Shown: positions 1 to 64,000 of the stretch, in pieces | How the letters are laid out: every line of letters starts with the position of its first letter | Numbering within the stretch: position 1 is the stretch's first letter | Assembly (NCBI RefSeq): GCF_003030345.1 | Contig: NZ_CP028158.1 | Coordinates: 7,502,001-7,566,000 of the forward strand | Origin: Plantactinospora sp. BC1 | Lineage (GTDB): Bacteria; Actinomycetota; Actinomycetes; Mycobacteriales; Micromonosporaceae | Reading direction: 5' to 3' | DNA length: 64,000 bases | Notes under the pieces: generated by a model | Told to the model about the DNA's origin: nothing | What the model saw: only the letters and a program-made list of their open reading frames with translations | Databases searched by the model: none | Translations under genes and position numbers: made by a program

Positions 1-1269
1 CTCTCCCGGGGCACCGGCTCGCTCTTCGCGGTGCTCACCATCACCGTGATCCTGCTCGCCACCTCCGTCCCGCTCGGCCTGGTGGTGGTGCTCGGGGTAC
101 CGGTGCTGATGGCTGTGGTCGCCGTGCTCATCCGGCCACTGCACCGACGGCAGGAGGCGTACCGGGACCAGCAGGCGACCCTGACCACCCGGGCCAGCGA
201 CATCGTCGCCGGGCTACGGGTGCTGCGCGGGGTCGGCGGCGAGGCGGTCTTCTCGGCACGGTACCGGGCGGAGTCGCAGGCGCTGCGGCACGGCGGCGTA
301 CGGGTGGCCCGGGTGGAGGCGCTGCTGGAGGCCACCCAGGTCCTGATGCCCGGCATCTTCCTGGTGCTGGTCACCTGGCTCGGCGCCCGGTTCGCCCTCC
401 GGGGCGAGATCACCGTCGGGCAGCTCGTCTCCTTCTACGGCTACACCGTCTTCCTGATCGGTCCACTCCGGATGCTGACCGAGCTGATCGACCGGATCAC
501 CCGGGGGCACGTCTCGGCCCGTCGGGTGGTCTCCATGCTCGACCTGCGACCGGGGATCACCGATCCGGAGCATCCGGTCGCGCTGCCGGACGGCCCCGGT
601 GAGCTGGTCGACGTCGAGTCCGGGGTGACGGTGCGGCCCGGCCGGCTGACCGCGCTCGCCGCCGCCGCACCGCAGGACGCGGTCGCCATCGCCGACCGGC
701 TCGGCCGGTACGTCGACAGCGAGGCGACGCTGCGCGGCGTACCCCTGCGGAAGCTGACGCTGGGCACGGTCCGGCGCCGGATCATGGTGGCCGACAACGA
801 CGCGCGGCTCTTCTCCGGGCCGCTCCGCGCGGAGCTAAACCCGCACGACCGGGCCGACGACGAGACGATCGCGGCGGCCCTGGACGCGGCGAGCGCCACC
901 GACATCGTGGCGGCGCTGCCGGGCGGGCTGGCCGGCCGGGTCGCCGAGCGGGGCCGGGAGTTCTCCGGCGGGCAGCAGCAGCGGTTGCGGCTGGTCCGGG
1001 CCCTGGTCGCCGACCCGGAGATCCTCATCCTGGTCGAGCCGACCAGCGCGGTCGACGCGCACACCGAGGCGCGGATCGCGGACCGGCTCGGCCCGGCCCG
1101 GCGCGGCCGGACCACCCTGGTCTGCACCACCAGCCCGCTGGTGCTGGACCGGGCCGACCACGTGGTCCTGGTCTCCGACGGCAAGGCGGTGGCCGAGGGC
1201 GGGCACCGCGAACTGCTCGACACCGAGCCGCGCTACGCCGCCGTCGTGACCCGCAGCGAGGAGGACTGA
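1..1269 (+). CDS. ABC exporter half-transporter with degenerate ATP site (5' end outside window)
   Basis: C-terminal part of a membrane-domain plus nucleotide-binding-domain half-transporter; the frame is open from base 1, so the true start lies upstream. Hydrophobic membrane segments occupy bases 31-160 and 310-480. The ATPase half keeps a good signature motif (FSGGQQQR, about 961-984) and the Walker B glutamate (ILILVEPTS, about 1021-1047). The Walker A region (about 646-690) has no GxxGxGKS/T and no lysine, the Walker B aspartate is Val, the Q-loop reads VADND and the H-loop histidine is missing. It ends one base before the next gene, whose protein has the opposite defects, so the two very likely form an asymmetric heterodimeric exporter. 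Substrate unknown; efflux is inferred from the fold and the downstream repressor and MFS pump. Confidence 0.9.
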   Translation, partial: LSRGTGSLFAVLTITVILLATSVPLGLVVVLGVPVLMAVVAVLIRPLHRRQEAYRDQQATLTTRASDIVAGLRVLRGVGGEAVFSARYRAESQALRHGGVRVARVEALLEATQVLMPGIFLVLVTWLGARFALRGEITVGQLVSFYGYTVFLIGPLRMLTELIDRITRGHVSARRVVSMLDLRPGITDPEHPVALPDGPGELVDVESGVTVRPGRLTALAAAAPQDAVAIADRLGRYVDSEATLRGVPLRKLTLGTVRRRIMVADNDARLFSGPLRAELNPHDRADDETIAAALDAASATDIVAALPGGLAGRVAERGREFSGGQQQRLRLVRALVADPEILILVEPTSAVDAHTEARIADRLGPARRGRTTLVCTTSPLVLDRADHVVLVSDGKAVAEGGHRELLDTEPRYAAVVTRSEED

Positions 1270-1270
1270 G

Positions 1271-3034
1271 GTGACAGCCCGCGACTCGCTGCCGATCGCC
1301 GACCCGGCGCAGGTGCGACGGTACGCCCGCGGCCTGGCCCGCCGGCATCCCCGCGCGCTGGCCGGTGCGCTCGGGCTGCACGCGCTCGCCGCGGTCACCG
1401 GCCTGGCCGCGCCGCGCCTCCTCGGCGACCTGGTCGAGGCGATCTCCCAGGGCACCGGCACGGTGACCGTGGACCGGATCGCGCTGGCGATCGCCGGCTT
1501 CGTGCTGGCGCAGGCGGTGCTGGTCAGGTTCGCCCACTTCGCCTCGGCCCGGCTCGGCGAGCGGGTCCTCGCCGAGCTGCGGGAGGAGTTCGTGGACCGG
1601 ATCCTGGCCATCCCGCTCTCCACCGTGGAGCGGGCCGGCACCGGCGACCTGCTGACCCGGAGCAGCCGGGACGTCGCCGCGCTGTCCCGGTCGGTCCGGT
1701 TCGCCGTGCCGGAGACGCTGATCGCCGTCGTCACGGTCTGCGCCGTGGTCGGCGCGGTGCTGCTGACCGATCCACTGCTCATCCTGCCCGCCCTCGTCGC
1801 GGTGCCGATCCTGGTCCCGGCCACCCGCTGGTACCTGCGCCGGGCCGGGACCGGCTATCTCGCCGAGAACGCCGCCTACTCCGACATCACCGACGGGATC
1901 AGCGAGACCGTGGAGGGGTCCCGGACCACCGAGGCGCTCCGGCAGCAGGCCCGGCGCCGGGCCCGGACCGACGCCGACATCCGCCGGTCGTACGCGGCCG
2001 AGCGCTACACCCTCTTCCTGCGTACCGTCTTCTTTCCGCTGGCCGAGACCGGCTACGTGCTGCCGGTCGCCGCGACCCTGGTCTTCGGCGGCTGGTTCTA
2101 CGTCGAGGGCTGGGTGACGCTCGGCGAGGTCACCGCGGCCACCCTCTACGTGCAGCAGTTGATGGACCCAGTCGACCGGCTGCTCTCCTGGCTGGACGAG
2201 GTGCAGGTCGGCGGCGCGTCGCTGGCCCGGCTGCTCGGCGTGGCCCAACGTCCCGGGGACGCGCCGGCCGCCGGGGCGGCCACGACGGCCCGGCCGACGG
2301 ACCAGCGGCTCGTCGTCGACGACGTGCGGTACGCCTACCAGCCGGGGCGGGACGTGCTGCACGGCGTCAGCCTCGCCCTGGCCCCGGGGGAGCGGCTGGC
2401 CATGGTGGGCCCGTCCGGGGCCGGCAAGTCGACGCTGGGCCGGCTGCTCGCCGGGATCCACCAGCCGGGCAGCGGCTCGGTCACCGTGGGCGGTGTCCCG
2501 CTCGCCGACCTGCCGCTGGCCGACCTGCGTACCGAGGTCGCGCTGGTGACGCAGGAGCACCACGTCTTCATCGGTACGCTCCGCGACAACCTCAGGATGG
2601 TCCGGCCGGACGCCGACGACGACCGGGTACGCGCCGCGCTCGCCGCCGTCGACGCGCTGGACTGGGCGGAGCAGCTTCCGGCCGGGCTGGAGACCGAGGT
2701 CGGCTCGGGTGGCCATCCGCTCTCCGCCGCCCAGGCGCAGCAGCTCGCGCTCGCCCGGCTGGTCCTCGCCGACCCGCACACCCTGGTACTCGACGAGGCC
2801 ACCTCGCTGCTCGACCCCCGGGCGGCCCGGCACCTGGAGCGTTCGCTGGCCGCCGTGCTGCGCGGCCGTACGGTGATCGCGATCGCCCACCGGCTGCACT
2901 CCGCGCACGACGCCGACCGGGTCGCGGTGGTGGAGGAGGGCCGGATCACCGAGCTGGGCCCGCACGCCGAACTGGTCGCCGCCGACGGCTCGTACGCGGC
3001 ACTCTGGCGCTCCTGGCACGGTGACCGCCGCTGA
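1271..3034 (+). CDS. ABC exporter half-transporter, catalytic partner
   Basis: 587-residue half-transporter: an N-terminal membrane domain (about residues 1-320) followed by an ATPase domain. GTG start one base after the preceding stop, so translation is probably coupled. Walker A is intact (GPSGAGKST, about 2407-2433), as are the Q-loop (VTQEHHVF), Walker B (LVLDEATS) and the H-loop (AHRL). The signature motif is degenerate: LSAAQAQQ instead of LSGGQ. Paired with the upstream subunit, this gives one complete composite site (its Walker motifs plus the partner's SGGQ) and one dead site. Known heterodimeric exporters such as TmrAB and BmrCD show this type of asymmetry (family knowledge). Drug or lipid export is inferred. 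Confidence 0.92.
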   Translation: MTARDSLPIADPAQVRRYARGLARRHPRALAGALGLHALAAVTGLAAPRLLGDLVEAISQGTGTVTVDRIALAIAGFVLAQAVLVRFAHFASARLGERVLAELREEFVDRILAIPLSTVERAGTGDLLTRSSRDVAALSRSVRFAVPETLIAVVTVCAVVGAVLLTDPLLILPALVAVPILVPATRWYLRRAGTGYLAENAAYSDITDGISETVEGSRTTEALRQQARRRARTDADIRRSYAAERYTLFLRTVFFPLAETGYVLPVAATLVFGGWFYVEGWVTLGEVTAATLYVQQLMDPVDRLLSWLDEVQVGGASLARLLGVAQRPGDAPAAGAATTARPTDQRLVVDDVRYAYQPGRDVLHGVSLALAPGERLAMVGPSGAGKSTLGRLLAGIHQPGSGSVTVGGVPLADLPLADLRTEVALVTQEHHVFIGTLRDNLRMVRPDADDDRVRAALAAVDALDWAEQLPAGLETEVGSGGHPLSAAQAQQLALARLVLADPHTLVLDEATSLLDPRAARHLERSLAAVLRGRTVIAIAHRLHSAHDADRVAVVEEGRITELGPHAELVAADGSYAALWRSWHGDRR

Positions 3035-3052
3035 GCCGATCGCCACGGGCCT

Positions 3053-3087
3053 CTTGCAAAGAACTCTTTGCAAGAATAGCGTTGCAA
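3053..3087 (+). promoter_or_regulatory. TTGCAAA operator and overlapping promoter of the ArsR-like regulator
   Basis: A perfect inverted repeat, CTTGCAAAG (3053-3061), AACT, CTTTGCAAG (3066-3074), is followed by a third TTGCAA at 3082-3087. TTGCAA at 3054-3059 and TAGCGT at 3077-3082, 17 bases apart, fit -35/-10 boxes. The predicted transcription start falls at or next to the ATG at 3090, implying a leaderless mRNA. A dimeric winged-helix repressor bound here would block its own promoter. The palindrome is directly visible; autoregulation is inference. Confidence 0.6.
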
Positions 3088-3089
3088 AC

Positions 3090-3719
3090 ATGTCTGCGGA
3101 TGAAGTCCGGCTGAACCCGACCTCGCTGCGTGGCCTCGCCCACCCGCTGCGGGTCCGGATCCTCAACACGCTGCGGGAGCACGGTCCCGCCACGGCCACC
3201 CTGCTCGCCGAGCGGCTCAACCAGTCCACCGGCGCCACCAGCTACCACCTGCGACAACTCGCCCAGTACGGCTTCGTGGTCGAGGAGCCCGGGCGGGGCG
3301 CCGGGCGGGAACGGTGGTGGCGGGCCGCGCACCGGAACACCCGACTCGACAGCGAGGTCGGCCGGGACGCCCTCCCCGACGTCGAGACGTACCTGCGATC
3401 CGTCGCCGCGCTCTACGCCGAACGGGTGGACCGGTGGCTGAACGAGTTGACCAACCTGCCGGCGGAGTGGGAGGGGACGTCCACGCTGAGCAACTGGCAG
3501 CTCCGGTTGACCCCGGCCGAGGCGCGGGAGTTCTCCGACGCGCTGACCGCGCTGATCGGCCGGTACCGCCGCGACGAGCCCGGCGTGACGGCGCCCGAGG
3601 ACGCCGAGCCCTTCGTGGTGCAGGCGCAGCTGCTGCCCTTCGTCCGGCGCAACCACCACCGGCGGCCGGAGGACGACCGCCCGACGGAGGACGACCGGGC
3701 GCCGGAGTCGGCGGACTGA
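3090..3719 (+). CDS. ArsR-like winged-helix transcriptional regulator
   Basis: About 209 residues. The N-terminal 75 residues are an ArsR/HTH_20-type winged helix (LAHPLRVRILNTLREHGPATATLLAERL, then a recognition helix TGATSYHLRQL). The C-terminal part is charged and of unknown fold, probably for dimerisation or ligand sensing. No metal-binding Cys cluster is seen, so metal sensing is not supported. The ATG at 3090 is chosen because the predicted -10 box lies 7 bases upstream; the frame extends upstream into the ABC gene, which would bury the operator. Its stop overlaps the MFS start (TGATG). Likely local repressor of the MFS pump and itself. Confidence 0.85.
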   Translation: MSADEVRLNPTSLRGLAHPLRVRILNTLREHGPATATLLAERLNQSTGATSYHLRQLAQYGFVVEEPGRGAGRERWWRAAHRNTRLDSEVGRDALPDVETYLRSVAALYAERVDRWLNELTNLPAEWEGTSTLSNWQLRLTPAEAREFSDALTALIGRYRRDEPGVTAPEDAEPFVVQAQLLPFVRRNHHRRPEDDRPTEDDRAPESAD

Positions 3720-5041
3720 TGACCCGCAACCGCCGGCCGTTGGTCGGACTGCTGGTCGCCGAGGGAATCTCCCTGGTCGGCAGCCGGATGAGCATGGTGG
3801 CGCTGCCCTGGTTCGCCCTGCTGGTCACCGGCAGCGCCGCCAGGACCGGCCTGGTGGCGTTCGCCGAGATGCTGCCGTACGTGCTGGCCTGCGCCCTCGG
3901 CGGCCCACTGATCGACCGGATCGGCGCCCGCCGGACCAGCATCGTCGCCGACCTGGGCAGCGCGGTGGCGGTGGCCGCCGTACCGCTGCTGCACCTGGCC
4001 GGTGCGCTCGACTTCGGCACGCTGCTCGGCCTCGTCGCCGTGGCCGGGCTGCTGCGCGGGTTCGGTGACACCGCCAAGCGGGTGGTGTTCCCGGAGACGG
4101 TGGCGGCGGCGGAGATCCCGATGACCCGGGCGACGAGCCTGCACGACGGGCTCAGCCGGCTCGGTACCCTGCTCGGCGCGCCCCTGGCCGGGCTGCTGAT
4201 CGCCATCCTCGACGCCCCGCTGGTGCTGCTCCTCGACGCGGCGACCTTCCTGCTCTCGGCGGCGGTGCTCGCGGCCGCCGTACCGGCCCGGGACCGTGCC
4301 GACAGGACGGAAGAGTCCACGGTGGAGGCGACCACTGTGGAGGAGGAACAGGAGTCGTACCTGAGCGCGCTGCGCGGCGGCCTGCGTTACCTGCGGCGGG
4401 ACCGGCTGGTGCACGGCATCGTGCTGATGCTGCTCGTCACCAACCTGGCCGACGCGGCGTACACCTCGGTGCTCACCCCGGTCTGGGCCAGCGAGGTGAT
4501 CCGGTCGTCGACCGCGCTCGGCCTGCTCACCGCGAGTTTCGCCCTGGGCGCGGTGCTGGGCAACGTCGTCTTCACCGTCGTGGCGGACCGGGTGCCGAGG
4601 TTCGCCGTCTTCGCGGTCGGCTTCCTGCTCGCCGGGGCGCCCCGGTTCGTCGCGCTCGCCCTGCTGGACCGGCTCTGGGTGATCTATCTGATCTCGTTCG
4701 TCGCCGGGGTCTCCGTCGCGGCCGTCAACCCGATCCTGGGCGCCGTGAGCTTCGAACGGATTCCCGAGCGGCTCCGGGCCCGGGTGCTCGGGCTGGTGCA
4801 CGCGGCAGCCTGGGCCGGCATCCCGCTCGGCGGGTTGCTCGGCGGGCTCGCCGTGCAGGAACTGCGGCTGCCGGTCGCCTGCCTGGTCTTCGCGGTGGCG
4901 TACCTGCTGGTCACGCTCATGCCGTTCGTGATGCCGGTCTGGCGCGGGCTCGACCGGCCGCCGACCCCGCCGACCCCGCCGGCCGAGCCGGCGTCGACGA
5001 CGCCGGCCGGGCCGGAACTTACGGACGCACCGCGCCGATGA
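3719..5041 (+). CDS. MFS efflux transporter
   Basis: 440-residue integral membrane protein with about 12 hydrophobic segments and a charged central loop near residues 195-210. The N-terminus (GLLVAEGISLVGSRMSMVALPWFAL) and the motif-A-like loop GGPLIDRIGARR are typical of MFS_1 drug exporters. It starts on the last base of the regulator stop (TGATG), a translationally coupled arrangement. The tail is Pro/Thr-rich. Its 3' end overlaps the convergent cutC gene by 23 bases. Substrate unknown; an efflux pump controlled by the adjacent repressor is the simplest reading. Confidence 0.88.
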   Translation: MTRNRRPLVGLLVAEGISLVGSRMSMVALPWFALLVTGSAARTGLVAFAEMLPYVLACALGGPLIDRIGARRTSIVADLGSAVAVAAVPLLHLAGALDFGTLLGLVAVAGLLRGFGDTAKRVVFPETVAAAEIPMTRATSLHDGLSRLGTLLGAPLAGLLIAILDAPLVLLLDAATFLLSAAVLAAAVPARDRADRTEESTVEATTVEEEQESYLSALRGGLRYLRRDRLVHGIVLMLLVTNLADAAYTSVLTPVWASEVIRSSTALGLLTASFALGAVLGNVVFTVVADRVPRFAVFAVGFLLAGAPRFVALALLDRLWVIYLISFVAGVSVAAVNPILGAVSFERIPERLRARVLGLVHAAAWAGIPLGGLLGGLAVQELRLPVACLVFAVAYLLVTLMPFVMPVWRGLDRPPTPPTPPAEPASTTPAGPELTDAPRR

Positions 5042-5762
5042 TCTGGCCGATCCGCTCCGGCGAGGTCTCCGAACGCTGGTACTCGGGGCGGCTCAGCACG
5101 CCACCCATCCGGGGTACCGGGTTGCGGTGCGTCGCCGGGCCGTCCGAGCTGACCCGGGCGGTGAAGTGGTATTCGTCGGCGCCGGTGGCGGCGACGATCC
5201 GGGCGATGTTCCGCTCGTTGATCCCGCCGCCGGCCATCACCGCGATCCGGCCGGCGGCCTTGCCGACCAGGTCGGCGATGAGCGGAGCACCGGCCAGCGC
5301 GGTCTCCTCCTGACCCGAGGTGAGCACCCGGGGGATGCCCAGCTCGATCAGCTGCTCCAGCGCCTCGAACGGGTCCCGGACCATGTCGAAGGCCCGGTGG
5401 AAGGTAACGTCCGCCCCGTCGGAGGCATCGAGCAGCCGCCGCATGGTCGGCAGGTCGAGGTCGCCCTCCGGGGTCAGCGCACCGATCACGATGCCGTGCG
5501 CGCCGACCGTCACCGCCGCCTGCACGTCGCGGACCATCGCGTCGACCTCGTACGGGGAGTAGATGAAGTCCCCGCCCCGGGGCCGTACCAGCACGTGCAC
5601 CCGGATCCGCTCGACGTGCCGCAGGGCCAGCTCGATGGTGCCGATGCTGGGGGTCAGCCCGCCCTCGAACAGTCCCGCGCAGAGTTCCACCCGGTCGGCG
5701 CCGGCCCGCTCCGCCGCCAGCGTCCCCTCGACGCTGTCGACACAGATCTCGAACGTGCTCAT
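5019..5762 (-). CDS. cutC: Copper homeostasis protein CutC
   Basis: 247-residue TIM-barrel protein. Matches to the CutC family include FEICVDSVEGTLAAERAGADRVELC at the N-terminus, HVLVRPRGGDFIYS, the ADVTFHRAFDM motif, ILTSG-like RVLTSGQEETA and VMAGGGINERN. Start ATG at 5762 has an AAAGG ribosome site; an upstream in-frame ATG at 5822 has no comparable support. CutC has been linked to copper tolerance in E. coli, but its biochemical role is unsettled (family knowledge). An 11-base palindrome GAACCAGGTTC lies 20 bases upstream (5782-5792). Its 3' end overlaps the MFS gene on the other strand. Confidence 0.92.
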   Translation of the reverse strand: MSTFEICVDSVEGTLAAERAGADRVELCAGLFEGGLTPSIGTIELALRHVERIRVHVLVRPRGGDFIYSPYEVDAMVRDVQAAVTVGAHGIVIGALTPEGDLDLPTMRRLLDASDGADVTFHRAFDMVRDPFEALEQLIELGIPRVLTSGQEETALAGAPLIADLVGKAAGRIAVMAGGGINERNIARIVAATGADEYHFTARVSSDGPATHRNPVPRMGGVLSRPEYQRSETSPERIGQIIGAVRP

Positions 5763-5925
5763 GCCAGCCTTTCCGATGACCGAACCAGGTTCTTGACAAC
5801 CCGAACCACCAGGGCCATCCAAGGGTGCCCGATCGGTCCGGGCAACCGCATGTGGGAAAGAACGCCTTCGGCGGCCGGTCCGGCGGGGCGGAACGTGACG
5901 CCCGGGGCGGGACCGGACGAAGCGC

Positions 5926-6222
5926 TCAGCGGGTGATCTCCATGAAGGTCACCAGCAGCAGCAGGGTGGCGACGGCGACGGCGAAGACGATCAGCAGCTC
6001 CCGCCGGCTTCCGGTGCCGCCGCCGACCGGCTCGGCGACCTCCGGCGCCGCCGGCAGGTCCCGGGTGACGGTGGCCAGCTCCCCGAGGGTACGGGCGGTG
6101 TAGACCGCACCGACCCGCTCGGAGAACTCCTCCAGGCTCAATCTGCCCTGTTCGGTGTGCCGTTGCAGGTCGGCGACCACCCGTTGCCGATCCGAGTCGG
6201 AGGCGCGCAGTTGCCCGTCCAC
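5926..6222 (-). CDS. DUF1707 domain membrane protein
   Basis: 98 residues: a DUF1707 domain (LRASDSDRQRVVADLQRHTEQGRLSLEEFSERVGAVYTARTLGEL, about residues 4-50), a linker, then one C-terminal membrane helix (about residues 72-93). The GTG at 6222 places the domain at the N-terminus as usual; the longer upstream frame shadows the ROK gene. It starts 28 bases after the ROK gene and may be the last gene of the sugar-transport transcript. DUF1707 proteins are common in actinobacteria; function unknown. Confidence 0.82.
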   Translation of the reverse strand: MDGQLRASDSDRQRVVADLQRHTEQGRLSLEEFSERVGAVYTARTLGELATVTRDLPAAPEVAEPVGGGTGSRRELLIVFAVAVATLLLLVTFMEITR

Positions 6223-6250
6223 GCCGGACAGCGTACGCCCCGGTGCCCGG

Positions 6251-7450
6251 TCAGCCCGCGTCGAGCGGGTCGGCGAGCAGGTGCTCGAAGGCCAGTTCCG
6301 CGGCACCGACCAGCGCGCCGTCCTCGCCCAGTTGCGGGGTACGCAGGCGCACCTGCTCGCGCGGGGTGGGCAGGGCCAGCGAGTTGAGCCGGCTACGCAC
6401 CCGGGCCGCCGCCGCGAGGTAGACGTCCCGGAGGGTGCCGCCGAAGATGACCACACCCGGGTTGAAGATGTTGATCAGATTCGCCACCCCGAACCCGAGC
6501 CAGTCGCCGACCTGCCGGACCGCCGCCTGGGCGTTCGCGTCACCCCGGGCGGCCGCGTCGACCACCCGCAGGGCGGCCTCCCGGCCCACGGCCTCGCCCC
6601 GGCCGGCCGCCAACAGCAGGGCGTACTCGCCGATCTCGGTCTCCCAGCAGCCGTACGAGCCGCAGCCGCACGGACTTCCGCCGGGGTTGACCACCATGTG
6701 CCCGACCTCGCCGGCGTAACCGCCCTGCCCGGTCAGCCGCCGCCCGCCGACGATGATCCCGGCGTCGATGCCGACGTCCCGGTGCAGGTAGATGACGTCG
6801 TCGTAGCCGCTGGCCGCACCCCGGGCGTGCTCGGCGACCGCGCTGGCGTCGGCGGCGTTGCTGACCAGCACCGGGCGCTCCTGCGGCAGCAGTTCACCGA
6901 GCGCCTCGGCCAGTCGCTTGTCCAGCTCGCCGCCGCCGGCCCAGGCGGCGCTCTCCGGCCGGATGTGCACCGCGCCGTCCGGGCGGCGCAACCGGCCGCA
7001 GACCGCCACGCCGCTGCCGACGTAGACCGAGCCGTCCGGTACCGCCTGGTGCATCTCCTTCACGAAGCCGGCCAGCAGCGGCAGGCTCTCCACCGCCGGC
7101 AGCCCCGGCGGCCGCTCGGCCTGCCGGCGGTCGAGTACGACCCCGCCGAGCCCGATCCGGGCGGCCCGCAACCGGTCCACCTCGACGCTGTACGCGTACG
7201 CGAAGACCCGCCCCGACTCGGGCCGGACGACCAGCGACGGCCGTCCGGCCCGCCCGGTCTCCCGGGGTGCCCGTTCGCTCACCAGCCCGGCGGCGGCCAG
7301 TTCGGCGGTGAGGGCGCCGATGGTGCTCCGGTTCAGCCCGAGCGAGGTGGTCAGCTCCGCCCGGGAGGTCGCTCCGTGGATGTGCACGTACCGCAGCAGC
7401 GCGCCGAGATTCTGCCGGCGAATCTCCTCCTGGCTCGGCCCCGCGCGCAT
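6251..7450 (-). CDS. ROK family transcriptional repressor
   Basis: 399 residues. An N-terminal winged helix (residues about 8-60) with recognition helix LNRSTIGALTAEL is joined to a ROK sugar-kinase-like fold. The zinc signature is intact: GH at 250-251 and the cluster CGCGSYGC with Cys261, Cys263 and Cys268. It lies 8 bases behind the permease gene of the sugar ABC importer, so it is probably cotranscribed with it and likely represses it in response to the imported sugar, as XylR/NagC-type repressors do (family knowledge). The sugar cannot be read from sequence. Confidence 0.9.
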   Translation of the reverse strand: MRAGPSQEEIRRQNLGALLRYVHIHGATSRAELTTSLGLNRSTIGALTAELAAAGLVSERAPRETGRAGRPSLVVRPESGRVFAYAYSVEVDRLRAARIGLGGVVLDRRQAERPPGLPAVESLPLLAGFVKEMHQAVPDGSVYVGSGVAVCGRLRRPDGAVHIRPESAAWAGGGELDKRLAEALGELLPQERPVLVSNAADASAVAEHARGAASGYDDVIYLHRDVGIDAGIIVGGRRLTGQGGYAGEVGHMVVNPGGSPCGCGSYGCWETEIGEYALLLAAGRGEAVGREAALRVVDAAARGDANAQAAVRQVGDWLGFGVANLINIFNPGVVIFGGTLRDVYLAAAARVRSRLNSLALPTPREQVRLRTPQLGEDGALVGAAELAFEHLLADPLDAG

Positions 7451-7458
7451 CGTGCCCC

Positions 7459-8724
7459 TTATCGGTTACCGGTCGCTGCGGCCCGGCGTCGGGAGAGGGC
7501 GTCCACACTGGCCGCGAGCAGCAGCACCAGTCCGGTCACCACGAAGGTGAATCCGGAACTGCGGCCGAGCAGCCCCATCCCGTTGTCGATGACCGCGATC
7601 ACCGCGCCGCCGAGCACCGCGTCCACGATCCGGCCCTTGCCACCGAAGAGGCTGGTGCCGCCGATCACCGCCGCGCCGACCGCGTAGAGCAGGACCTTAC
7701 TGCCCCCGGTGTTGGCGTCGACCGAGGTGGCCCGGCTGGCCGCCACGATGCCGCCGATCGCCGCCATCGAGGAGCAGATCACGAAGACGGAGATCCGGAT
7801 CCGGTCCACGTTGATGCCGGCCCGCCGGGCCGCCTCGCGGTTGCCGCCGACCGCGTAGACATGCCGGCCGTACGCGGTGCGTTGCAGTACGAAGGTGAGC
7901 ACGACCAGCAGGACGACGATGATCGGCACCACGATCGGTACGCCCTTGAGCGAGACGAGCACGTTGCGGCTGCGTTCCAGGTTCAGCAGGTAGACGGCGG
8001 TACCGGCGATCACCGCCAGCGCCCCGATCCGGATCAGCACCACGGCGAGCGGCTCGGTGACCAGCCCGAGCGCGCTGCGCTTGCGGTGCCGGATCAGCTG
8101 CACGGCGGCGTAGCCGGCCACGCCGAGCAGGGTCAGCGCCCAGCCGAGCCACGGCGGCATGTTCCGGTTGGCGATCGCCACCAGCACCTCGTCCCGGACG
8201 GAGACGTTGGTGCCGCCCTTGATCAGCAGCAGCACGATCCCCTGGAAGGCGAGGAACGCCGCGAGGGTGACCACGAAGGACGGGATGCCGACCTTGGCCA
8301 CCAGGAAGCCGATCACCAGCCCGATCACCACGCCGGTGACGAGCGCGGCGGCGACCGCGACGTACCAGGGATAGCCCTGGAGGGTGACGAGCTGGGCCAG
8401 CACCGCCGCGCAGACCCCGCTGGCGAAGCCGGCGGAGAGGTCGATCTCGCCGAGCAGCAGGACGAAGACCAGCCCCATCGCGATCAGCGTCACCGCCGCG
8501 CCCTGGGTGAAGAGGTTGGCGAAGTTCCCCTCGGTCATGAAGTTCGGGCGCAGCGCGGCGAAGACGACGCAGAGCACGATCACACCGAGTACGGCCGGCA
8601 GCGCGCCCATGTCGCCGCCGCGTACCCGGGCCAGGTAGTCCCGGAAGTGGCTGCCGACCGTGGGCACCGGCGCGGCCGGCACCTCGACCGGCGGCACCAC
8701 GATGGTGGGAGGGGCGGCGCTCAT
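7459..8724 (-). CDS. Sugar ABC transporter permease (XylH/RbsC type)
   Basis: 421-residue membrane protein with roughly 10-12 hydrophobic segments. Family features include the EIDLSAG motif (LLLGEIDLSAGFASG), GNREAARRAGINVDRI and GGTSLFGGKGRI near the C-terminus. The start ATG at 8724 overlaps the stop of the ATPase gene by four bases (ATGA), so translation is coupled. The length with extra middle helices matches XylH-like rather than RbsC-like permeases (about 320 residues). Likely imports a pentose or related sugar with the neighbouring ATPase and binding protein. Confidence 0.92.
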   Translation of the reverse strand: MSAAPPTIVVPPVEVPAAPVPTVGSHFRDYLARVRGGDMGALPAVLGVIVLCVVFAALRPNFMTEGNFANLFTQGAAVTLIAMGLVFVLLLGEIDLSAGFASGVCAAVLAQLVTLQGYPWYVAVAAALVTGVVIGLVIGFLVAKVGIPSFVVTLAAFLAFQGIVLLLIKGGTNVSVRDEVLVAIANRNMPPWLGWALTLLGVAGYAAVQLIRHRKRSALGLVTEPLAVVLIRIGALAVIAGTAVYLLNLERSRNVLVSLKGVPIVVPIIVVLLVVLTFVLQRTAYGRHVYAVGGNREAARRAGINVDRIRISVFVICSSMAAIGGIVAASRATSVDANTGGSKVLLYAVGAAVIGGTSLFGGKGRIVDAVLGGAVIAVIDNGMGLLGRSSGFTFVVTGLVLLLAASVDALSRRRAAATGNR

Positions 8725-9545
8725 CTGTCGACTCCTGCGCTCGTCGTCTCGGTGCTGGGTGGGGTGTCGTGCTTGCCGTTGCCGTTCTCGCCGGTCAGCC
8801 CGAGGCCGCCGCTGCGGCCGGCGGTGATCAGCTCGACCACCTGGGCGTGCGTGACGTCGCTGGTCCGCAGCTGCGCGACCATCTGCCCGAGGTAGAGCAT
8901 GGCGATCTGGTCGGAGACGGCGAAGACGTCGTTCATGTTGTGCGAGATGAGCACGACGGCGAGGCCGTTGTCGGCCAGCCGGCGGACCAGTTCGAGCACC
9001 TGGGCGGTCTGCGCCACGCCCAGTGCGGCGGTCGGTTCGTCGAGGATGACGACCCGGCTGTTCCAGAGCACGGCCTTGGCGATCGCCACGGTCTGCCGTT
9101 GCCCGCCGGAGAGGCTGGAGACGTGCTGCCGCAGCGACTTCACGGTCCGCACGGAGAGCCCGGCCAGGGTCTCGGCGGCCATCTGCTCCATGGTGGGCTC
9201 GTCGAGGACGAGGCCGCTGCGCTTCTCCCGGCCGAGGAACATGTTCTGCACGATGTCGAGGTTGTCGCAGAGCGCGAGGTCCTGGTAGACGACCTCGATG
9301 CCGAGGGTGGCGGCGTCCCGGGGGTTGTGGATCTGCACCGGTCGGCCCTCGAAGAGGATCTCGCCGCCGTCGGCCGAGTGGATCCCGGCTACGCACTTGA
9401 CGAGGGTGGACTTGCCGGCGCCGTTGTCACCGACGAGCGCGGTCACCTCGCCGGGGTTGACCGACAGGTCGACGTCGCGGAGGACCTGGACGGGACCGAA
9501 ACTCTTGTCGATCCCGCGCAGCTCCAGCAGGGGTGTCGCGGACAC
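8721..9545 (-). CDS. Sugar ABC transporter ATP-binding protein, single-domain
   Basis: 274 residues with one nucleotide-binding domain: Walker A GDNGAGKST, Q-loop YQDLALCDNL, signature LSGGQRQ, Walker B VVILDEPTAALG and H-loop ISHNM. Carbohydrate-uptake CUT2 ATPases often have two fused domains of about 500 residues; this one has a single domain and presumably works as a homodimer. The C-terminal 30 residues are Gly/Thr/Ser-rich. It is separated from the upstream binding-protein gene by 166 bases containing a strong hairpin, and it overlaps the permease gene by four bases. Confidence 0.92.
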   Translation of the reverse strand: MSATPLLELRGIDKSFGPVQVLRDVDLSVNPGEVTALVGDNGAGKSTLVKCVAGIHSADGGEILFEGRPVQIHNPRDAATLGIEVVYQDLALCDNLDIVQNMFLGREKRSGLVLDEPTMEQMAAETLAGLSVRTVKSLRQHVSSLSGGQRQTVAIAKAVLWNSRVVILDEPTAALGVAQTAQVLELVRRLADNGLAVVLISHNMNDVFAVSDQIAMLYLGQMVAQLRTSDVTHAQVVELITAGRSGGLGLTGENGNGKHDTPPSTETTSAGVDR

Positions 9546-9636
9546 GGGTTGGTCTCCTTTACACGGGTGTCCGGTGGCGGGTGCCGATCGCGGGGTGTCC
9601 GATCACGGGTCCGGTCCAGTTCTCTGGGGCGGCGAG

Positions 9637-9676
9637 GACGCCGCCCGGTACGGATGGTTCCGTACCGGGCGGCGTC
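9637..9676 (-). terminator. 18-bp perfect stem-loop between binding-protein and ATPase genes
   Basis: GACGCCGCCCGGTACGGA, loop TGGT, then the exact complement. It lies 36 bases beyond the stop of the sugar-binding protein gene in the direction of transcription and before the ATPase start. No U-run follows. The likely role is partial termination or protection of the upstream mRNA, giving more binding protein than membrane components. Confidence 0.7.
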
Positions 9677-9711
9677 TCGGCGGGGCGGTCGAGCCCGCTG
9701 CCGTCGTACGG

Positions 9712-10803
9712 TCAGCTCACGCCGGCCTCGGTGCAGGCGGCGGCGAAGGCGTCCTTGCAGAGCTCTTCCTTGGTGACGTAGCCGTCGGCGACGACGTCCT
9801 TGACGTTCTCCTTGTAGATGGCCTTCGGCTCCAGCAGCACGGCCGGCACGTCCCGGTTGCCCTCCGGGTCCCGGACGGTGGTGGGTGCGGCCTTCTTCTC
9901 GCCCTTGGCCAGCGCGATCGCCAGCTCGGCGGCCGCGTCGGCCTCCTGCTTGACCGCCTTGTAGACGGTCATGCACTGGTCACCGACGAGGATGTTCTGC
10001 AGGCCCTGCACGGTGGCGTCCTGGCCGGTCACCGGAACCTTGCCGTTGAGCTTGTTCCGCTTCAGCACGGAGATGACCGCGTTGCCCAGCCCGTCGTTCG
10101 CGGCCAGTACGCCGTCGATCTTGCCGTTCTGCTGGGTCATCATCTGCTCGAAGATCGTGCCGGCCTGGGCGTTGTCCCAGGCGGGTACCCACTGGTCGGG
10201 GCCCTTGACGTACTCCTTGGAGTCGTACTTGGCCTTCAGTACGCCGTCGTAGCCGTTCTTGAAGAGCGTGGCGTTGTTGTCGGTCTCCGAGCCGTTCAGT
10301 TCGGCGATTACCGGGTTCTTGACGCCCTTGTCGGTCAGGCACTTGACCAGACCCTCGCCCTGGAGCTTGCCGACGGCCTCGTTGTCGAAGCTGACGTAGT
10401 ACTCGGCCGAGCCGCCGAGGGTCAGCCGGTCGTAGTCGATGGTGGGTACGCCCTGGCTCTTGGCCTTGTCCAGCACCGCCTTGCCGGTGCCGGAGTCCAG
10501 GTTGACGATCATCAGGACGGTGACGCCCTCGGTCAGCATCTGGTCGGCGAGGGTCTGGAACTGCGCCTTGTCGCCCTGGGCGTTCTGGATGGTGTGCTTG
10601 ACGCCGGCCGCGTCGAACGCCGCCTCCAGGTATTTGCGGTCCGCGGTCTCCCAGCGGACCGAGGAGGCGCTGTCCGGAAGGATGACGCCGATCTTCGGCT
10701 CGGGGGTGTTACCGCTGCCGTCGCCGGAATCGTCGCCGCAGGCGGCGAGGCCGCCCGTGGTCAGCAGGCCCACGGCGGCGATGGTGAGGATCCCTCTGCG
10801 CAT
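9712..10803 (-). CDS. Sugar-binding lipoprotein of the ABC importer (XylF-like)
   Basis: 363 residues. A lipoprotein signal peptide ends in the lipobox LAAC (Cys near residue 22), followed by a Ser/Gly/Asp linker and a periplasmic-binding-protein fold (PKIGVILPDSASSVRWE, VNLDSGTGKAVLDKAKSQGVPTIDYDRL, GVLAANDGLGNAVISVL, VPVTGQDATVQGLQNI), most like xylose-binding XylF. ATG 10803 is chosen because the signal peptide begins there; longer in-frame starts lack one. First gene of the transporter operon. A xylose-type ligand is an inference from similarity only. Confidence 0.93.
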   Translation of the reverse strand: MRRGILTIAAVGLLTTGGLAACGDDSGDGSGNTPEPKIGVILPDSASSVRWETADRKYLEAAFDAAGVKHTIQNAQGDKAQFQTLADQMLTEGVTVLMIVNLDSGTGKAVLDKAKSQGVPTIDYDRLTLGGSAEYYVSFDNEAVGKLQGEGLVKCLTDKGVKNPVIAELNGSETDNNATLFKNGYDGVLKAKYDSKEYVKGPDQWVPAWDNAQAGTIFEQMMTQQNGKIDGVLAANDGLGNAVISVLKRNKLNGKVPVTGQDATVQGLQNILVGDQCMTVYKAVKQEADAAAELAIALAKGEKKAAPTTVRDPEGNRDVPAVLLEPKAIYKENVKDVVADGYVTKEELCKDAFAAACTEAGVS

Positions 10804-10975
10804 TGCACGGGTCCTTTCGGGGTGGGTGTGGTGTCTCGGGTTCCAGCGGTGGTACGCCTGGACGGTCGTCGTGCGGCCCGTGGCCTCCCCCCGTTGGGCT
10901 GCCTGGATAGCGGCTCCGCCGGGTCGCGCTCCGGCGGGGCGTCGGTGGGCCGTGGCGATCGCCCGCCTCACTTTT

Positions 10976-11055
10976 GTTGTGTCCGGCAACGTATTGCGCG
11001 AAGACTCCTCGGGGCAAGGTCACCGAGGCCACGAGTTTGTTGTTGGCGATAACAA
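10976..11055. promoter_or_regulatory. Candidate operators upstream of the sugar transporter
   Basis: The 382-base stretch 10804-11185 holds no convincing gene. Its distal part is AT-richer and contains GTTG-N7-CAAC (10976-10990) and TTGTT-N6-AACAA (11040-11055). Such short dyads could be ROK repressor or promoter elements for the operon that starts at 10803. No clear -35/-10 pair was identified. Confidence 0.3.
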
Positions 11056-11185
11056 TTCGGCAACGTGAGCGACATCCCGGGATCGGCCGGTGGCGATACG
11101 CCGGAAATGATCGTTCCTGCGGCGGCCCGGACGGACCGCCCGGACCGCCGGCCGAGGGCGTGGACCGGGCGACCGAGGACCGGGA

Positions 11186-11674
11186 TCAGGGTGCGGCGAC
11201 CGGCGCGGTGGTGGCCGAGGTGAGCCGGATCAGGTCGGCCGGGGCGAGTTCGAGTTGCAGCCCCCGGCGGCCCGCCGAGACGTAGATGGTGGGGAAGCGC
11301 TCGGCGGAGGCGTCGACCACGGTACGCAGCGCCTTGCGCTGACCCAGCGGACTGATCCCGCCCCGGACGTAGCCGGTGGTCCGCTCGGCCAGCGTCCGGT
11401 CGGCCAGCGTCGCCCGCTTGCCACCGACCGCCGTCGCCAGCGTCTTCAGGTCGAGTTCCCCGGTGACCGGTACCACCGCCACGGTCAGCACCCCGTCGAC
11501 GCTGGCGACCAGCGACTTGAAGACCCGCTCCGGGGGTACGCCGAGCGCCGCCGCCACCTCGGCGCCGTAGTTCGGCGTCTCCGGCGCGACGTCGTACGGG
11601 TGCAGCGTGTGCGGGATCCGCTGCCGCGTCAGCAGCGCGGTCGCCGGTGTGCCCCTGCCCGCCACGGTCCGCAC
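11186..11674 (-). CDS. ybaK: YbaK/EbsC-type aminoacyl-tRNA deacylase
   Basis: 162 residues matching the YbaK/ProX editing family: YGAEVAAALGVPPERVFKSLV, the conserved-lysine region AVGGKRATLAD, the GGISPLGQRKALRTVVD motif and the C-terminal RGLQLELAPADL. Family members hydrolyse Cys-tRNA(Pro) mischarged by prolyl-tRNA synthetase (family knowledge). The GTG start at 11674 lies one base from the stop of the upstream methyltransferase gene, with TAGGG just before it, so the two are probably cotranslated. Confidence 0.9.
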   Translation of the reverse strand: MRTVAGRGTPATALLTRQRIPHTLHPYDVAPETPNYGAEVAAALGVPPERVFKSLVASVDGVLTVAVVPVTGELDLKTLATAVGGKRATLADRTLAERTTGYVRGGISPLGQRKALRTVVDASAERFPTIYVSAGRRGLQLELAPADLIRLTSATTAPVAAP

Positions 11675-11675
11675 C

Positions 11676-12899
11676 CTACCCGGTCGACGCCGCCGGTTCC
11701 GGGGCCGGCACCGGACGGCAGAGCAGCACGGTGGGTGCGTCGGCGACCCGGGTCAGCACCAGGCTGACCGGCAGCGAGCCGGTCAGCCGCAGGTCGCGGC
11801 GGAGCCGCTCCGGCTCCAGCGCCGAGCCCCGCTTCAGGATCTCCACCCGCCCGACGTCGAGGTCGCGCAGCCGGGTACGCAGCCGCTTCAGTGAGAAGGG
11901 CAGCGACTCGAGCACCTCCAGGCACCGGGCGTACGGGGTGGGCCGGGCGGTGTCGGCGTAGACGTACGCGATCTCGGGGTCGGCGAGGGTGCCGTCGACC
12001 GTACCGGCGAACTCGGCCACCAGGTGCGCCCGGACCACCGCCGGGTCCGGGTCGTAGAGGAAGCGCCGGACCGGGCCGACCGGGGCCCGGCGGGTCCCGT
12101 CCCCGGTCAGTTCCCGCACCGCCGTCCCGGCCAGCAGGGTGGCCCGGCGGGGCTTGGCGGCGAGCGGGCCGGACCAGACGGTCGCCTCGACCAGGTCGCC
12201 GTCGACGCTGACCCACTCGCCCTCGGCGCCGGCCGGCAGCAGCCGGTGGTCGATCCCGGGCGCCACCTTGAAGACCGTCCGGGGCACCCGGTCGGCGAGG
12301 CCGAGCAGGAAGTCCCAGGGCGGGGAGTAGGCGGCCGGGTCGAAGATCCGCCGGCCGGTGCCGGCCCGGCGCCGGGCCGGGTCGCAGAAGACCGCGTCTG
12401 CCGGGTCGTCGACGGCGGTCAGGTCGAACCGGGTCGCGTCGCCGAGCGTGACGGTGAACCGGTCCGCCACCCCGGCCGCCTCGGCGTTCGCGGCGGCCAT
12501 CGCCGCGGTGACCGGGTCCGCCTCCACGCCGTACACCCGGATGCCGGCCCGGGCGGCGGCGAGCGCGTCGGCGCCGAGACCGCAGCCGAGGTCGACCAGG
12601 GTGGACACCCCGGCGGCGCGCAGCCGGGCGGCCCGGCGGGCCGCGACCCCGGCCCGGGTGGCCTGCTCCAGCCCGGCCCGGGTGAAGAACATCCGGGCCG
12701 CCGCCGGGCCGAACTTGGCGGTCGCCCGGCGCCGCAGCTCGGCCTGGGTCAGCGCGGCGGCGGCCAGCCCCGGGGGTACCCCGGCCGAGCGCAGCGCGGC
12801 CGCCGCGCCCAGCGGGTCGCCGCCGGCCAGCTCGGCGGCGGTGGCCAGCGCGGTTGACCCGTCCGGAGTACGCAGCGCGGCGAGCTGCTCGACGTCCAC
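11676..12899 (-). CDS. Class I SAM-dependent methyltransferase with THUMP-like C-terminal domain
   Basis: 407 residues. A Rossmann methyltransferase core in the middle shows motif I VDLGCGLGADALAAARAG, an acidic residue after beta 2 (GVEADP) and a DPARRR loop (AVFCDPARRRAGTGRRIFDP). The N-terminal region is Ala-rich and helical; the C-terminal region resembles the THUMP-like domain of actinobacterial members. Start GTG 12899 is chosen because upstream sequence in frame runs into the groES control region. Substrate unknown; RNA methylation is a reasonable guess. Confidence 0.82.
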   Translation of the reverse strand: MDVEQLAALRTPDGSTALATAAELAGGDPLGAAAALRSAGVPPGLAAAALTQAELRRRATAKFGPAAARMFFTRAGLEQATRAGVAARRAARLRAAGVSTLVDLGCGLGADALAAARAGIRVYGVEADPVTAAMAAANAEAAGVADRFTVTLGDATRFDLTAVDDPADAVFCDPARRRAGTGRRIFDPAAYSPPWDFLLGLADRVPRTVFKVAPGIDHRLLPAGAEGEWVSVDGDLVEATVWSGPLAAKPRRATLLAGTAVRELTGDGTRRAPVGPVRRFLYDPDPAVVRAHLVAEFAGTVDGTLADPEIAYVYADTARPTPYARCLEVLESLPFSLKRLRTRLRDLDVGRVEILKRGSALEPERLRRDLRLTGSLPVSLVLTRVADAPTVLLCRPVPAPEPAASTG

Positions 12900-12941
12900 C
12901 GGAGCATTGTGCCGGCCGGGGGCGGTCCCGGGCGTGTCGGG

Positions 12942-12968
12942 TTGGCACTCTCCTTGACGGAGTGCTAG
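12942..12968 (+). promoter_or_regulatory. CIRCE element 1 (HrcA operator) of groES-groEL
   Basis: TTGGCACTC, nine-base spacer, GAGTGCTAG: close to the consensus TTAGCACTC-N9-GAGTGCTAA. It surrounds the -35 box (TTGACG), so bound HrcA would block RNA polymerase. Confidence 0.93.
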
Positions 12969-12981
12969 CCGTCGGCATAAC
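12954..12981 (+). promoter_or_regulatory. Housekeeping-type promoter of groES-groEL
   Basis: TTGACG (12954-12959), 16-base spacer, CATAAC (12976-12981). The -35 box sits in the spacer of the first CIRCE and the start point would fall in the second CIRCE, giving two-point repression. The 5' leader would be about 160 bases. Confidence 0.7.
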
Positions 12982-12987
12982 CTGCCG

Positions 12988-13014
12988 TTAGCACTCTCAA
13001 ACCGAGGGTGCCAG
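12988..13014 (+). promoter_or_regulatory. CIRCE element 2 (HrcA operator) of groES-groEL
   Basis: TTAGCACTC, nine-base spacer, GGGTGCCAG. The left half is a perfect consensus match and the right half is degenerate. Paired CIRCE boxes before groES are known in streptomycetes (family knowledge). Confidence 0.9.
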
Positions 13015-13147
13015 CTTTCGGGCCGCTGTCCGGGAGCTGAACGCCAGGCGGACCGGCACCCGCGACGACGGACCCGCCCGGTGGCATGTGGCAGATTGAC
13101 GCTGGTCGGCTCGCCGGCCGGCACAGAAACCAGTACCCCAGGAGGGT

Positions 13148-13462
13148 ATGCCCGTGACTACCGCGACCAAGGTTGCGATCAAGCCGCTCGAGGACCGGAT
13201 CCTGGTCCAGGCGAACGAGGCTGAGACGACCACGGCGTCGGGCATCGTGATTCCCGACACCGCCAAGGAGAAGCCGCAGGAGGGCACCGTCCTCGCTGTC
13301 GGCCCCGGCCGTTTCGACGACGACGGCAACCGGATCCCGGTTGACGTGAAGGTCGGCGACACGGTCATCTACTCGAAGTACGGCGGCACCGAGGTCAAGT
13401 ACGCCGGCGAGGAGTACCTGGTGCTCTCCGCCCGCGACGTCCTCGCCGTCATCGAGAAGTGA
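13148..13462 (+). CDS. groES: Co-chaperonin GroES
   Basis: 104 residues by the ATG; full-length GroES with [14 protein letters not shown] at the N-terminus, the mobile loop [19 protein letters not shown] and [29 protein letters not shown] at the end. It forms the heptameric lid of GroEL. The strong ribosome site AGGAGG (13140-13145) is only two bases from the ATG but eight from the in-frame GTG at 13154, so translation probably begins at GTG and the mature protein has 102 residues. Heat-inducible through the two CIRCE boxes. First gene of the operon with groEL. Confidence 0.97.
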
Positions 13463-13480
13463 TCTGACTGATCCAGTGAC

Positions 13481-13515
13481 GCTGCCCCGGACCGGCCCTG
13501 CCGGGCCGGGGCAGC
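13481..13515 (+). terminator. Intercistronic hairpin between groES and groEL
   Basis: GCTGCCCCGG pairs with CCGGGGCAGC, with an inner CCGGC/GCCGG stem and loop CCT; a single A-G mismatch interrupts about 15 pairs. No U-run follows, so it more likely sets mRNA stability or partial readthrough than full termination. Confidence 0.65.
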
Positions 13516-13523
13516 GCTCGTGA

Positions 13524-15188
<1,665 letters not shown>

Positions 15189-15238
15189 CCGGTCCGGTCC
15201 GGATCACACCGATCCGCACCGCCCGACCGCGACACCGG

Positions 15239-15296
15239 GATCCGCGTGAGCGGGCCGGCGTGGGACTCTCCACGTCCGGCCCCGCTCACGCGGATC
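15239..15296 (+). terminator. Terminator of the groES-groEL operon
   Basis: A 25-bp stem (15239-15263 with 15270-15296) with a 6-base loop and two single-base bulges, beginning GATCCGCGTGAGCGG on the left arm. TTCGTTTCC follows. It starts 51 bases after the groEL stop. Confidence 0.88.
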
Positions 15297-15416
15297 TTCG
15301 TTTCCGGGCTGTCGCCGCCCCCGGCCCACGTACCCCGGCGCGCCTTTCCGCCCGGGCCACGGCCGACGGACACTGGTCCGATGAGGGTGCTCCCGGATCT
15401 GGGCGGTGACGGGCCG

Positions 15417-16982
15417 ATGGCGACGACCCCGGCGGGACGCGGCGGCCTGCCGCGCCGGTTCGGTGCGCTGGCCGGGGTGGCCGCCGCGGCGGTCGCGGTC
15501 GGCGCGGCCGAGGTGGTGGCGGTGTTCACCGGCGCCCGCTCCGCCCCGCTGGTCGCGGTCGGCGGCGCGGTGGTGGACCTGGCGCCCGCCCCGCTCAAGC
15601 GGTTCGCCGTCGACGTCTTCTACGTCTACGACAAGATCGCACTCCTGGTCGGCACCGCCGTGCTGCTGGCCGGGTTCGCCGTCCTGGTCGGGCTGGTCGC
15701 GGTCCGGTCACGGCCCCTCGGGTACGCCGGGATCGCCCTCTTCGGCGCGGTCGGGGTACTCGCGGCGCTGACCCGGCCCGGGGCCGGCCCGCTCGCCGCG
15801 CTCCCCTCGCTGGTCGGCGCCGTACTCGCGGCCGGCGTACTGCGGCTCTTCGTCGCCGGACCGCTCGGCCGGTCCCTGGCCGCACCGACCGTCGCGGTCA
15901 CCGCCCACCCGGACGAGTACGCCCGGCGGCGGTTCCTGACCGGGGTCGGGCTCGCGGTCGGCGGGGCGGCGGTGGGTGGCTTCGGCGGGCGCTGGCTGTC
16001 GACCCGGCGGGGTGTCTCGGCCGCCCGTGCGGCGGTCGAGTTGCCGGCCCCGGCCAGCCCGGCGGCGCCGGTGCCGGCAGCCGCCGAACTCGGGGTTCCG
16101 GGGCTGTCGTCGTACGTCACGCCGAACCGGGACTTCTACCGGATCGACACCGCACTCGTGGTGCCCCGGGTGGACCCGGAGAGTTGGCGGCTGCGGATCC
16201 ACGGTCGGGTGCGGAACCCGGTGACGCTGCGCTTCGCCGACCTGCTCGCCCGGCCGATGATCGAACGGCACATCACCCTCGCCTGCGTCTCCAACGAGGT
16301 CGGCGGGGAGCTGGTCGGCAACGCCCGCTGGCTCGGCGTACCGCTCGGCCCGCTGCTCGCCGAGGCCGGGCCGCTGCCCGGCGCCGACCAGGTGGTGGCG
16401 CGCTCCTCCGACGGCTGGACCTGCGGCAGCCCGACCGAGCTGCTCACCGACGGCCGGGACGCGATGCTGGCGGTCGGGATGAACGGCGAACCGCTGCCGA
16501 TCGAGCACGGCTTCCCGGCCCGGGTGGTGGTGCCCGGCCTGTACGGCTACGTCTCGGCCTGCAAGTGGGTGGTGGAGCTGGAGCTGACCAGCTTCGCCGA
16601 CTTCGACGCCTACTGGGTGCCCCGGGGCTGGTCGGCGCGGGGGCCGGTCAAGACCCAGTCGCGGATCGACACCCCACGGGCGGGCCGGACGGTGCCGGCC
16701 GGCCCGGTCACCGTCGCCGGGGTGGCCTGGGCGCAGCACGTCGGGATCCGCCGGGTGGAGGTACGCGTCGACGACGGGGACTGGCAGCCGGCGACCCTGG
16801 CCGGATCGGTCTCCACCGACACCTGGGCGCAGTGGTCCTGGCGATGGCTCGCCACCCCGGGCGAGCACACCCTGCGGGTCCGCGCGACCGACGCGACCGG
16901 GACGGTGCAGACCGGGCAGTCGCGCCCGGTCGAGCCGGACGGGGCCACCGGCTGGCACACGGTCACCGTGACGGTGGGCTGA
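15417..16982 (+). CDS. Membrane-anchored molybdopterin-dependent (sulfite-oxidase-fold) oxidoreductase
   Basis: About 521 residues from ATG 15417 (533 from ATG 15381, also possible; 15417 has a slightly better GGTGA site). The N-terminal 180 residues hold about four membrane helices. Then comes a twin-Arg-like segment (ARRRFLTGVGLAVGGAAVGG), a sulfite-oxidase molybdopterin domain with the likely molybdenum ligand Cys290 (TLACVSNEVGGELVGNARWLGVPL), and a C-terminal Ig-like Mo-co dimerisation domain (VAGVAWAQHVGIRRVEVRVDDGDWQPA). The enzyme probably sits outside the membrane. Electron donor and acceptor unknown. No haem partner is encoded nearby. Confidence 0.88.
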   Translation: MATTPAGRGGLPRRFGALAGVAAAAVAVGAAEVVAVFTGARSAPLVAVGGAVVDLAPAPLKRFAVDVFYVYDKIALLVGTAVLLAGFAVLVGLVAVRSRPLGYAGIALFGAVGVLAALTRPGAGPLAALPSLVGAVLAAGVLRLFVAGPLGRSLAAPTVAVTAHPDEYARRRFLTGVGLAVGGAAVGGFGGRWLSTRRGVSAARAAVELPAPASPAAPVPAAAELGVPGLSSYVTPNRDFYRIDTALVVPRVDPESWRLRIHGRVRNPVTLRFADLLARPMIERHITLACVSNEVGGELVGNARWLGVPLGPLLAEAGPLPGADQVVARSSDGWTCGSPTELLTDGRDAMLAVGMNGEPLPIEHGFPARVVVPGLYGYVSACKWVVELELTSFADFDAYWVPRGWSARGPVKTQSRIDTPRAGRTVPAGPVTVAGVAWAQHVGIRRVEVRVDDGDWQPATLAGSVSTDTWAQWSWRWLATPGEHTLRVRATDATGTVQTGQSRPVEPDGATGWHTVTVTVG

Positions 16983-17019
16983 GCGCCCGGGGGCGGGCCG
17001 GGCGCGGGCCGTCGTCGGG

Positions 17020-17430
17020 TCAGGCGGAGCGTTGGATCGGTACCGGCTCGGGCCGAGCGTTGGTGGCGGGCATCGTCGACCGGAACGGCCGGCCGAGCCG
17101 GGCTTCCAGCCTGGCCACGTCCACCCGGCTCTGTCGACGGTCGGCGAGGTCCTCCCAGCCGACGGCGAGCAGGCGGAGCCGCTCGGACTCGCTGAAGCCA
17201 CCCCACACCCCGTACGGCTCGCGTACGGCGAGCGCGTGGGCGGCGCATTCGGCACGAACCGGGCAGGTCACGCAGACCGCCTTGGCGCTGGCCTCGCGAC
17301 GGTTGCGGGACGAGCCTCGCTCACCCTCCGGGTGGAAGAACTGGGCACTGTCCCGGCCCCGGCACGCGCCAAGCCGTTGCCACTCCCACAGATCGACGAT
17401 GGGTCCAGGCAGCCTGCGTACGTTCGACAT
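17020..17430 (-). CDS. whiD: WhiB-family iron-sulfur regulator, WhiD/WhiB3-like
   Basis: 136 residues. The four cluster-binding cysteines are present (one in WQRLGACRG, then CVTCPVRAEC), followed by the GVWGG turn and a basic C-terminal region (SESERLRLLAVGWEDLADRRQSR). The opening LPGPIVDLWEWQ and FFHPEGERGSSRNRREASAKAVC match the WhiD/WhiB3 subgroup. ATG 17430 has an ideal AAGGAGGG site six bases upstream. Divergent from bldM across 253 bases, as in Streptomyces. WhiD is needed for spore maturation in S. coelicolor (family knowledge); the same role here is inference. Confidence 0.9.
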   Translation of the reverse strand: MSNVRRLPGPIVDLWEWQRLGACRGRDSAQFFHPEGERGSSRNRREASAKAVCVTCPVRAECAAHALAVREPYGVWGGFSESERLRLLAVGWEDLADRRQSRVDVARLEARLGRPFRSTMPATNARPEPVPIQRSA

Positions 17431-17683
17431 CAGCACCCTCCTTCCGCGCGGCACCGCGATGACCTGCTCGGCCGAGATCCGGGCGGCGGGCCGCGCAGGC
17501 GCACCGATCCGACCACGGGTTCCGGTACCCCGGGTGTGGACGGCTCACACGTACTTGATCGCGAACTTCTGGCGCCGAATCCGCTCCCTGGGGCGAATCG
17601 TCCAAAAAGTTTGTGGTTCATCCGTGGAAACTCATCATGATCATTCACCGGCGTGGTCTCCTCGTTGCGGAGAGGAGAGCACC

Positions 17684-18730
17684 GTGCGCACCGTTCTTGT
17701 CTGCGTCCGGACCCCGCTCGCGGCCCAGAACGTCGCGGCGGCGGCGGCCCGGCTCGGGTTGGCCGCCGCTGTCCGCACCGCGGTGTCCGACCCCGAAGCC
17801 ATGCTCCGGCTCGCCGAGCGGCCGGCGGACGTGGTGCTCGCGGACACCGCGCTCACCCGCCCGGACAGCGTCGGCTTCACCCGGCGGGTCCTGGCCCGGT
17901 CACCCGGGGCGGCGATCCTGCTGCTCGGCGCCGAGGACCCGGGAGTCGCCGCGGCGACCATCGCGGCCGGCGCCCGGGGGTTGATCCAGGGCAGCGACCA
18001 CGACCTGGTGAGCGTGGTCGCGAAGGCGATCCTGCTGCTCGGCGGCCGGCCCGGTCGGGGCGGTGCCGCCCTGCCCGGCGGCGCGCTGGCCGGTGGCGGT
18101 CAGGCCGGCCCCGTCGGCGCCGGCCGCGGCGGCGAGCCCGGTGAGCCGGGCGGCCAGCCCTCGGCCGGGCAGCGGCTGGGCAGTGTGGTGCGGGCGCCCA
18201 CCGGACCCGGCCGGGACGGTCCGGGCGGGGAGACGCCGGGCGGCCGCTCACCGGGGGACGAGTCGGCCCCGCGTCGGCGCGAGGACCCGGAATCGCGTAC
18301 CGGTGCCGGCGAGACCACCGGGGAACAGCCGACCGGGCCGGCGGTGGTACCGGCCCAGCGTGGCGACGACCCGAACGCGCCGACCGACCAGGGCACCTCG
18401 ACCGGTACCGCCCCGGGGCAGTCGTACCCGGCGGAGAAGGCCGGCCCGGACGGGCCCGGCGGAGGCGCTCCGGGCCAGGAGTCGCGCGGCGCCGACGGCC
18501 CGGGCGGAGCCGGCCGGGCCGCTCCGGCCCGCCGGCCGGTGCTGACCGAGCGCGAGATGCAGGTGCTGGTCGGGATGGCGGACGGGAAGAGCAACGCGGA
18601 GATCGGCCGGGAACTCTTCGTCTCCGAGGACACCGTGAAGACCCACGCCCGGCGCCTGTTCCGCAAGCTCGGAGCCCGGGACCGGGCGCACGCGGTGGCG
18701 GCCGGGTTCCGGGCCGGCCTGGTGGCCTGA
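17684..18730 (+). CDS. bldM: BldM-like orphan response regulator with an enlarged disordered linker
   Basis: 348 residues from GTG 17684 (AGGAG six bases upstream). Residues 1-120 form a receiver-like domain and residues 287-348 a LuxR/NarL helix-turn-helix (LTEREMQVLVGMADGKSNAEIGRELF..., closely matching BldM). S. coelicolor BldM is about 203 residues; here some 165 residues of Gly/Pro/Arg/Asp-rich, repeat-like sequence (about 121-286) separate the domains. Asp54 is kept, but the acidic pair after beta 1 is replaced by CVR and the conserved Lys near residue 103 is absent (IQGSD), so ordinary phosphorylation is unlikely. Position next to whiD, DUF5319 and guaB supports orthology to the developmental regulator. 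Confidence 0.88.
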   Translation: MRTVLVCVRTPLAAQNVAAAAARLGLAAAVRTAVSDPEAMLRLAERPADVVLADTALTRPDSVGFTRRVLARSPGAAILLLGAEDPGVAAATIAAGARGLIQGSDHDLVSVVAKAILLLGGRPGRGGAALPGGALAGGGQAGPVGAGRGGEPGEPGGQPSAGQRLGSVVRAPTGPGRDGPGGETPGGRSPGDESAPRRREDPESRTGAGETTGEQPTGPAVVPAQRGDDPNAPTDQGTSTGTAPGQSYPAEKAGPDGPGGGAPGQESRGADGPGGAGRAAPARRPVLTEREMQVLVGMADGKSNAEIGRELFVSEDTVKTHARRLFRKLGARDRAHAVAAGFRAGLVA

Positions 18731-18755
18731 CCCCCACCCGGTGGGCCGTCCCCGC

Positions 18756-19181
18756 TCAGCGCGGGGTCTCGGTCTCGGCCTCGCCCTCGTTCTCGTCGGC
18801 GGTCTCGCTCAGGGTGTCGTGCACCCCGTCCGCGTAGCCACGGGCGTATTCCCAGGTGACGTAATGATCGGGGTCGGGATCGTAGGCCGGCTCGTGCACC
18901 CGGGGCCGGCCGGAGGTCAGCAGGTGCCGCAGGTTGCCCCGGAGCAGGTCCCAGTCGAAGTAGTGCGGCTCCCGGCAGTCCTCGCACTCGATCACGAGGC
19001 CGCGTACCCCGACCGGACCCAGCAGCGCCTGGTAGATCTCCAGGTCGGCGAGGTCCTCCAGCACGTCCTGGCGCTCGACCTCGCTGAGCGGGTCGAGTTC
19101 GGTCTCCTCGCCCGGGTCGTCAAGGCCGGCGGAGGGATCGGCGGGGTCACCGTTGAACGGGTCGATCGGCTCCTCGTGCAC
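18756..19181 (-). CDS. DUF5319 family protein
   Basis: 141-residue acidic soluble protein. A conserved core (VERQDVLEDLADLEIYQALLGPVGVRGLVIECEDCREPHYFDWDLLRGNLRHLL) contains a Cys-x2-Cys pair, and the tail is Glu/Thr-rich. GTG 19181 has a GGTGGAGGG ribosome site just upstream; longer in-frame starts run into the guaB leader. It lies between bldM and guaB, the same position as the Streptomyces homologue. Function unknown. Confidence 0.85.
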   Translation of the reverse strand: MHEEPIDPFNGDPADPSAGLDDPGEETELDPLSEVERQDVLEDLADLEIYQALLGPVGVRGLVIECEDCREPHYFDWDLLRGNLRHLLTSGRPRVHEPAYDPDPDHYVTWEYARGYADGVHDTLSETADENEGEAETETPR

Positions 19182-19278
19182 CCCTCCACCGTAGTCCCAA
19201 CACCGCCCGGCGTGGTCACCCGTTGTGGCCTGTACCGCCGCTGTACCCGCGCCCGCGACGCCCACCCCGCCGGATGGG

Positions 19279-21050
<1,772 letters not shown>

Positions 21051-21099
21051 CGGTCACCGCCTCCCCGCCACCACCCCCCTTTCTACTCTGGAGTGACCC

Positions 21100-22218
21100 A
21101 TGCGTGACGTGGTCGAGATCGGGCTGGGCAAGACCGCACAGCGCGGCTACCACCTGGACGACATCGCGATCGTGCCGAGCCGGCGTACCCGGGACGTGGA
21201 CGACGTCTCGACCGCCTGGCAGCTCGACGCGTACCAGTTCGGGATCCCCTGCGTCGGGCACCCGTCGGACGCCACCATGAGCCCGGAGTCGGCGGTCACC
21301 CTCGGCCGGCTCGGCGGGCTCGGGGTGCTCAACGTCGAGGGGCTGTGGACCCGCTACGAGGAGCCGGCCAAGATCCTGGAGGAGCTGTCCCGGCTGGAGG
21401 AGGGCTCCGCGGCCACCCGCCGGCTCCAGGAGGTGTACGCCGAGCCGATCCGCCCCGAGCTGATCGCCGAGCGGGTCCGGCAGATGCGCGAGGGCGGCTC
21501 CACGGTCGCCGTCCGGGTCTCCCCGCAGCACACCCTGGCGCTGGCCCCGGTGATCCTGGACGCCGGGGTGGACATCCTGGTGATCCAGGGCACCATCGTC
21601 TCGGCCGAGCACGTCTCCACCACCGACGAGCCGTTGAACCTCAAGGAGTTCATCGCCGACCTCGACCTGCCGGTCGTCGCCGGTGGCTGCACCGACTACA
21701 AGACGGCGCTGCACCTGATGCGTACCGGCGCGGCCGGCGTGATCGTCGGGCTCGGCGGCGACGACTGGTCGACCACCGAGTCGGTGCTCGGCATCCGGGT
21801 GCCGATGGCCACCGCGATCGCCGACGCGGCGGCGGCCCGCCGGGACTACCTCGACGAGACCGGTGGCCGGTACGTGCACCTGATCGCCGACGGCGACCTC
21901 CAGACCTCCGGCGACATCGCCAAGGCGCTCGGCTGCGGCGCCGACGCGGTGATGCTCGGCGAGCCGCTCTCGCTCTGCGCCGAGGCGCCGGCCGGCGGTG
22001 CCTGGTGGCACCCGGCGGCCAGCCACCCGAAGCTGCCGCGCGGCGCCTACGGGGTGGCCGACGAGCCGCTCGGCTCGATGGAGAAACTGCTCTACGGGCC
22101 GTCGGACGACCCGGAGGGCCAACTGAACCTGTTCGGCGGGCTGCGCCGGGCGATGGCCAAGTGCGGCTACCGGGACCTGAAGGAGTTCCAGAAGGTGGGG
22201 CTCGTCCTCGACCGGTAG
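21100..22218 (+). CDS. guaB3: GuaB3 family IMP dehydrogenase-related protein
   Basis: 372 residues, IMPDH-like TIM barrel without CBS domains (EIGLGKTAQRGYHLDDIAIVPSRRTRDVDDVSTAWQLDAYQFGIP at the N-terminus is typical of GuaB3). Phosphate-site glycines are present ([29 protein letters not shown]), but the GxxCTTR catalytic loop is absent: the equivalent stretch reads GVIVGLGGDDWSTTESVLG. GGAG lies six bases before the ATG. Expressed just behind guaB. Activity in actinobacteria is not established to my knowledge; a modified IMPDH or a regulatory partner are alternatives. Confidence 0.92.
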   Translation: MRDVVEIGLGKTAQRGYHLDDIAIVPSRRTRDVDDVSTAWQLDAYQFGIPCVGHPSDATMSPESAVTLGRLGGLGVLNVEGLWTRYEEPAKILEELSRLEEGSAATRRLQEVYAEPIRPELIAERVRQMREGGSTVAVRVSPQHTLALAPVILDAGVDILVIQGTIVSAEHVSTTDEPLNLKEFIADLDLPVVAGGCTDYKTALHLMRTGAAGVIVGLGGDDWSTTESVLGIRVPMATAIADAAAARRDYLDETGGRYVHLIADGDLQTSGDIAKALGCGADAVMLGEPLSLCAEAPAGGAWWHPAASHPKLPRGAYGVADEPLGSMEKLLYGPSDDPEGQLNLFGGLRRAMAKCGYRDLKEFQKVGLVLDR

Positions 22219-22243
22219 TCGCCACCGTGATCGCGGAGGCGTG

Positions 22244-23662
22244 ATGATCAGGCCGGGGCGGCCGGCGCTGGCCGGCGTACTGGCGACGCTGCTGGTGGCG
22301 CTCTCGACCGGCGGCTGCACCGGCACCCGCCGGGACGACCGGCCGACCGGGGGCTTCCGCCCCGGCGCGCCCGGGATCGGCGACCCGTACTTCCCGACCT
22401 ACGGCAACGGCGGCTACGACGTCGCCAGCTACCACCTCCGGGTCAGGTACGACCCGGCGACCGACGAGCTGACCGGCGACGCCAGCATCGAGGCGACCGC
22501 CACCCAGGACCTGTCCCGGTTCAACCTCGACCTGGCCGGGCTGACCGTCTCCTCCGTACAGGTGGACGGCGTCGACGCCGCGCACGCTCGGACCGGCGCC
22601 GAGCTGGTGGTCACCCCGGCCACCGGGCTCGGCGAGGGCAGCCGGTTCGGGGTACGGGTCCGCTACTCCGGCAAGCCGGCCCCGATCACCAGCCCCGAGC
22701 TGGGCAGCGGCGGGCTGTTGCACACCTCGGACGGTGCGATCGCGCTCGGCCAGCCGGAGTCGGCGAGCACCTGGTTCCCGGTCAACGACCATCCGCTGGA
22801 CAAGGCGACCTACCGGATCGAGGCCACCGTGCCCGACGGGCTGGCGGCGCTGAGCAACGGCACCCCGGGCGGCAGCAGCACCGACGCCGGCTGGACCACC
22901 TGGCGCTGGGCGGAGCGGGCCCCGATGGCCAGTTACCTGGTCACGCTGGTGATCGGGAAATACCGGGTCAGCACCGGTACGCACGCCGGCAAGCCGCTGG
23001 TCACCGCGATCGCCGAGGGCCTGCCGGCGGGCGGGCCGGCGGAGCGGTCACTGGCCCGTACCGGTGAGATCGTCGACTTCCTGGCCAGCCGGTTCGGCCC
23101 GTACCCGTTCGAGGCGTACGGCGGGATCGCGCTCGCCGACAGCCGGATCGGGTACGCCCTGGAGACCCAGTCCCGCCCGGTGTACGGCCCCTCGTTCTTC
23201 GCCACCGGCCCGAACCTGGAGGTGGTGGCGCACGAGCTGGCGCACCAGTGGTTCGGGGACAGCGTCTCGATCCGGCGCTGGAGCGACCTCTGGCTCAACG
23301 AGGGCTTCGCCAGCTACGCCGAGTGGCTCTGGACCGAGCACGACGGCGGGCCGAGCGCGCAGACGATGTTCGAGCAGGAGTACGCCGGCACCGACTGGGC
23401 GGAGCCGGCGCTGGACCCGGGCCGGTCGGAGATCTTCAGCCGGGCGGTCTACAAGCGGGGTGCGCTGGCCGTGCACGCGCTGCGGCGTACGGTCGGCGAC
23501 GAGATGTTCTTCCGGATCCTGACGAGCTGGACGACCGAGCGGCGGGACGGCAACGCGACCACCGACGACCTGGTCGCGCACGCCGAGCGGGTCTCCGGGA
23601 AGCCGTTGCGGCCGCTCTTCGACGCCTGGCTCTCCGGCACCACGGCACCACCCGTTCCCTGA
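22244..23662 (+). CDS. M1 family zinc metallopeptidase, lipoprotein (copy 1)
   Basis: 472 residues from ATG 22244 (GGAGG four bases upstream; the GTG at 22241 is too close to it). A lipoprotein signal peptide ends at STGGC. The M1 N-terminal beta domain is followed by the catalytic domain with HELAH and, 18 residues later, the Glu of LNEGF: a complete HExxH-x18-E zinc site. In place of the GAMEN loop it has YALETQSRP, a variant of the short M1 group. Predicted extracytoplasmic aminopeptidase. Paralogous to the next gene. Confidence 0.92.
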   Translation: MIRPGRPALAGVLATLLVALSTGGCTGTRRDDRPTGGFRPGAPGIGDPYFPTYGNGGYDVASYHLRVRYDPATDELTGDASIEATATQDLSRFNLDLAGLTVSSVQVDGVDAAHARTGAELVVTPATGLGEGSRFGVRVRYSGKPAPITSPELGSGGLLHTSDGAIALGQPESASTWFPVNDHPLDKATYRIEATVPDGLAALSNGTPGGSSTDAGWTTWRWAERAPMASYLVTLVIGKYRVSTGTHAGKPLVTAIAEGLPAGGPAERSLARTGEIVDFLASRFGPYPFEAYGGIALADSRIGYALETQSRPVYGPSFFATGPNLEVVAHELAHQWFGDSVSIRRWSDLWLNEGFASYAEWLWTEHDGGPSAQTMFEQEYAGTDWAEPALDPGRSEIFSRAVYKRGALAVHALRRTVGDEMFFRILTSWTTERRDGNATTDDLVAHAERVSGKPLRPLFDAWLSGTTAPPVP

Positions 23663-23807
23663 ACGTGTTGATCTGGCCAGGCGATCGGGTGGTACGTCCG
23701 ATCGCAACGGCCGGTGACCCGGCAGCCCGTGACGAATCACCGACGGTAGGGTCACAGTCCCCACGGCGCAGCAGGTCGCGTCGGGAATCACTCACGGATT
23801 GGTGCAG

Positions 23808-25271
23808 ATGACGACGACGCGGCGCTATCGGGCGGCAGTCGGCATGGTGGTGGCTGGCGCGCTCGGCCTGACCGGTTGCCAGGGCGACCCGGAGAAGACG
23901 GCGGTGCCGCCCGGCCCGACCCCCTCCGCCACCCCCAGCTACAACTTCCAGCCGGGTGCAAACGGTGTCGGCGACGACTACTTCCCCACGTATGGCAACG
24001 CCGGCTACGACGTCGACCGGTACGAGATCAAGGTCCGGTACGACCCGAAGACCGACCAGCTCAGCGGCACGACGACGGTCTCGGCGAGCGCCACCGCCGA
24101 CCTGGCCCGGTTCAACCTCGACCTGGCCGGCCTCACGGTACGGTCGGTCACCGTGGACGGCGCACCGGCGACCTCCGCCCGGCAGGGCAACGAACTGGTG
24201 GTCACCGCGGCGAAGGGGCTGCCGACCGGCACCCGGTTCAGCACGGTGATCGAGTACCACGGTAAGCCCGCACCGCTGCGCAACAAGGACCTTGGCGACG
24301 GCGGCTTCCTGCACACCGCCGACGGCGCGATCGCGCTCGGTCAGCCGGAGTCGGCGAGCACCTGGTTCCCGGTGAACGACCACCCGGTGGACAAGGCGAC
24401 CTACAGCTTCGAGATCACCGTGCCGAAGGGCCTGGTGGCGATCAGCAACGGCACCCCGGGCGGCAGTACCGTCGACGCCGGCTGGACCACCTGGAAATGG
24501 TCGGAGAGCACGCCGATGGCCAGCTACCTGAGCACGCTGGTGATCGGTAAGTACCGGGTGAAGACCGGCACCCACAAGGGGCGGCCGCTCTATACGGCGG
24601 TGGCCGACTCGGTGCGCAGGGGTGCCGCCGACACGGCCATGGCCAGCACCACCAAGGTCGCCGACTACCTGGAGACGCTCTTCGGCCCGTACCCGGTCGA
24701 GGCGTACGGCGGGGTGGTGGTCGCGGACGACCGGATCCGGTACGCCCTGGAGACGCAGAGTCGCCCCGTCTACGCCTCCGTCTTCTTCGGACCGAACGCC
24801 CGCAACGAGGTGGTGGCGCACGAGTTGGCGCACCAGTGGTTCGGCAACAGCGTGGCGCTGAAGACCTGGCAGGACATCTGGCTCAACGAGGGCTTCGCCA
24901 CATACGCCGAGTGGCTCTGGGCGGAACACTCCGGCCGGCAACGGGCCCAGCAGGCGTTCGACGTGCGCTACCAGCAGATGGACAAGTCGGTGTGGCAGCT
25001 CCCGCCGGGTCGGCCGGGCGCGGCGAACATCTTCAGCGAATCGGTGTACCAGCGCGGCGGCATGACGCTGCACGCGCTGCGGGTCACCATTGGCGACGAC
25101 GCGTTCTTCAAGCTGCTGCGCACCTGGGCAGCGGAGAAGAAGGACGCGAACGCCAGCACCGAGGAATTCGTGGCGGTCGCCGAACGGGTCTCTGGCCAGC
25201 AGTTGGACGCCCTCTTCGACGCCTGGCTCTATGGCAAGAAGCGCCCGGCCCGGCCGAAGCACGCCGAATAA
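23808..25271 (+). CDS. M1 family zinc metallopeptidase, lipoprotein (copy 2)
   Basis: 487 residues from ATG 23808 (in-frame TTG and GTG just upstream are alternatives). Lipoprotein signal ending LTGC, Thr/Pro linker, then the same domain order as the preceding gene, with HELAHQWFGNS and WLNEGFATYAEW completing the zinc site. Long stretches are shared with copy 1 (for example DGAIALGQPESASTWFPVNDHP), so this is a tandem duplication, but the C-terminal third has diverged and it has its own 145-base upstream gap. Followed by a strong bidirectional terminator. Confidence 0.92.
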   Translation: MTTTRRYRAAVGMVVAGALGLTGCQGDPEKTAVPPGPTPSATPSYNFQPGANGVGDDYFPTYGNAGYDVDRYEIKVRYDPKTDQLSGTTTVSASATADLARFNLDLAGLTVRSVTVDGAPATSARQGNELVVTAAKGLPTGTRFSTVIEYHGKPAPLRNKDLGDGGFLHTADGAIALGQPESASTWFPVNDHPVDKATYSFEITVPKGLVAISNGTPGGSTVDAGWTTWKWSESTPMASYLSTLVIGKYRVKTGTHKGRPLYTAVADSVRRGAADTAMASTTKVADYLETLFGPYPVEAYGGVVVADDRIRYALETQSRPVYASVFFGPNARNEVVAHELAHQWFGNSVALKTWQDIWLNEGFATYAEWLWAEHSGRQRAQQAFDVRYQQMDKSVWQLPPGRPGAANIFSESVYQRGGMTLHALRVTIGDDAFFKLLRTWAAEKKDANASTEEFVAVAERVSGQQLDALFDAWLYGKKRPARPKHAE

Positions 25272-25330
25272 CGCAGCGGCGCGGACCGGTGCTTCGAGCC
25301 GGGCCACTTCCGATCGCGGCAACCGGCGTG

Positions 25331-25369
25331 GGAATCGCTGTGACTCAATCGCTGAGTCACAGCGATTCC
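25331..25369. terminator. Bidirectional terminator between convergent genes
   Basis: Perfect 17-bp stem GGAATCGCTGTGACTCA, loop ATCGC, then its exact complement. It sits between the M1 peptidase stop and the stop of the minus-strand secreted protein gene. Confidence 0.88.
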
Positions 25370-25386
25370 GCGCTGGTCGGGATGCG

Positions 25387-26328
25387 TCAGGCCGCGACGT
25401 AGCCGTCGAAGACGTGGATCGCGTCGTGGGCGCCGCTGGAGTTCGCCCGGTTGGTGTTGAAGTAGAGCTTGCCGTCGCTGATTCCCACGCCCTCGATCTC
25501 GAACAACGTGTACGCCGAGGACGTGATCCGGAAGGAGAGGTCGGCGGCTGCCGGCGCGGTTCCGGTCGTCGTCGGCGACACGTTCCGGTAGACGAGCACG
25601 ATGCTGCGGTTCTCCTTGGTCAGCGGGTAGTAGAGAACCTTCTTGGGCGCGTCGTAGAAGAAGCCCTGGTTGGTGAAGGTCCCGAGGTCCGGCACCACCG
25701 CGCCGTTGACGAGGGCGCCGTCGACCTGGAGGTTGAACGCGTTCGTCAGCTCGATGGTCCCGGAGGAGGCGCGCAGCGGGAGACTGCCGTTGTAGATCGT
25801 CCGTCCACTCTTGAACATGAACGTGATCGTGGTGCTGGTGACCGAGACGCGGTGGATCCCGGACGGCGTCGCCACGGCCCCGTTGAGACGCAACTCGTAC
25901 GACCCGGCGTGGTAGTAGGTGGTGCCGTCGTAGCGGAGCCGCACGAGCTGCGGGCCGCTCGCCTTCATGGTGACGACGAACATGTGGTGCTGCGCGTCGA
26001 TGTCGACGATCGTCATGTCGTTCGCGTGCCCGAGCCACGGGTTGGTCGACCCGCCGTTCGTGCCGTTCGTCATCAGCACCCGCGCGCCGGTGGTCTTGTG
26101 GACGCGGTAGATGACCGAGGTGTCGTCGTAATTGGTGCGGTTCTTGATCGAGTAGAGGTAGGTGGATCCGGCCGCGAAGCCCTGTACCCCGGTGCAGCAG
26201 CTCGTGTTGGGCGTGCTGGCGATGGTGGTGTAGGTGTTGTAATAGGCGGCCTGAGCTGGGGTTCCAGACAGGACCAGGGAACCGAGAACCAGTGTGACCA
26301 GGACTGTCAGTCGTTTACCGAACTGCAT
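25387..26328 (-). CDS. Secreted beta-rich protein, resembling helveticin J-like family
   Basis: 313 residues. ATG 26328 has a GGGGAGG site five bases upstream and starts a Sec signal peptide (cleavage near AQA-A, about residue 27). The mature protein is rich in Tyr, Thr and Asn with repeated short beta-strand patterns (for example VVTMKASGPQLVRLRYDGTTYY) and one vicinal Cys pair (SCC). The closing segment DGKLYFNTNRANSSG...DAIHVFDGY recalls proteins annotated in actinobacteria as helveticin J family class III bacteriocins; that resemblance is from memory. A beta-propeller fold is likely. Role unknown; antagonism or cell-wall binding are possibilities. Confidence 0.7.
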   Translation of the reverse strand: MQFGKRLTVLVTLVLGSLVLSGTPAQAAYYNTYTTIASTPNTSCCTGVQGFAAGSTYLYSIKNRTNYDDTSVIYRVHKTTGARVLMTNGTNGGSTNPWLGHANDMTIVDIDAQHHMFVVTMKASGPQLVRLRYDGTTYYHAGSYELRLNGAVATPSGIHRVSVTSTTITFMFKSGRTIYNGSLPLRASSGTIELTNAFNLQVDGALVNGAVVPDLGTFTNQGFFYDAPKKVLYYPLTKENRSIVLVYRNVSPTTTGTAPAAADLSFRITSSAYTLFEIEGVGISDGKLYFNTNRANSSGAHDAIHVFDGYVAA

Positions 26329-26397
26329 GTTGTCCTCCCCGAATCTCGACGACCCGAGGCCGGATGCCTCGGAGATCATCGAGTGCAGGCTATTGCT

Positions 26398-27633
26398 TCA
26401 GTTCCTGATCACAAGTTTCGGGTTGGCCGCCAGGTAGGCGTCGGCCCGGCCGGCGCGTAGTTCGGCGATGAACTTGCGGCCGACCGAGGTGAGCTGCTCG
26501 CCCCGGTAGCCGCTGCCCCGGCCGACTCCGCTGCCGGGGAGCGCCACCAGGGTCATCGTCTCGGGGCGGAGCCGGCTCAGCGCGTACCCGAAGTCGACGA
26601 TGTCGGAGCCGCTGCCGCTGCTGAAGGTCAGCGCGTCGCCGAGCGCGCGGACGACCTGGCGTACCCGCTCGGAGTCCCGGGCCAGGTCCTGGCTGAGGAT
26701 CTTCGTCAGCATCGCCTTGATGAGCTGCTGCTGGTGCCGCTGCCGGGTGTACGCGCCACCGGTGGTGTAGCGCTGCCGGGCGTAGTCCAGCGCCTGCCAG
26801 CCGGTCAGGGTGCGGCGGCCCTTCTCGTAGACCATCTGCGGTCCGACGTAACCGCCGCCGCGCAGCGCGCGGTGCGTGCCGTCCGGCTCCCGGTGCTGCG
26901 AGACCACCCGCTGGTCCACGTAGAGGTCCACCCCGCCGAGGGCGTCGACCAGCTCGTCGAAGCCGCCGAAGGTGAGCACCGCACCGGCGTCGAACCGCTT
27001 GATCCCGGTGTACGCGCTCACCGTCGCGGAGAGCAGTTGGAAGCCCTGCGCGGTGCTCGGGCGCTTGTTCCGGCCGGGTACCCGACTGCCGTAGCTCATC
27101 GCGTGGGTCAGCTTGGTGCGGTCGCCGGGGAAGTTCGCCCTGGGAAAGCGCGGGATGTCGACGACCAGGTCGCGGGGGAGCGCGAAGAGGTATGCCCGGT
27201 CGAGTTCCTTCGTGACGTGCAGGACCAGCACCGCGTCGGCGTGCGGCTCCCAGTCCGGCTTGCTGACCCGGGTGTCGACGCCGACCAGCAGCAGGTTGAG
27301 TGGCCCCTTGATGTCGGCGCCGGGTTCCGGAGTCGGGCTCGGCGTCGGTGCCGCCGTGGTCGGTGCCGGCGTACTCGGCCGGGCCGTCGGAGCCGGATCG
27401 GAGCCGCCGCCGCCCCAGAGGCGGTTGGCCGCGTAGGCCGTACCGGCGAGCAGCACCGCGACCGCGACGATCGCGGCGAGCCAGACGATCCGGCGCCGTC
27501 TCGGCCGGCCGCCGCCGTGGCCGGATGCCGGCCCGTCGTCGTTTCCGGGTACGCCGGTAGCGCTTTCCCCGTGATCAGCCACGCGTCCACTTCCCCTCGG
27601 CCGTGCGGTCTGCCAGGACCGGCCGTAACCCAT
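26398..27633 (-). CDS. LCP (LytR-CpsA-Psr) family cell-wall glycopolymer transferase
   Basis: 411 residues from ATG 27633 (GAGG six bases upstream); GTG 27582 is an alternative. A cytoplasmic basic N-terminus is followed by one membrane helix (about residues 49-70), a Pro/Thr linker and the extracellular LCP domain with its lipid-phosphate-binding arginines and acidic residues (LLLVGVDTRV, LFALPRDLVVDIP, KLTHAMSYG, LTGWQALDYARQRY). Such enzymes attach teichoic acid, arabinogalactan or other polymers to peptidoglycan (family knowledge). Divergent from the GMC oxidoreductase gene. Confidence 0.93.
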   Translation of the reverse strand: MGYGRSWQTARPRGSGRVADHGESATGVPGNDDGPASGHGGGRPRRRRIVWLAAIVAVAVLLAGTAYAANRLWGGGGSDPAPTARPSTPAPTTAAPTPSPTPEPGADIKGPLNLLLVGVDTRVSKPDWEPHADAVLVLHVTKELDRAYLFALPRDLVVDIPRFPRANFPGDRTKLTHAMSYGSRVPGRNKRPSTAQGFQLLSATVSAYTGIKRFDAGAVLTFGGFDELVDALGGVDLYVDQRVVSQHREPDGTHRALRGGGYVGPQMVYEKGRRTLTGWQALDYARQRYTTGGAYTRQRHQQQLIKAMLTKILSQDLARDSERVRQVVRALGDALTFSSGSGSDIVDFGYALSRLRPETMTLVALPGSGVGRGSGYRGEQLTSVGRKFIAELRAGRADAYLAANPKLVIRN

Positions 27634-27730
27634 AAGACGCCTCGTCGGCCCGCCGACGTTGCACCGCAGGAGCGCGGCAGCAGGAAATGATGGCGCAGAT
27701 CCCGCCTGGTGCGATAGCTACCGCTCGGTA

Positions 27731-29539
27731 ATGATGCTCAACATGGGGCAATCCGCCGGCACCGATCCCACCGACAGCACCGAACCGCCCGTCGACGTCG
27801 ACGTCGACGTCGACGTCGACGTCGTCGTCATCGGGTCGGGCTTCGGCGGCAGCGTGGCGGCGCTGCGCCTGGTCGAGAAGGGTTACTCGGTCCTCGTCCT
27901 GGAGGCCGGGCGACGGTTCGCCGACCACGAGCTGCCGAAAACCTCCTGGCGGATCCGCCGTTTCCTCTGGGCGCCCGCGCTGCGCTGCTACGGCATCCAG
28001 CGGATCACCCTGCTCCGCTCCACCGGCCGTGCCGCCCCCGGCGAGCACGGCGGCGGTACGGCACCGGCGAAGGTGCTGGTGCTCTCCGGTGCCGGCGTCG
28101 GCGGCGGCTCCCTGGTCTACGCCAACACGCTCTACGAGCCGCTGCCCGCGTTCTACGCCGATCCACAGTGGCGGGAGATCACCGACTGGCAGGGTGAACT
28201 CGCCCCCCACTACGACCAGGCGAAACGGATGCTCGGCGTCACGACGTACCCGAAGGAGACGGCGGCGGACCGGGCGATGCGCGCGGTGGCCGACCGGATG
28301 GGGGTCGGGCACACCTTCCACGCCACCCCGGTCGGGGTCCACCTGGGCCGGCCGGGGGAGCGGGTGGCCGATCCCTACTTCGGCGGGGCCGGCCCGGAGC
28401 GGACCGGCTGCCTGCACTGCGGCGCCTGCATGACCGGCTGCCGGCACGGCGCCAAGAACAGCCTGGTCAAGAACTACCTCTGGCTGGCCGAGCGGCACGG
28501 CGCGCAGGTCCGCCCGCTGACCACGGTCACCTCGGTCCGGCCGGCGCCGTCGGGCACCGGCTACGAGATCGAGACGGTACGCACCGGAGCCTGGCCGGTC
28601 CGGCACCGCCAACGGATCCGGGCCGGTCAGGTGGTCTTCGCGGCCGGCGCGTTGCAGACCCAGCGGCTGCTGCACCGGATGCGCGCCGCCGGGGCGCTGC
28701 CGCACCTCTCGCCCCGGCTCGGCGCGCTGACCCGGACCAACTCGGAGGCGATCCTCGGCGCCACGGTGCCGGTACGGGCCGCCCGGCGTGGCGGGCTGGA
28801 CTTCACCGACGGGGTGGCGATCACCAGCTCCTTCCACCCCGACCCGGCGACCCACGTCGAGCCGGTCCGCTACGGCCACGGTGCCAACCTGATGGGACTG
28901 CTCCAGTCGGCCCTGGTCGACGGCGGTCCGCGCCGAGTCCGGCGCTGGCTCGGCATCCTGGCCCGGCGACCCCTGACCTACCTGCCGCTGCTCTCGGTCC
29001 GGGACTGGTCCCGGCGCACCGTGATCGCGCTGGTCATGCAGTCGCTGGACAACTCGCTGACCGTGCACTACCGCCGTGGCCGGTTCGGCCGGCACCGGCT
29101 GGCGACCGCGCCCGGGCACGGCGCCGGCAACCCGACCTGGATCCCGGCCGGCAACCGGGCGGTCCGGTTGCTCGCCGAGCAGATCGGCGGCATCCCCGGC
29201 GGGTCGGTGACCGAGCCCTTCGACATGCCGGTCACCGCGCACCTGCTCGGCGGGGCGGTGATCGGGGCGACCGCCGCCGAGGGGGTGGTCGACCCGTACC
29301 ACCGGGTCTTCGGGCATCCGGGACTGCACGTGGTGGACGGGGCGGCGGTCTCGGCGAACCTCGGGGTGAACCCGTCGCTGACCATCGTCGCCCAGGCGGA
29401 ACGGGCGATCTCGCTCTGGCCCAACCGGGGTGCCCCGGACCTCCGCCCCCCGCTCGGCGCGGCGTACGCCAGGATCCCGCCGACACCGCCGAGCCGCCCG
29501 GCGGTACCGCCCGACGCCCCGGCCGCGCTCCGCTGGTGA
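27731..29539 (+). CDS. GMC family FAD oxidoreductase (cholesterol oxidase-like)
   Basis: 602 residues from ATG 27731 (27743 also possible; no clear ribosome site). The FAD-binding GSGFGGS motif follows a [13 protein letters not shown] stretch. A cysteine-rich loop [18 protein letters not shown] is typical of the cholesterol-oxidase/GMC subgroup. The C-terminal GMC signature includes [26 protein letters not shown] and an HLLGGAVIG active-site segment. No signal peptide is seen, so it is probably cytoplasmic. Substrate could be a sterol or another alcohol. It sits between an LCP gene and guaA with no functional partner. Confidence 0.88.
27791..27820 (+). repeat. (GTCGAC)5 hexanucleotide repeat inside the GMC oxidoreductase gene
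   Basis: Five perfect copies of the palindromic hexamer GTCGAC, followed by three GTC codons. It encodes five Val-Asp pairs immediately before the first beta strand of the FAD domain. Slippage would change length in steps of two residues without breaking the frame. Confidence 0.95.
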
Positions 29540-29618
29540 TCCACCGCGTTCCCCGGTGCCCCGTCCGCCCGTGCGGCGGTTTCCGGGTCGGGACCCGTGC
29601 TGGGTAGGCTTCGTACAC

Positions 29619-31172
29619 ATGAACACGCCGCGCCCGGTCCTCGTGGTGGACTTCGGAGCCCAGTACGCCCAGCTCATCGCCCGCCGCGTCCGGGAGGCCC
29701 GGGTCTACTCGGAGATCGTCCCGCACTCGATGCCGGTCTCGGAGATGCTGGCCAGGGATCCAGCCGCGATCATCCTCTCCGGCGGCCCGGCCAGCGTCTA
29801 CGCGCCGGGCGCCCCGCAGGTCGACGCGAAGCTCTTCGACAGCGGCGTGCCGGTCTTCGGCATCTGTTACGGCTTCCAGGCGATGGCCCGGGCCCTCGGC
29901 GGCACGGTGGCGCACACCGGCGGCCGGGAGTACGGCGGCACCGCCCTGCGGGCCCGGTCCGACGCGACCGCACTGCTCCGGGACCTGCCGGCCGAGCTGT
30001 CCGTCTGGATGAGCCACGGTGACTGTGTGACGGAGGCGCCGGACGGGTTCACCGTGACCGCCGAGTCGCCCGGTGCGCCGGTGGCGGCCTTCGAGGACCT
30101 CGTCGGCCGCCGGGTCGGCACCCAGTTCCACCCCGAGGTCGGGCACACCGAGCACGGCCAGCGGATGCTGGAGCGCTTTCTCTACGACGTGGCGGGGATC
30201 GAGCCGACCTGGACCCCGGAGAACATCATCTCCGACCAGATCGCCGAGATCCGTTCCCGGGTCGGCGACAAGGAGGTCATCTGCGGCCTCTCCGGCGGGG
30301 TCGACTCGGCGGTCGCCGCCGCGCTGGTGCACCAGGCCGTCGGCGACCAGCTCACCTGCGTCTTCGTCGACCACGGCCTGCTGCGGGCCGGCGAGGCCGA
30401 GCAGGTGGAGTCGGACTACGTCGCGGCGACCGGGATCAAGCTCAAGGTGGTCGACGCGGCCGACCGGTTCCTCGACGCGCTCGCCGGGGTGACCGACCCG
30501 GAGCAGAAGCGCAAGATCATCGGCCGGGAGTTCATCCGGGTCTTCGAGGCTGCGGCCCGGGAGGTGGCCGCCAGCGGGGACGTCGAGTTCCTGGTGCAGG
30601 GCACCCTCTACCCCGACGTGGTCGAGTCCGGCGGCGGCACCGGTACGGCCAACATCAAGTCGCATCACAACGTCGGCGGCCTGCCGGAGGATCTGAAGTT
30701 CTCGCTGGTCGAGCCGCTGCGCACGCTCTTCAAGGACGAGGTACGCCAGCTCGGACTGGCGCTGGGGCTGCCCGAGGCGATGGTCTGGCGGCACCCGTTC
30801 CCCGGGCCGGGGCTGGCGATCCGGATCATCGGGGCGGTGGACCGGCAGCGGCTCGACCTGCTCCGGGCGGCGGATCTGATCGCCCGGGAGGAACTCACCG
30901 CCGCCGGTCTCGACCGGGACGTCTGGCAGTTCCCGGTGGTGCTGCTCGCCGACGTACGCAGCGTCGGGGTGCAGGGTGACGGACGCAGTTACGGGCACCC
31001 GGTGGTGCTCCGGCCGGTGTCGAGTTCCGACGCCATGACGGCGGACTGGTCCCGCCTGCCGTACGACGTGATCGCCCGGATCTCCACCCGGATCACCAAC
31101 GAGGTCGCCGAGGTCAACCGGGTGGTGCTCGACGTGACGAGCAAGCCGCCGGGCACCATCGAGTGGGAGTGA
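29619..31172 (+). CDS. guaA: GMP synthase (glutamine-hydrolysing)
   Basis: 517 residues. Class I glutamine amidotransferase domain (residues about 1-195) with the nucleophile in GICYGFQ and the His of [11 protein letters not shown]; then the PP-loop ATP pyrophosphatase domain ([14 protein letters not shown]) and the C-terminal dimerisation domain ending PPGTIEWE. It converts XMP to GMP and follows guaB in the pathway. ATG 29619 has no ribosome site but TAGGCT (29605-29610) ends 8 bases upstream, so the mRNA is probably leaderless. Ends 17 bases from the convergent PspC gene. Confidence 0.97.
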
Positions 31173-31188
31173 CCCCGGTCCGCCTCGG

Positions 31189-31692
31189 TTAGCGCGGGTT
31201 CGGCGGCGTACCGCCGAACGCCTCCGTCGGCCCGTCCACGCCGGCCGGCGGGCCGGTCGGTGCGACCGGCTCGGCCGGGTGCGTCTGCTGCACCCCGGGC
31301 GCCGGCGCGGCCGCCGGAGCACCGGTCGGTGCGGCCGGAGCCGTCGGGGCGGTCGGGGCGGTCGGGGCGGTCGGCGGGCCGGCCGGCGGGGTCGGCGTAG
31401 CCGTCCGGGTGCCGTGCGCCCAGCTCGGCGGCCAGACCGGTCCGGTGCCGGGCGGGTGCGGCCAGGCGGGGGCGTCGGCCGGCTCCTCCGGCATCAGGAA
31501 CCAGAGCACCGGATAGGCCAGCAGGCCGAGCCCGCCGGTGAAGACCGCGATGGCGGCGAAGACCACCCGGACCAGGGTGGGGTCGACGTTGAAGTAGCGG
31601 CCGAGTCCGCTGGCCACACCGGCGATCATCCGGTCGGTGGTCGGTCGACGGAGCTGCTTGTACGGGGGCTGGCTGAACGGTATCTGCGTCAT
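31189..31692 (-). CDS. Small PspC-domain membrane protein
   Basis: 167 residues. N-terminal PspC domain (QLRRPTTDRMIAGVASGLGRYFNVDPTLVRVVFAAIAVF, residues about 13-60) with a membrane helix pair, then a Pro/Ala/Thr-rich, probably disordered tail with runs of APT. PspC domains are linked to envelope-stress sensing. Its promoter region carries the same CCCTGA direct repeats as the PspC-LiaF gene at 39 kb, suggesting control by the kinase/regulator pair at 39-41 kb. Confidence 0.88.
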   Translation of the reverse strand: MTQIPFSQPPYKQLRRPTTDRMIAGVASGLGRYFNVDPTLVRVVFAAIAVFTGGLGLLAYPVLWFLMPEEPADAPAWPHPPGTGPVWPPSWAHGTRTATPTPPAGPPTAPTAPTAPTAPAAPTGAPAAAPAPGVQQTHPAEPVAPTGPPAGVDGPTEAFGGTPPNPR

Positions 31693-31747
31693 GGTTCCAC
31701 GGTCCGCCCGGACGGCCGGCGCGTCCTCGGTGACCGCCCGGATAGCG

Positions 31748-31766
31748 ACCCTGACCCTCCCCTGAC
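31748..31766 (-). promoter_or_regulatory. CCCTGA direct repeat, candidate response-regulator site
   Basis: Plus strand ACCCTGAC (31748-31755) and CCCCTGAC (31759-31766); the CCCTGA cores start exactly 11 bases apart, one helical turn. It lies 56-74 bases upstream of the PspC gene start. The same arrangement occurs at 39095-39113. Confidence 0.6.
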
Positions 31767-31858
31767 CGGTGCCACCGGCATCCCGACAGTAGGGCCAACT
31801 GTCAGGAATCCGACTCTTTTCGTGGTCGGGTTGGATGATCAAGGGAGAATTTGGTCCT

Positions 31859-32806
31859 GTGACCCCCGCGCTGGAACCGATCCGCAAGATCGCTGCATAC
31901 GCGATTTGCACCGATTCAACCGATCGGGTGCTCCTGGTCCGGGCCTCCTCCCGGTCCGGAACGCCCGGCGTCTGGTCGCTGCCCGGTGGCGCTGTCGACC
32001 ACGGCGAGGACCCGAACCACACCGTGGTGCGCGAGACCGCCGCCGAGACCGGCCTCTCCGTCTCCGTCGTCGGGCTGCGGGACGTCCTCGCCGACATGAG
32101 GTCGCTGCCGCACCGGGGTGTCACGATCCACACCGACCGGCTGCTCTACCAGGTCTCCGTACGCGGCGGCACGCTCTGCGACCGGATCGGCCAGCCGACC
32201 GACCTCGCCCGCTGGCACAGCCTGGCGGAGGCGGAGAAGCTGCTGCTGCGGCCCTTCACCGCGCGCGCCCTCGGCCTGCCCAGCGGGCCGATCGACCTGC
32301 GGCCGGAGGAGGCGCCGGAGTTCCCCTCCTTCCACGCCGTGCCCGGGCCGGACGGGCTGCACCGGGCCCAGCGCTTCGCGGCGTACGCGGTCGCCACCGA
32401 CCCGGACGGCCGGGTGCTGCTGACCCGGGTTGCCGACGGCTACCCCGGCGCGGGCTGCTGGCACCTGCCCGGCGGCGGCACCGACTACGGCGAGCAGCCC
32501 GGCGCCGCACTGATCCGGGAACTCGTCGAGGAGACCGGGCAGCGCGGCCGGCTGGTCGAGCTGATCGGGGTGGCGAGCCACCGGGACGCCGCCTCGCTCG
32601 GCCCCGAGGGCTATCCGATCGACTGGCACGGGGTACGCGCCTTCTACCGGGTGGTCGTCGACTCGCCCGCCCCGCCGACCGTCGGTGACGTCGGCGGCTC
32701 CACCTCCGAGGCCCGCTGGTTCGGCCGGGAGGAGTTGGAGGCGCTGCCGGTGGACCGGCTGACCGAGGTGACCGCCGAGGCCGTCCAGGCGGCCCGGCTG
32801 GGCTGA
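31859..32806 (+). CDS. Tandem double Nudix hydrolase (copy 1)
   Basis: 315 residues from GTG 31859 (AGGGAGA about ten bases upstream; ATG 31835 is an alternative). Two Nudix domains: residues about 8-130 and 165-310. The first Nudix box, GGAVDHGEDPNHTVVRETAAE-TGL, has Ala in place of the first of the paired metal-binding Glu residues; the second, GGGTDYGEQPGAALIRELVEE-TGQ, is complete. The N-terminal domain may therefore be weak or regulatory. Substrate unknown; nucleoside diphosphate derivatives are typical. Followed by a paralogue of the same architecture. Confidence 0.88.
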   Translation: MTPALEPIRKIAAYAICTDSTDRVLLVRASSRSGTPGVWSLPGGAVDHGEDPNHTVVRETAAETGLSVSVVGLRDVLADMRSLPHRGVTIHTDRLLYQVSVRGGTLCDRIGQPTDLARWHSLAEAEKLLLRPFTARALGLPSGPIDLRPEEAPEFPSFHAVPGPDGLHRAQRFAAYAVATDPDGRVLLTRVADGYPGAGCWHLPGGGTDYGEQPGAALIRELVEETGQRGRLVELIGVASHRDAASLGPEGYPIDWHGVRAFYRVVVDSPAPPTVGDVGGSTSEARWFGREELEALPVDRLTEVTAEAVQAARLG

Positions 32807-32961
32807 CCGCCACCCGGTTCCCGACCCGCTTCCCAAGCCGCTTCCCGGCCCGGTTACCGGCCCCACGTCCGACTCCAGCTCCGACCCCGTTTTCCGACCC
32901 GCCCGCGCCGGCCGTCGGCCCGGACCGGCATGATCGGTGCGGGCGCGGGGGAAGGGGCGGC

Positions 32962-33894
32962 GTGGTGCGACGGCGACGGCGGATCGGGGCGTACGGGCTG
33001 TGTCGGGACGGTGAGCGCGTGCTGCTCGTCCGAGGCTCCGCGGCCCTACCCTTTCCCGGCGTCTGGCAGGTGCCCGGGGGCGGCGTCGAGCACGGGGAGC
33101 ATCCGAGGGCGGCGTTGCAGCGCGAGTTCGTCGAGGAGACCGGGCTGACCGTCGCGGTGACCGGGCTGCGGGTGGTGCTCGCCGACGTGATCCGGCTGGC
33201 CGAGGTCGACGGGCCGGTGGCCGAGCACACCGACCGGATCGTCTACGACGTCGTACCGACCGGCGGCGAGCTGCGTGCCGAGGCGGACGGCGGCACCGAC
33301 GAGGTCGCCTGGATCGACCGGGAGGACCTGGCCGGGCTGGCCCTGATGCCGTTCACCGCCGAGTTGCTCGGCCGCCCGGCGGACCCGCTGCCCGAGGGCG
33401 CCTGGCCCGCACCGGACCCGGCCGGGTCCGCGCCGGGCGGTACCGCGCCCCTGGCACCGCCCGACCGGTACCAGCGGTTCGCGGCGTACGGGCTGGCCAC
33501 CGATCCCGCCGGCCGGATCCTGCTGACCCGGATCGCGACCGGGTTCCCCGGCGCCGGCCGGTGGCACCTGCCCGGCGGGGGTACCGACCACGGCGAGCAG
33601 CCGGTCAGCGCGCTGCTGCGGGAACTGGTCGAGGAGACCGGCCAGCTCGGCCGGGTGACCGGGCTGCTGCACGTGTCGCACCGGCACAACACCGCCGAGT
33701 TCGGCCCCGAGGGTCGGCCGCTGGACTGGCACGGGGTCCGGGTGATCTACCGGGTCGAGGTCGACGCGCCCACCGAGGCGAGGGTCACCGAGGCGGCGGG
33801 GGGCTCGACCGAGACGGCCCGCTGGTTCTCCCGGGACGAGGTGGCGGAGCTGCCGCGTACCGAGGTGGTGGACGCGGCGCTGTCGCAGCTCTAG
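32962..33894 (+). CDS. Tandem double Nudix hydrolase (copy 2)
   Basis: 310 residues, GTG start (a second GTG follows directly) with AAGGGG upstream. Again two Nudix domains: boxes GGGVEHGEHPRAALQREFVEE-TGL near residue 40 and GGGTDHGEQPVSALLRELVEE-TGQ near residue 208, both with the full metal-binding set. The second domain is very similar to the second domain of copy 1 (FGPEGRPLDWHGVRVIYRV versus LGPEGYPIDWHGVRAFYRV), showing tandem duplication. The 155-base gap between the copies is C-rich low-complexity sequence with no sign of a gene. Confidence 0.88.
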   Translation: MVRRRRRIGAYGLCRDGERVLLVRGSAALPFPGVWQVPGGGVEHGEHPRAALQREFVEETGLTVAVTGLRVVLADVIRLAEVDGPVAEHTDRIVYDVVPTGGELRAEADGGTDEVAWIDREDLAGLALMPFTAELLGRPADPLPEGAWPAPDPAGSAPGGTAPLAPPDRYQRFAAYGLATDPAGRILLTRIATGFPGAGRWHLPGGGTDHGEQPVSALLRELVEETGQLGRVTGLLHVSHRHNTAEFGPEGRPLDWHGVRVIYRVEVDAPTEARVTEAAGGSTETARWFSRDEVAELPRTEVVDAALSQL

Positions 33895-33994
33895 GCGCAC
33901 CTCCGGCCGCTGCTCCCCGGCCGGTCGGGCGGCCGGCGGGGCGGGCAGCGAACGCGGAAATCTCTCCCGAAACGATGACTGTGACTGGTTCGGC

Positions 33995-34232
33995 TAGAGT
34001 TGCAGGCGGGCCGGCAGTGTGTGCCACGCCGGGGGTAGCGCCCCGGATGGGAGGTCTGAGTGCCTTGGGTGTTTTGGGATAAATACCCCTCAGGCAGCTA
34101 TCGCCAATCCCTGCCGTCTGTGCGATGGTGTAGGCCGCAATTGGTTGCCGGCCAAGGAGTCCCGGCGCCCGATGGCGCTTGGGCGGGTGCCGCCACGGTG
34201 GCGGACAAAGTTGATCCGGTGATGGAGGAAAC
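33995..34232 (+). other. Structured, relatively AT-rich leader upstream of pss
   Basis: The 338-base gap before pss includes a possible -10 box TAGAGT (33995-34000) followed by about 230 bases of clearly lower GC. A hairpin is visible: TGCCT (34061-34065) with AGGCA (34092-34096), then GGGTGTTT (34067-34074) with AAATACCC (34081-34088) around loop TGGGAT. Two overlapping small frames cross it: GTG 34019 to stop 34222 (67 codons, with CLGC and CRLC pairs), ending 10 bases before the pss start, and GTG 34060 onward. The region could be a cis-acting RNA or a short leader gene; neither is proven. Confidence 0.4.
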
Positions 34233-35243
34233 GTGCCGAGAGCCCCATGGCGTCGGCGTCGTACGTCGGACAGCCCGCGCCCGGCAGGGCGTCGCTGGGC
34301 GGGGCGGCTACGCCGCAGCGGTACGTTCGCCCGGCAGGTGTTGCTGGTCCGGGTGGGACGCCGGGATCACGACCTGGGCGACGACAGCCCCGGTGTCCTC
34401 GTGCGGCCCGACCGCTTCTACCCCGAGGACTCCACCCGGCTCGACCCGTACGACGTCGGCCCGCTGACCGCCGCCGAGATCGAGGCGGTCGTGCCGGTGA
34501 GTCCGGCCGTCGGCCCGGCCGATCCGGTCGACGCACCCGGAGCGGGGATGGCGATCCCGCTGCTGCCCGGCGAACGGAGCATGGCGCGCCGGATCAAGTT
34601 CGCCGTGGTCAACGCCTGCACCCTGGCCAGCCTGACCCTCGGGCTGCTCGCCATCTTCCAGGCCATGCAGGGCGACGTGCGGGTGGCGGCGTACTGCCTG
34701 ATCGCCTGCGTGGCGTTCGACGGCCTCGACGGGGCGCTGGCCCGCAAGATGGGCGTGGCCAGCCCGTTCGGTGCCCAGATGGACTCGCTGGCCGACATGT
34801 GCTCGTTCGGCCTGGCCGCCCCGGTGGTGGTCTACGCCTCGCTGGTGGGCTCGGTCTCGACCGCCGCCGCAGCGGTGGCCTGCGCACTCGTCGCCGCCTG
34901 CGCGGCGATCCGGCTCGCCCGGTTCAACGTCTCGCCGAAGGACGGGCGGTTCTTCTGCGGCGTGCCGACCACGATGGCCGCGGCGGTGCTCGCCCTGGCG
35001 GTGCTGATCGGGTTGCCGGTCTCCGGTGGGGTGCAGGTGGCCGGTGTCGGGCTGCTGGCCTTCGCCATGGTCTCCAGCTTCCCGTACGCCAAGCTGGCCC
35101 GCCTGATCAAGCTGCCGCCGTGGCTCTGGCTGGCCCCGCTGATCGGTGCCCTGGTCGACATCCGACTCACCTTCGCGATCCTGGTGGTCGGTTACCTGGT
35201 CAGCGGCCCGCTGCTCTGGTTGCGCCAGCGCCGCACCGCCTGA
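34233..35243 (+). CDS. pssA: CDP-diacylglycerol-serine O-phosphatidyltransferase
   Basis: 336 residues from GTG 34233, preceded by a GGAGG site (34224-34228). The CDP-alcohol phosphatidyltransferase motif DG-x2-AR-x8-G-x3-D-x3-D is exact (Asp166 to Asp188). About seven membrane helices follow. The first 115 residues are an unusual basic then acidic soluble extension (RRRRTSDSPRPAGRR..., LDPYDVGPLTAAEIEAVV) before the segment LLPGERSMARRIKF where homologues align. It makes phosphatidylserine, substrate of the convergent psd gene. A hairpin terminator separates the two. Confidence 0.92.
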   Translation: MPRAPWRRRRTSDSPRPAGRRWAGRLRRSGTFARQVLLVRVGRRDHDLGDDSPGVLVRPDRFYPEDSTRLDPYDVGPLTAAEIEAVVPVSPAVGPADPVDAPGAGMAIPLLPGERSMARRIKFAVVNACTLASLTLGLLAIFQAMQGDVRVAAYCLIACVAFDGLDGALARKMGVASPFGAQMDSLADMCSFGLAAPVVVYASLVGSVSTAAAAVACALVAACAAIRLARFNVSPKDGRFFCGVPTTMAAAVLALAVLIGLPVSGGVQVAGVGLLAFAMVSSFPYAKLARLIKLPPWLWLAPLIGALVDIRLTFAILVVGYLVSGPLLWLRQRRTA

Positions 35244-35331
35244 CCGCCCCACGGTCGAGCGGTCGGCCGGCGTCACCCGCCCGCCCGCCGCCGGATCCGC
35301 CCGGGGAAGAGCTGGAATTCTCGAAAGCAGT

Positions 35332-35376
35332 ACGGCCGTGCCGCAGACTCACCACGGTGATCTGCGGCACGGCCGT
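35332..35376. terminator. Bidirectional terminator between pssA and psd
   Basis: ACGGCCGTGCCGCAGA (35332-35347) pairs perfectly with 35361-35376; an inner TCACC/GGTGA stem brings the total to about 21 pairs. TTTCC follows on the plus strand, and TGCTTTCG on the minus side. Confidence 0.88.
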
Positions 35377-35441
35377 TTCCGCTGACACGCCGCCGGTCCG
35401 CCCGGCCGGCCGGGCGTAGGGGCGGCGGCGCTGTCCCAGGG

Positions 35442-36695
35442 TCAGCGCCAGCGGGCGATCACGGAGGATCCGCCGATGACCCGCTCGCCCGGGCCGACCA
35501 CCGGCTCGGCCGCGTCGGCCGGCAGGTAGACGTCGGTACGCGAACCGAACCTGATCAGGCCGAACCGTTCCCCCCGGGCCAGCAGTGCCCCGATCGGTGC
35601 CCGCTGCACGATCCGCCGGGCGATCAGGCCGGTCCGCTGGGCCACCACCACCGTGCCGTGCTCGGTGTCGAGCACCGTGTACGCGGCGACGTTGTGCTCC
35701 GCGTCCGGTTTCATCGCCGCCGCGAACCCGCCGTCGGCGACGAAGTAGTCGACCACCTTGCCGGCCACCGGTGCGCGGTTGACGTGCACGTCGAGTACGG
35801 AGAGGAAGACCGCGACCCGGAGGAACTCGCCGTCACCGAAGCGCTCGTCCCGGAGCCGCTGCACGGAGAGCACCTGACCGTCGGCGGCGGCGACCACGGC
35901 GGACTCGTCGTCCGGGATGTCCCGCTCCGGGTCCCGGAAGAACGCCGCCACCGGGCCGGCGGCGAGCGCGGGCAGCAGCCAGAGCCGGGACTTCGGCCGG
36001 GTGACCCGGGTGAGCGCGGCCAGCCCGAGCGCGATGCCGGCCGCCGCGACCCCGTTGGAGTCGATGTGCATCCCGCGGGTCAGCGGAATGCTCGACGTAC
36101 GGTGCGCGGGCGCCAACCGGGCCGCCACCGAGACCTCGGCCGGGGTGAACCGGAGCCGGTGCGCGCGGACCGGCGGCTGGTTGACCAGGACGAGGTCGCT
36201 GCCGACGCCGAAGAGCGCGCTCTGCCGTTCGAGTTCGCCGACCGCCCCCGGCGCCCGGCCGGGCAGGGCGGGCACCAGCACGCTGAGTACCCCGCCGTCG
36301 GTCAGGTACTTGCCGAGTCCGTCCAGCGCGCTCCGGGTCTCCTCGGCGCTGCCGGCCAGCGGTTCCGCGGCGATCACCACGTCCGCCGGGTCCGCGTCGG
36401 CCAGCGAGTCGGCGACCCGGACCCGTTGTGCGGTCCACTGCCCGAGGGCGGTGACGTGCTCGCGGAGCTGGTCGGCGCCGAGCGCGTCCGCCGGCACCAC
36501 GGTGAGTACGTCGCCGGGGAGCAGCGCGTCGACCGCCGCCGCCAGTACGGACGAGTCGGTGGTGACCCCGACCAGCAGGGTGGTCTTCGGGCCGTGATGC
36601 CGGGCCATCTCGGTGGTGAGGACGCGGGCGGCGCGCTCGCCGACGCGGACCGGGCGGCCTGGGCCGGTGGCGCGTACGGCGGGGGACTGGGTCAT
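35442..36695 (-). CDS. psd: Phosphatidylserine decarboxylase with N-terminal methyltransferase-like domain
   Basis: 417 residues, about twice the usual 210-240 of the actinobacterial short Psd. Residues about 205-417 are the decarboxylase: FFRDPERDIP, VFLSVLDVHVNRAPVAG and the autocleavage site RFGSR, where Ser385 would form the pyruvoyl group and a 33-residue alpha chain. Residues about 20-190 resemble a Rossmann methyltransferase without clear SAM glycines (TLLVGVTTDSSVLAAAVDALLPGDVLTVVP, ADVVIAAEPL, GGVLSVLVPALPG). It converts phosphatidylserine to phosphatidylethanolamine at the membrane. The extension may be structural or regulatory. Confidence 0.92.
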   Translation of the reverse strand: MTQSPAVRATGPGRPVRVGERAARVLTTEMARHHGPKTTLLVGVTTDSSVLAAAVDALLPGDVLTVVPADALGADQLREHVTALGQWTAQRVRVADSLADADPADVVIAAEPLAGSAEETRSALDGLGKYLTDGGVLSVLVPALPGRAPGAVGELERQSALFGVGSDLVLVNQPPVRAHRLRFTPAEVSVAARLAPAHRTSSIPLTRGMHIDSNGVAAAGIALGLAALTRVTRPKSRLWLLPALAAGPVAAFFRDPERDIPDDESAVVAAADGQVLSVQRLRDERFGDGEFLRVAVFLSVLDVHVNRAPVAGKVVDYFVADGGFAAAMKPDAEHNVAAYTVLDTEHGTVVVAQRTGLIARRIVQRAPIGALLARGERFGLIRFGSRTDVYLPADAAEPVVGPGERVIGGSSVIARWR

Positions 36696-36872
36696 CTCGG
36701 GCGGGCTCCTCGCGAGGTCAGGACGGGCGGCTGCCGATGGCGGCGCGGGCTACGCGGTGCGGCGGTTTCCCGGCCGCTGGCACGTGACCGGCCGGCGGAG
36801 GCGCGAACCTCCGCCGGCCAGTTTAGGCACGCCCTGACCGAGTCGCACTGATCGTGCCGGCCGCTCGTGGCG

Positions 36873-37439
36873 TCACGCGGGCCGCTCGTCCCGCCGGTCC
36901 GCCGCCGTGTCGGGCGCCTCGGCCGGTTCACCGGCCGCCGTCGGGAGTACCTCGGTGTCCCGGTCGGAGAGCCGGTCGAGCCGCTCGGTCGGGTCCGGGT
37001 CGAGCCGCTCGGTCGGGTCCGGGTCGAGCCGCTCGGTCGGGTCCGGGTCGAGCCGGCCGGTGGGGTCCGGGTCGAGTCGGTCGGTGGGGTCGGGGTCGAG
37101 TCGGTCGGTCGGGTCCGGGGTGAGGAGCGGGTCCCGGTCGAAGAGCGTCCCGAGGGGCGCGTCGGTCGGTCCGGGGTCGGCGGCGTCGCCGCCGGTCGGC
37201 GCGGCCGGGGAGCCGGGGTCGGGCGCCTCCGGCGCCGCCGACGGCTGCCGCCCGGACCGGTTGGCCCGGAGCGCGCCGACCAGGCCCAGCGCGCCGACCC
37301 CGATCAGGCCGGCGGCCACCAGCCAGCCGATGGCCGGCAGTGTGACGTGGGTGAGCTGCGCGAAGAGCCACCAGGCGGTGACGCCGAGAAAGATCACGGC
37401 GAACGTCAGCGACACTCCGTCGGTACGGTGTGCCTTCAT
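36873..37439 (-). CDS. Small membrane protein with DPDPTxRL tandem repeats
   Basis: 188 residues: two membrane helices (about 8-30 and 36-58), then a disordered Pro/Asp-rich tail with six copies of an eight-residue unit LDPDPTxR (residues 106-154). Its ATG overlaps the stop of the PspC-LiaF gene by four bases (ATGA), so the two are cotranslated and probably act together. Family not recognised. The acidic repeat resembles a flexible spacer. Confidence 0.82.
   Translation of the reverse strand: MKAHRTDGVSLTFAVIFLGVTAWWLFAQLTHVTLPAIGWLVAAGLIGVGALGLVGALRANRSGRQPSAAPEAPDPGSPAAPTGGDAADPGPTDAPLGTLFDRDPLLTPDPTDRLDPDPTDRLDPDPTGRLDPDPTERLDPDPTERLDPDPTERLDRLSDRDTEVLPTAAGEPAEAPDTAADRRDERPA
36978..37124 (-). 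repeat. 24-bp tandem repeat, six copies
   Basis: Six near-identical 24-base units encode LDPDPTxR, where x is D, D, G, E, E or E in order along the protein (first unit LTPDPTDR). The array lies in the tail of the preceding membrane protein and is in frame, so copy-number change would preserve the reading frame. Confidence 0.93.
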
Positions 37440-39049
37440 CGAGTCACCTCCGCGGTGGCGGCGTCGACCGACAGGTTGAGCAGCAGCTTCCCGCCACCGG
37501 GTCCGTCCTCGCCGAGGTCGGTCACCTCCCGTTGGTTGCCGTCGAAGTTGCTGTACCTGCGGTCCAGGACCAGGGCGTCGCCCGCGTTCACGTCGAGTCG
37601 TACGGTCACGTCGACGGTGGGCGGCAGGATCACCTTCACCTCGCCGAGATCGACGTCCACGCTCACCCGGGCGTCCCGGTTCGTGAAGTCGATCCGGGTC
37701 AGGTCGAGCGTGGCGTTGCCGAGCCGGGTCTCGTAGCGGTCGGCCATCACCTCGTAGCTGGCCGGTGCCCAGAGCACGTCGTCCTCGGCGCGCAGCCTGG
37801 TGTAGGACTCGGCGACCGTGGAGATGCCGAGGGCACAGGCCGCGACCAGGCCGAGGGCGATCAGCCAGCGGGCCCGGCCGAACCAGGCCCCGACCAGCAG
37901 CCCGAGGGCGATGGTCAGCAGGACGGCGGCGAAGTAGGTGGACGGCATGACCCGGACCGCGTCGGTCAGGTCCAGGATCGCGACCACGCCGATCGCCACG
38001 AAGATCATCGAGAAGGTGGCGGCACCCAGCGCGGAGCGCTCACGAGGCCGCTTCGGTGGCTTGACCTTCGGCGGTGGCGGCGGAGCCGGAGCCGGCCGTG
38101 CGGCGTACGGGCCGTGCGGCGCGAACGGCGCGCGGTAGCCCCCCGGTACGGGTGGTACCGGCGGTACGCCCGGGTGCGGTCCGGTCGGTACGGCCACCGG
38201 TGGCGGGTTCGTCGGCCAGGCCGGAGCCGGCGGGGCCGGGGCGGCCGTCGTCGGCCCGGCGGGGTGGCCCGGCGCGGCGGTCGGCTGGGGTGCCGGCGGG
38301 TACCAGACCGGCTGGCCGGGCGCGGCCTGCGGCGGTACCGGCTGGCCGGGTCCGGGTGGCGGATAGCCGGCTGGCGGCGGTGGCCCGGCACCCGGTTGCC
38401 AGTACGGTCCGGTGCGGTTCCGGTCGCGGTTGAGCAGCAGCGCGCCGCCGATCAGCACCGCCGCGCCGAGCAGTACGGCCCGGTAGGTGTCGGTCACGAT
38501 GAAGCCGAACATCACCGCGGCGACGATGCCGAGGATCAGCACGGTGACCGGGGACATGCTCGACCGGCCCCGGCCGAGCATCGACTCGACGGGCGAGGCG
38601 GTGTCGCCCTCGGCGGGGATGATCAGCCAGGCGGCGAGGTACACCAGCAGGCCGATGCCGCCGAAGAAACCGAGTACGGCGAGGAGGACCCGCCAGAGGA
38701 TCGGGTCGCTGTTCGTGGCCCGGCCGATCGCGGCGCAGACCCCGGCCAGGTAGCGGCCCTCGCTCGGCCGGACCAGCCCGTACCGGTAGGTGAACCCGAA
38801 CTCCGGCGGCGGCCCGCCGGCTCCGGGCGGTGGTGGGCCGGGGGGCGGGGTCGTACCCGGTGGTGGGGTCGGGCCGGGGGGCGGGGGCCAGCCGGTACCC
38901 GGTGGCGGTGCCGGCTCGGTCCGCTCCGGGCCGGCGGCGGCCGGGCCGGGCGTGCCGGGTGCCTCCGGGGCCGGGCCGGGGCGCTCCGCTCGGTCGGGGT
39001 CGCCCACCGGACCGGGCGTTCCACGGGCGGCGGCAGCGTCGTCGGTCAT
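37436..39049 (-). CDS. PspC and LiaF-like envelope-stress membrane protein
   Basis: 537 residues. A Pro-rich N-terminus is followed by a PspC domain (YGLVRPSEGRYLAGVCAAIGRATNSDPILWRVLLAVLGFFGG, about 90-140), several membrane helices, a second Pro-rich cytoplasmic loop, more helices and a C-terminal extracytoplasmic beta domain like LiaF (LDLTRIDFTNRDARVSVDVDLGEVKVILPPTVDVTVRLDVNAG). Divergent from the PspC-type sensor kinase across 136 bases carrying CCCTGA repeats. By analogy to LiaF it may inhibit the kinase until the envelope is damaged (inference). Confidence 0.88.
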   Translation of the reverse strand: MTDDAAAARGTPGPVGDPDRAERPGPAPEAPGTPGPAAAGPERTEPAPPPGTGWPPPPGPTPPPGTTPPPGPPPPGAGGPPPEFGFTYRYGLVRPSEGRYLAGVCAAIGRATNSDPILWRVLLAVLGFFGGIGLLVYLAAWLIIPAEGDTASPVESMLGRGRSSMSPVTVLILGIVAAVMFGFIVTDTYRAVLLGAAVLIGGALLLNRDRNRTGPYWQPGAGPPPPAGYPPPGPGQPVPPQAAPGQPVWYPPAPQPTAAPGHPAGPTTAAPAPPAPAWPTNPPPVAVPTGPHPGVPPVPPVPGGYRAPFAPHGPYAARPAPAPPPPPKVKPPKRPRERSALGAATFSMIFVAIGVVAILDLTDAVRVMPSTYFAAVLLTIALGLLVGAWFGRARWLIALGLVAACALGISTVAESYTRLRAEDDVLWAPASYEVMADRYETRLGNATLDLTRIDFTNRDARVSVDVDLGEVKVILPPTVDVTVRLDVNAGDALVLDRRYSNFDGNQREVTDLGEDGPGGGKLLLNLSVDAATAEVTR

Positions 39050-39094
39050 GCTCCGATCCTCCGTCGTCGCAGGTGCGGCCGGCCTCAGGCGACA

Positions 39095-39113
39095 ACCCTG
39101 AGCCCACCCTGAG
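39095..39113. promoter_or_regulatory. CCCTGA direct repeat in the PspC-LiaF / sensor kinase divergent promoter
   Basis: ACCCTGAG (39095-39102) and ACCCTGAG (39106-39113), exact copies 11 bases apart. It lies 46-64 bases before the minus-strand PspC-LiaF start and about 73 bases before the kinase start. The same 11-base-period motif precedes the PspC gene at 31692. Confidence 0.65.
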
Positions 39114-39185
39114 ATATCCGGTACGTGAAGTCCGGGGAGTCCCCATGGCTGCTAAGCCGGCCGACGTGTGACGATCGGAGCGTCG

Positions 39186-40499
39186 GTGGAACGGGACGTG
39201 ACCGGGCAGGTCCGCCGGGTCACCCCGCCGCCCGAGACGACGAGGAGTCCGAAGATCCGCGCCACGACCGAGCCGCCCCGCCTCTACCGGGCCCGCGACC
39301 ACCGGATGGTCGCCGGCGTGGCTGCCGGGATCGCCCTGCACCTGGGCATCCGGGCGGTGTGGGTACGCGTGGCGTTCCTGCTGCTGCTCGGGTTCAGCGG
39401 GCTCGGCCTGCTGCTCTACGCGGCGTTCTGGGCGGTGGTGCCGCCGCTGCCCGGTGGGGCCGCCCCGCCCCGGCGCAACGTCTTCCAGTTGCTGCCGTTC
39501 GTCGCCATCGGCCTCGCCGTGATCCTGATCGAGGTACTCGCCTTCAAGTCCGACGGGGTGGCCGGCACGGCCGGCTGGCTGGTTTCGATCATCGCGGTCG
39601 GCGCCGGGGTGATCTGGCACCAGTCCGCGCCGGAGCGCCGCTGGCAGTGGGACCAGTCGCTGCCGGTGCCGTGGCTGGGGGCGGTGGTGGCGGAGAGCGA
39701 CCGGCGGGCCTTCGTGCTGCGGTTCATCGGCGGCGGGGTGCTGGTCGCGGTCGGCCTGATCGGGGTGGTGGCGGTCTACCGCCCGCAGGGCAACTTCGAC
39801 GCGGTGGTCAACGGGGTGATCTTCGCCCTGGTCGCGCTCGCCGGGGTCGGCGTGGTGGCCGCCCCGGTGCTCTGGCGGACCTACAACCAGCTGCGGGCCG
39901 AGCGGGAGGGGCGGATCCGGGAGCAGGAGCGGGCCGAGCTGGCCGCGATGATCCACGACCAGGTGCTGCACACCCTCGCCCTGATCCAGCGCAACGCGGC
40001 CGACGTCAAGACGGTGCAGCGGCTCGCCCGCGGGCAGGAGCGCTCGTTGCGGAGCTGGCTCTACAAGCCGACCGGTTCGCCGAACGAGCGGTTCGCGGCG
40101 GCGCTGGAGCAGGCCGCCGCCGAGGTGGAGGACACCTTCGCGATCACCGTGGAGGCGGTGGTGGTCGGCGACCGGGAGACCGACGAGCGGGTCGGCGCGC
40201 TGGTGGCCGCGGCCCGGGAGGCGCTGGTCAACGCCGCCCGGCACGCCAAGGTGCAGACCGTCTCGCTCTATGCCGAGGTCGAACCGGAGCAGGTGAGTGT
40301 CTTCGTCCGCGATCGCGGTGCGGGGTTCGACCCGACTACCGTTGAGGACCACCGGCACGGCGTACGCGGCTCGATCATCGGGCGGATGAAGCGGCACGGC
40401 GGGCGGGCGGAGATCCGCAGTACGCCGGGGGACGGCACCGAGGTGAGACTCTTCCTCCCGATACCCCGGGAGGGCGCGGCACCAGGGAAGGACAGGTAA
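39186..40499 (+). CDS. Sensor histidine kinase with N-terminal PspC domain
   Basis: 437 residues from GTG 39186 (GGAG five bases upstream; GTG 39168 is an in-frame alternative). A PspC domain (YRARDHRMVAGVAAGIALHLGIRAVWVRVAFLLLL) precedes about five further membrane helices, a HisKA_3-type dimerisation helix with phospho-acceptor His in MIHDQVLHTL, and an HATPase_c domain (REALVNAARHAKV, DRGAGFDPTTV, GGRAEIRSTPGDGTEVRLFLP). Six bases before its response regulator. The sensor probably detects membrane or cell-wall stress through the PspC module. Confidence 0.93.
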   Translation: MERDVTGQVRRVTPPPETTRSPKIRATTEPPRLYRARDHRMVAGVAAGIALHLGIRAVWVRVAFLLLLGFSGLGLLLYAAFWAVVPPLPGGAAPPRRNVFQLLPFVAIGLAVILIEVLAFKSDGVAGTAGWLVSIIAVGAGVIWHQSAPERRWQWDQSLPVPWLGAVVAESDRRAFVLRFIGGGVLVAVGLIGVVAVYRPQGNFDAVVNGVIFALVALAGVGVVAAPVLWRTYNQLRAEREGRIREQERAELAAMIHDQVLHTLALIQRNAADVKTVQRLARGQERSLRSWLYKPTGSPNERFAAALEQAAAEVEDTFAITVEAVVVGDRETDERVGALVAAAREALVNAARHAKVQTVSLYAEVEPEQVSVFVRDRGAGFDPTTVEDHRHGVRGSIIGRMKRHGGRAEIRSTPGDGTEVRLFLPIPREGAAPGKDR

Positions 40500-40504
40500 C
40501 GATC

Positions 40505-41188
40505 ATGGTTGAGCCGACGGAGCCGGCGCGGGAGGAAACCCCGGCGCCGCGACCGCTGCGGGTCTTCCTCGTCGACGATCACGCGATGTTCCGGGCCGGC
40601 GTCCGCGCCGAGCTGGGGGCGCACGTCGAGGTGGTCGGCGAGGCCAGCACGGTGGCCGAGGCGATCAGCCGGATCGCCGCCACCGAGCCGGACGTGGTGC
40701 TGCTCGACGTGCACATGCCGGACGGGGGCGGTCGGGCGGTGCTGGAGGCGGTCCGGCGTACCCGTCCGGAGGTGCGGTTCCTGGCGCTCAGCGTCTCCGA
40801 CGCCGCCGAGGACGTGATCGGGCTGATCCGGGCCGGTGCCCGGGGGTACGTCACCAAGACCATCTCGCCGGACGAGCTGACCGCCGCGATCCGCCGGGTC
40901 GCCGACGGCGACGCGGTGTTCAGTCCCCGGCTGGCCGGGTTCGTGCTGGACTCCTTCGCCTCCCGGCCGGACGCGCCGGTCGCCGACCCGGAGCTGGACC
41001 AGCTCACCAACCGCGAGCGCGAGGTGCTCCGGCTGCTGGCCCGGGGCTACGCCTACAAGGAGATCGCCAAGGAGCTGTTCATCTCCATCAAGACGGTGGA
41101 GACGCACGTCTCGAACGTTCTGCGCAAGCTCCAGATGTCCAACCGCTACGAGCTGTCCCGGTGGGCGGCCGACCGCCGGCTCGTCTGA
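40505..41188 (+). CDS. NarL/LuxR-family response regulator
   Basis: 227 residues: receiver domain with acidic pair Asp24-Asp25, phospho-acceptor Asp68 (VVLLDVHMP) and conserved Lys in YVTKTI, then a LuxR helix-turn-helix (LTNREREVLRLLARGYAYKEIAKELFISIKTVETHVSNVL). Cognate partner of the upstream PspC kinase (five bases between genes). It most likely binds the CCCTGA repeats at 39.1 and 31.75 kb, since NarL-type dimers favour half-sites about one turn apart (inference). Confidence 0.93.
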   Translation: MVEPTEPAREETPAPRPLRVFLVDDHAMFRAGVRAELGAHVEVVGEASTVAEAISRIAATEPDVVLLDVHMPDGGGRAVLEAVRRTRPEVRFLALSVSDAAEDVIGLIRAGARGYVTKTISPDELTAAIRRVADGDAVFSPRLAGFVLDSFASRPDAPVADPELDQLTNREREVLRLLARGYAYKEIAKELFISIKTVETHVSNVLRKLQMSNRYELSRWAADRRLV

Positions 41189-41647
41189 GCCGCGACGTCC
41201 GTCGGCGGCGGCGGGCGGGTCGTCGGTGCGGCGTCGGCGATCCACCGGTACGGCATCAGCCGAGCGGTGGGTGTCCGGACGGTGACGATCGGATACGCTG
41301 AATCGATGTCCATCACTGTCTGGCGGGCCGCCGGACCCCCGGTGCGCAGTCCCGTATCGTCCAAACGGACGAGCACGGTAGGTATGCGCTTGACATCGGA
41401 GAGCGCCCGGGGTGACGCGGGAAAGGTCACAACAAGCCGTGCGGACGGCCGTCGGAGCGGCCCGCGTCGGTGACGTTTCGCCTGCTCATCGCCGTGTTCG
41501 GAGGGGTGGTCGGGTGGCCGGGCACACGCCTGAAACATTGCCGGCAACTAACGGGTTGATAACGGCACCTTTCCGCGCTAGGCGGCTCAGTGTCACAGTG
41601 TCAGTCACCTCACAGTCCCTCGTGAGCGCCCTGAGGAGGCTTCACTC
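41189..41647 (+). other. 459-base gap before the peptide transporter; no confident gene
   Basis: Lower GC than its surroundings. Contains TACGCT (41294-41299), a plausible -10 box six bases before an ATG at 41306 that opens a 55-codon frame to 41473 with unremarkable codon use, TTGACA at 41390 without a partner -10, and GATAAC at 41558. The stretch 41589-41615 repeats TGTCA/GTCA elements. The promoter of the transporter operon must lie here but cannot be fixed. Confidence 0.35.
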
Positions 41648-43279
41648 ATGCGCGGGCAATTCCCGTTAAAGATGGCGGTCGGAGCGACCGCCATAATGTT
41701 GTTGGCGGCAGGCTGCGGCGGCGGCGGCGACGACGAGACCTCGGCGGCCGACGCCCTGGTCTCGATCGGCATCGGCGAGCCGCAGCACCTGATCCCCTCC
41801 AACACCACCGAGTCCAACGGTGCCGAGGTGCTGGCCGCACTCTTCAGCCCGCTGGTGGACTTCGACGCCGAGAACAAGCCGTACACGGTCGCGGCCGAGT
41901 CGGTCGAGTCGACCGACAACAAGGTCTGGACGATCAAGCTGAAGGACGGCTACACCTTCCACAACGGTGAGAAGGTCGGCGCCGACAACTACATCAACGC
42001 CTGGAACCACGCGGCGTACGGCCCGAACGGCAACGGCGGCTCGTACTTCTTCGAGCGCATCGAGGGCTACAAGGACCTGCAGTCCGAGGACCCGGACGGC
42101 GACGGCCCGCAGAAGGCTCCGGACCCGAAGGCGAAGACCCTCACCGGTCTGAAGAAGGTCGACGACCTGACCTTCACCGTGACGCTGAGCGAGCCCTTCT
42201 CCGGCTGGCGCTCGGTCATGGGCTACACCGTCTTCTACCCGCTGCCGAACGCGGCGTTCGCCTCCGAGGGCGTGCTCAAGGAGGACTACGAGCAGGCCCC
42301 GATCGGCAACGGCCCGTTCAAGATGAAGGGCACCTGGCAGCACGACTCGAAGATCGAGGTCGAGCGCTACGCCGAGTACCCGGGCGACAAGCCGAAGGTC
42401 GGCGGCGTCACCTACAAGATCTACCAGGAGCAGACCGCCCAGTACGCCGACCTGATGGGTGGCGCCCTGGACGTGGTGACCCAGATCCCGATCGAGAACC
42501 TGGGCACCGCCCCGGCCGACCTCGGTGACCGCTTCAAGACCAGCTCGAACTCGGTCTTCCAGTTCGTCGGCTTCCCGACCTTCCTCCCGCAGTACTCGAA
42601 GGTCGAGGTCCGCAAGGCGATCTCGATGGCGATCAACCGCAAGGAGATCACCGACAACGTCTTCCGTGGCTCGCAGACCCCGGCGACGTCGTTCGTCTCC
42701 CCGGCGGTGGCCGGCTACCGCGAGAACAGCTGCGGCGAGGCCTGCACCTACGACCCGGCCAAGGCCAAGACGGCGTACGAGGCCGCGGGCGGCCCGAAGC
42801 AGATCAAGATCACCTACAACGCCGACGGTGGTCACAAGGCGTGGGTGGACGCGACCTGCAACCAGCTCAAGACCAACCTGGGCGTCGACTGCGTCGGCGT
42901 CGGCGAGCCGAAGTTCGCCGACCTGCTCACCAAGGTCGAGAACAAGGAAGACGTCGGCATGATCCGGCTCGGCTGGATCATGGACTACCCGCTGATGGAG
43001 AACTACCTGGGCCCGCTGTACGGGACCGGCGGTTCGTCGAACTACTACGGCTACAGCAACCCGGAGTTCGACAACCTGGTCAAGCAGGGCTCGGCCGCGC
43101 CGACCCAGGAAGAGGCCATCAAGCTGTGGCAGCAGGCCGAGGACATCCTCGCCCGCGACATGCCGGTGATTCCGCTGCGGCTCGGCCAGAACGTCTTCGG
43201 CCACTCGGAGCGGGTCAAGAACGTCGAGGTCGACAAGTTCCAGAAGGTCGAGCTCCTCAAGATCGAGGCGACGAGCTGA
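41648..43279 (+). CDS. Oligopeptide-type ABC transporter substrate-binding lipoprotein (SBP family 5)
   Basis: 543 residues. ATG 41648 has GAGGAGG eight bases upstream. Lipoprotein signal ending LLAAGC (Cys near residue 23). SBP_bac_5 features: the DGYTFHNGEKVGADNYINAWNHA block, the IGNGPFKMKGTW motif and VRKAISMAINRKEI. Domain layout and length match OppA/DppA-type binding proteins; ligand is probably peptides. First gene of a five-gene importer operon. A pair of hairpins follows it. Confidence 0.94.
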   Translation: MRGQFPLKMAVGATAIMLLAAGCGGGGDDETSAADALVSIGIGEPQHLIPSNTTESNGAEVLAALFSPLVDFDAENKPYTVAAESVESTDNKVWTIKLKDGYTFHNGEKVGADNYINAWNHAAYGPNGNGGSYFFERIEGYKDLQSEDPDGDGPQKAPDPKAKTLTGLKKVDDLTFTVTLSEPFSGWRSVMGYTVFYPLPNAAFASEGVLKEDYEQAPIGNGPFKMKGTWQHDSKIEVERYAEYPGDKPKVGGVTYKIYQEQTAQYADLMGGALDVVTQIPIENLGTAPADLGDRFKTSSNSVFQFVGFPTFLPQYSKVEVRKAISMAINRKEITDNVFRGSQTPATSFVSPAVAGYRENSCGEACTYDPAKAKTAYEAAGGPKQIKITYNADGGHKAWVDATCNQLKTNLGVDCVGVGEPKFADLLTKVENKEDVGMIRLGWIMDYPLMENYLGPLYGTGGSSNYYGYSNPEFDNLVKQGSAAPTQEEAIKLWQQAEDILARDMPVIPLRLGQNVFGHSERVKNVEVDKFQKVELLKIEATS

Positions 43280-43295
43280 CCTGACTGCTCCAGCG

Positions 43296-43384
43296 ACGGA
43301 CGGTCCGGTCCGCCCGGCCCAGCTCGGGTCGGATCGGACCGTCCGTACGAGCCTCACCGGCCCCGGTGACCGGGACCGGTGAGG
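43296..43384 (+). terminator. Two consecutive hairpins after the binding-protein gene
   Basis: Hairpin 1: ACGGACGGTCCG (43296-43307) with 43335-43346. Hairpin 2: CCTCACCGG (43352-43360) with 43376-43384 plus an inner CCCGG/CCGGG stem and loop TGA, one C-A mismatch. Neither has a U-run. Likely partial terminators or 3' stabilisers that raise binding-protein expression above that of the permeases. Confidence 0.65.
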
Positions 43385-43459
43385 CTGCGGTCGCTACCGT
43401 GCGCATCACGGTCTGCTGCCCAGCAGGCAGTCACCGATGCTCGTCTCTAAGGACTTGAT

Positions 43460-44386
43460 ATGTTCCGCTACTTCGTGCGGCGCGTCCTGCAAGGGGTCCT
43501 GACGTTTTTCGGGGCCACCTTCATCGTGTACGCGCTGATGTTCGCCAACCAGGACGACCCGCTCCAGGCTCTGGCGGGTGAGCGTCCGCTGCCGGAGAAC
43601 GTCCGGCAGGCGCTCACCGAAAGGTACCATCTGGACGACCCGTTCATCGTCCAATATGGCCACTACATGCGTGGCCTGTTGACCGGTGACTTCGGCATCT
43701 CGCTGACCAACCGGCCGATCAGCGACATGATGCAGCAGGCCTGGCCGGTGACCATCCGGCTGGCGGTCTTCGCGATCATCATCTCGGCGCTGGTCGCCGT
43801 CACCGCCGGCATCGTCTCCGGAATCCGTCGCGGCGGCGTCTTCGACACCACCACGCTGATCATCACCCTGATCCTGCTCTCCCTGCCGATCGTGGTGCTG
43901 GCGCCGCTGGCGCAGCTCATCTTCGGGGTGCAGCTCAAGTGGTTCCCGGCGACAGCCGGCGCCGATCCCGGGTTCTATCAACTCATCCTGCCGGCGTTGG
44001 TGTTGAGCTGTCTGGTGATCGCCACCCAGATCCGGGTCACCCGGGCCTCGGTGGCGGAGAACCTGCGCTCGGACTACGTTCGTACCGCCCGGGCCAAGGG
44101 ACTGGCGAACCGTCGGGTCATCGGCGTGCACGTGCTGCGCAACTCGCTGATCCCGGTCGTCACGCTGATCGGTGTCGACCTGGGCAACCTGATGGCCGGG
44201 GCGATCGTCACCGAGGGTGTCTTCAACATCCCGGGCGTCGGCTTCAACCTGTTCCGCGGGATCCGGACCGAGGACGGCCCACTGGTGGTCGGCTTCGTCA
44301 GCATCCTGGTGATCGTCTTCCTGGTGGCCAACCTGGTCGTCGATCTGCTGTACGCGGTACTCGACCCGAGGATCCGCTATGAGTGA
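43460..44386 (+). CDS. Peptide ABC transporter permease (OppB/DppB type)
   Basis: 308 residues, six membrane helices. N-terminal MFRYFVRRVLQGVLTFFGATFIVY and the EAA loop RVTRASVAENLRSDYVRTARAKGLANRRVIGVHVLRNSLIPVV are characteristic. It pairs with the following OppC-like permease to form the channel. AGGA lies about eight bases before the ATG. Confidence 0.93.
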   Translation: MFRYFVRRVLQGVLTFFGATFIVYALMFANQDDPLQALAGERPLPENVRQALTERYHLDDPFIVQYGHYMRGLLTGDFGISLTNRPISDMMQQAWPVTIRLAVFAIIISALVAVTAGIVSGIRRGGVFDTTTLIITLILLSLPIVVLAPLAQLIFGVQLKWFPATAGADPGFYQLILPALVLSCLVIATQIRVTRASVAENLRSDYVRTARAKGLANRRVIGVHVLRNSLIPVVTLIGVDLGNLMAGAIVTEGVFNIPGVGFNLFRGIRTEDGPLVVGFVSILVIVFLVANLVVDLLYAVLDPRIRYE

Positions 44387-44479
44387 GCGAAGTGCGCGAA
44401 TCAGTCGGCTCGGCGTGACACCGTCCCGGTGGCGGCGCCGAGCGGAGCGAGGCAGCGGCACGAGTAAGCGAGGCGCCCG
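44387..44479 (+). repeat. Palindromic repeat-like element between two permease genes
   Basis: 93 bases of biased sequence. GCTCGGCG (44408-44415) pairs with CGCCGAGC (44436-44443), with an inner CACCG/CGGTG stem. Related GAGTGAGCGAAG and GAGTAAGCGAGG segments (from 44383 and 44452) flank it, with an intervening AGCGGAGCGAGG tract. The layout resembles small dispersed palindromic elements of actinobacterial intergenic DNA; copy number elsewhere cannot be judged here. Confidence 0.5.
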
Positions 44480-45418
44480 ATGAGCAACGTCGAATCCGTC
44501 ACCCAGGCGGAGGTACCCAGTGCCGCCGGTGTGCCGGTGTCCCCGGACGGCGGTCAGGAGAAGCCGCGGAGTCTGACCGGGGATGCCTGGGAAGACCTCC
44601 GGCGCAACTGGATCTTCTGGGCCGCCGCCGTCCTGGTGCTGGTGGTCGTGGTGATGGCGGCCTTCCCGGGCCTGTTCACCTCGGCCGACCCGGACGCGTG
44701 CGCACTGTCCCGGCAGCACCAGGGACCGAGCGGCTCGGCCATCTTCGGCTACAACTTCCAGGGCTGCGACGTCTACGCCCGGACGATCTACGGCGCCCGC
44801 AACTCGGTGCTGATCGGGCTCTTCGCGACCATCATCGCCGGAGTGATCGGCCTGATCGTCGGCATGGCGGCCGGCTACTTCGGTGGCTGGGTCGACGCCC
44901 TGCTCGCCCGGGGCATCGACATCGTGCTGGGCATTCCCACCCTGCTCGCGGCGATCGTGCTGGCCCGGCGGCTCTCCTCCGACCCGCAGAACTCGGGCTT
45001 CGTCGCGGTGGTCTTCACCCTCGGCGTCCTGACCTGGACGACCGGCGCCCGGATCATGCGGTCGTCGGTCATCTCGGCGAAGAACCAGGACTACGTGGCG
45101 GCGGCCCGGATGCTCGGCGCCGGCTCCGGCCGGCTGATGTTCCGGCACATCCTGCCGAACGCGGCGGCGCCGTTCGTGGTGGTGCTGACCATCCTGCTCG
45201 GCGTCAACATCTCCACCGAGGCGACCCTGACCTTCCTCGGCGTCGGTCTGCGCGGCGACGCGATCTCCTGGGGGATCGACATCTCCACGGCGGCACCGTA
45301 CGTCCGGGAGACGGCCACCCCGCTGGTCTGGCCGTCGGTCTTCCTGGCGATGACCGTGCTGGCGTTCATCATGCTCGGCGACGCGATCCGCGACGCCTTC
45401 GACCCGAGGCTGCGGTGA
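44480..45418 (+). CDS. Peptide ABC transporter permease (OppC/DppC type)
   Basis: 312 residues: an acidic N-terminal 35 residues, then about six membrane helices with the EAA loop YVAAARMLGAGSGRLMFRHILPNAAAPFVVVL and the closing AFIMLGDAIRDAFDPRLR typical of OppC. The extended loop after helix 1 holds two Cys (DPDACALSRQHQGPSG...FQGCDVYAR), as in other actinobacterial members. Its homologue in the second operon is cut by the window end. Confidence 0.93.
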   Translation: MSNVESVTQAEVPSAAGVPVSPDGGQEKPRSLTGDAWEDLRRNWIFWAAAVLVLVVVVMAAFPGLFTSADPDACALSRQHQGPSGSAIFGYNFQGCDVYARTIYGARNSVLIGLFATIIAGVIGLIVGMAAGYFGGWVDALLARGIDIVLGIPTLLAAIVLARRLSSDPQNSGFVAVVFTLGVLTWTTGARIMRSSVISAKNQDYVAAARMLGAGSGRLMFRHILPNAAAPFVVVLTILLGVNISTEATLTFLGVGLRGDAISWGIDISTAAPYVRETATPLVWPSVFLAMTVLAFIMLGDAIRDAFDPRLR

Positions 45419-45426
45419 GCTGACCC

Positions 45427-46473
45427 ATGACCGATATCAAGGCAGAGATCGACGTCCTGCCCGGGCTGGACTCGTCCGCCCGGCTGCTGGAGGTCGACGG
45501 CCTGCACGTGGAGTTCCGTACCCAGGTCGGTGTCGCCAAGGCGATCAACGGGGTGGACCTGCACCTGGATCCCGGTGAGACGCTGGCGATCCTGGGCGAG
45601 TCCGGTTGCGGCAAGTCCGTCACCGCCCAGGCGATCATGGGCATCCTCGACTCGCCGCCCGGGTTCGTCACCGGAGGCGCGATCCGCTATCGCGGCGTCG
45701 ACCTGCTCAAGCTCCCCGAGGAGCAGCGCCGCAAGGTACGCGCCAACCACATCGCGATGATCTTCCAGGACGCGCTCTCCGCGCTGAACCCGGTCTTCCC
45801 GGTCGGCTGGCAGATCGGCGAGCTGTTCCGGATGCACCGGGGGATGTCCCGGGGGGACGCCAAGAAGCGGGCGATCGAACTCCTCGACCTGGTCAAGATC
45901 CCGGCCGCCAGGCAGCGGGTCGGCGACTATCCGCACCAGTTCTCCGGCGGCATGCGGCAGCGCGTCATGATCGCGATGGCGCTGGCGCTCGACCCGAAGG
46001 TGCTGATCGCCGACGAGCCGACCACCGCGCTGGACGTCACGGTGCAGGCCCAGATCATGAACCTCCTCGCCGAGCTGCGGCGGGAACGGAACATGGGCCT
46101 GATCCTGATCACCCACGACATGGGGGTGGTCGCCGACGTGGCCGACCGGATCTCGGTGATGTACGCCGGGAAGGTGGTCGAGGAGGCGCCGGTGCTGGAC
46201 ATCTACGCCCGGCCGGCGCACCCGTACACCAAGGCCCTGCTGGAGTCGATTCCCCGGCTGGACCTCAAGGGGCAGCAGCTCAATGTGATCAAGGGACTGC
46301 CGCCCAACCTGACCCGGATCCCGGCCGGCTGCCCGTTCCACCCACGGTGCGGGTACGCCCGCGACGTGTGCCGGGCCGACCCGCCCCCGCCGCAGTACGA
46401 GGTGGATCCGGTGCGGACGGCGCGGTGCCATTTCTGGACGGAGGTGGTCGGCGATGAGCCAGTTGTCAGGTAA
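45427..46473 (+). CDS. Peptide ABC transporter ATP-binding protein (OppD/DppD type)
   Basis: 348 residues. Walker [12 protein letters not shown]-loop [16 protein letters not shown], signature FSGGMRQR, Walker [14 protein letters not shown]-loop THD, and the C-terminal oligopeptide domain with the cysteine pattern [15 protein letters not shown]...ARCHF that in relatives can hold an iron-sulfur cluster (family knowledge). Overlaps the next gene by 20 bases. A paralogue occurs at 62.7-63.7 kb. Confidence 0.95.
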
Positions 46474-47479
46474 CGAGGTCGTGCTGGAGACCCGTGGGCT
46501 GGTCAAGCACTTCCCGATCACCCGGGGCATCGTCCTGCAGAAGAAGATCGGTGCGGTACGCGCGGTCGACGGCGTCGACCTGCACCTGCGCCGGGGCGAG
46601 ACCCTCGGCGTGGTGGGCGAGTCCGGCTGCGGCAAGTCGACGCTGGCCAAGCTGCTGGTCGGGCTGGAGAAGCCGACCGGTGGCGCGATCAACGTCCGGG
46701 GTCAGGACATGACCCGGCTGGGCGGCGGCGAGCTGCGCAAGGCCCGGCGCAACATCCAGATGGTGTTGCAGGACCCGTACACCTCGCTGAACCCGAGGAT
46801 GACGGTCGGCGACATCATCGGCGAGCCGTTCGACATCCACCCGGAGGTCGCCCCGGCCGCCGAGCGGAAGCAGCGGGTCCGGGAGTTGCTGGATCTGGTC
46901 GGGTTGAACCCGGAGCACATCAACCGCTATCCGCACCAGTTCTCGGGTGGGCAGCGGCAGCGGATCGGGATTGCCCGGGCGTTGGCGCTCAAGCCGGAGA
47001 TCATCGTCTGTGACGAGCCGGTGTCGGCGCTGGACGTGTCGATCCAGGCGCAGGTGATCAACCTGCTGGAGCGGTTGCAGGACGAGCTGGGGCTCTCGTA
47101 CATCTTCATCGCGCACGACCTGTCGGTGGTGCGGCACATCGCCGACCGGGTCGCGGTGATGTACCTGGGCAAGATCGTGGAGATCGGTACCGAGGACGAG
47201 ATCTACGAGCGGCCGACGCATCCGTACACCCAGGCGCTGCTCTCGGCGGTGCCGGTGCCGGACCCGACCCTGCGCGGCCAGCGGGACCAGATCGTCCTGG
47301 AGGGCGACGTGCCGTCGCCGGCCAACCCGCCCTCGGGCTGCCGGTTCCGCACCCGGTGCTGGAAGGCGCAGGAGATCTGCGCCACCGAGGAACCGCCGCT
47401 GGTGGAGCGGGAGCACTCGGCGCACCCGAGCGCATGCCACTTCGCCGAGGAGCGGGACGTGGTGCACGCGGTCGAGTAG
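46454..47479 (+). CDS. Peptide ABC transporter ATP-binding protein (OppF/DppF type)
   Basis: 341 residues. Walker [22 protein letters not shown], signature FSGGQRQR, Walker [14 protein letters not shown]-loop AHD, and C-terminal cysteines in [16 protein letters not shown]. Forms the ATPase heterodimer with the OppD-like protein. Bases 46907-47266 are almost identical to an inverted segment of the second oppF-like gene, including silent positions, which implies recent gene conversion. Confidence 0.95.
46907..47266 (+). repeat. Inverted near-identical segment, copy A (within oppF-like gene 1)
   Basis: About 360 bases matching the reverse complement of 61854-62213 with roughly ten differences, six of them clustered in one 18-base patch. 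The remainder of the two genes is clearly more diverged. Confidence 0.85.
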
Positions 47480-47492
47480 ACCCGTCAGACGC

Positions 47493-47520
47493 GGTGGTGG
47501 ACCTGACCCGGCCCACCACC
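47493..47520 (+). terminator. Possible terminator of the peptide transporter operon
   Basis: GGTGGTGG (47493-47500), 12-base loop, CCACCACC (47513-47520), 14 bases after the oppF-like stop. No U-run. Confidence 0.5.
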
Positions 47521-47659
47521 GATGCGAGAAGAACGCCTCCTCACTGCCCGGGGCGCGGGCCGCCATCCATGCGGCCGGCGTCCCGGGCTCGCGTTCGCAC
47601 CATGGCCGCCGACGGCCGCGACGCCGCGCCGGTCGCCGCGGACCCGTCCGGGGTACGGC

Positions 47660-47983
47660 TCAGAGCGGGCCCCGGCCGGCCCGGAGCAGCAGCAGGGCGA
47701 GCTGGGTACCGTCGGCGCCGAGCGCCTCCCGGAACCGGTCCAGGATCTCGCGCTCCCGGGAGAGGACGAGCCGGGTGCCGCCGGAGGCCATCCGGGTCCG
47801 GCCGACCTGCTGGGAGAGCGCCGCGCGCTCCTGCCAGAGGGCGATCAGCTCACCGTCGATCTCGTCGATCCGCTCCCGCAGCCCGAGGATGTGCTGCGCG
47901 GCCTCCGGCGCGGTCGTCCCGGTCTCGGGCTCGGCGCCGTTCGCCGGAAGCTCTGCCACCTCTGCCGCCACCTCTGTCGCCAT
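47660..47983 (-). CDS. Chorismate mutase (AroQ class, small actinobacterial type)
   Basis: 107 residues, all-helical. The core LRERIDEIDGELIALWQERAALSQQVGRTRMASGGTRLVLSREREILDRFREAL holds the catalytic Arg/Lys/Glu pattern of AroQ enzymes and is close to the M. tuberculosis MtCM type. It rearranges chorismate to prephenate, the branch to Phe and Tyr; such small enzymes need activation by DAHP synthase (family knowledge). ATG 47983 has an ideal AAGGAGG site. A 160-base leader upstream has all the parts of a Tyr/Phe attenuator. Confidence 0.9.
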   Translation of the reverse strand: MATEVAAEVAELPANGAEPETGTTAPEAAQHILGLRERIDEIDGELIALWQERAALSQQVGRTRMASGGTRLVLSREREILDRFREALGADGTQLALLLLRAGRGPL

Positions 47984-48028
47984 GGGGTCCTCCTTGCCAG
48001 CTAGGCCCCCGGTGCCTGGATCCCGACG

Positions 48029-48065
48029 CGAAAAGCCCCGGGCTCCAGGAGCCCGGGGCTTTTCG
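48029..48065 (-). terminator. Attenuator terminator in the chorismate mutase leader
   Basis: On the minus strand a 16-bp GC-rich stem (48050-48065 with 48029-48044) around a five-base apex, ending in GGGGCTTTTCG, a short U-run. The apex half can alternatively pair with 48098-48111 over 14 contiguous positions (two G-U wobbles), so terminator and antiterminator exclude each other. It ends 46 bases before the chorismate mutase start codon. Confidence 0.88.
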
Positions 48066-48075
48066 TAGGTCATGT

Positions 48076-48144
48076 TCAGGCGCGACCCACGGCTGCCGGA
48101 CTCCCGGAGCCGTAGTAAAAGTAAGCCTGCGCCCGACGGATCAC
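48076..48144 (-). CDS. Tyr/Phe leader peptide of the chorismate mutase attenuator
   Basis: 22-codon frame from GTG 48144 to TGA 48076. The peptide contains the run AYFYYG: codons Tyr 48121-48123, Phe 48118-48120, Tyr 48115-48117, Tyr 48112-48114. These abut a protector hairpin (48089-48113). With charged tRNA plentiful, the ribosome moves on, the hairpin sequesters the antiterminator and the terminator forms. A ribosome stalled at these codons would melt the hairpin and allow antitermination. No ribosome site; the predicted transcript starts at the GTG (leaderless). Confidence 0.82.
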   Translation of the reverse strand: MIRRAQAYFYYGSGSPAAVGRA

Positions 48145-48151
48145 GGGTTTG

Positions 48152-48180
48152 AGTATGCCCAGCCAGCGGTGTCTTGGCAA
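48152..48180 (-). promoter_or_regulatory. Promoter of the chorismate mutase leader
   Basis: Minus strand TTGCCA (48175-48180), 17-base spacer, CATACT (48152-48157). The expected start is seven bases on, at or next to the leader-peptide GTG (48144). Confidence 0.75.
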
Positions 48181-48307
48181 GCACATCGGCGATGCCCGCG
48201 GACCGCCGCCGGAGCGCCCGGCGGGAGCGGTACCCGGGGCGGCGGAGCCGGGTACGGGCCCGGCGCAGGCGTACGTTGTCTGCCCGGCGGCATAGACTCG
48301 CGGGGCG

Positions 48308-50713
48308 ATGCATGCTCTCTTCGAACCTCCGCCGCCCTCCGTCCCTCCGGCCCCGGACGCGCCCCGGCACCGGCCGTCCGGCCCCGACCCGCAGGCCCTG
48401 CTGGCCGGGCTGAACGGGCCACAGCGGGACGCGGTGACCCACTCCGGGGCGCCGCTGCTGATCGTGGCCGGCGCCGGCTCGGGCAAGACCCGGGTGCTGA
48501 CCCACCGGATCGCCTACCTGCTCGCTGCCCGGGACGTGCATCCGGGGCAGATCATCGCGATCACCTTCACCAACAAGGCGGCCGGGGAGATGAAGGACCG
48601 GGTCGCCGCGCTGGTCGGGCCGAGAGCCCGGTTGATGTGGGTGTCGACGTTCCACTCCGCCTGCGTACGCATCCTGCGGGCCGAGCACGAGCACGCCGGG
48701 CTGAAGTCGACGTTCTCGATCTACGACGCCGACGACTCGCGCCGGCTGATGCAGATGGTCACCCGGGAGCTGGACCTCGATCCGAAGCGCTACCCGGCCC
48801 GGGGGTTGACCACCCAGGTCTCCAACCTGAAGAACGAGCTGGTCGACCCGGAGACGTTCGCCGCCCGGGCGAAGGGGCCGAACGAGCGGGCGCTGGCCGA
48901 GGCGTACACCCTCTACCAGCGGCGGCTGACCGAGGCGCACGCACTCGACTTCGACGATCTGATCATGACGACGGTGCACCTGCTCCAGTCGCACCCGCAC
49001 GTCGCCGAGAGCTACCGTCGCCGGTTCCGGCACGTACTCGTCGACGAATACCAGGACACCAACCACGCGCAGTACACCCTGGTCAAGGAGCTGGTCGGCG
49101 GTACGCCCGGGGTCGAGCCGGCCGAGCTCTGCGTGGTCGGCGACGCCGACCAGTCGATCTACGCGTTCCGGGGCGCGACGATCCGGAACATTCTGGAGTT
49201 CGAACGGGACTTCACCGACGCCCGGACGATCCTGCTGGAGCAGAACTACCGCTCCACCCAGACGATCCTGAACGCCGCCAACGCGGTGATCGAGCGGAAC
49301 AGCTCGCGCAAGCCGAAGCGGCTCTGGAGCGAGGAGGGCGCGGGGGAGCAGATCGTCGGCTACGTCGCCGACACCGAGCATGCCGAGGCGGACTGGGTGG
49401 GCCGGGAGATCGACCGGCTCTGCGACTCCGACGCGGCCCGCCCGGGCGACGTGGCGGTCTTCTACCGCACCAACGCGCAGTCCCGGGTCTTCGAAGAGGT
49501 CTTCATCCGGGTCGGGTTGCCCTACAAGGTGGTCGGCGGGGTCCGGTTCTACGAGCGCAAGGAGGTCCGGGACGCCCTGGCCTACCTCCGCGCCGTGGTC
49601 AACGACGACGACACGGTGAGCATCCGGCGGGTCCTGAACACCCCCCGCCGGGGCATCGGCGACCGGGCCGAGGCCTGCGTGGAGGCGCTGGCCACCCGGG
49701 ACCGGATCTCGTTCGGCGCCGCGCTGCGCCGGGCCGCCGAGGCGCCCGGCATCTCCACCCGGGCGGCCAACTCGATCGCCGAGTTCGTCAGCCTGCTCGA
49801 CGGGTTGCGGGAGCTGGCCGAGACCGCCCTGCCGGAGGAGGTGCTGGAGGCGGCCCTCACCCGCTCCGGCTACCTCGGCGAGCTGGAGGAGAGCATCGAC
49901 CCGCAGGACGCCGGCCGGGTGGAGAACCTCCAGGAGCTGGTCAGCGTCGCCCGGGAGTACACCGAACGGGTGGAGGCGCTGGCCGAGGAGGGCGGTCCGG
50001 GTGCCACCCTGGCCGGCTTCCTGGAGCAGGTGGCGCTGGTCGCCGACGCCGACCAGGTGCCGTCGGACGACCCCGACCACCAGGGCGTGGTCACCCTGAT
50101 GACCCTGCACACCGCCAAGGGGCTGGAGTTCCCGGTGGTCTTCCTGACCGGCCTGGAGGACGGCGTCTTCCCGCACCTGCGGGCGCTCGGCGACAACCGG
50201 GAGCTGGAGGAGGAGCGCCGGCTGGCGTACGTCGGGATCACCCGGGCCCGCAAGCGGCTCTACCTCTCCCGGGCGGTGACCCGGTCGGCCTGGGGGCAGC
50301 CGTCCTACAACCCGCCGTCCCGGTTCGTCGACGAGCTGCCGGGCGACCTGGTCCGCTGGGAACGCACCGGGGCCGCCTACACCTCGTGGTCGGGGACCGG
50401 CGGCGGGGTGGGTGGCCGGTCCGGCTCCGAGGACCGCTCCGGCGCCTACCGGGGCGGCGGCTTCTCCGGGGGTACGCCGAAGGCCGCCCAGCTAGCCTCG
50501 CGGCTCGGCATCGACGGCAGTCGGCTCAGTACGGCGAGCGAGTTGAAGCAGCCGCCCAAGGTCGCCGCCGGGGATCGGGTCAACCACCAGCGCTACGGTC
50601 TCGGCCGGGTGCTGGCGGTCGAGGGGCACGGTTCGGGTGCCCGGGCGCAGATCGACTTCGGTGACCAGACGCTCTGGCTGGTGCTCCGGCACGCCCCGAT
50701 CGACAAGCTCTGA
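48308..50713 (+). CDS. pcrA: UvrD/PcrA-type ATP-dependent DNA helicase
   Basis: 801 residues, superfamily 1A. Motif I AGAGSGKT near residues 54-61, motif Ia FTNKAAGEM, motif II VDEYQDTN, motif III GDADQSIYAFRGA, motif IV LEQNYRST, motif V TLHTAKGLEF and motif VI YVGITRARKRL. The C-terminal tail ends in a Tudor-like PcrA domain (VAAGDRVNHQRYGLGRVLAVEGHGSGARAQIDFG). It unwinds DNA in repair and replication-conflict resolution. ATG 48308 has no strong ribosome site; TAGACT (48293-48298) ends nine bases before it. Confidence 0.96.
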   Translation: MHALFEPPPPSVPPAPDAPRHRPSGPDPQALLAGLNGPQRDAVTHSGAPLLIVAGAGSGKTRVLTHRIAYLLAARDVHPGQIIAITFTNKAAGEMKDRVAALVGPRARLMWVSTFHSACVRILRAEHEHAGLKSTFSIYDADDSRRLMQMVTRELDLDPKRYPARGLTTQVSNLKNELVDPETFAARAKGPNERALAEAYTLYQRRLTEAHALDFDDLIMTTVHLLQSHPHVAESYRRRFRHVLVDEYQDTNHAQYTLVKELVGGTPGVEPAELCVVGDADQSIYAFRGATIRNILEFERDFTDARTILLEQNYRSTQTILNAANAVIERNSSRKPKRLWSEEGAGEQIVGYVADTEHAEADWVGREIDRLCDSDAARPGDVAVFYRTNAQSRVFEEVFIRVGLPYKVVGGVRFYERKEVRDALAYLRAVVNDDDTVSIRRVLNTPRRGIGDRAEACVEALATRDRISFGAALRRAAEAPGISTRAANSIAEFVSLLDGLRELAETALPEEVLEAALTRSGYLGELEESIDPQDAGRVENLQELVSVAREYTERVEALAEEGGPGATLAGFLEQVALVADADQVPSDDPDHQGVVTLMTLHTAKGLEFPVVFLTGLEDGVFPHLRALGDNRELEEERRLAYVGITRARKRLYLSRAVTRSAWGQPSYNPPSRFVDELPGDLVRWERTGAAYTSWSGTGGGVGGRSGSEDRSGAYRGGGFSGGTPKAAQLASRLGIDGSRLSTASELKQPPKVAAGDRVNHQRYGLGRVLAVEGHGSGARAQIDFGDQTLWLVLRHAPIDKL

Positions 50714-50758
50714 CCTTCCGCCGGGCGGCCCGAGTTCCCGCTCGACCGCCGACCGGGC

Positions 50759-51583
50759 TCAGCAGCCCAGGTCGACCCCACGGGCCCGCATCCACGGCGC
50801 CGGGTCGACCTGGTTCCAGAGCCCGTTGTGCACCTCGAAGTGCAGGTGCGGCCCGGTGGCGTCGCCGGTGGCACCCTCGTACCCGATCACCTGGCCGGGC
50901 TTGACCCGGTCGCCGACGCTCACCACGGTCCGGCTCTGGTGGGCGTAGTGGGTGAGCCAGCCGTTGCCGTGGTCGACGACCACCGAGATGCCGTACCCGG
51001 CGAAGGCCCAGCCGGCGTCGACCACCGTGCCGGCTCCGGCGGCCCGGATCGGGGTGTCGGCCGGCATCGCCAGGTCGATGCCGGCGTGCATCGTCCCCCA
51101 GCGCATCCCGTAGCAGGAGGTGACGCCGGCGCCCGGCATCGGGTCGACCCAGGCGGCCGCCTTCCGGGCGGTCGGGCTGGCCGCCTTCGCGGAGGCGCTG
51201 CTCCGGCTCGGCTTGGGGGTCGGCGGCCGGGTGGTCGCGGTGGTGGCCGGGGTCGGCGTCGCGGTCGCGCTCGGGGTCGGGGAGGTCGTCGGGGCGGTGT
51301 CCTCCCGTGCGGACCGGTCGGCGCGCTGCGCGGCGTCGGCCCGGGCCGACTCCTGCTCGGCCACCGACATCCGGTCGGTCGGCCGGTCGTCGCCGAGGGC
51401 CACCGCGGTCACCGCGCCGGCCACGCCGAGGCCGAGCAGTGCGACCAGTCCGGGTACGAGGTACCGGCGCCGGCCGCCGACCCGGTGCCGGGCGACGCCG
51501 GATCCTCCGGTACGCCGGGGCGCGGTGGGCTCGGCGGCCCGGTCATCGGTCGGCTCGGGCTGGGTCGGATCGGTCTCCGGCAC
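50759..51583 (-). CDS. M23 family metallopeptidase, membrane-anchored
   Basis: 274 residues from GTG 51583 (AAGGGA seven bases upstream). A basic cytoplasmic N-terminus, one membrane anchor (about residues 41-63), a long Thr/Pro/Ala linker, then the LytM/M23 domain with zinc ligands in HAGIDLA and HLHFEV. Predicted DD- or gly-gly-type peptidoglycan endopeptidase outside the membrane. One Cys precedes the domain (TSCYGMRW) and one is C-terminal, a possible disulfide. Convergent with pcrA, 45 bases apart. Confidence 0.92.
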   Translation of the reverse strand: MPETDPTQPEPTDDRAAEPTAPRRTGGSGVARHRVGGRRRYLVPGLVALLGLGVAGAVTAVALGDDRPTDRMSVAEQESARADAAQRADRSAREDTAPTTSPTPSATATPTPATTATTRPPTPKPSRSSASAKAASPTARKAAAWVDPMPGAGVTSCYGMRWGTMHAGIDLAMPADTPIRAAGAGTVVDAGWAFAGYGISVVVDHGNGWLTHYAHQSRTVVSVGDRVKPGQVIGYEGATGDATGPHLHFEVHNGLWNQVDPAPWMRARGVDLGC

Positions 51584-51805
51584 GACGGGTCCCTTCTGGT
51601 AGCGGAGTGGACCCGGAAATGGTGGTCGGCGCCGTGCTGCCCGCTCCGCCCCGGGTCGTCGAGCACGGCCGGGGGCCGGACGGCAGCGCCGGGGTTATGC
51701 CGTGAATCGACCCGGTTGACCCGTCTGACGGATGGTTCGGCTGTGCTGTCCGTCACATCGACCGGTGTGGCGCAGGAAACTTCGTCGGACCCTGGACGAA
51801 AGAAA

Positions 51806-51833
51806 ACCGCCCAACCGGTCTCGGTCGGGCGGT
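51806..51833 (-). terminator. Intrinsic terminator after the second M23 gene
   Basis: ACCGCCC (51806-51812) pairs with GGGCGGT (51827-51833) plus an inner ACCG/CGGT stem. On the minus strand the stem runs into TTTTCTTTC, a good U-run, 20 bases after the stop at 51853. Confidence 0.9.
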
Positions 51834-51852
51834 AATGCGGCGTGACGGCGCG

Positions 51853-52578
51853 TCAGGAGGCGGCTACGCCAGCGTACGGATCGTCGACTTGTAGCTGAAT
51901 GTCCACGTCCCGGTCCCGCAGGTAGGGGATGGGGTCGGTCGGCTTGCCTTTGACATGCAGCTCGAGATGCAGGTGTGAGCCGTAGGAGTGGCCGGTGTTG
52001 CCGACCAGGCCGAGCTGGTCGCCGGCCTTGACCTCCTGCCCCTCGGTGACCAGCAGCTTCGAGGAGTGCCCGTAGATCGACTCGGTGCCGTCGGCGTGCT
52101 CGACGATTACGCAGTAGCCGTACCCGCCGAACCAGCCGGCCTTGGTCACCGTGCCCGCGTGCACCGCGTGGTAGGGGGTCCCCTCGGGGGCGGCCAGGTC
52201 GATGCCGGCGTGCAGCTTGTTCCACTTCATGCCGTACGGCGAGGTGAAGCTGTACTTGTCGAGCGGGAGCCGCCAGACGTCCGGTGCGGCGGCGAGGGTG
52301 GAGGCGAGTCCGTCGTCGCCCCGGTCGTCCCGGGACGGCCGCTCGGCGTCGGCGGCCCGCGCGCTCAGGTCCTCGCTGGTGGCCGCGGCCTTCTCCAGGT
52401 CCGCCAGTGCGGACGGGCTGACCGCCTTGGCGTCGGGGAGAGCCCCCGCGCCGAGCGCGACGACGCCGGCTCCGACGAAAGCCGTGGTGACGACGGCGGC
52501 GTAGCGGCTGCGCGGGGGTGTGGGGACGCGGCGTCGCCCTCGATAGCGATCGGGCTCAGACGACAGGCGCTGGCGCAC
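51853..52578 (-). CDS. M23 family metallopeptidase, secreted or anchored
   Basis: 241 residues from GTG 52578, chosen for GGAGGG five bases upstream. A basic N-terminus, one hydrophobic segment (about residues 27-50, ending GAGALPDAKA, possibly a signal peptide), an Asp/Arg/Ala linker, and the M23 domain with HAGIDLA and HLHLELHV zinc motifs. Paralogue of the preceding gene with a separate terminator and its own upstream region rich in GTAAC motifs. Predicted cell-wall hydrolase. Confidence 0.92.
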   Translation of the reverse strand: MRQRLSSEPDRYRGRRRVPTPPRSRYAAVVTTAFVGAGVVALGAGALPDAKAVSPSALADLEKAAATSEDLSARAADAERPSRDDRGDDGLASTLAAAPDVWRLPLDKYSFTSPYGMKWNKLHAGIDLAAPEGTPYHAVHAGTVTKAGWFGGYGYCVIVEHADGTESIYGHSSKLLVTEGQEVKAGDQLGLVGNTGHSYGSHLHLELHVKGKPTDPIPYLRDRDVDIQLQVDDPYAGVAAS

Positions 52579-52683
52579 GCACACCCTCCGTTGTCGGGTC
52601 AGTGTTGCGACCGTGACCGATGTTCGACGATCGAAGTGAACTCCGGTTGACCGCGTTGTCGCCGGGTCGTAGACCTGATGACA

Positions 52684-52994
52684 ACCGTGGGCCACGGTAA
52701 CCAACCCCTAGGCGCGCCACAAGTCGCAGCGCCAGATTGCCGGTTCGCTGTGCGGTTGTGCGTCATGGAATGCCATATCTCGTAACCTTTTGCGACCGGC
52801 CTCGTTAGTAACTCTCGGTTACTTCTGATGCAGCGGTGTGTCATCGATCCGACCCGCGGGAGAGCCCGCTCGGTGGCCTCCCTAGGGGTGTCGCCGGACG
52901 GGTGCCGGGTACCCCGACCCCGCCGCTTCCGGCCTCGTCGCGCCGGGGGAGTTCCCGGGCGGCCGGCAACCGGGTTACCGTTCGTTAAGGTAAC
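52684..52994. promoter_or_regulatory. Divergent region between M23 and icmB with GTAAC motifs
   Basis: The 448-base gap 52579-53026 holds no gene. GTAAC/GTTAC occur at 52697, 52782, 52808, 52818, 52974 and 52990. Two dyads are present: ACCGTGG-G-CCACGGT (52684-52698) and AGTAAC-TCTCG-GTTACT (52807-52823). Clustered GTAAC-type sites before a cell-wall hydrolase suggest an MtrA-like regulator, but the consensus is recalled, not tested. Confidence 0.4.
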
Positions 52995-53026
52995 TCTGAC
53001 CGGTGTCCTGGAGAGGTGTTGCGCTG

Positions 53027-53434
53027 ATGAGTTCTCGGATCCGGGTGGTCGTCGCCAAGCCCGGCCTGGACGGGCACGACCGGGGTGCGAAGGTGGTCGC
53101 CCGGGCCCTGCGGGATGCCGGCATGGAGGTCATCTACACCGGTCTGCACCAGACGCCCGAGCAGATCGTCGAGACGGCGATCCAGGAGGACGCCGACGCG
53201 GTCGGCCTGTCGGTGCTCTCCGGTGCGCACATGACGCTGTTCCGCCGGGTGCTGGAACTGCTCGCCGAGCGGGACGTGACGGACCTCGTCGTCTTCGGCG
53301 GCGGGATCATCCCGGACACGGACATCCCGGAGCTGGAGCGGCTCGGCGTCGCGAAGATCTTCACCCCGGGCGCCACCACCGGCTCGATCGTGGAGTGGGT
53401 CCGCGACAACGTCGGCCAGCCGGTGATCGGCTGA
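53027..53434 (+). CDS. icmB: Isobutyryl-CoA mutase small subunit, B12-binding (IcmB)
   Basis: 135 residues from ATG 53027 (GAGAGG ten bases upstream; GTG 53003 in frame). Stand-alone cobalamin-binding fold with the DxHxxG signature ([38 protein letters not shown]) and [34 protein letters not shown], nearly identical to streptomycete IcmB as I recall it. It needs a separate large subunit (IcmA), not in this window, to interconvert isobutyryl- and butyryl-CoA. Methylmalonyl-type mutases usually fuse this domain to a long chain. Confidence 0.92.
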
Positions 53435-53495
53435 CCCTGCCACCCCGCCGGCGCGCCGAGTGGTACGGGCCGGGGCGCCGGGTCCGGAGATGGGG

Positions 53496-53532
53496 GAGAG
53501 GCCGGACGCACCCCTCACACGTCCGGCCTCTC
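53496..53532 (+). terminator. Terminator after icmB
   Basis: GAGAGGCCGGACG (53496-53508), 11-base loop, CGTCCGGCCTCTC (53520-53532): 13 perfect pairs, 62 bases after the icmB stop. No long U-run. Confidence 0.8.
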
Positions 53533-53709
53533 TATGCGCGATGCCCCGCCGCCACCCCTCGACCGACAGGGCATCGGCCGTCTCCGTCATCGCGCTCCCC
53601 CAGCGCTCCGACATCAGACTCAACGACGTCCCTTACGCCGGGTTACGCCGCCCGGGAAATCTTTTCCCCGCCGCCCCAGGTCGGCGGCCACACCGACCCG
53701 CCGGCCTGC

Positions 53710-53725
53710 TGTGCGTTACCGCACA
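53710..53725 (+). promoter_or_regulatory. Crp/GlxR-like palindrome upstream of sucC
   Basis: TGTGCGTTACCGCACA: five-base arms TGTGC/GCACA around a TA-centred core, matching the GlxR/Crp consensus TGTGANNTANNTCACA except for one symmetric substitution in each arm. It lies 144 bases before sucC in a 434-base gap (53435-53868) with no gene. A possible -10 box TAGGCT is at 53764-53769. Confidence 0.5.
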
Positions 53726-53868
53726 CCGAGCACCCACGTGGATGCCGGGCGTGCTCACCTCGCTAGGCTGCGGCCGACGGCCTGTTCGTGCCTACAGCAG
53801 GCCCAACTCATTCACACGCTGGCGGCGGTGCGACGGCGCGCCGCGGAGACGGGACGGGACGCGCAATC

Positions 53869-55047
53869 GTGGACCTGTACGAATACCAGGGGCGTGAGCT
53901 GTTCGAGCGGCACGGGTTGCCCGTGCTGGCCGGCGGTGTCGCGACGACCCCCCAGGAGGCCCGCGCGATCGCCGAGCGCCTCGGCGGCCGGGTGGTCGTC
54001 AAGGCTCAGGTGAAGGTCGGCGGCCGGGGCAAGGCGGGCGGCGTCAAGCTGGCCGAGGGGCCGGACGAGGCGGTGGCCCGGTCCACCGACATCCTCGGCA
54101 TGGACATCAAGGGCCACACGGTCAACAAGGTCATGCTGACCGTGACCGCGGACATCGCCGAGGAGTACTACTTCTCCTACCTGCTCGACCGCGCCAACCG
54201 CACCTTCCTCTGCATCGCCAGCGTGGCCGGCGGGATGGACATCGAGCAGGTGGCCGCCGAGACGCCGGAGCGGGTCGCCAAGGTGACGATCGACGCCAAC
54301 GCCGGGGTCGACGAGGCCAAGGCGCGGGAGATCGTCGAGGCCGCCGGCTTCCCGGCCGAGCTGACCGACCAGATCGTGCCGATCGCGGTACGCCTGTGGC
54401 AGGCGTTCGTGGCCGAGGACGCCACCCTGGTCGAGGTGAACCCGCTGGCCCGGACGGCCGACGGAAAGGTGCTCTGCCTCGACGCGAAGGTCTCGCTCGA
54501 CGAGAACGCCGGCTTCCGGCACCCCGACCACGAGGCGCTGGTCGACCAGGCCGCGGTGGACCCGCTGGAGCAGCGGGCCAAGGAGAAGGACCTCAACTAC
54601 GTCAAGCTGGACGGCGAGGTCGGCATCATCGGCAACGGCGCCGGCCTGGTGATGTCCACCCTCGACGTGGTGGCGTACGCGGGCGAGTCGCACGGCGGCG
54701 TCAAGCCGGCGAACTTCCTCGACATCGGCGGCGGCGCCAGCGCCGCGGTGATGGCGAACGGCCTGGAGATCGTCCTCTCCGACCCGTCGGTACGCAGCGT
54801 CTTCGTCAACGTCTTCGGCGGGATCACCGCCTGCGACGAGGTCGCCAACGGCATCATCCAGGCGCTGGCCCTGCTCGCCGAGCGCGGCGAGACGGTCGAC
54901 AAGCCCCTCGTGGTACGCCTCGACGGCAACAACGCGGAGGCCGGGCGGGCCATCCTCGACGGCGCCGCGAACCCGCTGGTGCAGCGGGTGGACACTATGG
55001 ACGGCGCGGCCCAGCGGGCCGCCGAGCTCGCGGCTGCGGGGGTGTGA
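53869..55047 (+). CDS. sucC: Succinyl-CoA synthetase (ADP-forming) beta subunit
   Basis: 392 residues from GTG 53869 ([19 protein letters not shown] is the usual N-terminus; longer starts add non-conserved sequence). ATP-grasp domain with [21 protein letters not shown] and VEVNPLA, then the CoA-ligase domain with the GGGA helix ([21 protein letters not shown]) and [16 protein letters not shown]. With SucD it interconverts succinyl-CoA and succinate in the TCA cycle, making ATP. One base before sucD. Confidence 0.97.
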
Positions 55048-55048
55048 G

Positions 55049-55936
55049 ATGGCTATCTGGCTGACCAAGGAGTCCAAGGTCGTCGTACAGGGGATGACCG
55101 GCTCCGAGGGGATGAAGCACACCAGGCGGATGCTGGCCGCCGGTACCAACGTCGTCGGTGGGGTCAACCCGCGCAAGGCGGGCCAGAAGGTCGCCTTCGA
55201 CAACGTCGAGCTGCCGGTCTTCGCCAACGTCGCCGAGGCGATGGCGGCCACCGGTGCCGACGTCACCGTCATCTTCGTACCGCCGCAGTTCACCCGGGGC
55301 GCCGTGGTCGAGGCGATCGACGCCGGCATCCCGCTCGCCGTGGTGATCACCGAGGGCGTACCGGTGCACGACACCGCCGCGTTCTGGGCGTACAACGTGG
55401 CGCAGGGGGAGCGGACCCGGATCATCGGGCCGAACTGCCCCGGCATCGCCTCGCCGGGCGCCTCCAACGCCGGCATCATCCCGGCCGACATCACCGGTGC
55501 GGGCCGGATCGGCCTGGTCAGCAAGAGCGGCACCCTGACCTACCAGATGATGTACGAACTGCGCGACATCGGCTTCTCCACCTGCGTCGGCATCGGCGGC
55601 GACCCGATCATCGGCACCACCCACATCGACGCGCTCGCGGCGTTCCAGGCCGACCCCGAGACCGACGCGATCGTGATGATCGGTGAGATCGGCGGTGACG
55701 CCGAGGAGCGGGCGGCCGAGTTCATCAAGGCCAACGTCACCAAGCCGGTGGTCGGCTACATCGCCGGCTTCACCGCACCGCCCGGCAAGACGATGGGGCA
55801 CGCCGGGGCCATCATCTCCGGCTCGGCCGGTACCGCCGACGCGAAGAAGGCCGCCCTGGAGGCGGTCGGGGTCAAGGTCGGCAAGACGCCGAGCGAGACC
55901 GCGCGACTGATGCGGGAGCTGATGTCCGGCGGCTGA
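55049..55936 (+). CDS. sucD: Succinyl-CoA synthetase (ADP-forming) alpha subunit
   Basis: 295 residues. CoA-binding Rossmann domain ([35 protein letters not shown]), ligase domain with [19 protein letters not shown] and [12 protein letters not shown], and the phosphorylated His in [13 protein letters not shown]. Directly follows sucC with a single-base gap, so translation is coupled. A 12-bp hairpin terminator follows. Confidence 0.97.
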
Positions 55937-55956
55937 GCCGTCGACCGATTCTCTCC

Positions 55957-55984
55957 GGGGTGGTCGGCCTGTGCCGGCCACCCC
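55957..55984 (+). terminator. Terminator of sucC-sucD
   Basis: GGGGTGGTCGGC (55957-55968), loop CTGT, GCCGGCCACCCC (55973-55984): 12 pairs with one G-U wobble, 20 bases after the sucD stop. Confidence 0.82.
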
Positions 55985-56105
55985 GTTCCGTACCCCGCAC
56001 GACCGGGCTTCCGGCGGGGACAAAGCGGATATCGCGCCGGCCTCGCCCATCCGTACGGTGGTGTCGCGAACCGGCCGACCCGCCGCCGTGCCAGAGTAGG
56101 CGCTG

Positions 56106-57443
56106 ATGCCACCACCCACCGTTCCCGACCGGCCGGAGTCGCCGGAGACCGAGCCGGCCGAGCCGGCCGCTGCCGCGAGGCCGGCGGACGGCCGGGAGTC
56201 GCGCCGGAGCCGGCCGGCCGGGGAGCCACCGGCCGGGCCGCGCCGGGTGCCCCGGCCGAGAGCGGGCGGGGCGGCACGGCGCGGCCGGGCCCCGCTGGCG
56301 GTCGCGGCGGCGGTCGCCGCCGGCTGGGCGGCGCTGGTCGGCTACCTGCCGGTCGCCGTGGTGCTCGGGGTGGCCCGGTTCGCCGAGGGCGGCGGCGAGG
56401 TCGTCGGCGCCGCCCGGCTGGGGCTGGCCGGCTGGCTGCTCGGGCACGGCGTGCCACTACAGACCGACGCCGGGGCGTTCGGCCTGCCGCCGCTCGCCCT
56501 GGCCATGCTGGCCGCCTGGCGGCTGAACCGGGCCGGGGTGCACGTCAGCCGGGCCGTCCGGGTCCGGGAACGGCCGAGCACGGGCCGGGCACTCGCCGTC
56601 GCGGTGGCGGTCGGCATCGGGTACGGCGTCATCGGCGGGCTCGCCGCGCTGCTGCTCGGCGGCGCCGGGCCGACCGCCGACCCCGTACGCGCCGTGCTGA
56701 CGCTGGCCGGCTTCGGCACCCTCGCCGCGTTCTTCGGCGCGGCCCGGGCCAGCGGGGTGCTGGCGGCGGTGGCCCGACGTACTCCGCTGGTGCTCCGGGA
56801 CGGGCTGCGTACCGGGGTGGTCGCCACCATGCTGCTGCTCGGGGCCGGTGCCGGGGTGGCCGGACTGGCGGTGGCCACCGGCGGCGGGGAGGCCGGCGAC
56901 ATGATCGGCGCCTACCGCACCGGTGTGCTGGGCCAGGCGGGCATCACCCTGGTCAGTCTCGGCTACGCGCCGAACGCCGCGGTCTGGGCGGCCAGCTATC
57001 TGCTCGGGCCGGGCTTCGCGATCGGCACCGACACGGTGGTCCGGACCTCCGAGGTCTCCATCGGAGCGCTGCCGGCCGTACCCCTGCTGGCCGGGCTGCC
57101 GCAGGGTCCGCTCGGCGGGGTCGGCGGCGTCGTGCTGGCCGTACCGGTGCTGGCCGGCATGGCCGCGGGCTGGCTCCTCGCCCGCCGCCGGATGCGTTCG
57201 GCGGCCGAACGGAACGTGGCACCGCCCGGCTGGGCCGCGCTGCTGGGCGCGGCGGCGGTCGGCGGCCCGGTCGCCGGGGTGGTACTCGGGGTGGCGGCCC
57301 TGCTCTCCGGCGGCCCGCTCGGCGGCGGCCGGCTTGCGGAGGTGGGGCCGGCGCACTGGCAGGTTGCCGCCGGGGCGACCGTCGTGGTGCTGGTCGGCAC
57401 CCTGATCGGCGCCGCCGCGACCCGGGCCCTCGCCCGGGGCTGA
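56106..57443 (+). CDS. DUF6350 family multi-spanning membrane protein
   Basis: 445 residues: a Pro/Arg/Glu-rich cytoplasmic N-terminus (about 60 residues), then roughly nine to eleven hydrophobic segments. The segment YAPNAAVWAASYLLGPGFAIGTDTVVRTSEVSIGALPAVPLLAGLP is the part I recognise from this family, found before purN in other actinobacteria. No enzymatic motif. It could be a transporter or structural membrane protein; function unknown. Followed by a terminator shared with the convergent gene. Confidence 0.85.
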   Translation: MPPPTVPDRPESPETEPAEPAAAARPADGRESRRSRPAGEPPAGPRRVPRPRAGGAARRGRAPLAVAAAVAAGWAALVGYLPVAVVLGVARFAEGGGEVVGAARLGLAGWLLGHGVPLQTDAGAFGLPPLALAMLAAWRLNRAGVHVSRAVRVRERPSTGRALAVAVAVGIGYGVIGGLAALLLGGAGPTADPVRAVLTLAGFGTLAAFFGAARASGVLAAVARRTPLVLRDGLRTGVVATMLLLGAGAGVAGLAVATGGGEAGDMIGAYRTGVLGQAGITLVSLGYAPNAAVWAASYLLGPGFAIGTDTVVRTSEVSIGALPAVPLLAGLPQGPLGGVGGVVLAVPVLAGMAAGWLLARRRMRSAAERNVAPPGWAALLGAAAVGGPVAGVVLGVAALLSGGPLGGGRLAEVGPAHWQVAAGATVVVLVGTLIGAAATRALARG

Positions 57444-57471
57444 GCCGCCGGCCGCGCCGGCCGGAACGCGC

Positions 57472-57504
57472 TCGGGGCGCCCCGAGAACTCCGGGGCGCC
57501 CCGA
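57472..57504. terminator. Bidirectional terminator between DUF6350 and DUF4190-like genes
   Basis: TCGGGGCGCCCC (57472-57483), nine-base loop with a GAG/CTC inner stem, GGGGCGCCCCGA (57493-57504). Confidence 0.85.
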
Positions 57505-57567
57505 TGTGGCTGTCACGACTCGCGGACCGTCACCTCTCCGGACGGCCGCGTGCCGCCCGGCCGGTGG

Positions 57568-58131
57568 TCACGGCGTGTAGCTGAAGCCGTTGACGTTCAG
57601 CACGACCGCCAGGATCACGTTGACCACCCCGAGGAGCAGGCCGACGGCGCCGCAGATGAGGCCAGCCAGCGCCTGACCCCCGTTGCTGGCCTCACCCCGG
57701 CTGGCCTTGCCCCGGCCGAGGAAGCCGAGCACGACACCGGCGATGCCGGCGATGATGCCCAGCGCGGCACAGCACGCCGCCGGAATCGAGATGATGCCGA
57801 CGATCATCGCGATCAGGCCGAGGGTGTTGTTCTGCCCGCCGCCCGGCGCGTATCCGCCGGTCTGGTAACCGGGTGCCGCGCCGTAGGGCTGGCCCGGCAT
57901 CGGCTGCTGACCGTACGGGTCCTGGTACGGCTGCTGCGCGTCCTGGTACTGCGGCTGTCCGTACGGCTGGCCCGAGGTCGGTTGCCCGTACGGCTGGCCC
58001 GAGGTCGGCTGCCCGTACGGCTGCCCCGAGGTCGGCTGCGGTGGCTGCGCGTACGGATCCTGGTGCTGCGGTGCGTTCGGATCCGACGGCTGCTGCCCGT
58101 ACGGGTCCTGACCTGGGTAGCCGGGCTGCAT
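57568..58131 (-). CDS. DUF4190-like membrane protein with Gln/Pro/Tyr repeats
   Basis: 187 residues. The N-terminal 95 residues are a disordered Gln/Pro/Gly/Tyr-rich tail with three exact PTSGQPYGQ repeats (residues 33-59); two membrane helices follow, separated by a basic loop (LGRGKASRGEASNGG), the usual DUF4190 layout. ATG 58131 has AAGGAG seven bases upstream. It shares the opening MQPGYP with the small gene just upstream on the same strand, so the two probably form one operon. Function unknown. Confidence 0.85.
   Translation of the reverse strand: MQPGYPGQDPYGQQPSDPNAPQHQDPYAQPPQPTSGQPYGQPTSGQPYGQPTSGQPYGQPQYQDAQQPYQDPYGQQPMPGQPYGAAPGYQTGGYAPGGGQNNTLGLIAMIVGIISIPAACCAALGIIAGIAGVVLGFLGRGKASRGEASNGGQALAGLICGAVGLLLGVVNVILAVVLNVNGFSYTP
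57955..58035 (-). repeat. 27-bp tandem repeat, three copies
   Basis: Three in-frame 27-base units encoding PTSGQPYGQ within the disordered tail of the DUF4190-like protein. Confidence 0.92.
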
Positions 58132-58160
58132 GACAAGACTCCTTCGACAGGTCTTTCAGA

Positions 58161-58451
58161 CTAGATGCTCGACGCCGAGTTGGCGCTGATGATGAAACTG
58201 ATGACGCAGCAGATCAGCGAGACCGCCCAGAGGCAGATGCCGATGATCAGGGCCAGCTTCGACCACTTGCGGGACTCGGCGGCGGCGGCCTGGGCCGCCT
58301 GGTAGTTGCCCTGCTGGAGCAGGGGGTTCACCTTCGAGGCGTTCATGATGGCCGGGATGGCCAGCGGCCAGAACAGGAAGATCGCGACGATGGACATCGT
58401 CATGTTGTTGTTGATCTCTTGCGGCGGGTGTGAGGGGTAACCGGGTTGCAT
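58161..58451 (-). CDS. CD225/dispanin family small membrane protein
   Basis: 96 residues. Two hydrophobic segments (about 18-37 and 66-92) with a conserved intracellular loop between them: IFLFWPLAIPAIMNASKVNPLLQQGNYQAAQAAAAESRKWSK, the dispanin signature (small residues, then a basic WSK before helix 2). ATG 58451 has AAGGAG ten bases upstream. Upstream of the DUF4190-like gene by 29 bases. Eukaryotic relatives (IFITM) affect membrane fusion; bacterial role unknown. Confidence 0.87.
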   Translation of the reverse strand: MQPGYPSHPPQEINNNMTMSIVAIFLFWPLAIPAIMNASKVNPLLQQGNYQAAQAAAAESRKWSKLALIIGICLWAVSLICCVISFIISANSASSI

Positions 58452-58680
58452 GTGTGTTGGGCTCCTTGGCCTGCACTCAGCGCATGTATGAAATTACCGA
58501 GGGGGTATCTCCGGGGACAGGTCACTGCCCCGAGCGTCCGGCAGCGTACCTAATCAACGCCACTTTGGTGGCCCGCTCGCCGCCCGACATGCCGATCGTG
58601 ATCGACACCGCGCTCTCCGGTGACGCCGCGCGGGTCGCGCCGCCGGGGAGTCGGCCTGACCTGCCCGGTAGGGTGCTGGG

Positions 58681-60879
58681 GTGACTGAGCCCGTGTCGGC
58701 AGCCCGCGTCGTCGTCCTCGTCTCCGGCTCCGGGAGCAACCTCCAGGCCCTCCTCGACGCCTGCGCGGACCCGGCGTACGGCGTCCGGGTGGTCGCCGTC
58801 GGCGCGGACCGGGACGGCATCGCCGGGCTCGACCGGGCCGCCTCGGCCGGGGTACCCACCTTCGTCGATCCGGTCCGGGCGTATCCGACGCGCGAGGAGT
58901 GGGACCGGGCGCTCACCGCACACGTCGCCGAGTACGAACCCGACCTGGTCGTCTCGGCCGGCTTCCTCAAGCTGGTCGGCCCGCACTTCCTGGCGGCCTT
59001 CGGCGACCGGTACGTCAACACGCACAACTCGCTGCTGCCCGCCTTTCCCGGCATGCACGGCCCGCGCGACGCCCTCGGCTACGGGGTGAAACTCGCCGGG
59101 GCCACCCTGTTCTTCGTCGACGCCGGTGTCGACACCGGGCCGATCATCGCCCAGGTGGCCGTGCCGGTGCTCGACGACGACGACGAGGAGACCCTCACCG
59201 AGCGGATCAAGGTGGCCGAGCGACGGCAGCTCGTCACGCAGGTCGGCCGGCTGCTCCGGGAGGGTTGGACGATCACTGGAAGGAAGGTCACGATCGGAGT
59301 GAGCGACACGAGTTCCGGCGCGGACGGCCGGCGGCCGATCAGGCGCGCGCTGCTCAGCGTCTACGACAAGACCGGGCTGGTCGAGCTGGCCCGGGCGCTG
59401 CACGGCGCCGGAGTCGAGATCGTCTCCACCGGCAGCACGGCGGCGACCATCGAGGGGGCCGGGATCCCGGTCACCCCGGTCGAGACGCTGACCGGGTTCC
59501 CCGAGGTGCTCGACGGCCGGGTCAAGACGCTGCACCCGAAGGTGCATGCCGGGCTCCTGGCCGACCTGCGGCTGGAACGGCACGCGGCGCAGCTCGGCGA
59601 GCTGGGCATCGCCCCGTTCGACCTGCTGGTGTCGAACCTCTACCCGTTCACCGAGACGGTGGCGTCCGGCGCGGACTTCGACGCGTGCGTCGAGCAGATC
59701 GACATCGGTGGGCCGGCGATGGTCCGGGCGGCGGCGAAGAACCACGCCTCGGTCGCGGTGGTGACCTCGGTGTCGGCGTACCCGTCGGTGCTGGCCGCCC
59801 TGGCCGACGGCGGTTTCAGCGCCGGGCAGCGCCAGCAGCTCGCGGCCCGCGCCTTCGCCGACATCGCCGAGTACGACGTGGCGGTGGCGAACTGGTTCGC
59901 GGTGCGGACCGGGCCGGCGGAGCAGGAGTGGCCGACCTTCGCCGGTCAGGTGCTGACCGCGCCGACCCCGCTGCGGTACGGCGAGAACCCGCACCAGGCG
60001 GCGGTGCTCTACGTCGACCCGGCCTCCCCGCCCGGGCTGGCCCAGGCCGAGCAGTTGCACGGCAAGGAGATGTCCTACAACAACTACGTCGACGCGGACG
60101 CGGCCTGGCGGGCGGTGAACGACTTCGCCGACCGGCCGGCGGTGGCGATCATCAAGCACGCCAACCCGTGCGGCATCGCGATCGGCGCCGACGTGGCGCA
60201 GGCGCACCGCCGGGCGCACGCCTGCGACCCGGTCTCCGCGTTCGGCGGGGTGATCGCGGTCAACCGGCCGGTCTCGGTCGAGATGGCGCAGCAGGTCGCC
60301 GAGGTCTTCACCGAGGTACTGGTGGCACCCGACTTCGAGCCGGGTGCGGTGGACGTACTCTCCGGCAAGAAGAACATCCGGCTGCTGCGCGCGCCCGCCT
60401 GGGCGCCGTACCCGGCGGAGTGGCGCCCGGTCAGCGGGGGCGCGCTGGTGCAGATGGCCGACCGGGTGGACGCGCCCGGTGACGATCCGGCCGGCTGGCG
60501 GCTGGTCACCGGGGAGCCGGCCGACGAGTCGACCCTGGCCGATCTCGCCTTCGCCTGGCGGGCCGTCCGGGCGGTGAAGAGCAACGCGATCCTGCTCGCC
60601 GCCGAGGGTGCGACCGTCGGGGTCGGGATGGGTCAGGTGAACCGGGTCGACTCGGCGCACCTGGCGGTCTCCCGGGCCGGTGCCGAGCGGGCCCGGGGCG
60701 CGGTCGCCGCCTCGGACGCGTTCTTCCCGTTCCCGGACGGGCTCCAGGTGCTGATCGACGCCGGGGTCCGGGCGGTCGTCCAGCCCGGCGGCTCGGTGCG
60801 GGACGAGGAGGTCGTCGCGGCGGCGACGGCGGCCGGGATCACCATGTACCTCACCGGCACCCGGCACTTCTTCCACTGA
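58681..60879 (+). CDS. purN-purH: PurN-PurH in-frame fusion: GAR transformylase plus AICAR transformylase/IMP cyclohydrolase
   Basis: 732 codons without a stop. Residues 1-205 are phosphoribosylglycinamide formyltransferase ([53 protein letters not shown]). Residues about 215-732 are Pur[32 protein letters not shown] (cyclohydrolase) and [36 protein letters not shown] (transformylase). These genes are usually separate but adjacent. An internal GTG at codon 207 (59299) with AGGAAGG upstream could still start PurH alone. TAGGGT (58669-58674) ends six bases before the GTG start, suggesting a leaderless mRNA. Confidence 0.9.
59281..59301 (+). promoter_or_regulatory. purH: Possible internal ribosome site and GTG start for PurH
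   Basis: AGGAAGG (59281-59287), 11 bases, then GTGA (59299-59302). GTGA is the usual shape of an overlapping stop/start, but here the TGA is out of the purN frame, so purN reads straight into purH. Confidence 0.45.
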
Positions 60880-60899
60880 CCGCCCCTGACGTGCGGTCA
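60877..60899. terminator. Small hairpin overlapping both convergent stop codons
   Basis: TGACCGC (60877-60883), nine-base loop, GCGGTCA (60893-60899). The left arm contains the purH TGA and the right arm the complement of the lipoprotein TGA. Only seven pairs, so its strength is uncertain. Confidence 0.5.
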
Positions 60900-61382
60900 G
60901 CCGACCCGCAGCACGAGACTGCCGGTCGCGCCACTGGACCGGCTGGCCCGTACGGTCCAGCAGCCGGCGGCGGGGAAGGTCCATCCGGTGCCCCACTCGT
61001 CACCCGGCCTGGTCCAGGTACTGCCGTCGTGTCGGGTCGGGCCCCAGACCGGCTCGACGGTGACCCCGTCCGGGCCGGTGGCCTGGATGCTGAAGCTTCC
61101 GGAGCCGGTCATCCGCCAGACGATCTTCTCCTCCCGGCCGCTGTGCAGGCTCGGGCCACCGCGCGGGAACAGCAGGGCCCAGAACGAGTGTCCGGTGTCC
61201 GCGACCCCTGGCAGCTCGGTCGCCACCCCGGTGACGGCCGGGCAGGTGGCGCCCGGATCGGCCACGCCCGCCACGCCGCTTCCCGTCGGGCCGACGGCGG
61301 GCGGCGGTTCCGCACCACACCCGGCCAGCGGAACCGCCAGGGCCAGCAGAACCATCGTCACGGGTACGACTCTTCGTGCCAT
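60897..61382 (-). CDS. Hypothetical lipoprotein
   Basis: 161 residues. The signal peptide MARRVVPVTMVLLALAVPLAGC has a basic start and a lipobox ending at Cys22; the mature part is a small beta-rich domain (GREEKIVWRMTGSGSFSIQATGPDGVTVEPVWGPTRHDGSTW, FPAAGCWTVRASRSSGATGSLVLRVG), with two Cys besides the lipidated one. Family not recognised. The ATG lies only six bases from a large hairpin and has no ribosome site, so how translation starts is unclear. Confidence 0.75.
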   Translation of the reverse strand: MARRVVPVTMVLLALAVPLAGCGAEPPPAVGPTGSGVAGVADPGATCPAVTGVATELPGVADTGHSFWALLFPRGGPSLHSGREEKIVWRMTGSGSFSIQATGPDGVTVEPVWGPTRHDGSTWTRPGDEWGTGWTFPAAGCWTVRASRSSGATGSLVLRVG

Positions 61383-61387
61383 GTAGG

Positions 61388-61426
61388 GGAGAGGCCGGAA
61401 ACCATTGTGTGGTTCCCGGCCTCTCC
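61388..61426 (-). terminator. Hairpin just upstream of the lipoprotein gene
   Basis: GGAGAGGCCGG (61388-61398) pairs with CCGGCCTCTCC (61416-61426); an inner AACCA/TGGTT stem continues after one A-C mismatch, loop TTGTG. It would terminate the second Opp operon (stop at 61647), or fold in the lipoprotein leader. Confidence 0.65.
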
Positions 61427-61463
61427 ACCGTCGCCGTACCGGTCGGTCCGGCGACGCTCCTCC

Positions 61464-61476
61464 CGGACAGTGTCCG
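61464..61476. promoter_or_regulatory. 13-bp palindrome upstream of the lipoprotein gene
   Basis: CGGACAGTGTCCG, a perfect dyad about a central G, in the 264-base gap between the second Opp operon and the lipoprotein. It could be a repressor site; no promoter was recognised beside it. Confidence 0.3.
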
Positions 61477-61646
61477 AACTGGAGACTGTCGAGCTGCCCC
61501 GCTTGTGCTCCCGCCGGTGTAGGCGACGCGATGTCGGGATTGTCGCGCCCCGCCTGCGCACCCAGCTCGACAGCCTCCGCCAGAGGTAGGCACGACCAGG
61601 CCGACGGCCGCCCGGTCGGAACCAGGGCCCGCCGGCCGGAGCGGGG

Positions 61647-62690
61647 TCAGGAGACGACGTGCTGCTTGAGCTCGGCGAAGTGGCAGGCGGACGGGTGCGG
61701 CTCGACGGCCCGGAGCACGAGCTGCGGCTCCTGGGTGGCGCAGATCTCCTGCGCCTTCCAGCACCGGGTGCGGAACCGGCAGCCGGAGGGCGGGTTGGCC
61801 GGCGACGGCACGTCACCGTCGAGCCGGATGACCTCGCGGTGCGCCCGGGCCTTCGGGTCCGGCACCGGCACCGCCGAGAGCAGCGCCTGGGTGTACGGAT
61901 GCGTGGGCCGCTCGTAGATCTCGTCCTCGGTACCGATCTCCACGATCTTGCCCAGGTACATCACCGCGACCCGGTCGGCGATGTGCCGCACCACGGACAG
62001 GTCGTGCGCGATGAAGATGTACGAGAGCCCGAGTTCGTCCTGGAGGCTCTCCAGCAGGTTGATCACCTGCGCCTGGATCGACACGTCCAGCGCCGACACC
62101 GGCTCGTCACAGACGATGATCTCCGGCTTGAGCGCCAACGCCCGGGCGATCCCGATCCGCTGCCGCTGCCCGCCCGAGAACTGGTGCGGATAGCGGTTGA
62201 TGTGCTCCGGGTTCAATCCGACCAGGTCCAGCAGTTCCTGCACCCGCTGCCGGCGGGAGCCGCGCGGCGCCGCGTCCGGGTGGATGTCGAACGGCTCGCC
62301 GATGATGTCGCCGACCGTCATCCTCGGGTTCAGCGAGGTGTAGGGATCCTGCATGACCATCTGCACGTTCCGGCGCATCCGGCGCAGTTCCCCGCCGGAG
62401 AGCTTGAACAGGTCCCGGCCCTCCAGCATCGCCCGGCCCGAGGTCGGCGTCTCCAGCCGCATCAGCAGCTTGGCCAGGGTCGACTTGCCGCAGCCGGACT
62501 CGCCGACGATGCCGAGGGTCTCGCCCCGGTTCAGTTCGAAGCTGACCCCGTCGACCGCCTTGACGGCGCCGATCTGCCGCTTGAAGACGATGCCCTGGGT
62601 GATCGGGAAGTGCTTGACGACGTTCTCGACCCGCAGCACGGTCTCGCCGCGCGGCTTGGCCGGGCTGGTCTGCTGGTCAGAGGGTGCCAT
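61647..62690 (-). CDS. Second OppF/DppF-type ATP-binding protein
   Basis: 347 residues from ATG 62690, overlapping the upstream oppD-like gene by 14 bases. Walker [45 protein letters not shown] and C-terminal Cys motif [16 protein letters not shown], all matching the first copy at 46454. The central 360 bases are nearly identical to that gene in inverted orientation, while N- and C-terminal parts differ ([28 protein letters not shown]). Last gene of the second peptide-importer operon. Confidence 0.95.
61854..62213 (-). repeat. Inverted near-identical segment, copy B (within oppF-like gene 2)
   Basis: Reverse complement of 46907-47266 with roughly ten differences in 360 bases. The two copies enclose about 14.6 kb including pcrA, sucCD and purNH. 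Confidence 0.85.
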
Positions 62691-63723
62691 CGAGGACCTC
62701 CTGGGCGAAGTGGCAGGCGCTGGTCCGGCCGTTGCCGAGCGACCGGCTCGCCGGCACGACGTCGACGCACTCCTGTCGGGCGTACGGGCAGCGCGGGTGG
62801 AACGGGCATCCACTGGGGATGCGCATCAGGTTGGGCGGCAGCCCCTTGATCGTGGTCAGCCGCTGGCCCTTGAGGTCGAGCCGGGGAATCGACTCCAGCA
62901 ACCCCTTGGTGTACGGGTGTGCCGGTGCCTCGTACAGCGAGTGCACGTCGGCGTGCTCGACGATCCGGCCGGCGTACATCACGGCGATCCGGTCGGCGAC
63001 GTCGGCGACCACCCCGAGGTCGTGGGTGATCAGGATCATCGCCATGTTCAGGTCCCGGCGCAGTTCGCCGAGCAGGTCCATGATCTGCGCCTGCACGGTC
63101 ACGTCCAGCGCGGTGGTGGGCTCGTCGGCGATCAGCACCGCCGGGTCCAGCGCCAGCGACATCGCGATCATGACGCGCTGGCGCATGCCGCCGGAGAACT
63201 GGTGCGGGTAGTCCCCGATCCGCTGCTTCGCGGCCGGGATCTTGACCAGTTCCATCAGCTCGATCGCCCGGCGCTTGGCCTGGGCCCGGGACATTCCCTC
63301 GCGCAGCCGCAGCATCTCACCGATCTGCCAGCCGACCGGGAAGACCGGGTTCAGCGCGGAGAGCGCGTCCTGGAAGATCATCGAGATCTGCTTGCCGCGT
63401 ACCTTCCGGCGCTCCTCCTCGCCGAGCTTCAGCAGGTCCGTACCGCGGTAGAGGATCTGGCCGGACGGGATGACCGCCGGCGGCATGTCCAGGATGCCCA
63501 TGATCGCCTGGGCGGTCACCGACTTGCCGGAGCCCGACTCGCCGAGCACCGCCAGGGTCTCCCCGGCGTCCAGGTGGTACGAGACGCCGTTGATCACCTT
63601 GGCGACGCCGTCCCGGGTGCGGAACTCGACGAAGAGGTCCCGTACCTCCAGCAGGTGCCCGCCGTCGTCCCCGGCCGGTCGCCGGTCGCCGAGTCCGCTT
63701 CGTTCGTTCAGGTAAACCGTCAT
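62677..63723 (-). CDS. Second OppD/DppD-type ATP-binding protein
   Basis: 348 residues. Walker [50 protein letters not shown] and the C-terminal [15 protein letters not shown]...ACHF cysteine pattern. Close paralogue of the gene at 45427 but diverged at silent positions, unlike the oppF pair. Four bases separate it from the upstream permease gene. Confidence 0.95.
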
Positions 63724-63727
63724 GTGG

Positions 63728-64000
63728 TCACCGCAGCTTCGGGTCGAAGGCGTCGCGGATCGCGTCGCCGAGCATGATGAAGGCCAGTACGGTCAGCGCC
63801 AGGAAGGTCGAGGGCACCACCAGCGGGACCGCCGACTCCCGCATGTGCGTCCGCCCGGCGTCGATGTCGATGCCCCAGGAGATGGTCGGGGCCTTCAGGC
63901 CGATGCCGAGGAAGGAGAGCGTCGCCTCGGCGGCGATGAACGAGCCGAGTGCGATGGTCAGCACCACGATCACCGGGGCCAGCGAGTTGGGCAGGATGTG
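63728..64000 (-). CDS. Second OppC/DppC-type permease (N-terminal part outside window)
   Basis: The last 90 codons of a permease; the frame stays open to base 64000, where it reads HILPNSLAPVIVVLT, part of the EAA loop. The C-terminal SFLGIGLKAPTISWGIDIDAGRTHMRE...AFIMLGDAIRDAFDPKLR closely resembles the first copy at 44480. The rest of the operon (remaining permease and binding protein) should lie beyond the window. Confidence 0.93.
   Translation of the reverse strand, partial: HILPNSLAPVIVVLTIALGSFIAAEATLSFLGIGLKAPTISWGIDIDAGRTHMRESAVPLVVPSTFLALTVLAFIMLGDAIRDAFDPKLR

Follow-up and report, generated by a model that had tools for sequence, protein, structure and literature searches.

The window, by which we mean the whole stretch of 64,000 nt that was analysed, corresponds to positions 7502001-7566000 of the 8.33-Mb, single-contig genome of Plantactinospora sp. 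BC1. It carries on its minus strand a gene for a type II chorismate mutase, recognised by its match to PF01817 and by two further profile models (Table 1). The closest solved relative of the enzyme is Rv0948c (2qbv, E 5.5e-20), whose type, like that of the enzyme itself, we take to be AroQ-delta, and its best named relatives are found in Plantactinospora mayteni and P. endophytica, with 94% and 91% identity over the matched part. The bifunctional model NF007910 gave 25.7 bits against a cut-off of 577, indicating that the mutase is monofunctional. Chorismate mutase catalyses the first step of the Phe/Tyr branch and leads to Phe and Tyr only; DAHP synthase catalyses the first step of the whole aromatic pathway and supplies Phe, Tyr and Trp. 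A chorismate mutase was present in 198 of 200 Micromonosporaceae genomes. Upstream of the mutase gene, a UvrD-like helicase gene (48308-50713, plus strand) is transcribed divergently. A terminator is positioned between the promoter of a short leader peptide gene and the mutase gene, and because the neighbouring uvrD-like gene is divergent, this terminator has no evident customer other than the mutase gene.

Table 1. Features of the leader and mutase gene in the window, and aromatic leaders found ahead of DAHP synthase genes in other genomes
Feature	Position	Strand	Evidence
-35 box TTGCCA	48175..48180	minus	promoter scan; CTTG-type -35 in many, not all, relatives (alignment by eye)
-10 box CATACT	48152..48157	minus	promoter scan; CATANT kept in relatives
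Leader peptide gene, 22 codons and stop, GTG start	48076..48144	minus	sequence, conservation
Regulatory codons TAC TTT TAC TAC (Tyr Phe Tyr Tyr)	48112..48123	minus	sequence; conserved
Protector hairpin P1 (48114-48108/48094-48088, inner 48107-48104/48099-48096)	48088..48114	minus	sequence, covariation
Antiterminator 5' strand GGAGUCCGG, pairs with 48056-48048	48096..48104	minus	covariation
Stem P2 (48090-48084/48071-48065), within the antiterminator, brackets the leader stop	48065..48090	minus	covariation alignment
Antiterminator 3' strand CCGGGCUCC, also the upper part of the 5' arm of T	48048..48056	minus	covariation
Intrinsic terminator T, 18-nt arms, U4	48029..48065	minus	inverted repeat; covariation
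Shine-Dalgarno-like AAGGAGGA of the mutase gene, lying beyond the switching region	47988..47995	minus	sequence
Chorismate mutase, presumed AroQ-delta type, 107 aa	47660..47983	minus	PF01817; NF005894 and TIGR01808 above cut-off
Phe/Tyr/Trp-rich leader before DAHP synthase, locus L131 (phylum, outside class)	1501-1624
Phe/Tyr/Trp-rich leader before DAHP synthase, locus L132 (phylum, outside class)	1501-1629
Phe/Tyr/Trp-rich leader before DAHP synthase, locus L140 (phylum, outside class)	1501-1626

The original prediction had placed on this strand a promoter, a 22-codon leader with a Tyr-Phe-Tyr-Tyr run, a protector hairpin (48089-48094 with 48108-48113, inner CCGG/CCGG) and a terminator ending in UUUU, and we found each of them where it had been located. 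The two promoter boxes are separated by 17 nt and constitute the sole promoter-like site on either strand of 47900-48400 (shuffle mean 0.0). The GTG codon at 48144 lies 7 nt past the -10 box and opens a reading frame for the peptide VIRRAQAYFYYGSGSPAAVGRA, with the stop codon at 48078-48076. As had also been pointed out, the regulatory amino acids agree with the enzyme: Tyr and Phe codons precede a gene identified as a chorismate mutase by profile models, and by textbook knowledge these amino acids are the products of its pathway, a correspondence by which attenuators are recognised.

The leader RNA from 48144 to 48027 folds at -72.5 kcal/mol, compared with -46.8 (s.d. 3.7) for 200 dinucleotide shuffles (z = -7.0). 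Four pairings matter in this RNA, namely the protector (P1), the antiterminator (AT), the stem P2 and the terminator (T), of which P2 is additional to the elements proposed originally. In T, all 18 positions of 48065-48048 are complementary to 48046-48029. Its U tract is only four long and lies, paired, inside the 3' arm; a simple terminator scan reported none in the region, because the scan requires 5 T in 8 and the site does not have them. The stem of P1 is formed by ACGGCU/AGCCGU together with CCGG/CCGG. Because P2 lies inside AT and brackets the stop codon, AT and P2 together make one interrupted helix.

We read the upstream regions of 115 Micromonosporaceae loci, which remained from 117 after L037 and L038, belonging to other mutase families, were taken out of all family counts; every conservation and covariation figure given below counts related sequences and not independent events. 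A strict filter found the leader in 112 of the 115 loci and missed altered leader forms in L063, L080 and L084. The hexamer CATANT was followed by a start codon in 113/115 loci (some genomes being taken twice, and 3-11 nt being allowed), at a distance of 6 nt in 34 and 7 nt in 79, and the start codon was GTG in 109 and ATG in 4. By eye, the exceptions L070 and L071 have different hexamers at the -10 place. This narrow spacing suggests that the leader peptide gene is probably without an untranslated leader. Such an arrangement had been called unusual in the original prediction, a view that does not hold for actinobacteria, where leaderless leader peptides are usual: leuL, trpL, ilvL, metL and thrL of Streptomyces lividans are leaderless in the sections of the report available to us (PMC8079986).

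Conservation of the Tyr/Phe codons had been suggested as a check, and the codons proved to be conserved. Once identical sequences were dropped, an aromatic codon stood directly before GG in 84 of 87 distinct leaders. Among these anchored leaders, the last aromatic position was Tyr in 83/84, and at least three of the last five codons were Tyr or Phe, again in 83/84. The stop codon followed the last aromatic codon at 33 nt in 71/84, at 30 nt in 10/84 and at 27 nt in 3/84. Trp was present in 1/87 leaders, as expected for the Phe/Tyr branch. When the start was set by the promoter alone and the anchor, separately, by TAYGG alone, the two were in frame in 84 of 85 distinct loci, four loci having failed the pattern. 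A short leader reading frame with runs of regulatory codons, one of the marks of an attenuator, is hence a feature of the family, and its conservation in relatives places the element beyond chance. The choice of codon also differs from that in flanking reading frames: TTT makes up 125/167 Phe codons in the 87 leaders and 16/1072 in 70 flanking GC-rich reading frames, so the Phe sensor is mostly a rare Phe codon. For Tyr, TAT accounts for 30/210 codons in the leaders versus 43/804 in the flanking frames. The Phe codon of the leader in the window, at 48120-48118, is TTT. The leaders of L024 and L032 are longer, at 28 and 27 codons; the start is separated from the aromatic codons by five to seven additional codons, and the regulatory part is unchanged.

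Covariation of the alternative pairings, which the original prediction had also proposed to examine, was observed for T, P1 and the combined helix of AT and P2. In 93 Micromonosporaceae sequences, 90.3% of the cells of T were paired, with 78 cells showing two-sided change, and the corresponding values for P1 were 92.4% and 14; for neither did any of 500 shuffles reach the count of two-sided cells. The number of pairs with two-sided change, which by the shuffle comparison is a less telling statistic than the cell count, was reached by 2/500 shuffles for T and by 74/500 for P1. For AT with P2, we used a 47-row alignment, A2, in which terminator loops are better aligned; it was thinned at 90% similarity (49 sequences kept, 47 aligned) and leaves out L024 and L032, with their long leader insert, as well as L077, L080 and L084. 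Here 92.2% of the cells were paired and 19 were two-sided, a count reached by 0/500 shuffles; for pairs with two-sided change, 74/500 shuffles attained the observed number. Within this helix, P2 was 92.5% paired, with two-sided change in one of its seven pairs, and is therefore hardly tested by covariation. The AT pair 60/120 of A2 occurs as A-U, U-A, C-G and G-C on separate branches of the mutase gene tree, which suggests at least three two-sided changes, the tree being a quick one with strong support on only 4 of 44 inner branches. Unpaired rows were counted at 10/46 for pair 59/121, 5/46 for pair 60/120 (rows with letters) and 7/47 for pair 61/119. Further features by which attenuators are known were found in Micromonosporaceae, namely a terminator hairpin between leader and gene that is conserved by compensatory change, a protector overlapping the regulatory codons, and a mutually exclusive antiterminator with compensatory change. 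A duplex-swap test between groups, for which 148 loci were named and 102 used (18 missed, duplicates dropped), found the strand's own partner to be stronger in 43/60 and 4/12 cases in Micromonosporaceae and in 23/23 in a second family, f4 (see below); because palindromic, GC-rich strands also pair with partners from other groups, the test was discriminating only in f4, and we did not use it as support.

Taken with the folding of stalled forms described below, codon conservation and compensatory pairing support the classical architecture of the original prediction, and we consider it very probable that a ribosome-mediated transcription attenuator sensing charged Tyr-tRNA and Phe-tRNA controls the chorismate mutase gene. 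Transcription would start at or adjoining GTG 48144, as the fixed spacing to the -10 box suggests, and a ribosome would begin to translate the leaderless peptide gene. A shortage of Tyr or Phe would make the ribosome stall on 48123-48112 and cover the 5' arm of the protector. As long as the terminator still lacks its 3' arm, 48104-48096 could then pair with 48056-48048, the two strands being zipped together by P2; with the antiterminator formed, the polymerase would read into the chorismate mutase gene. When Tyr and Phe are plentiful, the ribosome would reach the stop codon, where it covers both P2 and the protector's 3' arm, and the terminator would form. If there is no translation, the protector would form and the terminator would win again.

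Counted from the first base of the codon in the A site, a ribosome reaches about 12 nt downstream. With this value, a ribosome stalled on any of the first three aromatic codons covers the 5' arm of P1, whereas 48104-48096 stays almost entirely free. When the free RNA up to 48047 was folded, AT with P2 was the optimum for stalls on codons -3 to -1 (-32.4, -32.4 and -31.7 kcal/mol). For the last aromatic codon, the stalled RNA folded into a shortened AT form (-23.9 kcal/mol). With the ribosome at the stop codon, T alone folds (-34.4 kcal/mol). The whole RNA after the stall folds into the terminator together with P1-like and P2-like stems (-54.6 kcal/mol). Because the antiterminator is the less stable of the two once the terminator is complete, AT must form first, and the switch would be kinetic, as in classical attenuators.

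We weighed this model against three alternatives, one of which differs only in the antiterminator. The original prediction had proposed attenuation through a 14-position pairing of 48111-48098 with 48054-48041. This pairing exists in Plantactinospora sp. BC1, with two G-U pairs among the 14, its energy of -27.6 is slightly better than the -25.2 of the shorter form with P2, and its inner half is conserved, with 94.5% of cells paired versus 74.5% in the outer half. However, the outer half is without covariation: the outer six pairs were paired in 77.0% of cells and had a single two-sided cell, which 454 of 500 shuffles matched, for which reason we rejected it. With the footprint assumed above, these outer pairs would also lie under a ribosome positioned on the last two aromatic codons. 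It is thus unlikely that the long pairing is the working form, and the alignments support 48104-48096/48056-48048 around P2 as the antiterminator.

The other two alternatives dispense with attenuation by a ribosome. If the leader were a conserved small protein gene, with a functional peptide and an ordinary terminator behind it, the strong conservation of the peptide end GSGSPAAVGRA in most genera would be readily understood. However, this end coincides with P1 and P2, and in four genera (g5, g12, g14 and g15) it is read in another frame (GTDRPSRRSSR, GTGCPGRRSR) while P1, P2, T and the position of the stop codon are retained. Judging from these genera, it is the RNA, not the peptide, that is conserved behind the stall codons. 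A small protein gene would also put the mutase gene behind a terminator in a region with one promoter-like site, and we regard this explanation as very unlikely. The strong structure and conservation of the leader would equally suit a ligand-binding RNA, such as a T-box or a riboswitch, with a chance reading frame. However, no Rfam family reached its gathering threshold in the 64,000-nt window, and a permissive scan of 47900-48300 gave 13 matches that were all below gathering scores, the best being to F6, an sRNA family, opposite the terminator on the plus strand (31.4 bits versus 46). A T-box or known riboswitch was rejected on these grounds, and a chance reading frame would hardly keep its Tyr/Phe codons in frame with a promoter-defined start as regularly as observed, making a ligand-binding RNA very unlikely.

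Leaders resembling this one also occur outside Micromonosporaceae. A covariance model of the element, R1, matched 34 of 396 genomes of the phylum searched under strict filters, at E 0.01 or better. Eleven of the 34 matches were full-length, with E 5.9e-9 or better, and fell in family f4, which is Streptomyces-like by our judgement. Within the class sample of 296 genomes, 26 genomes of f4 were examined (28 loci, two genomes being taken twice), and all 26 had a leader, for example MLTHPTFLFTYGNRPTGCHGRAA, with its start 6-7 nt after a -10-like box, the criterion being the motif F/Y..YG together with a -10-like hexamer 5-8 nt ahead of the start. A stricter aromatic-codon filter missed the f4 leaders of L171 and L175, and the weak match G840 is outside the f4 count. 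In this family, P1 was 92.0% paired with no two-sided change, and T was 97.8% paired with one two-sided change, which 37/500 shuffles reached. AT, in the register of Micromonosporaceae, was 80.6% paired and not above shuffles (58/500); the strands CGGCCC and GGGCCG were present in 23/26 and 21/26, and a one-base alignment shift may partly account for the low pairing. A few f4 leaders before the mutase gene hold Trp (L179, L180).

In eight further families, a short reading frame with two adjacent Tyr/Phe codons on a hairpin was found in 25 of 37 loci, compared with an expectation of 0.16 from 40 shuffles per locus (L199 was left out, its contig being too short). The counts by family were 16/18 in f91, 3/10 in f2, 1/2 in f102, 1/3 in f87 and 1/1 each in f76, f94, f85 and f105. 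Similar leaders thus occur in ten families of the sample, several of them on one positive locus each. The mutase of f2 is close to Rv0948c, and the leader was found there in 3/3 loci examined of genus g45 and in 0/7 loci of genera g46-g48. By eye, L186 and L189 (g46) have at the same place a short reading frame with a possibly leaderless start and without an aromatic run, which may be a decayed leader. A UvrD-like gene lay in the stored flank of 17/35 and 28/59 Micromonosporaceae loci, 6/10 in f2, 0/26 in f4 and 0/18 in f91, a hint, and because the flanks are short only a hint, that the attenuator goes with the mutase gene rather than with the neighbour gene.

Outside the class, three R1 matches revealed the leaders MKRYFWFFGTSGSPEADAS, MNGYFGFWFFYGGDSPA and MRDYFWFYGTSGSPEADAR, which hold Trp codons; behind each of them come a hairpin resembling a terminator and then a gene for DAHP synthase. 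These three were the aromatic leaders among twelve weak matches inspected outside Micromonosporaceae and f4; the other nine resemble terminators or coding sequence, and we left them out of the count. In the genome of Plantactinospora sp. BC1, the best R1 match besides the site and its reverse strand had E 1.3. Two genes for type II DAHP synthase lie in this genome at a distance of about 20 kb (G000:C1:7875408-7876496 and 7896451-7897734), and no short reading frame rich in Tyr, Phe or Trp was seen in the 500 nt upstream of the DAHP synthase or prephenate dehydratase genes found in it. One possible account of this distribution, which we offer tentatively and with more doubt than confidence, is that one aromatic attenuator arose early in the actinobacteria and was inherited or re-used throughout the phylum, its codons matching the branch under control: Phe, Tyr and Trp before DAHP synthase outside the class, and Phe and Tyr before the AroQ-delta mutase in a large part of the class, where GC-rich genomes would have retained the rare UUU to sense Phe.

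The aroR-aroF attenuator of Corynebacterium glutamicum was reportedly described by Neshat et al. in 2014. As far as the available sections of the reports go, it is a leader ahead of DAHP synthase, and like the leader described here it is an actinobacterial leader, with Phe-Tyr-Phe, on an aromatic pathway gene (PMC11802643, PMC4046766). It differs in its target, which is chorismate mutase here by the profile models. In pheL-pheA of Escherichia coli, a Phe leader precedes the gene for chorismate mutase-prephenate dehydratase, so that in both systems codons for a product amino acid stand in a leader before a chorismate mutase gene and control is by charged tRNA (PMC11802643, in part). By description, the present system is set apart from pheL-pheA by its monofunctional mutase, its combination of Tyr and Phe codons and the probable lack of an untranslated leader. 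The leaders of Streptomyces lividans resemble ours as leaderless peptide genes with attenuator hairpins, whereas the list of eight in the accessible part of that report includes no Tyr/Phe leader (PMC8079986). Similarly, uORFC-13-1 before aroF of Acholeplasma is a Phe-coding upstream frame with a terminator on an aromatic gene, but Acholeplasma is not an actinobacterium, the gene is another one and a ribosome binding site is present (PMC8632094, in part). Actinobacterial leaders for Trp, Leu, Ile and others have already been described (PMC1262725, PMC8079986, both in part). In the sections at hand, Seliverstov et al. (2005) reported classical attenuators, as ours would be, with Trp leaders in Corynebacterium and Streptomyces. 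Their candidates concern Trp, Cys and Leu genes, together with a T-box of Ile-tRNA synthetase, and for the pathways of other amino acids they report no conserved structures (PMC1262725).

The original prediction knew of no description of such an attenuator for this gene, and we likewise recognised none before a chorismate mutase gene in the literature searched, which is weak evidence because subscription journals were thinly covered. The word "chorismate" is absent from the main text of PMC8079986 and from the portions of PMC4046766, PMC2965389, PMC4833913, PMC10272879, PMC8632094 and PMC11109978 that were accessible. The kind of attenuator is known from pheL-pheA and aroR-aroF, and its target gene and its spread look new. 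The leader points to a Tyr/Phe-responsive switch on an aromatic branch-point enzyme in a group rich in antibiotic producers. If this is true, published lists can lack a leader peptide that is conserved, and the switch would help to control how much precursor is available for natural products derived from Tyr and Phe.
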